A stretch of DNA of 21,204 bases from IMG/VR virus record IMGVR_UViG_3300028812_000025, positions 1 to 21,204 of that record; one strand, written 5' to 3'. Made by a program: the position numbers and the translations under genes. Below are positions 1 through 21,204 of the stretch, piece after piece. Source of the DNA: a virus. Each line of letters opens with the position of its first letter. Position 1 is the stretch's first letter. The notes beneath the pieces are model-generated. The model was not told the DNA's origin, ran no database searches, and worked only from the letters and a program-made list of their open reading frames with translations.

Positions 1-2315
1 GTGTGGACGCCGACCATGACGGGCAACTCGTAGACGCCGTTCTTACGCTTGAAGCCCATCCGGCGCATCGGGTTGATGAGGTACTTCGTCAGGGCCTCGT
101 CCGGCCACGGGCTGATCGGCTGCGTGTGGACCCCCACGTTGATGAAGTAGCTGGTGCGGATGTTTTGTAGGCGGTTCTCCAACGCCGTCAGCTCCTCGGC
201 CGAGACGTGGACGCCGATCTCGGTAACGACGGGGTTGGTGCGGTTGCGCACAGCCTGGTCGGCCTGGCGGACCGCCCGAGCGACCTCACGCCAGTCTTGC
301 ACCAGCTCGCGCTTGCCCGCGTCGGTCGCCCGCACGTAGGCGTCGATCCCGGCCGGGCCCTGCGACATGATGAGGTTGAAGGTAGCGTCGGAGATGTCGG
401 CCTTGACGAGCTTCTGGATGTTCTCCGCCCCCCGCACCGCCAGGACGCGCATCCGCTCCACCTGCCGCATGAAGCCATCGACGGTCTTGGCGAACACGTC
501 GTCGGCCCCGCCGATCACCGCGAAGGTCGAGCGGAAGTCGTCGCTCACGGCCTTGCGCCACTTGCCGAGATCTTCCTCCGACATGCCCAGGAACGACTTC
601 ATCTTGGTGTGCACCGTCTCTAGCCCCAAGGCGAATTTAGGCAGCTCGTTGGAGCCTACGGTGCGCAAGCCCGCCGCAGCCATGTCGGCTTTTTGACGCA
701 TTGCGCCGAACTCGGTGCTGATGCCCTGCAGCTCCTTGGTCAGCAGCGGCACGTTGACCCGGGTGCCGTTGAAGTCGTGCGAGAGCTGGGAAATTGCGTT
801 AGCGGCTGTAGCCGCATCGATGGTCCCGGTCTTGAGCTGATACTTGACGTCCTCAATAGCGCGGCTGTAATCGAACACCTGCGTCACGTAAGGGTCGAGG
901 TTGGGAACGGCGAATCCGAAAGCCCGGGCCCCCTCGGCCGCTGAGTTGAAGTAGTGGTCAAGTCGGTTGTCCTCCAACGCTTGAAGCTGGCCACCCACGG
1001 CCTCGGCGGCCTTTTGCGTCCCGTAGATGGCGAGGGCCACGAGGCCCAGTCGGCCGATGGTCGCCTTGGCAGCGTCACCCAGGTACATCATCTTGAGGGC
1101 CAGCCCGTCCACCCCGATTGCGGCGACGGTCGATGCGACCTTGAGGCCGATGATGGCGATCACCACCATCGGGAGGTGGTGAGCCACGATCTGAACCCCA
1201 TCCGCGAAGATGGCTAGGCCCTTGCTGAGCGCCGGCAAAGCGGAGCTGGCAATCTCCATGCCCGAAATCTTAATGTCGTTGAGCGCCTGCTGGACCTTGA
1301 ACGCGTCCGATTCGGCGGTCTGCTCGAAGGCCCGCCCCAAGTCGCCCGACGAGCGCTTGACCTGATCGAAGATCCGATCGACCTCGGCCGCCTCCTGCCC
1401 GGTGAGGTTGAAGGCACCGACCATGCCTCGGATGTTCGGGATGAGGTCGCGCAGCGTGTCGATCGAGCCCCCGGCCCGTCGCTCCAACATGCGCAATGTC
1501 CCGACCAGCCCCTCCTCCGACATGCTGATTCGCACGTCGTCGGCGGTGAGCCCCAGCTTCGCGAGCGCGTCGGTCGTCTGGTTGGTCGGGGCCACGAGTG
1601 AGTTGAGGATGGCTCGGACGGCGGTGACGCCCTCGTGCACGTCGAGTCCCGCGTTGGACATCGTGGCTAGAGAGGCCGTGATCTCCTGGAACTCGATCCC
1701 CGCCTTCGCCGCCACCGGCAGCACGCGGCCCAGCGCGTCGGCGAACTGCTCCGGCTCGGCGCTACCTTCGCGGACGGCCGCCACCATTGCGTCCGTCACC
1801 TGGGTTGCCGTAAGGGCGGAGTTGGCGTACGCGTTCAACGCCTGGGCGCTGATCTTCGCAATGAGCGCCGACTCGCCCAATCCGACCGCCGTGCCCTTAG
1901 CCGCCGCGTCCAGCGCGTCCATCTGCTGGCTCACGTCCAACCCGGCCGATGACAGGTAGTAGAAGCTGTTCGCCAGATCGACCGGAGATGTGGCGGTATC
2001 TCGGCTCAGATCCAAGATGTGACTGCGCATCTCGACGATCTTGGCGTCGGTAGTGTTGGTGATGGCGTTGATTCGTGCGAAGGCCCGGTCGTACTCGATC
2101 GACGCCTGGACCGCTTCCTTCGCAAAATAGCCAACGGCGAGCCCGGCCCCGACTGCCCCCAACCGCAGGGTAGACATGGCCGAGCCCGCCGCTTTGCCGG
2201 TGGCTGTGGTGGTGGCTCCGAACGTCTTGACCTGAGCGCTGCTGCTGGCCAAGGCCGCCGTCAAGGGACGCGAGTCGCCGACGATCAGCACTTCGAGTGA
2301 GCCGAGTAGCGTCAC
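1..2315 (-). CDS. tape measure protein, N-terminal 771 codons (cut by window edge)
   Basis: Tail-length ruler and DNA-injection protein, open from the GTG at 2315 to the left edge with no stop; the rest lies outside the window. Residues ~60-260 show the TP901-type tape measure core: AVQASIEYDRAFARINAITN, TSPVDLANSFYYLSSAGLDV, GLGESALIAKISAQALNAYA, ALGRVLPVAAKAGIEFQEI and ATMSNAGLDVHEGVTAVRAIL. Residues ~378-432 contain hydrophobic stretches (LPMVVIAIIGLKVASTVAAIG and LGLVALAIYG), likely membrane-interacting during injection, as common in this family. The remainder is helical with many charged residues. The start overlaps the chaperone fusion stop. The ribosome site is purine-rich (GGGAGGACG). 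Confidence 0.93.
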   Translation of the reverse strand, partial: MTLLGSLEVLIVGDSRPLTAALASSSAQVKTFGATTTATGKAAGSAMSTLRLGAVGAGLAVGYFAKEAVQASIEYDRAFARINAITNTTDAKIVEMRSHILDLSRDTATSPVDLANSFYYLSSAGLDVSQQMDALDAAAKGTAVGLGESALIAKISAQALNAYANSALTATQVTDAMVAAVREGSAEPEQFADALGRVLPVAAKAGIEFQEITASLATMSNAGLDVHEGVTAVRAILNSLVAPTNQTTDALAKLGLTADDVRISMSEEGLVGTLRMLERRAGGSIDTLRDLIPNIRGMVGAFNLTGQEAAEVDRIFDQVKRSSGDLGRAFEQTAESDAFKVQQALNDIKISGMEIASSALPALSKGLAIFADGVQIVAHHLPMVVIAIIGLKVASTVAAIGVDGLALKMMYLGDAAKATIGRLGLVALAIYGTQKAAEAVGGQLQALEDNRLDHYFNSAAEGARAFGFAVPNLDPYVTQVFDYSRAIEDVKYQLKTGTIDAATAANAISQLSHDFNGTRVNVPLLTKELQGISTEFGAMRQKADMAAAGLRTVGSNELPKFALGLETVHTKMKSFLGMSEEDLGKWRKAVSDDFRSTFAVIGGADDVFAKTVDGFMRQVERMRVLAVRGAENIQKLVKADISDATFNLIMSQGPAGIDAYVRATDAGKRELVQDWREVARAVRQADQAVRNRTNPVVTEIGVHVSAEELTALENRLQNIRTSYFINVGVHTQPISPWPDEALTKYLINPMRRMGFKRKNGVYELPVMVGVH

Positions 2316-3021
2316 GCGTCGTCCTCCCGATTCTTGTAAGATTCCTTGAAAGCGATAAGCCTCTTCACCAGGGACTCTTCGGACTCGTCCCTACCCGTCC
2401 AGTTAGGCAGGAAGTCTTGCAGCGTCCGTTTGGGATCCCCGACGAGATGCATGGCGATCAAAGCTGCACCAACGTCGATCCGCTCGTGGACGAGGATGGG
2501 CCCGTATTCGCGTTCATACGCGGCCCACTCGCCCAGTTGCTTACCGCTGATGCGTTCCGCCAGCCAGTCAACGTCGGGGATCCCACAGGCTAGAGCGACT
2601 CGGAGGAGCTGGACTCGTCCTCCTCGGAAGGGTTTTCCTGCCCCTCCTCGTCGTCATCGTCGCCGACGTCGCCGACGTTCTGCATCCCGCTCAGCTCGCG
2701 GCCCAAGCGCCAGATGCGCTCGATCACGACCGCGGACTTTTTGCCAAGCAGCGGGGCTTCGGCGAGGGCGAAGATCTGCTTGCCCTCCTCGTCCACCAGG
2801 ACCATCGTGCAAAACTTCGCACGCACGTCCTTCCCGCCGAGCTTGGCAACCCGGTTGCCGTCACGCCCGCGCTCCATGAGGGACGAGTCCCACTTGTCGC
2901 GCTCCGCGCCCGTCAGGCCCCGAACCCACACGAACGGTACGTCAGGCTCCCATTCGGGCGTTTCGAGCTTCTCCCGGGGCAGGTCGTCTGCGCCCAGGAT
3001 CCCATCTCGGATCGAACCCAT
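2312..3021 (-). CDS. tail assembly chaperone, gpGT-like -1 frameshift product
   Basis: A frameshift fusion of 236 residues. gpG is read to the AAC codon ending at 2632 (130 residues), then reading shifts back one base and continues to the TGA at 2312-2314 (106 residues). The new part runs PFRGGRVQLLRVALACGIPDV, DWLAERISGKQLGEWAAYEREYG, then VGAALIAMHLVGDPKRTLQDFLP, the usual chaperone T-domain pattern (compare LRLALALG..LS..EL.EWMAY). It has no start of its own near the junction. The T part contacts the tail tube protein in lambda-type phages. The tape measure GTG overlaps its stop (GTGA). Confidence 0.85.
2590..3021 (-). CDS. tail assembly chaperone, gpG-like
   Basis: 143 residues. It binds the tape measure protein and helps tube polymerisation but is not kept in the virion. 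The core (PEWEPDVPFVWVRGLTGAERDKWDSSL, VRAKFCTMVLVDEEGKQIF, LGKKSAVVIERIWRLGRELSG) is typical of gpG-type chaperones of high-GC host phages. The C terminus (from about residue 108) is an acidic Asp/Glu/Ser tail. The ATG has GGGAGGAG close upstream. Most ribosomes should end at the TAG at 2590-2592; a minority shift into the -1 frame (see the fusion entry). Confidence 0.88.
   Translation of the reverse strand: MGSIRDGILGADDLPREKLETPEWEPDVPFVWVRGLTGAERDKWDSSLMERGRDGNRVAKLGGKDVRAKFCTMVLVDEEGKQIFALAEAPLLGKKSAVVIERIWRLGRELSGMQNVGDVGDDDDEEGQENPSEEDESSSSESL
2603..2638 (-). promoter_or_regulatory. programmed -1 frameshift signal
   Basis: The heptamer GGAAAAC (2632-2638) is read G GAA AAC in the gpG frame. 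It is followed by a 6-base spacer CCTTCC and an imperfect hairpin (GAGGA-GGA, loop CGAG, TCC, bulge AGC, TCCTC; 2603-2625). Slippage gives GGA AAA: tRNA-Glu can re-pair with GGA through a G-U wobble. The -1 frame is open from here to 2312 and encodes conserved-looking T-domain sequence. It is not a perfect X XXY YYZ site, so its efficiency is uncertain. Confidence 0.75.
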
Positions 3022-3053
3022 TCCTATCTCCTCCCTTTCTCCGTGCTGTCGTG

Positions 3054-3066
3054 CTGGCCGCGCCAG
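3054..3066 (-). other. small hairpin between tube and chaperone genes
   Basis: CTGGC-GCG-GCCAG, a 5-bp inverted repeat with a 3-base loop, lies in the 66-base gap after the tube gene. It could dampen read-through from the highly expressed tube gene to the chaperone. It has no U-run and may be chance. Confidence 0.25.
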
Positions 3067-3087
3067 TAGTGCAGGGTCGAACGGATG

Positions 3088-3489
3088 TTACGAGTTGTCC
3101 GTGACGCCCGGCTCGACGATCTTCAGGGTGAAGTTCATCTGCAGGAGGTCACCGAGTGCGCCGCCACGGTTGACGGCGGTGATGCGGGCCGCGATGTCGA
3201 AGTCCACGCCAGCGTCGGCGTGCGTCAGGTTCCAGGTCGTAACCGCGTCCGGGTCGTTGTTGTACGTGTCGAGGATGTCGGCGTGTCCGGCGTCGGTCGG
3301 GTCGTAAGCGACCGTTCCCTCCACCTCGTCGCCGTCCTGCTGACCGAGCACGAAGTCCTTCCACTCTTCGCCGTACGCACTCGCGTCGATCAGCTCACGT
3401 GAGGAGCCCGGGTTGCCGAAGGCCGTCAACTGTCCGACGGGCACGCCCTCGAACGAAACGACGATCCCGCGTGCTGCTCGCTTCGTCAT
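3088..3489 (-). CDS. major tail (tube) protein
   Basis: 133 residues, subunit of the tail tube. The protein starts TKRAARGIVVSFEGVPVGQLTAFGNPG and shows the compact beta-sandwich pattern of phage tube proteins: LIDASAYGEEWKDFVLGQQDGDEVEGTVAYDP, a variable loop, and the final strands GDLLQMNFTLKIVEPG. The SELIDAS-like and GxQDGDEV segments are typical for tube subunits that mark the target-binding loop. The ATG has AGGAGG eight bases upstream, among the best ribosome sites here, fitting high expression. It sits just before the chaperone pair and tape measure gene, as in most siphoviruses. Confidence 0.9.
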   Translation of the reverse strand: MTKRAARGIVVSFEGVPVGQLTAFGNPGSSRELIDASAYGEEWKDFVLGQQDGDEVEGTVAYDPTDAGHADILDTYNNDPDAVTTWNLTHADAGVDFDIAARITAVNRGGALGDLLQMNFTLKIVEPGVTDNS

Positions 3490-3501
3490 TCTTTATTCCT
3501 C

Positions 3502-3915
3502 CTAACTCGATGGTTCGAGATCTTCTTCGTACGAGATGTGAAAATCTTGGATCTTGCGGAACAGCTTGGTCTGACCGTCGTACGTGTCAAGCTCGGTCAC
3601 ACTCTCCGAAGACCCAATCGCTAGGCCGGACATGTCGCCGTCGTAACCGCTGAGCGCCAGCATCACCGCCTCTCCCACGAGCATCGCCGTGTTAGGGTCC
3701 GTGGCCCAACTGTTGAATTGGATGCGCTTCCTGGTCCAGTCGTCGCGCGGGAACGGGTCGTAGGTCGGGATCCGGTCCGAGCTAACCTGGAACCATGAGA
3801 TGGCGGGTAGCTTGGCTCCCTCCGGTAGTCGCACCGGGTAGATCCGGTCCTCCACCAGACCCGCCACTCCTCCGTCGGCTGACAGGTAGTCGAACAGCGC
3901 CTCTTCGAACCGCAC
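3502..3915 (-). CDS. tail terminator (DUF3168/gp17-like)
   Basis: 137 residues. The layout EEALFDYLSADGGVAGLVEDRIYPVRLPEGAKLPAISW, RIQFNSWATDPNTAMLVGEAVMLAL and a C-terminal strand FRKIQDFHISYEEDLEP is typical of the DUF3168 tail terminator family (SPP1 gp17-like) that caps the tail tube and fixes its end. The GTG at 3915 has GGAGGG five bases upstream. It sits in the canonical place between the gp10-like gene and the tail tube gene, with only 12 bases to the latter. Confidence 0.88.
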   Translation of the reverse strand: MRFEEALFDYLSADGGVAGLVEDRIYPVRLPEGAKLPAISWFQVSSDRIPTYDPFPRDDWTRKRIQFNSWATDPNTAMLVGEAVMLALSGYDGDMSGLAIGSSESVTELDTYDGQTKLFRKIQDFHISYEEDLEPSS

Positions 3916-4247
3916 TAGATCCCTCCGATCAACTTGCGCCCTACAGCCAAGGCCACCTCGGTGTTGTCCTCGTCGAGGACGGGACGCACGAAGGGCTGCG
4001 CGGGCGTGGTGCTGGTGCCGACCTCCACCGGCATTGCGTGGTCCGCCGTGAAGATGAATCCGGTCGGGGTGAGGATGCCGGAGTCTCGCAGCTCCCCAGT
4101 ATCGACCGGCGCGTGGGCCTGTGCTTTGGCCAGGACCGCCGCAGCGCTGGCCTGAGCCGCCGCCTCGGCCGCAGCCTCTCCGACTGCCGCAGCGAACGCC
4201 ATTCTCGCTACTACCGTGTTCACGCCGATCACCCGAAAGTTAATCAA
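3915..4247 (-). CDS. HK97 gp10-like neck / tail completion protein
   Basis: 110 residues. The family hallmarks AHAPVDTGELRDSG (mid-protein) and VEVGTSTTPAQPFVRPVLDE are clear, as is the Ala-rich N-terminal helix (AFAAAVGEAAAEAAAQASAAAVLAKAQ). Proteins of this type act at the head-tail junction during tail attachment. I chose the TTG at 4247 because AGGAGA lies six bases upstream and a longer frame would overlap the stopper gene extensively. The last base of its TAG codon is shared with the first base region of the tail terminator gene (1-base overlap). Confidence 0.87.
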   Translation of the reverse strand: MINFRVIGVNTVVARMAFAAAVGEAAAEAAAQASAAAVLAKAQAHAPVDTGELRDSGILTPTGFIFTADHAMPVEVGTSTTPAQPFVRPVLDEDNTEVALAVGRKLIGGI

Positions 4248-4596
4248 GTTGAATCTCCTGTAGGTCCATCTCGACGTGACTCTCGCGATTGAGACGCGGG
4301 TTGTGCATGTGGCGGATCGGGGCCACAATGTCGAGGGTTAGCTCGCCGTAAACAACCTGATCCCAGTTGTGCCACTCGATCGTTGTTCGTCCGACGCCGA
4401 GCCATTGGCCCATACCGGTGTTCCGGTCGTCGAGGTCCTCACGTGAGCGCCGGTCGCCCACGGGCTCTAGGTACATGGTGGTTTCCAGCTCCGAGTACGT
4501 GGGCTCCGCACCGCCGATCGCATCCCGAATATCTAGGTCGGGATCCTGCCGCTTGCGCAGCGTGACCGGCTGCGTCATGAGCCCCTCGACGCTCAC
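4240..4596 (-). CDS. head-tail stopper / joining protein
   Basis: 118 residues. The pattern MTQPVTLRKRQDPDLDIRD, TTMYLEPVGDRRSREDLD, WLGVGRTTIEWHNWDQVVYGELTLDIVAP and NPRLNRESHVEMDLQEI fits the phage head-tail joining family (Phage_H_T_join, SPP1 gp16/HK97 gp7 class), small beta barrels that close the portal channel and dock the tail. Position directly after the connector supports this. The GTG at 4596 overlaps the connector stop by 4 bases; an ATG six codons later is an alternative with GAGGGG rather close to it. The stop overlaps the next gene's start by eight bases. Confidence 0.8.
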   Translation of the reverse strand: MSVEGLMTQPVTLRKRQDPDLDIRDAIGGAEPTYSELETTMYLEPVGDRRSREDLDDRNTGMGQWLGVGRTTIEWHNWDQVVYGELTLDIVAPIRHMHNPRLNRESHVEMDLQEIQLD

Positions 4597-5540
4597 GCCA
4601 CGCCCGCCTGCCGGTAGCGTTCGAGCAGCAGCTTCATATCACCCGACACGGCCAGCGACTCGCCGGATGAGGTGTCCGAATCCACCTTGTAGGTGTAGAT
4701 TCCGATCGTCTCCGACACCACGCCGCCCCCGCCGACCCCGACGGACAGGAGCCGGTCGCCCGCGAGCTGGATCGTCGCCTCACGAATCGTGGACGGGAGC
4801 AATGGGGCCCCGGCCAGCACGTCGGCGGGCTTGACCGCGTACCCGTGCGAGTAGGTGATGTGGTAGCGCTCACCGATGGCCCAACAGAAGTTGCCGAGCC
4901 GCCGCAGCCCCGAGCGCCCCTCGATCTCGTAGTCGGACGCGTCGAGCGGATCTTCGGCGCTTTCGGGGAGCACCTCGGTGATGGACACGATGGGCATCTC
5001 CGGCAGGGTCATCAGCCGAAGGCCGTTGCCCCACATGACGATCTCTTCGTCCTCGACGTACTCGACCCGCTGATCCAGCCAGTCGCGGATGGCTTGCGAC
5101 GCGGTTTCCAGATAGCGGATCGCGGTGGCGTTGTCCTGTAGATCGGAGCCGGTCGCGCCTTCGAGGTCTGAAATCGTGGCGAAGATTGGGGGGTAGATCG
5201 AGACGTCCTGCTCGGTCCCCAGCTCTTCGAGGATTTCGATCGAGTCGTAGCCGATGGTCGGGAACGACTGAACCTCGTTGCTGACGAACGTGACCTGCCA
5301 TTCGCCGTAGTACGAGCCCGGCGGGTAAGTGATCGCGGCGGGCCAGGCGTATTCGACCTGCCCGCCAGATCCGTCCCCGACCAGATCCGCTTCCTCGTCC
5401 AGGACCGTTTCGCCGTTGACTGGGCGAAGGATGAACCGGACGGTAGCGCCAACGAGGCTGACGATCTCACCCTCGCCATCCCGAAGGGTGGTGAGGATTG
5501 CGGGTGAGTCGTCCCCCTGTTTGATGTAGTACTCTGCCAT
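4593..5540 (-). CDS. head-tail connector (gp6-like) with BppU-like N-terminal domain
   Basis: 315 residues in two parts. Residues 1-107 (YIKQGDDSPAILTTLRDGEG, ATVRFILRPVNGETVLDEEA, PGSYYGEWQVTF, IGYDSIEI) match the BppU N-terminal beta-sandwich pattern found in baseplate upper proteins and phage Ig-like modules. Residues ~118-310 match the head-tail connector of the HK97 gp6/SPP1 gp15 type: a start helix ATISDLEGATGSDL, then TASQAIRDWLDQRVEYV, MPIVSITEV, DYEIEGRSGLRRL, YHITYSHGYA and STIREATIQLAGDRLLS. The second part should form the ring beneath the portal. The ATG overlaps the fibre stop (TGATG) with GGAGG seven bases upstream. The fusion of the two parts is unusual. The stop overlaps the next start (GTGA). 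Confidence 0.8.
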   Translation of the reverse strand: MAEYYIKQGDDSPAILTTLRDGEGEIVSLVGATVRFILRPVNGETVLDEEADLVGDGSGGQVEYAWPAAITYPPGSYYGEWQVTFVSNEVQSFPTIGYDSIEILEELGTEQDVSIYPPIFATISDLEGATGSDLQDNATAIRYLETASQAIRDWLDQRVEYVEDEEIVMWGNGLRLMTLPEMPIVSITEVLPESAEDPLDASDYEIEGRSGLRRLGNFCWAIGERYHITYSHGYAVKPADVLAGAPLLPSTIREATIQLAGDRLLSVGVGGGGVVSETIGIYTYKVDSDTSSGESLAVSGDMKLLLERYRQAGVA

Positions 5541-8404
5541 CAGTCCACCTCCGACGAGCTGCCCCCTGGGGAGGCGCTCGATGTTGCGGGAACCGTGCCC
5601 CTGATTGAGGACCGGCTGCCCGCCCCATTCCCGATAGTGCTGGACCCACCGGGGTCGGTAGCGGTGGACGTGCTCCCGGATGATACCACGCCCGAGCGCC
5701 CCGGTCCATGTACCGGCCGACCCACCGGAGTAAACGAGCTGAGTCCCGTGATCGTGACTCGGCCGACTCCGAGCGTGGAGAGCGTGCCGAGTGCCTGTTT
5801 GCGGCTCGAGGTAAACAGCGCCCCGATGCCGGAGGCGGTGACGATCCCGGTCCGGTCCGTGTCTGCGTTGACCGAGCAGGTGCCCCGCCCCGTGACCGTC
5901 ATCGTCGCGCGAGCCCGCTTTCGACCCGACACCGCGACTGCGCCCACGGCCCCGATCGAGATCGCCGCTCGCCCGACCTTGCGCGAGCTGAGAGTGAAGG
6001 TCCCGACTCCGGTAATCGTGATGTTGGCGCTGGGGCTGATCGTGTAGCGACCGACCCCCGTCACCGTCATCATCGCGAATGCGTGCTTGGTCGCAGCGAC
6101 CGTGCACCGGCCGACGCCCGAAACGGTGATCGCCGAGCTGACGCGCTTGCGTCCGGTAACGGCCACAACACCGATCCCGGTCACAGAGGCGGTGCCTCGC
6201 CTGTGCGACCGAGCGGTGCTCGAAACGGTGCCTACACCGGAGCACACGATCGCGGAGCTGGGGCTGACGTTGAAGCGCCCCACTCCGGAGATCGAGAACG
6301 TGCCCTTAGCCTTCTTGGTGCCGGTGGCGGTGACTGCACCCACGCCCGACACGGAAACCGCAGATCGTCCGCCCTTCGCCCCCGAACAGGCTACCGACCC
6401 AACGCCCGAGAGACTCAGGGCGGACGATCCACGCTTACGGCCGGTGAACGTCACCGACGCAATGCCAGAAATCGAAATGGTTGTCCGGGCCCGCTTGCGC
6501 CCGGTCACGGCGACGGTGCCGACCCCGGTCACGGTGATCGTAGTCGAGAATCCAACCTGATCGCCGGTGGCCGTGATCTGCCCGATGCCGGAAACCGCAA
6601 TGGTGCTGGCCGCTCGCTTGCGACCCGTCACGGCCACCGTACCCACGCCCGAGATAGTGCCCGTCGTGCGCCGTCCTGGGCGTCCCGTGACCACGACGTG
6701 ACCGACGCCGGTCGTAGTGGCCGTCCCCCGGTGCGCCCCGCGCGGAGTCACGGAGCAGCTTCCGACTCCGGTTACGGTGATCGCGGACTGGGCCCGCTTT
6801 CGCCCAACTACCGCCACCCCTCCGATGCCGGAGACGGTGAAGCTCGTGGCGGCCCGCTTGCGGCCGGTGACTGCGACTGACCCAATGCCCGAAACCGTGA
6901 TGTTGGACTTGCCGTTCTTGCGGCTCGAACATGTGACGGAGCCGATCCCCGAGACGGTGGCCGTAGCAAGCGCCTTTTTGCGACCGGTGACGGCGACCGC
7001 GCCGATCCCGCTGACCGTGATCGCGGCTTGGCCCTTCTTGCGACCGGTGCAGGAGACGGAACCGACGCCCGTGACCGTGATCGTGCTCTTAGCGTTCTTG
7101 CGGCCCGTGATCGCGATTGCGCCGATGGCGCTGATCGTGAACGAACCCAAGACCGGCGGAGTGGCCGTGGAGCCGGTGGCCTCAACGACGCCGATGCCGC
7201 TGATCCGGATCCCGACGACGAGAGACTCACCGCCCTCGTTGTCCAGCAGGGCAAGTAGCCCCCGGAATAGCCCAGCCCCGCCGCCGGTTCCGGTGTAGGT
7301 CGCGATCGCCTTCTTCTTGCCGGTGATCGTGATCGAGCCGACCCCGGAGAGGTTAGGAGTGGCGGTCGTTCCGCGCTTGCGCCCCGTGCTGGTGATGGTG
7401 CCAATGCCGCTGACGGTGATCGTGCTCTTGCCGCCCTTGCGGCCGGTTGCGGCGACAGCTCCAATGCCGCTGACGCTGATCGTGTTAGCGGCGCGCTTGC
7501 GGCCCTGGATGGTGATCGAGCCCACGCCCGAGAGGGCGGTAGTCGCCGTCGTCCCCCGCTTGCGGCCGGTAATCGCAATTGCGCCGATTCCCGACACGGC
7601 CATCGTCCCGGTCTTGACGACCGCGAAGGCGTCGGTGAGGACCGGGTAGCGGTAGTTGCTGGCCCCGATGTTGTCGATGTTGAGGACGGCGAACCGGCCG
7701 GTTCCCAGGATCGAGCCGAACCTGGTGTCAATGAACCCGCCGACACCGAAGTCCGCGCCGCCGCTCAGTGATTCGGTCGGGGTCGAGCTATTCGGGTCCG
7801 TGTAGATTCGGATCGCGCCACTACCGAACCGCAGGGCGTCGCCCTGGATTGCCTCAACCTCGATCTTGAATCGGGTGTTGGGCGTCGGGATGGTGCTGAG
7901 CGTGGCGATGACGCTGAAACTCGCGTCGAGCAACTCTAAGGCTCCGGACGTGCTGTTGACTCGGAGCGAGATGCCAGCGGTGCCGTCGGACTCGCTCAAT
8001 CGCCACAGGACCGTGTTCGCCGCCGGGACGGCGCTGAACTTTGGGCGGAACCCGACGAAGATGTGCCTCTGAGGGACCGCGAAATCCCACTGGTAGTAGG
8101 AGTTCTGGTTGGCACCGCTGGTGATCAAGTAGTCGTAGGTGCCACTCGGAGCGCCGTCGTCGTCGTAGACTGAGGTTGCGCTACCGCCGATGACGACTGC
8201 ATCCCAGGCCCGACCCGACCCGCCACCGCTGTTGCCCGTCGTGACGGTGGTGCCGTCCGAGGAAGCACCCTCAGCGGTGTTGGTGTATTCGAAGGGGAGC
8301 GGGCTTGAGGGGAAGCGCCGCGTGTCGAGTGCGTATCGGTCGCCCGCTCGACGCCGAAAGACGCCGCCGCGAACGCGCCCGCGTGGGACGCTAGATCGCG
8401 CCAA
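5540..8404 (-). CDS. giant repeat fibre: LamG-like head + ~30 x 20-residue repeats
   Basis: 954 residues. Residues 1-50 are Arg-rich; ~55-260 form a concanavalin/LamG-like domain (DYLITSGANQNSYYQWDF, HIFVGFRPKFSAVPAANTV, TRFKIEVEAIQGDALRFGSG). Residues ~268-887 are about 30 tandem copies of a 20-residue unit with consensus TVSGIGAVAVTGRKRAxxTI: two short strands joined by a GIG turn and ended by a basic GRKR turn. This predicts a long, strongly basic beta-repeat rod. Residues ~888-954 are a Ser/Gly/Thr-rich tail. One interruption follows the fifth repeat. The TTG at 8404 has AAGAGG eight bases upstream and no ATG occurs nearby. It ends in TGATG overlapping the connector gene. It is probably a head- or tail-attached fibre; no homologous named protein is recognised. 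Confidence 0.8.
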   Translation of the reverse strand: MARSSVPRGRVRGGVFRRRAGDRYALDTRRFPSSPLPFEYTNTAEGASSDGTTVTTGNSGGGSGRAWDAVVIGGSATSVYDDDGAPSGTYDYLITSGANQNSYYQWDFAVPQRHIFVGFRPKFSAVPAANTVLWRLSESDGTAGISLRVNSTSGALELLDASFSVIATLSTIPTPNTRFKIEVEAIQGDALRFGSGAIRIYTDPNSSTPTESLSGGADFGVGGFIDTRFGSILGTGRFAVLNIDNIGASNYRYPVLTDAFAVVKTGTMAVSGIGAIAITGRKRGTTATTALSGVGSITIQGRKRAANTISVSGIGAVAATGRKGGKSTITVSGIGTITSTGRKRGTTATPNLSGVGSITITGKKKAIATYTGTGGGAGLFRGLLALLDNEGGESLVVGIRISGIGVVEATGSTATPPVLGSFTISAIGAIAITGRKNAKSTITVTGVGSVSCTGRKKGQAAITVSGIGAVAVTGRKKALATATVSGIGSVTCSSRKNGKSNITVSGIGSVAVTGRKRAATSFTVSGIGGVAVVGRKRAQSAITVTGVGSCSVTPRGAHRGTATTTGVGHVVVTGRPGRRTTGTISGVGTVAVTGRKRAASTIAVSGIGQITATGDQVGFSTTITVTGVGTVAVTGRKRARTTISISGIASVTFTGRKRGSSALSLSGVGSVACSGAKGGRSAVSVSGVGAVTATGTKKAKGTFSISGVGRFNVSPSSAIVCSGVGTVSSTARSHRRGTASVTGIGVVAVTGRKRVSSAITVSGVGRCTVAATKHAFAMMTVTGVGRYTISPSANITITGVGTFTLSSRKVGRAAISIGAVGAVAVSGRKRARATMTVTGRGTCSVNADTDRTGIVTASGIGALFTSSRKQALGTLSTLGVGRVTITGLSSFTPVGRPVHGPGRSGVVSSGSTSTATDPGGSSTIGNGAGSRSSIRGTVPATSSASPGGSSSEVD
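5745..7603 (-). repeat. 60-base tandem repeat array coding 20-residue units
   Basis: Degenerate 60-base direct repeats, around 30 copies, cover this part of the fibre gene. Successive copies keep the pattern (T/S)(V/I)(S/T)G(I/V)G then (A/S)V then (V/C)TGRK and diverge most in the four to five residues after GRK. A few copies are 16-21 residues long and lack the basic turn (for example those ending in SPSSAI and SPSANI). The copies have drifted enough at DNA level that they are not a recent expansion. Confidence 0.85.
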
Positions 8405-8407
8405 GGA

Positions 8408-8866
8408 TTAGACCTCTTCCCAAGCCAGCGTGCCGGAAATGGTAACCGAGTCGGCCGGTGCAGCCATGAGGCGGAATGCAATCGGGTCGTTCGCAGCCGA
8501 GATTCGGGGACGCAGCTCCGGGGTCGGCACCCACACGGGCCCAGCCTGCCGGATGTTCCAGAAGATCAACCAAATCAGCGTGCCACCTGTCGAGGCGGTG
8601 CCTTGACCCACGACGGCCGCGCCAGCGGTGGGAGCCAGGTCGTTCACCCCGACTTCGGTGAGGCCGGTGCCGCCACCGCCGCCGGTCACGCCTCGGTAAA
8701 CACCGATCCGCAGCACTTCCTCAGCAGCGTCGCCGAGATCGGTGGTCTGTCCTAGATCAAGCCAATGCAACACAACCGGCTTGTCGGTGGCCGCCGTGAT
8801 GTGGAAAAGGTCCACGGCCGTCGTAATGGCCTGAGCGTCCTGCGAGGCCGTGTAGGTGAAACTCAC
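8408..8866 (-). CDS. putative virion structural protein
   Basis: 152 residues, compact and beta-rich (DKPVVLHWLDLGQTTDLGD, VLRIGVYRGVTGG, GTLIWLIFWNIRQAGPVWVP, SVTISGTLAWEEV) with a glycine-rich loop in the middle. The pattern fits a single jelly-roll domain as found in phage decoration or fibre-knob proteins, but I do not recognise a named family. The start is a GTG at 8866; an in-frame TGA lies just upstream, so no earlier start is possible. AAGGGA is eleven bases upstream, somewhat far. The gene ends three bases before the long repeat protein. Confidence 0.6.
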   Translation of the reverse strand: MSFTYTASQDAQAITTAVDLFHITAATDKPVVLHWLDLGQTTDLGDAAEEVLRIGVYRGVTGGGGGTGLTEVGVNDLAPTAGAAVVGQGTASTGGTLIWLIFWNIRQAGPVWVPTPELRPRISAANDPIAFRLMAAPADSVTISGTLAWEEV

Positions 8867-8894
8867 GTCAGGTCACGTCCCTTCATCTCGGTAG

Positions 8895-9650
8895 TCACAT
8901 TCGGATGTGCGGCATCTGGTACGGGTAGCGAGAGCGGGGCGGCGGCGCGAAGACCGCAGTGGGGGGGTGGACCGCCATCGTGGTCTGGATCGAGGCTGTG
9001 CTGGTATCGAGCGACCAGTTACCCCCCGGCGTGAGGCTTGCCGCCGTTAGTGCTCGCTCAGCCGAGCAGATCGAGCAGTTCGCTGACGCAGCGCCCGCCG
9101 TACCCGTCGTCTTCTGGCGAGGCGGTGAGGGCGTGAAGCTCGTTGGCGGACTGTTCGCCCAGGTGTCGTCGTCGGCTTCTTCACCCGCCTGCGCGGTGAA
9201 TACGATGAACAGGTAATCCTTCGACCCGCCCGTGGGGTTGCTCGTCGGAGCTGACGGGTTAGCCGTGACACCGCTCGACTGCACGTCGCTCACTTGGATG
9301 ATGTTCCCTGTCGTCGCGGCACCCGTGATCCGGTAGGTGATCGCCGAGATGCGCGACGACACGCACGTTACGGTCTGGGTAGCGCCCTCCCCCCCGGCAG
9401 ACACCTTGTAGAAGGCGTCCATCGTCCCCTGACCCCCGGTGATGTTTGAGGGGTAGGCCAAACCAGCTAGTGAATCCAGTGGAACACGGGTCCATCCGCT
9501 GACAGCGAAGTTTGCCGTGTTCTCGTTCGACCCGAGCAGCATCACCAGCAGGTCCCCCGCCGCGACGCTGCCGGGCAACGTTACCGCGTGTGATGTAGCC
9601 GCCGTGGTGCCTGCGAACTCAGCAACGCTAGCGACAGCAGGAGACGCCAT
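8895..9650 (-). CDS. putative virion-surface/fibre protein
   Basis: 251 residues of predominantly beta character with many Ser, Thr, Gly and Ala. The N-terminal two thirds (HAVTLPGSVAAGDLLVMLLGS, then ISAITYRITGAATTGNIIQVSD and KDYLFIVFTAQAG) resemble a beta-sandwich module common in phage surface proteins. The last ~20 residues are Pro/Arg/Tyr-rich and differ from the body. The ATG at 9650 follows directly on the preceding stop, with GGAG ten bases upstream. No enzymatic motif is seen. The high Ser/Thr content makes it a possible acceptor for the nearby glycosyltransferases, which is inference. Confidence 0.6.
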   Translation of the reverse strand: MASPAVASVAEFAGTTAATSHAVTLPGSVAAGDLLVMLLGSNENTANFAVSGWTRVPLDSLAGLAYPSNITGGQGTMDAFYKVSAGGEGATQTVTCVSSRISAITYRITGAATTGNIIQVSDVQSSGVTANPSAPTSNPTGGSKDYLFIVFTAQAGEEADDDTWANSPPTSFTPSPPRQKTTGTAGAASANCSICSAERALTAASLTPGGNWSLDTSTASIQTTMAVHPPTAVFAPPPRSRYPYQMPHIRM

Positions 9651-10346
9651 CTACGGGGGTGCTCCGTTGCCGAACCTCGCGTACAGGAGCGAGTAGACCA
9701 GGTCGGGGGTTCCACCCCAGGTGGAAACGTAAAAGCCCATATGGGTCCGGCTGGTGATGTGCGAGGAGGTTTCTGTGAACGTCTGGACGTAGTTGATTCC
9801 GTCCGGTGAAACGTAGCCACGGTAGACGTTGGAGCCCTCGTACATCAGGCGGTAGATCATTAGAGCGCCCTTCATGTTCGCCGAAGGAACGCCGCCACCC
9901 AGCGAGCCCGCACCGCCCGAGCTGCTGTAGTTGGAGTGCAGGGACCGGATGAATCCGTTCTCTGTCGGGCTGAACCCGACCGCGTACTGGCTCCCTGCAC
10001 CGTAGGTCGCACCGTTGGCGAACAGCAATCCGATGATCGCGTAGTTGCCCGCCTCACCGTACTGTTGAAAGGCGATCTCGATCCAGTCGTTGCTCGCGAC
10101 CGTAACGGCCTTGACCCAGGCGTGGAATTGCGCCCCAGCGTCTCCCCCGGGGTGCTTGATCGAGAGCCGGTCGTTCTCCTCGGTGGGAGTGAGAGTGGGA
10201 GCAGCTTGAAGCGCGGTCCACCCACTAAAGTTCTCGTCGTCGAATTCGTCGTCGTTGCCGGTGGGCGTAAATGGCTTGTACAACGCCGCCCGCTGCGCGA
10301 TGACGAGATCGGCCGCACTCGCCCCAGGGGGAGCGGTGTAGCTCAC
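9651..10346 (-). CDS. LamG/concanavalin-like virion protein
   Basis: 231 residues. After a short lead, residues ~45-225 show the alternating strands of a concanavalin A-like jelly roll: DDENFSGWTAL, DRLSIKHPGGDAGAQFHAWVKAV, DWIEIAFQQYGEAGNYAIIGLLF, ALMIYRLMYEGSNVYRGYVSPDG and THMGFYVSTWGG. Such domains in phage structural proteins commonly bind carbohydrate on the host surface or on other virion parts; no hydrolase residues are evident. The GTG start overlaps the preceding stop and has GGAG eight bases upstream; an upstream extension would run through the preceding gene. Its TAG directly abuts the ATG of the next gene. Confidence 0.65.
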   Translation of the reverse strand: MSYTAPPGASAADLVIAQRAALYKPFTPTGNDDEFDDENFSGWTALQAAPTLTPTEENDRLSIKHPGGDAGAQFHAWVKAVTVASNDWIEIAFQQYGEAGNYAIIGLLFANGATYGAGSQYAVGFSPTENGFIRSLHSNYSSSGGAGSLGGGVPSANMKGALMIYRLMYEGSNVYRGYVSPDGINYVQTFTETSSHITSRTHMGFYVSTWGGTPDLVYSLLYARFGNGAPP

Positions 10347-10723
10347 GAGAACGTCTCCACGTAATAAATGGTTTGAGTGCCACTGGCGGTGTCTGCGTGG
10401 ACAGCCGCCGTAGTAGGAATGTCGATGGCCGCCCCCGGAATGAGGCGGAATCCGCCCGAAGGCGTCGCCGCGTTCACCCCGGAGGGGCCCACCCACACGT
10501 CCTGGCTGTTGTCTGGTGACGCCAAAATCGTTAGCGTCTCGCGAGTCTCGCGAGCTGCCACCACCTCACCGCTCGTGGTGGTGACGGACACATCGTCCGC
10601 AGCGAACCCGGAGCCACCGATTTTGACGACACGTTGGATCTCGACGGTTTCGCCGCCAATGGACCTCTCGTCGGCAGCGACTTTTGTGCCGGTGCCCTCG
10701 GTGACTTCAAGGTTATCTGCCAC
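10343..10723 (-). CDS. beta-rich putative virion protein
   Basis: 126 residues starting at a GTG with GAGGAG six bases upstream. The N terminus (GTGTKVAADERSIGGETVEIQRVV) and the middle (ARETRETLTILASPDNSQDVWVGPSGV, then GFRLIPGAAIDI) resemble small phage structural proteins in which a short lead segment precedes a beta sandwich; similar proteins occur near fibre genes of actinobacteriophages. No catalytic motif is present. The stop overlaps the next gene's GTG by three bases (TGA within GTGA). A head or tail fibre accessory role is inferred from neighbours. Confidence 0.6.
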   Translation of the reverse strand: MADNLEVTEGTGTKVAADERSIGGETVEIQRVVKIGGSGFAADDVSVTTTSGEVVAARETRETLTILASPDNSQDVWVGPSGVNAATPSGGFRLIPGAAIDIPTTAAVHADTASGTQTIYYVETFS

Positions 10724-10726
10724 CCT

Positions 10727-10939
10727 CTACTCCTCGTGAGCGTACGCGATGGCGGCCAGAGTGCGAGCCTTGGCCTCCGGATATCCGTCGGCCTCGAAAC
10801 CGGCCTGCAGATCCCGGAGGCGGGCTCGCTTCTGGTCGATCTTGGCCAAACCAGCGGCCTGGTCGGCGTCGGCCTCTTCCTGGGTGCGGGCCGGACCCGC
10901 CACTCCCTGGGCATCGAAGGTTGCTGGGTTCTCCATCAT
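10727..10939 (-). CDS. small helical protein of unknown function
   Basis: 70 residues, rich in Ala, Glu, Asp and Arg, predicted mostly helical (EEADADQAAGLAKIDQKRARLRDLQAGF). I do not recognise a family. It is supported as a gene by GGGAGG nine bases before the first ATG, by a 19-base gap to the upstream gene, and because its TAG sits three bases before the next start. A second ATG directly follows the first. It could be a small structural or assembly protein. Confidence 0.6.
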   Translation of the reverse strand: MMENPATFDAQGVAGPARTQEEADADQAAGLAKIDQKRARLRDLQAGFEADGYPEAKARTLAAIAYAHEE

Positions 10940-10958
10940 GATGCGTGGCCTCCCGGGC

Positions 10959-11315
10959 TTACGAGTCGGTGATGCTGAGGGTCGCGGCGGTGATCTGGTA
11001 GGTGCCTTGCGCGCCGAAAACCTCGTCCGTCACGTTCGCCGACCCGTAGAACGCGCCGGAGGTCACGGCATCCCACAGGCCCACGTAGCTCACGGTGTCG
11101 CCGCCCTCGACGTCGAACGTCGGAAGCGAGTTGCCGGAGGCGCTGCCGGACGAGGCCGCGTTCCAGGTGACGGCCTTACGAGCGTAGGCGGGAGATCCAC
11201 CCGCCAGCTCGCTCGAACCACCCGACCCCGGGTCCGCGCTGTGCAGGCTCAGGAAGTCCACGACGGCCGTCAGGGCGTCGAGCATCAGGTTCTTGCCGGT
11301 GTTGTTGAACGGCAT
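10959..11315 (-). CDS. small virion-surface or tail-type structural protein
   Basis: 118 residues, starting at an ATG with GGAG about ten bases upstream. The layout FNNTGKNLMLDALTAVVDFLSLHSADPG, then YARKAVTWNAAS, FDVEGGDTVSYVGLWDA and FGAQGTYQITAATLSI matches a small beta-rich family that I associate with structural or minor tail proteins of actinobacteriophages (gp80-like); this is from memory and not searched. The pattern suggests an N-terminal helix followed by a beta sandwich. Its position directly after the glycosyltransferases and before other fibre-like genes points to a virion-surface role, perhaps as a head decoration. Confidence 0.7.
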   Translation of the reverse strand: MPFNNTGKNLMLDALTAVVDFLSLHSADPGSGGSSELAGGSPAYARKAVTWNAASSGSASGNSLPTFDVEGGDTVSYVGLWDAVTSGAFYGSANVTDEVFGAQGTYQITAATLSITDS

Positions 11316-11317
11316 TC

Positions 11318-12046
11318 CTACATCTCCTCTCGTGATGCTACCAATTCGGCCATCCGGTCTGGGTATCTGCTTGCTTTGTCGTAAGCCCGGACGAGCGCGT
11401 TGTTCCGGTCTCGGTGGTCTGTTTCACCTTCCCAGTGATCGTTCCCCGACTTGCCGATGCGGGGGTGCCACAGGTGGATCGAGTAGCCCCTTACCTGCTG
11501 GGGCTTACCGACCAGCGAACGCAACGTCAGGCAGAACGCCTCATCCTCTTTACCCCACCCCCTGAATCGTTCGTCCATGCCGCCCGCTCGAAAAAACTGC
11601 TCCCGAGTGACGAGAGTAGGGGGAGCGGCCCAGTAGGTGTTGCGGTTTTCCAGGCGACCGTGCCGCTCCCATAGGGGCTTCAATCCCTCGTCCCACGAGG
11701 TGAGCCCGAGCAGCTCCTCGGTATCATCCTGTCCGAGCTTCACCTTCTGGTTCCAGGGCCGTCCCCACATCTTTTCGTTCTCCGTGATCAGCTGGACCGC
11801 CCGGAGAACTTGGTTGTGCGGAACCCATGTATCCGCGTCCCCGATCAAGATCAGGTCGCGTGTCGCTTTTGCCGCCGCGCGGTTGAGGGCGAGCGTCTTG
11901 TGAAATGGATCCTCTCCGTCGTCCGACTCGACGATGACCTCAGCCCCGGGGAGCCATCTGGCGTACTGCTTTTCGAGGAAGGACCACAGACGGCCCCGGT
12001 GCCCGTCTTCGCTATCGCGAAACGCAATGAGTACCGAGAGGTTCAC
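11318..12046 (-). CDS. glycosyltransferase, GT-A fold (GT2/GT7-like)
   Basis: Third transferase of the cassette (242 residues). It shows an N-terminal GT-A strand (NLSVLIAFRD), LALNRAAAKA, the DXD in ILIGDADTW (D70, D72), a substrate loop NTYWAAPPTLV, GWGKED (153-158) and HLWH (181-184). This is the same motif order as the C-terminal half of the two-domain enzyme upstream, suggesting duplication and divergence. The GTG at 12046 overlaps the preceding TGA (GTGA), so translation is probably coupled; its own Shine-Dalgarno is weak. No membrane segment is seen. The next gene starts two bases beyond its stop, and the ribosome site of that gene lies within its last codons. Donor and acceptor are unknown. 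Confidence 0.85.
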   Translation of the reverse strand: MNLSVLIAFRDSEDGHRGRLWSFLEKQYARWLPGAEVIVESDDGEDPFHKTLALNRAAAKATRDLILIGDADTWVPHNQVLRAVQLITENEKMWGRPWNQKVKLGQDDTEELLGLTSWDEGLKPLWERHGRLENRNTYWAAPPTLVTREQFFRAGGMDERFRGWGKEDEAFCLTLRSLVGKPQQVRGYSIHLWHPRIGKSGNDHWEGETDHRDRNNALVRAYDKASRYPDRMAELVASREEM

Positions 12047-13386
12047 CGCGAAGACCCTACGAGGCTCCTCAGAGCCATCGGATCCCCCGCAGCAGCCCGA
12101 TACAACTCTTTGCGCTGGTCGTTGGCCTGGCTGGGGTCGGTTCGTTCGTGCCATAGGTGCCAGATCGTCCCGTTCAGATCGCTGAGTCCACCCGGGGCCA
12201 ACGTCTCGCAAGCGATCCTGAATGCGACGTCCTCGTGGCCCCAGCCTACAAACTCCTCGTCGAAGCCTCCGACGGCATCCCACGCGGCACGAGAGACTAC
12301 GATCGGACCGCCCCGGTGCGCCATCGGCAGTCGGGAGGGGGTCTTGTCCGTGTGGTCACGGTCGTTGAGACGGTGCCGGTACGGGAGCTTGTCCTCGTAG
12401 CGTCGCATCCGGTCCGAGCCGTCGCGGCTGAGCTTGTGCCGCAAGCGCCACGGAATGACGGCCGACTCCTGCTTGAGGGCCTGCGTCATGGCCTTGCGAA
12501 TGGCGTCGGGCTCCCCGATCGTGTCGGCGTCCGCGATGAGCGCCACGTCCCAATCTTCGGCCTCTGCGGCAGCCTTGTTGATGGCCGCGCTGCGGTTCCA
12601 AGGCCCATCGGAGTCGGCGGTGACGATCGGCAGTCCCAGCTCTTCGAGCCGGAACCTGGTGTATTCCCACGCGAGCGTCCGCTCCTCGTCCTCGATCCGC
12701 AGCGGCACCAGGATGACCGCCTTCGTCTGATTCACGATCTTGTTCTCCTGTGCGTCGTCGCCCCACCCCTTGGCCCAATGATGGACCGCGAAGGTGTCGG
12801 GGTGGTAGTTGGCGGGGTCCCCGAGCAGGTGGCGCTCCCACCAGCCTACCGGATAGAAGGTCCACGGAGGAAGCCTCTTCACATCGCTTCGGCCGCGCCA
12901 CAACGAGGTTGCGTATTCGGGGCCGGTCGCGTAGTTGGGCGTCTTCTCTTCGGTCCGTGCGCAGCTATCCGGTAGGCCGGTGAGCAGCACCTTGACCGCA
13001 GGGTGTTTCGGCGGAGAGCCTAGGATCGCCGTACACATGGTGCGGTCATTTTCCCACGCCGCAAACGGCTTGCCGCCGTCCAGCAGCTCGTCGATCGGGC
13101 GGAGGGGCTCGAAATCCGTATCGATGTACACGCCGCCGAATCGGTACAGCAGCGAGTATCGCAAGATGTCGGGAATCCGCCCAAAAGGGTCAGATTCGAT
13201 ATAGCGGTCCCACAGGGGCAGCAGATCGGCCGACGTGAGCATCTTCCGGGCCTCGCCGGAGTCCTGCCACGTCCGAATCTCCCAGTCAGGGTGCAGCTCC
13301 GCGAGCTTGTCGCGCCATGCGGCAAACCCCGGGCGCTCTTCCTCGTCGAGCCAGATCCGGTGAAAGATCTTCGGCCAAGCTACCAC
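12043..13386 (-). CDS. two-domain glycosyltransferase (GT32-like + GT2/GT7-like)
   Basis: A 447-residue protein with two catalytic domains in tandem. Residues 1-215 resemble the DXD sugar transferase family (Gly_transf_sug/OCH1-like, GT32): IPKIFHRIW-type start (PKIFHRIW, 5-12), RIPDILRYSLLYRFGG (70-85), the DXD in YIDTDFEPL (D89, D91), and VHHWAKGW (201-208). Residues 222-447 form a GT-A domain akin to the two single-domain transferases of this cassette: AVILVPLR, NRSAAINKAA, DXD in LIADADT (D286, D288), GWGHED (381-386) and HLWH (410-413). All key residues of both domains are present, so it may add two sugars in sequence. The start is GTG at 13386, with a GGAGGGG about ten bases upstream. 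It overlaps the methyltransferase by 7 bases and the next gene by 4 (GTGA). Confidence 0.87.
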   Translation of the reverse strand: MVAWPKIFHRIWLDEEERPGFAAWRDKLAELHPDWEIRTWQDSGEARKMLTSADLLPLWDRYIESDPFGRIPDILRYSLLYRFGGVYIDTDFEPLRPIDELLDGGKPFAAWENDRTMCTAILGSPPKHPAVKVLLTGLPDSCARTEEKTPNYATGPEYATSLWRGRSDVKRLPPWTFYPVGWWERHLLGDPANYHPDTFAVHHWAKGWGDDAQENKIVNQTKAVILVPLRIEDEERTLAWEYTRFRLEELGLPIVTADSDGPWNRSAAINKAAAEAEDWDVALIADADTIGEPDAIRKAMTQALKQESAVIPWRLRHKLSRDGSDRMRRYEDKLPYRHRLNDRDHTDKTPSRLPMAHRGGPIVVSRAAWDAVGGFDEEFVGWGHEDVAFRIACETLAPGGLSDLNGTIWHLWHERTDPSQANDQRKELYRAAAGDPMALRSLVGSSR

Positions 13387-14033
13387 CGGCCGAACACCCC
13401 TCCCCAGGCCTTCTGCTCGACGCGTCCGACGGGGTTACGGCGGGCTCTCGTCTCTCGGTACACCTCATCGAGGACGACTGTACGGCCCGGACCTCCGCAC
13501 CACTCCTGCAGATCTTCAACGTGCAGCGTGTGGGGGTGCCCCAAGTAGGGCTCGGTTTCCACCCACTCGAAGATCCGTACCACGGCGGCCACCCGGAACA
13601 TCTGCTCGATGATAGCCCGGGGGTCGTGGACGTGCTGCAAGACGTTGTACATCCATGCTCCGTCGAACGAGGTATCCCGAAAATCTGGCAAGGCGTCCTC
13701 AGCGGGGGCCTTGATGACCTCGATGCCGTGGTGATCGTAACGAGCCAGCGTCCACGCGGGGTAATCGCAAGGGTCAACAACCACACCCTGCACGAGCCCG
13801 GTGCACTTCAACAGCATCGAAGCGGGGCCGCCACCCACATCGAGGATTCGACGACCCCCCATGTCCCAGGTCGGCCACTTGTCGCCGCCCTTCCAGGGGC
13901 CGGGATCCATGCCCATGACCTTCGCGTAGGCGATCTGCTTGGTCTCTTCGCCGTAGGTGTTGGCGCAATCGCCCCACCAATCGGACTCGAAGTGTTGGTG
14001 GGTTTCCTCCCACTCCTGACGCGTCAGACCCAT
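13380..14033 (-). CDS. class I SAM-dependent methyltransferase
   Basis: Predicted methyltransferase (217 residues) with SAM-binding motif I ILDVGGGPASM (63-73), an acidic strand-2 end VVVDP (84-88), and the motif IV/V region SFDGAWMYNVLQHVHDP (about 112-128), which matches the Methyltransf_11/UbiE-like class. It is not a DNA methylase by motif: there is no PC or DPPY signature. The ATG at 14033 overlaps the end of the epimerase gene by 10 bases, and the stop overlaps the next glycosyltransferase start by 7 bases. The surroundings suggest O-methylation of a sugar in the glycan made by the cassette. A protein or small-molecule target cannot be excluded. Confidence 0.85.
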   Translation of the reverse strand: MGLTRQEWEETHQHFESDWWGDCANTYGEETKQIAYAKVMGMDPGPWKGGDKWPTWDMGGRRILDVGGGPASMLLKCTGLVQGVVVDPCDYPAWTLARYDHHGIEVIKAPAEDALPDFRDTSFDGAWMYNVLQHVHDPRAIIEQMFRVAAVVRIFEWVETEPYLGHPHTLHVEDLQEWCGGPGRTVVLDEVYRETRARRNPVGRVEQKAWGGVFGRW

Positions 14034-14848
14034 TGCTCGATCACCGTCCGCAGCCCCGTGACGGGCTTCCACTCGACCTCGCGTCGGATCAGCGATGGAT
14101 CCAGCACGAGATGGCCGTCGTCCTCTCGACCGGGCCCTTGATGCACCCGAATGTTCTTCCCGGCGTCTCGGAATACCCGGACCAGTTCTTCGGGGCTCGT
14201 CCCGATCCCCGTGGACACGTTGTAGGTCCGGTAGCCCGGTCCGAGACGGGTCGCGCACGCCATCATGGCGTCGGCCACGTCGCCGGCAAACACGTAATCC
14301 CTCTTGGGCCACATGTTGCCGAGCTTGATCGTCCCGCCGCCTGCGAGGATCGGAGCGAGGTGCGGAGTCTCGTCTCCCGGCCCGATCACGTTCGAGAGCC
14401 TCAGGGACGTGCAAGAGGCCGCCGAAGCCCGCGAGAAGACCTTCAAGAGGTTCTCCGCGTCCACCTTGGACAGTCCGTAAACGTCCCGGGGCCGCAAGAT
14501 GTCGCTCTCGTAGAACGGCTGATTGCCGAAGCCATACACGGCGGCTGACGAGGCCAGCACGATCGACTTCACGCAATCCAAACCCTCTAGCCCCATCAGA
14601 ACCCGGCCGGTCCCCGCCGCGTTCACCTGGTAGGTTTGCGTCGGGTGCTTGCGACACCAGGGGATGAAATGGCGGGCTGCGAGGTGGAAGACCATCTGCG
14701 GACGGAAGTTGTGAACCATCATATCCGCAAAGAGAATATCCAGACCGTCTTTTTCGTCGATCCCGAACACCTCGTGGTCCTGCTCCTGCAACTTCTTCAT
14801 GAGGTAGCCGCCGATGAACCCGAGATGGCCCGTCACCAGCACCCGCAT
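14024..14848 (-). CDS. NAD-dependent sugar epimerase/dehydratase (extended SDR)
   Basis: Rossmann-fold enzyme predicted to remodel a nucleotide sugar (274 residues). The cofactor motif TGHLGFIGG is at residues 6-14, the catalytic Ser region ASSAAVYG at about 99-106, and the catalytic YxxxK pair in DVYGLSK (Y124, K128). Mid-protein HLAARHFIPW and RLSNVIGPGD and the C-terminal RDYVFAGDVADAM are typical of the NDP-sugar epimerase/dehydratase family. It is slightly shorter than the usual 300-330 residues. The ATG at 14848 overlaps the upstream stop (TGATG) and has AAGGA eight bases before it. It probably supplies or alters the donor used by the neighbouring transferases; whether it is a 4-epimerase or a dehydratase cannot be told from sequence alone. 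Confidence 0.88.
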   Translation of the reverse strand: MRVLVTGHLGFIGGYLMKKLQEQDHEVFGIDEKDGLDILFADMMVHNFRPQMVFHLAARHFIPWCRKHPTQTYQVNAAGTGRVLMGLEGLDCVKSIVLASSAAVYGFGNQPFYESDILRPRDVYGLSKVDAENLLKVFSRASAASCTSLRLSNVIGPGDETPHLAPILAGGGTIKLGNMWPKRDYVFAGDVADAMMACATRLGPGYRTYNVSTGIGTSPEELVRVFRDAGKNIRVHQGPGREDDGHLVLDPSLIRREVEWKPVTGLRTVIEQWV

Positions 14849-15537
14849 CAGAAAATGTCCTTGTTCGGAGTCTGACGCTGATTGCCGAGCCAGCGGTCGA
14901 TCGCCTCTGCATTGCGCGACAGGAGCGCCCGGTAAGCCTTCACGGACTCCTGACGGGCCCTGTTCTCGTGTCCGGAGTGGTAGTGATGCCACGCCTGGCC
15001 CGGCAGACGGTCCCAAGAGGCCTTCGCGAGCAATTCGAGGTTCATCGCGGAATCCTCGTAGCCCCAGCCAACGAAAGACTCGTCGTAGCCGCCGACCAGC
15101 TCAAATGCGGAGCGGTGGACGACCAACAACCCGCCACCTCTCCACATCTGCCCGATGTGACGCGGGCGGCCGTTCCGAGCGTAGTTGAGAGCCCCGGGAC
15201 CCCTCTGAGCGAGTACCGTAGACCCGTCGAAGGTGGTCATCCACCGTTCGAGATGGGGTCGAGCGCCCCCGCGCGTATCCAGGACCCACGCGACGGCTCG
15301 CCGCACGCTCCCGGGGTCGGGGATGGTGTCGCAGTCCGAAAAGAGCGCCACATCCCATTTGGCCTGCTCTGCTGCTGCGTTGCAGGCCTCGGCTCGCGAC
15401 CATGCCTCGCCGCGCGGTTCCCCCACGTACACGGGGTATCCCAACGCCTCCAAGCTCGGTCGCGATACGTCCCAACACCATTCCCGGCGCTCGTCTCCCC
15501 CTCGAAACGGCACCAGGGTAACGATCTTCGTGGCCAA
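14848..15537 (-). CDS. glycosyltransferase, GT-A fold (GT2/GT7-like)
   Basis: Predicted cytoplasmic nucleotide-sugar transferase (229 residues). It opens with a beta strand typical of GT-A enzymes (KIVTLVPFRGG), has a metal-binding DXD in LFSDCDT (D68-C-D70), the acceptor/metal motif GWGYED (137-142) as in galactosyltransferase C-terminal domains (Glyco_transf_7C), and a His-rich motif HHYHSGH (164-170). No signal peptide or membrane segment is seen. I start at the TTG at 15537: GGGAG lies six bases upstream and the longer frame would run into the capsid gene. Its TGA overlaps the ATG of the epimerase by one base. The domain is related to two other domains in this cassette. Substrate and acceptor are unknown; virion proteins are an inference. 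Confidence 0.85.
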   Translation of the reverse strand: MATKIVTLVPFRGGDERREWCWDVSRPSLEALGYPVYVGEPRGEAWSRAEACNAAAEQAKWDVALFSDCDTIPDPGSVRRAVAWVLDTRGGARPHLERWMTTFDGSTVLAQRGPGALNYARNGRPRHIGQMWRGGGLLVVHRSAFELVGGYDESFVGWGYEDSAMNLELLAKASWDRLPGQAWHHYHSGHENRARQESVKAYRALLSRNAEAIDRWLGNQRQTPNKDIF

Positions 15538-15568
15538 AGATGTCTCCCTTATCCCTACTACAGGTGGT

Positions 15569-15588
15569 GGGGGGCCCGAAGGCCCCCC
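15569..15588 (-). terminator. UUCG-tetraloop hairpin after the capsid gene
   Basis: On the minus-strand transcript an 8-bp perfect stem GGGGGGCC/GGCCCCCC closes a UUCG loop with the exceptionally stable C(UUCG)G geometry. It begins 14 bases after the capsid stop and ends before the Shine-Dalgarno site of the next gene. No U-run follows, so it is not a textbook intrinsic terminator. It more likely works as an attenuator, an RNA 3'-end stabiliser for the abundant capsid message, or a processing boundary between the head genes and the sugar cassette. Confidence 0.6.
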
Positions 15589-15602
15589 GTTCACCCGTCG
15601 AT

Positions 15603-16835
15603 CTAGCTGACGATCGAGACGACGCTGAACGCGTCGGGCCGCTGCAGGAACAGCACGGCCCGCTCTTCCGCGCGGATCGCGGTCAAGTTGTTCAGGAAGT
15701 CGTCCTCGTTGCTGTTGGTGGCGTCCACCGAGACGCCCCCACCCTTGCGCCAGATCGTGCCGCCCTCGCGGAAGGCCCCGACGACCACGTTGCCGTCGCC
15801 CAACCGCTCGGTGATGGCCACCCGGTAGCGCCCCCACAGGAGCGTTCCCGGAGCCTGCCACGGCCCGCCCGACAGGTAGCGGCCCTGCTCATCCTTCGCG
15901 ACCAGCATCGTCGCGTAGTCGAGCATCGTCATGGCCACCGCGTCGGCCGAGAGGCCACCGTAGCGCATGACGTCCACCGCACCCGCCAGGATGGCGTCGT
16001 ACATGTTGTCGCCGCCCACGTCGGCGGCGATTGCCGACTGACCCGCCTGCGCGAGCAGCTGGGTCACGAACGTGTCTTCCCGCTTCTGACGAACGAAGGT
16101 CGCCAGTCGCTGGTTCAGGTACGAACGCATCGCCGTCTCGTCTTCGAGCATCTCGGTCGAAACCTTGATGACCGTGGCGATCTTGCTCAGCGTCGCCGTC
16201 TCGGTGTTGAACTGGATGTCGGAAGCGGGCTTCTCCGCCGCCTCCAAGACGACATCCGCGTTGTTGTCCGTCACCGTCTCGCGCACCAGGAGCACGGTGT
16301 TGCCCTGGGTCACGGTCGCGGTGGCGAACAGGTCGGTGAGCCCCAGCGGGACCTCGACCGGCTCCTGGATGCCCGGGATCCGGGCGGGCAGGAACATCTC
16401 GTCGTTGTCGCCCGCGTTCTCGGTCACGATCCCGGCCACAGCCCCGAACTCGGGGAGCTGGATCGGGCCCATGGCGAACTTACCGGCGGTCCCGCGCTCG
16501 CGCAGGGCCCGGTAAGCGTCCGACGCCACGAACACGTCACCGATGGTGAGCATCTTGCCCTTCGGGGCCTCCACGGTCCCGTCACCGATCTGGGGGTTCG
16601 GGCTCAGGTCAGCGATCTGCTGCGCCAGCGCCCGGTTCTCCTGCTCGGTCTTGATCTTGCCGTTGAAACCGTGCGCCTCGCCCGTGTGGTGCTTGACGAT
16701 CTCCCGCTCCTCTTCCGTGAGGTCGCGGAACTCCGCCTGGGCCTTGCGCACGATCTGTTCGGCCGCTCCGACGTGCTTGGCCTTCTCCGCCTCGAAGTAT
16801 TCGAGCATCGAAGGCGCGTCTGCCGTCTGCGTCAC
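15603..16835 (-). CDS. major capsid protein, HK97 fold
   Basis: Shell subunit of the head (410 residues). The first ~95 residues are charged and predicted helical or coiled coil (EAEKAKHVGAAEQIVRKAQ and following), fitting the delta/scaffold domain cleaved off by the S49 protease encoded just upstream. The rest has the pattern of HK97-like capsid proteins, including the TLSKIATVIKVSTEMLED region, a long spine helix with FVRQKREDTFV, and a C terminus ending RPDAFSVVSIVS. The GTG at 16835 is preferred because AAGGAG precedes it by seven to eight bases; an in-frame GTG eleven codons upstream has no comparable site. A 51-base gap separates it from the protease gene, and a strong hairpin follows its stop. 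Confidence 0.93.
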   Translation of the reverse strand: MTQTADAPSMLEYFEAEKAKHVGAAEQIVRKAQAEFRDLTEEEREIVKHHTGEAHGFNGKIKTEQENRALAQQIADLSPNPQIGDGTVEAPKGKMLTIGDVFVASDAYRALRERGTAGKFAMGPIQLPEFGAVAGIVTENAGDNDEMFLPARIPGIQEPVEVPLGLTDLFATATVTQGNTVLLVRETVTDNNADVVLEAAEKPASDIQFNTETATLSKIATVIKVSTEMLEDETAMRSYLNQRLATFVRQKREDTFVTQLLAQAGQSAIAADVGGDNMYDAILAGAVDVMRYGGLSADAVAMTMLDYATMLVAKDEQGRYLSGGPWQAPGTLLWGRYRVAITERLGDGNVVVGAFREGGTIWRKGGGVSVDATNSNEDDFLNNLTAIRAEERAVLFLQRPDAFSVVSIVS

Positions 16836-16886
16836 CTCGGTTCTCCTTCCGTGCGGTGGTTCACTCACTCACGGCCAGGTAGGCCG

Positions 16887-18020
16887 CTACGCCTTGAGGT
16901 ACTCCAACTCCGCAATGACGCTCGCCATCGTCTGGCTCACGTCCTCTGCGGGATCGGGCTCGGGTTCCGGATCCCGGGCCGTCAACTCCGGTGCTTCCGC
17001 GACGGTGTGCATCAACGGCGCACCGTCCAATGCGGCCTTGCGAACGCCCGCCACCTGCTGGCGGGACTCCTCGATGCCTCGCAGCTCGGAGGAGATGACG
17101 TCATCGACCGTTGCGATGCCGTCCACCATGCCGGAAGCGAGCGCCTGCTTCGCGCCCACCGTGCGGCCCTCACCGAACTTCGAGATGACCTCCGACGCCT
17201 GGATGCCCCTTCCTGCGGCCACGGCTTCGACGAACTGCGCGTACATGTCGTTGACCTCGGACTGCAGGTGGTCGCGGGCTTCCTCCGACAGCGGGGTGAA
17301 GGGGTTCCCCTCACCCTTGAACTTGCCCGCCGTGATGAGCGTCGTCGTGACTCCCTCCGCGTCCTGCTGTCGGGAGCGGTCCTCGTGCGCCGCGATTACC
17401 CCGATGGACCCGACGCGCCCCGACGGGCTCACGAAGACACTATCTGCCTGCGACGCCAGCCAGTACGCCGCGCTCAGGGCCTCGTGGTTTGCCACGGCGA
17501 CGATCCGCTTCAATCCTCGCGCCTCGCGGATGGTCTGCGCCAGCTCGGGAATCCCGCCCACCTGGCCACCGGGTGAGTCCACGTCAAGCACGATCGAGCC
17601 CACGGCCGGGTTGAGCGCCGCTGCCTTGATGTCATTGCCCAGCTCCTCCGCGCTCGTGCCGCCGGACATGTCGTTAAAGGCCGCTGCCTTCGGGACGATG
17701 ACCCCCGAAACGGGGATCCGCACCACGCCCATCGGCGCAGCGTTGGAGGGGGAGCGACGCGCGGGGCCGACGCGAGCTTCGATCTCCGCCGCCGTCAGAC
17801 GGCCGCCGTACGCGCGGAACGTGAGCACGTCTACGATGACGGCCATCATGCCTTCCTCGATGGCCCAAGGACGCGAACCCACCGCGTGCAGGATCCGCGC
17901 GTAGTGGCGGGGCGTCTCCTGCTCCTCGTGCTGAGCCTTGAACTCCATGAACGCGGCCCGGGCAGACGGGTCAGACATGTAGCTCCTGAACAGCTCCATG
18001 TCCGTTTCCGTTGTTTCCAT
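16887..18020 (-). CDS. prohead protease, S49 (SppA/protein C-like)
   Basis: Serine peptidase predicted to mature the capsid shell by cutting the scaffold-like N terminus of the capsid protein (377 residues). The S49 core is visible: VLDVDSPGGQVGG (145-157), the nucleophile region NHEALSAAYWLAS with S173, GSIGVIAAHED (204-214), and the general-base lysine in TAGKFKGEGNP (K233 or K235). This is a Ser/Lys dyad protease, unlike the S78 family of HK97 itself. The N-terminal ~95 residues are an extra segment seen in phage S49 proteases. I start at the ATG at 18020 because AGGAGG sits six bases upstream; the upstream TTG has no such site. No separate scaffold gene is present. The C terminus is Pro/Glu-rich. 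Confidence 0.93.
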   Translation of the reverse strand: METTETDMELFRSYMSDPSARAAFMEFKAQHEEQETPRHYARILHAVGSRPWAIEEGMMAVIVDVLTFRAYGGRLTAAEIEARVGPARRSPSNAAPMGVVRIPVSGVIVPKAAAFNDMSGGTSAEELGNDIKAAALNPAVGSIVLDVDSPGGQVGGIPELAQTIREARGLKRIVAVANHEALSAAYWLASQADSVFVSPSGRVGSIGVIAAHEDRSRQQDAEGVTTTLITAGKFKGEGNPFTPLSEEARDHLQSEVNDMYAQFVEAVAAGRGIQASEVISKFGEGRTVGAKQALASGMVDGIATVDDVISSELRGIEESRQQVAGVRKAALDGAPLMHTVAEAPELTARDPEPEPDPAEDVSQTMASVIAELEYLKA

Positions 18021-19380
18021 TCCCAACCTCCTGGTCCTGGGCTGCTTGCCGCAGCGGCGGCGTGGCCGGTTCCGTGATCATGTCTTGTGGGTCCGGGTCG
18101 GAGAAGTACGTGTACGTTTGGAGCTTTGCCGGCGTGTCGAAGTCCGGGTCCTCTAGCCTCGGAAGGTTCCGGATCTTCCGGGCCTCATTCACCGACATGT
18201 ACGGGACGTGGATGGCCCGCCGCATGGCCTCCGACTGGGTTTCGAAGTCGCCCTGCAGCTTCTCGTCCACATTGAACTCGACGAACAGGTTCTCGTCCCC
18301 GAACCACGGCACGAGCTGGACGTTGATCGCCTGCTCCATCATCGCCATCCACGGACCCAAGGTGTCCACGTAGACCATCGTGTGGAACTCCTTGGTCGAG
18401 GCGAAGGTGGCCGTGTTCTTGCGGCTGAGCACCGCCAGCGGGATCCGGAAGGCCGTCGCGGTCATATCGAGGCCCCAATCGCGCCCCTCGATGAACTCCG
18501 CGTCCTTCGGGCTAAACGACCCCGGGTTCCACTTCATATCGTCTTCGAGGACGGCGGTCTTGCCCGCGTTCTCGGTGCCCGACATGGCTTCCTGCCAGTC
18601 GGCCCGAAACTCGCGGCGCTGATCCCGCGTCCACCGACCGGCTTCCTTGGGCCGACTGATCCAGCCCTCGTGCCGGGCGCTGTTGCGCCAAAACGCGATC
18701 CGGTGCCTCGACGCGTACCGCTCCTCCGCCATGATCGACACCAGGGATTCCAGGACTGAGATCCCAACCCGAATGTCGGTCGGGTTGTAGCATCGGAAGT
18801 GCGTCATGAACGCCGGAGCGAACGCGACGGGTCCTCCGCCGACGTCCACCTCGTAGAACGTGGGCCCCACAACGGGGGAGCCGCCCTTACAAGTGACGTA
18901 CTGAGGGTGCACCCTCACGAGAGCCTGAGCGTCCCCGGCCTGACGGCGCACCCAATGGGCGTTGCCGTAGATGGCGAGGTCGCCGATGGTATCCCGAATG
19001 AACTCGTAGGAGCTGACTCCCCCGTTTGGGTTACGGAGCAGGCGGCGAAGCGGATGACTGGACGGCACTTCCTCTCGGTCCCCGTCATCTTGCTTACGGT
19101 AGACCTTCAACGCGCAATGCGCGATGTTTTCGGCGAGGAAATCGACGCACAGCCGGACCGCTGCCTGCCTTTCGTACGCTAGTGCGAAGTCGATTCGCAC
19201 CCCGTTCAAGCCTAGCGCAGTCCGCACATCGGGGCTGAACTCAACGATCGGACGACCGCCTGAATCGAAACGAGGATACTCGGCCGCCACGAACGTCGTT
19301 CGTTCGATATTAGCCTGTTCCTCAGGGGCTCCCGGGGCGTGTCGGCCCCGCAGCCGGATTCGATCCATCAGACCCGCCAC
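17971..19380 (-). CDS. portal protein, HK97 family
   Basis: Dodecameric ring at the capsid vertex through which DNA enters and leaves (469 residues). The protein has the features of the HK97-type portal family: an N-terminal segment followed by the core with FLAENIAHCALKVYRK, HPLRRLLRNPN, and the characteristic stem/wing stretch DMTATAFRIPLAVLS and NTATFASTKEFH. The C-terminal ~70 residues are polar and Asn/Gly/Gln-rich. The ATG at 19380 has AGGAG six bases upstream; an ATG four codons in is a weaker alternative. Its position between TerL and the prohead protease is canonical. Its 3' end overlaps the protease start by 50 bases. Confidence 0.95.
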   Translation of the reverse strand: MAGLMDRIRLRGRHAPGAPEEQANIERTTFVAAEYPRFDSGGRPIVEFSPDVRTALGLNGVRIDFALAYERQAAVRLCVDFLAENIAHCALKVYRKQDDGDREEVPSSHPLRRLLRNPNGGVSSYEFIRDTIGDLAIYGNAHWVRRQAGDAQALVRVHPQYVTCKGGSPVVGPTFYEVDVGGGPVAFAPAFMTHFRCYNPTDIRVGISVLESLVSIMAEERYASRHRIAFWRNSARHEGWISRPKEAGRWTRDQRREFRADWQEAMSGTENAGKTAVLEDDMKWNPGSFSPKDAEFIEGRDWGLDMTATAFRIPLAVLSRKNTATFASTKEFHTMVYVDTLGPWMAMMEQAINVQLVPWFGDENLFVEFNVDEKLQGDFETQSEAMRRAIHVPYMSVNEARKIRNLPRLEDPDFDTPAKLQTYTYFSDPDPQDMITEPATPPLRQAAQDQEVGNGNNGNGHGAVQELHV

Positions 19381-19393
19381 TCTCAGCTCCTAT

Positions 19394-20674
19394 CTAGACC
19401 GTGAATAGGCGATGGTCGCCGTACGAGGACTGATCTGCCGCCTCGATCACAGCGTACGCCAAAGTGTCAACGAAGTCGTCGTGAGCACCCGCCGGGAACG
19501 CGAGCATCTCTTCCTCGATTTCCCGCCACCACGGGGTAGTCGTCGGAGGGAACCACAGCCGCCCCTGCTCCATTCTCGCCGCAGCGGGGGCCGCTCGGGC
19601 TAGCTTGTTCTTGTCGGGCTTGACCTCCTTGATCGGGAGGCCCACCCGCTCCGCTTCCTGCAGGATCGCCAATCCGCGCGATGCCCGCTCCACTACCAGG
19701 TATCCACCCCAACGCTCGAACGCGTAGCGGAGCCTCGGGATGAGGTCGGGTCCTTCGAAGCGTCCCCGGACCATATCCAACAGCAAGATGTGGTTCCTCG
19801 GGGTCACTCCCCAGGTCGAAATAACGGTGAAGTCGGCCCCTTCGTCCATCGACCAGGCGAGGTCCACCGTGTGAAACTTCCACAGGTCCTCGTCCAGGAC
19901 GGATTCCGACGGGCCGAACATGTAGGTGAGGGGCTCGCCCTGCGTGAAGGCGTAATGCTGGATGTAGTCGGCGCGGAAGATACCGCTGCCGGTGGCGATG
20001 AACTCCGCCATGTACTCCTGGGCGAACATCAGGCTCGACATCTCGCCCTTGGCCGTCTCGATGTCGTCGGCCGGTAGGTGGGGGTTCTCCGCGCTGGGGA
20101 TCCGCCACCTCTCCCAGTTTTTGATGTGAGCCGCGTTCTCGTAGAGGTCGTAGAACCAGTTGAGGCCCTTGGGCGTGCTGATGAAGATCGCCCAACCCCT
20201 CCGGACGCTCAGAGTCGGTCGCAGCGTGGGCCATGCTTCGGGCCGTGCCAATGCGGCCTCATCGAAAACCACGCCATCCAGCGTCATTCCTCGGAGGGAG
20301 TCGGGGTGTTCAGACGACCACATCTGGATCGACCCGCCGCTAGGGAAAGTGATGCGATAGACTGGTCGTTCCTGAACCTTGACTCCGCCTGTCTCGGCGT
20401 TGATCTGGTTGGACAACTTGCGGATCATCGCCCATCCCAGCTCGCCGACGCGGAAGCTTGGGGCCACCCACCCGTAGTCGCCACCGGCCGCCGCTCCAAG
20501 AACGACCATGGCCGCTCCGAGCGAGGTCTTGCCGAACTGGCGACCGCAGACAACTACCTTGAATCGGGCCTTGGACTCGACCACTTCCTCCTGCTTGGGG
20601 TGGAGTGGCGGTAGTCTGACCTCAGTCGGCCGCTGCCGCAGTGATTGAGGTTGGCTCGACATCCTCCCCCTCAT
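19394..20674 (-). CDS. terL: terminase large subunit
   Basis: ATPase and nuclease of the DNA packaging motor (426 residues). The N-terminal ATPase has a Walker A-like CGRQFGKTS (43-51), a Walker B GVVFDEA (134-140) and a coupling motif FISTPKG (164-170). The C-terminal RNase H-like nuclease shows its acidic residues in HTVDLAWS (D251) and in AHDDFVDTLAYAV (D389/D390, D393), with a possible further one in KPDKNK. Length is normal for the family. The first ATG (20674) has GGGGAG seven bases upstream and is preferred over a second ATG four codons later. The start lies inside terS, suggesting translational coupling. The portal gene follows after 13 bases. Confidence 0.97.
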   Translation of the reverse strand: MRGRMSSQPQSLRQRPTEVRLPPLHPKQEEVVESKARFKVVVCGRQFGKTSLGAAMVVLGAAAGGDYGWVAPSFRVGELGWAMIRKLSNQINAETGGVKVQERPVYRITFPSGGSIQMWSSEHPDSLRGMTLDGVVFDEAALARPEAWPTLRPTLSVRRGWAIFISTPKGLNWFYDLYENAAHIKNWERWRIPSAENPHLPADDIETAKGEMSSLMFAQEYMAEFIATGSGIFRADYIQHYAFTQGEPLTYMFGPSESVLDEDLWKFHTVDLAWSMDEGADFTVISTWGVTPRNHILLLDMVRGRFEGPDLIPRLRYAFERWGGYLVVERASRGLAILQEAERVGLPIKEVKPDKNKLARAAPAAARMEQGRLWFPPTTTPWWREIEEEMLAFPAGAHDDFVDTLAYAVIEAADQSSYGDHRLFTV

Positions 20675-21107
20675 CCGTAATCTCCCCGACCTCTATCTCG
20701 GTCGTCGGGGCGAGGGCCAGGGGACGGCCGTTGTCGAAGGAAAGCTGGATGACGGTGGGTCCTCCCGCCTGCACGGTGCCGATCTGTGGGGGAGCGTAAC
20801 CCTTCTCCATGCGCTCTAGGTACTTCCAAGCGAGCATGGGGTAGTCCGGGAGCGCGTCGGCTACGATTTTGAGCGCGCGCTCTTTCGGCTCGGCCCGCGC
20901 CTGCTGGCAGTCCAGGTAGAACTTGCCGTATCGCGAGTCCTCCGGCTCGTCCCGGCCCTTGGCCAGCCAGCGGAACAGGGTCAGGGGGGTGATCCTCGCG
21001 AGCCCGGCGGCCGTCTCGACGCTCGCTCCGCACGCGAAGGCTTCGAGGATGGTCTTCTGACGGTCTACTGTGAACTTCGACCTACCAGTTTTGGGCTCGT
21101 ATGTCAC
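20622..21107 (-). CDS. terS: terminase small subunit
   Basis: Predicted DNA-recognition subunit of the packaging motor (161 residues). A helix-turn-helix-like segment at about residues 18-52 (LEAFACGASVETAA, then ITPLTLFRWL) resembles the small terminase / HTH_23-type domain that binds the packaging site. The middle is helical and charged, and the C-terminal third is acidic and Ala/Thr-rich, likely disordered. I chose the GTG at 21107 over an in-frame start 30 codons upstream because AAGGTGG precedes it by six bases and the promoter would otherwise lie inside the gene. It is the first gene of the operon and overlaps the large terminase start by about 50 bases. The family is assigned from the fold pattern and position next to TerL. 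Confidence 0.85.
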   Translation of the reverse strand: MTYEPKTGRSKFTVDRQKTILEAFACGASVETAAGLARITPLTLFRWLAKGRDEPEDSRYGKFYLDCQQARAEPKERALKIVADALPDYPMLAWKYLERMEKGYAPPQIGTVQAGGPTVIQLSFDNGRPLALAPTTEIEVGEITDEGEDVEPTSITAAAAD

Positions 21108-21149
21108 CGGGGACCACCTTCGGCGGGGGACAGACCGCCAGCCTGGGCC
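21108..21149 (-). promoter_or_regulatory. 5' leader and ribosome site of the operon
   Basis: This stretch after the -10 box carries no gene. It holds the predicted leader and the AAGGTGG ribosome site six bases before the GTG at 21107. I see no riboswitch or leader peptide. Confidence 0.5.
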
Positions 21150-21178
21150 ATTGTAACGGCCCGGGGACCGGGCGTCAA
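21150..21178 (-). promoter_or_regulatory. sigma70-type promoter of the structural operon
   Basis: Read on the minus strand, a -35 element TTGACG (21173-21178) is separated by exactly 17 bases from a -10 element TACAAT (21150-21155). Both are one mismatch from the bacterial consensus. Transcription would start near 21143, giving a leader of about 36 bases before the GTG of the terminase small subunit. No other promoter of this quality was noticed in the window, and all downstream genes run in this direction, so it probably drives the late operon. Activity is inferred from sequence only. Confidence 0.75.
21159..21173. promoter_or_regulatory. palindrome inside the promoter spacer, possible operator
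   Basis: GCCCGG-TCC-CCGGGC is a perfect 6-base inverted repeat around a 3-base centre. It fills most of the spacer between the -35 and -10 boxes, a classic place for a repressor site. It could equally fold as a hairpin or be chance in GC-rich DNA. A second TTGACA lies 19 bases further upstream (21192-21197) without a matching -10, so TTGAC occurs as a direct repeat. Confidence 0.4.
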
Positions 21179-21204
21179 CCCGATAGCGTGGTGTCAAACA
21201 TAGC

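What the first reader, a model, noticed from the sequence alone, without database searches (positions are those of the whole stretch)
11318..15537. Phage-borne glycan cassette next to the capsid gene: candidate virion glycosylation system
Three transferase genes (four catalytic domains), a sugar epimerase/dehydratase and a methyltransferase are fused by overlaps (TGATG, 10 b, 7 b, GTGA) into one translational unit between capsid and surface-protein genes. Glycosylation of capsid and tail proteins by phage-encoded transferases is reported for some mycobacteriophages. The set here could build and methyl-cap a short glycan on virion proteins. Modification of host receptors or of phage DNA bases is a less likely alternative, since no base-modification enzyme is present.
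Basis: partly seen in the sequence, partly recalled or inferred. Interest (0 to 1): 0.75.

Follow-up and report, generated by a model that had tools for sequence, protein, structure and literature searches.

The report
Swappable sugar-coat cassette beside capsid gene
An uncultivated phage carries, right behind its shell-protein gene, five tightly joined genes that very probably build a small methylated sugar chain on its own particles; this is known from a few mycobacterial phages, but here and in relatives the same genomic slot holds different sugar-making kits (one for making fucose, one with a sulfate-adding enzyme), as if the sugar coat were exchangeable.

Summary
Between the HK97-type capsid gene and a head-protein gene lie five overlapping minus-strand genes (15537-11318): a GT7C-type glycosyltransferase, a GalE-like epimerase, a methyltransferase, a bifunctional glycosyltransferase (GT32-like plus GT7C) and a second GT7C enzyme. 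All have intact motifs and no membrane segment.

All three GT7C domains are related to Catdawg gp35 (cluster O, same cassette as Corndog gp35-38) and Che8 gp109, from clusters whose virion glycosylation is reported. No homologue of the GT called essential there (Corndog gp38/Che8 gp110) was found here or in close relatives.

New here: (1) epimerase-methyltransferase-GT2 recurs in the same order before the head-tail genes of another phage (42/56/46% identity). (2) Of 17 records with both a Pfam capsid and such a GT, 15 have the GT downstream, same strand, within 7.5 kb (2.6 expected). (3) Relatives swap the other enzymes: the sister phage (capsid 74%) has two methyltransferases and a sulfotransferase; another encodes GDP-L-fucose synthesis. 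Only 3 of 75 loci picked by capsid similarity carry it, so it is accessory.

Verdict: a new variant of a known kind. Acceptor protein, sugar and effect are untested.

The parts
15603..16868 (-). HK97-fold major capsid protein (gene just upstream; first-choice acceptor of the glycan)
   Evidence: PF05065 2.9e-26, phrog_10 1.1e-34; 74-79% identical in sisters L004/L005
15560..15598 (-). UUCG-capped GC hairpin directly after the capsid stop codon (GGGGGGCC-TTCG-GGCCCCCC), no T tract; candidate expression step-down between capsid and enzymes
   Evidence: sequence; fold -35.3 kcal/mol, z -2.28; equivalent hairpin GGGGGGACC-TTCG-GGTCCCCCC after the sister's capsid gene
14848..15537 (-). GT1: GT7C (beta-1,4-galactosyltransferase-like) glycosyltransferase, 229 aa, TTG start
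   Evidence: Glyco_transf_7C 7e-8, phrog_1721 6.7e-20; SDCDT and GWGYED motifs; homologue of Catdawg gp35, 41 bits
14024..14848 (-). EPI: GalE-like nucleotide-sugar epimerase (SDR), 274 aa
   Evidence: Epimerase 4.2e-36, phrog_540 5e-41; GalE 1.3e-29 but below equivalog cut-off; best PDB hit UDP-glucose 4-epimerase 2e-19
13380..14033 (-). MT: class I SAM methyltransferase of phrog_3603, 217 aa
   Evidence: Methyltransf_11 2.8e-9, phrog_3603 2.6e-41; 56% identical to L165, 53% to L016
12043..13386 (-). GT2: bifunctional glycosyltransferase, N-terminal GT32-like (Gly_transf_sug) plus C-terminal GT7C domain, 447 aa
   Evidence: Gly_transf_sug 4.1e-11 and phrog_1721 3.6e-23; full-length relatives L016 45%, L165 46%, L011 33%; the two halves are separate genes gp142/gp143 in phage Phrappuccino
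11318..12046 (-). GT3: GT7C glycosyltransferase, 242 aa; the GT most widely shared in this slot
   Evidence: Glyco_transf_7C 2.3e-6, phrog_1721 3.3e-21; 43-51% identical in L004, L011-L015, L017, mostly beside connectors; AlphaFold pLDDT 86, fold like K4 chondroitin polymerase, beta4GalT1 and ppGalNAc-T
10959..11315 (-). gp80-like head protein, starts 2 bases after GT3, S+T 23%; possible co-acceptor
   Evidence: phrog_240 5e-24, PF23140 1.8e-12
5540..8404 (-). 954-aa repetitive S/T-rich protein (repeats like TVSGIGAVAVTGRKRA), possible fibre and alternative acceptor
   Evidence: sequence and composition, S+T 26%; DNA repeat period 60; no phage match

Best explanation
The five genes are a late-expressed, cytosolic virion-glycosylation cassette. 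During particle production the GalE-like epimerase converts a host nucleotide sugar into the donor the phage needs. The four transferase domains then build a short glycan, of up to about four sugars, on an abundant virion protein, most likely the major capsid protein and/or tail tube. The methyltransferase O-methylates one of the sugars. The widely shared GTs (GT3-type and GT2C-type) would make the common inner part; the other enzymes are exchangeable and give each phage its own outer sugar. Shown: gene content, motifs, overlaps, conserved slot, conserved epimerase-methyltransferase-GT2 order, homology to GTs from known virion-glycosylation clusters, different enzyme sets among relatives. Inferred: acceptor, order of addition, donor identity, methyl target, late expression and any protective role.
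For: Profile of the GT3 family scores 104 bits on Catdawg gp35 and 90 bits on Che8 gp109. Cluster O has a methyltransferase plus three GTs amid head genes (PMC4351075), enzymes reported to modify capsid and tail tube (PMC11600133, PMC12363180). Same EPI-MT-GT2 order before the adaptor in L165. GT downstream of capsid in 15 of 17 records, 2.6 expected. GT3 or GT2 directly before connectors in L004, L005, L012-L017, L165, L166, L168. Sister L004 has a FkbM methyltransferase, a second methyltransferase, a sulfotransferase and three GT genes in the slot. L015 has Gmd and GDP-L-fucose synthase there. No transmembrane stretch: highest 19-residue Kyte-Doolittle mean 1.28.
Against: No chemical evidence of glycans. 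No homologue of Che8 gp110/Corndog gp38, the GT called essential for capsid glycosylation (PMC12363180), in the window or close relatives, although all of these are fragments. The methyltransferase is not detectably related to the cluster O O-methyltransferase. The 7.5-kb limit in the synteny test was chosen after seeing the data. 33 of the 50 records had no Pfam capsid hit, so their layout was not tested, and in Phrappuccino and Che8 the GTs are not beside the capsid gene.
Confidence: 0.8

Rival explanations
1. The acceptor is a surface fibre (the 954-aa S/T-rich repeat protein or the gp80-like head protein) rather than the capsid shell. This is a variant of the main explanation and overlaps with it.
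For: The gp80-like gene starts 2 bases after GT3 and these proteins are 23-26% Ser/Thr; L011 also pairs the cassette with a large repeat protein.
Against: In sisters L004/L005 and in L165 the cassette runs straight into the connector genes with no such proteins in the slot, so a shared acceptor should be the capsid or tail tube. Fibres elsewhere in those incomplete genomes are not excluded.
Confidence: 0.25
2. The enzymes modify the host envelope, blocking superinfection or changing the receptor (gtr-like conversion).
For: Phage GTs often do this; GalE-like, Gmd and GDP-fucose synthase enzymes also serve envelope polysaccharides (general knowledge).
Against: No membrane segment in any of the five proteins and no flippase or polyprenyl-phosphate GT among the ORFs identified. 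Genes lie inside the head operon. Homologues modify virions.
Confidence: 0.07
3. The enzymes glycosylate phage DNA bases.
For: Virus-encoded GTs can hypermodify DNA (Pyle et al. 2024, cited in PMC12619734).
Against: No PF00303 (thymidylate synthase/base hydroxymethylase) family member in 15 relative records up to 136 kb. The Tet_JBP search found nothing, but its control was also silent. GTs are in the head operon, not with replication genes.
Confidence: 0.04

Closest known systems
Corndog/Catdawg (cluster O) virion glycosylation cassette, Corndog gp35-38 = Catdawg gp33-36
   Same: Methyltransferase plus three overlapping GTs inside the head operon; Catdawg gp35 is homologous to the window GT7C domains.
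   Different: Lies between portal and protease, not after the capsid. Has a gp38-type GT, not found here. No epimerase. Methyltransferase is not detectably related.
Che8 gp108-110 (cluster F)
   Same: Three adjacent GTs; gp109 is homologous to the window GT7C domains; virion glycosylation reported (PMC12363180).
   Different: At the far right genome end, with no epimerase. gp110 type not found here.
Phrappuccino gp142-145 and prophiGD91-2 gp73-78
   Same: GT32-like, GT7C, GT7C, methyltransferase in a row; closest annotated-phage relatives of GT2 and GT3.
   Different: GT2 halves are separate genes. Lies away from the head genes (Phrappuccino) or a few kb before the terminase (GD91-2). I found no functional test.
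Animal beta-1,4-galactosyltransferase (GT7)
   Same: GT7C domain, DxD and GWGxED motifs, overall fold by Foldseek.
   Different: About 14% identity and TM about 0.5; chondroitin polymerases score as well or better, so donor and linkage cannot be assigned.

Membership tests
Phage-encoded virion glycosylation system (Corndog/Che8/Myrna type) | GT genes homologous to those of a verified system | tested here: met
   GT3-family profile hits Catdawg gp35 at 104 bits and Che8 gp109 at 90 bits
Phage-encoded virion glycosylation system (Corndog/Che8/Myrna type) | Homologue of the GT called essential there (Corndog gp38 / Che8 gp110) | tested here: inconclusive
   None found in window or close relatives, but these are fragments and another domain may play the part
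Phage-encoded virion glycosylation system (Corndog/Che8/Myrna type) | Adjacent methyltransferase within head operon (cluster O layout) | tested here: met
   MT overlaps EPI and GT2; not detectably related to Catdawg gp33
Phage-encoded virion glycosylation system (Corndog/Che8/Myrna type) | Glycan present on capsid and tail-tube protein | not testable with these tools
   Needs mass spectrometry of virions
GT7/beta4GalT-like glycosyltransferases | GT-A fold with DxD and GWGxED motifs | tested here: met
   Motifs in GT1, GT2C and GT3; GT3 model pLDDT 86 resembles beta4GalT1 and chondroitin polymerase
Nucleotide-sugar 4,6-dehydratase | Asp-Glu pair in the substrate loop (e.g. S-T-D-E-V-Y-G) | tested here: not met
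   Window EPI has ASSAAVYG, a GalE-like loop
DNA-base glycosylation system | Base hydroxymethylase or hydroxylase supplying the acceptor base | tested here: inconclusive
   PF00303 absent in 15 relative records; Tet_JBP search silent also in controls; window genome incomplete
Gtr-type host surface conversion | Membrane flippase and membrane GT | tested here: not met
   No transmembrane stretch in the five proteins; no such gene among the ORFs identified in the window

The most novel reading that the evidence does not exclude
The capsid-to-connector slot is a hot spot for exchangeable glycan-writing cassettes. Related phages keep core transferases but swap donor-making and decorating enzymes (GalE-like epimerase plus methyltransferase; GDP-L-fucose synthesis; FkbM methyltransferase plus sulfotransferase), giving virions serotype-like coats that may include fucosylated or sulfated glycans.
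Probability: 0.45. Interest if true: 0.72.

Novelty: new variant of a known kind. Interest (0 to 1): 0.52.

Why it matters
In the literature I could read, protein glycosylation of phage particles by their own enzymes is shown for only a few mycobacterial phages. A cassette linked to the capsid gene across diverged uncultivated phages suggests it is more widespread, and exchange of the decorating enzymes suggests selection for changing the sugar coat. It gives concrete gene sets to test what the coat does in nature, and points to enzymes (a bifunctional GT, a phage carbohydrate sulfotransferase, a phage GDP-fucose pathway) whose products are unknown.

Tried and rejected
Nucleotide search of the window against 50,697 phage genomes: no match. 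GT1 alone found no relatives in phage records or IMG/VR. Two genome-contig scans, with terminase and capsid alignments, found no prophage relative, so the host is unassigned. AlphaFold of GT2 failed with a thin alignment (pLDDT 35) and is not used. The Tet_JBP search is uninformative because its controls were silent. Promoter and terminator scans found nothing above chance. The key paper (Freeman 2023) is not held; its results are taken from papers that cite it. The sulfotransferase has no PDB sequence match. A literature search for a phage virion sulfotransferase found nothing relevant. The 4,6-dehydratase reading of EPI was rejected on its active-site loop.

Full report
What is there. The window is a complete 21,204-base IMG/VR contig, hence a fragment of an uncultivated tailed phage. 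Read on the minus strand it runs: small terminase, large terminase, portal, S49 protease, HK97 capsid, five enzyme genes, a gp80-like head protein, several Ser/Thr-rich ORFs including a 954-aa repeat protein, head-tail adaptor, other connectors, tail terminator, tail assembly chaperone, tape measure. Pfam, PHROGs, motif and fold evidence agree on their classes. The window matches no phage in the annotated collection at nucleotide level. Its capsid is nearest, at about 30%, to phages of Curtobacterium, Arthrobacter and Microbacterium, so an actinobacterial host is likely but not shown.

Is it more than chance? L165, a contig of another phage, has the same three genes in the same order, epimerase (42%), methyltransferase (56%), bifunctional GT (46%, full length), followed at once by the head-tail adaptor. 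L016 has methyltransferase, bifunctional GT and connectors. GT3 relatives sit directly before connectors in L012-L015 and L017. Of 50 records fetched by GT3 similarity, 17 have a Pfam capsid hit; in 15 the GT lies downstream on the same strand within 7.5 kb, against 2.6 expected for random placement (the limit was set after seeing the data). Conversely, of 75 loci fetched by capsid similarity only 3 carry such a GT, one of them the L011 record again and the other two near-identical to each other; 'glycan enzyme' was defined by my own query set. So the cassette is an accessory insertion with a preferred address, not a core morphogenesis part.

Swapping. The sister phage L004/L005 shares 74-79% of the capsid sequence and 73% of the large terminase. 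In the slot it shares only GT3 (51%) and GT7C domains related to GT2 (best 45%). The rest is a FkbM methyltransferase, a second methyltransferase, a Sulfotransfer_2 enzyme (PF03567 5e-16) with both expected PAPS-site motifs in its sequence (PKAGCTS, RDPVTRFESFY), and a different GT fusion. L015, with a barely related capsid, has GDP-mannose 4,6-dehydratase (above NCBIfam's equivalog cut-off) and a GDP-L-fucose synthase homologue (PDB match 3.5e-64) in the same slot, followed by GTs. L011 fuses GT2 and GT3 into one 722-aa protein.

Function. Mycobacterial phages Che8, Corndog and Myrna carry glycans on virion proteins made by their own GTs (Freeman 2023, as reported in PMC12363180, PMC11600133, PMC12619734; original not held). 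Corndog's genes are an O-methyltransferase and three GTs between portal and protease (PMC4351075). All window GT7C domains are homologues of the middle GT of those clusters. The GT the literature calls essential (gp38/gp110) was not found here or in the close relatives, but is present in Phrappuccino, prophiGD91-2 and two IMG/VR relatives. Either another enzyme here attaches the first sugar, or the gene is elsewhere in the missing part of the genome. Because GT3 is the enzyme shared most widely among relatives, and the capsid is shared with sisters that lack the surface ORFs in this slot, I favour GT3 or GT2C acting early on the capsid or tail tube; this is inference.

Expression. A GC-rich UUCG hairpin follows the capsid stop in the window and in L004, with a base-pair difference that keeps the pairing. 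In L011 a GC-rich inverted repeat is visible by eye only. It lacks a T tract, and the fold is only moderately better than shuffled sequence (z -2.28 and -1.72). It may let the capsid be made in excess over the enzymes. This is a suggestion.

Alternatives. Host-envelope modification is unlikely because all five proteins lack membrane segments. DNA glycosylation is unlikely because no PF00303 enzyme was found in 15 relative records, though the TET-type search was uninformative. A fibre as acceptor remains open.

Verdict. Kind: known (phage virion glycosylation). Variant features: address behind the capsid gene, added donor-making enzyme, bifunctional GT, no gp38/gp110-type GT found, and exchange of decorating enzymes among relatives.

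Noticed in passing
window 5540-8404 (-): 954-aa protein made of about 19-residue repeats (TVSGIGAVAVTGRKRA-like), 26% Ser/Thr, no match in 50,697 phages; L011 has an unrelated 869-aa repeat protein (ATATADALTPTVKVTLLAP-like) in the same position.
   Followed up: partly
window 15560-15598 (-) and L004 6604-6625: UUCG-capped GC hairpin right after the capsid stop codon in both sister phages, with pairing kept despite a sequence difference; no T tract.
   Followed up: partly
L004 7938-8534: Phage-encoded carbohydrate-type sulfotransferase (PF03567; PHROG galactose-3-O-sulfotransferase) inside the capsid-linked glycan cassette.
   Followed up: partly
L015 3892-6457 (also L012): GDP-mannose 4,6-dehydratase and GDP-L-fucose synthase homologue, a phage-encoded GDP-fucose pathway between capsid and connectors.
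   Followed up: yes
L004 6650-6805: Small very basic 51-aa ORF (MPKAKSKAQARFFGAVAGGKVRKKG...) between capsid and cassette, not seen in the window.
   Followed up: no
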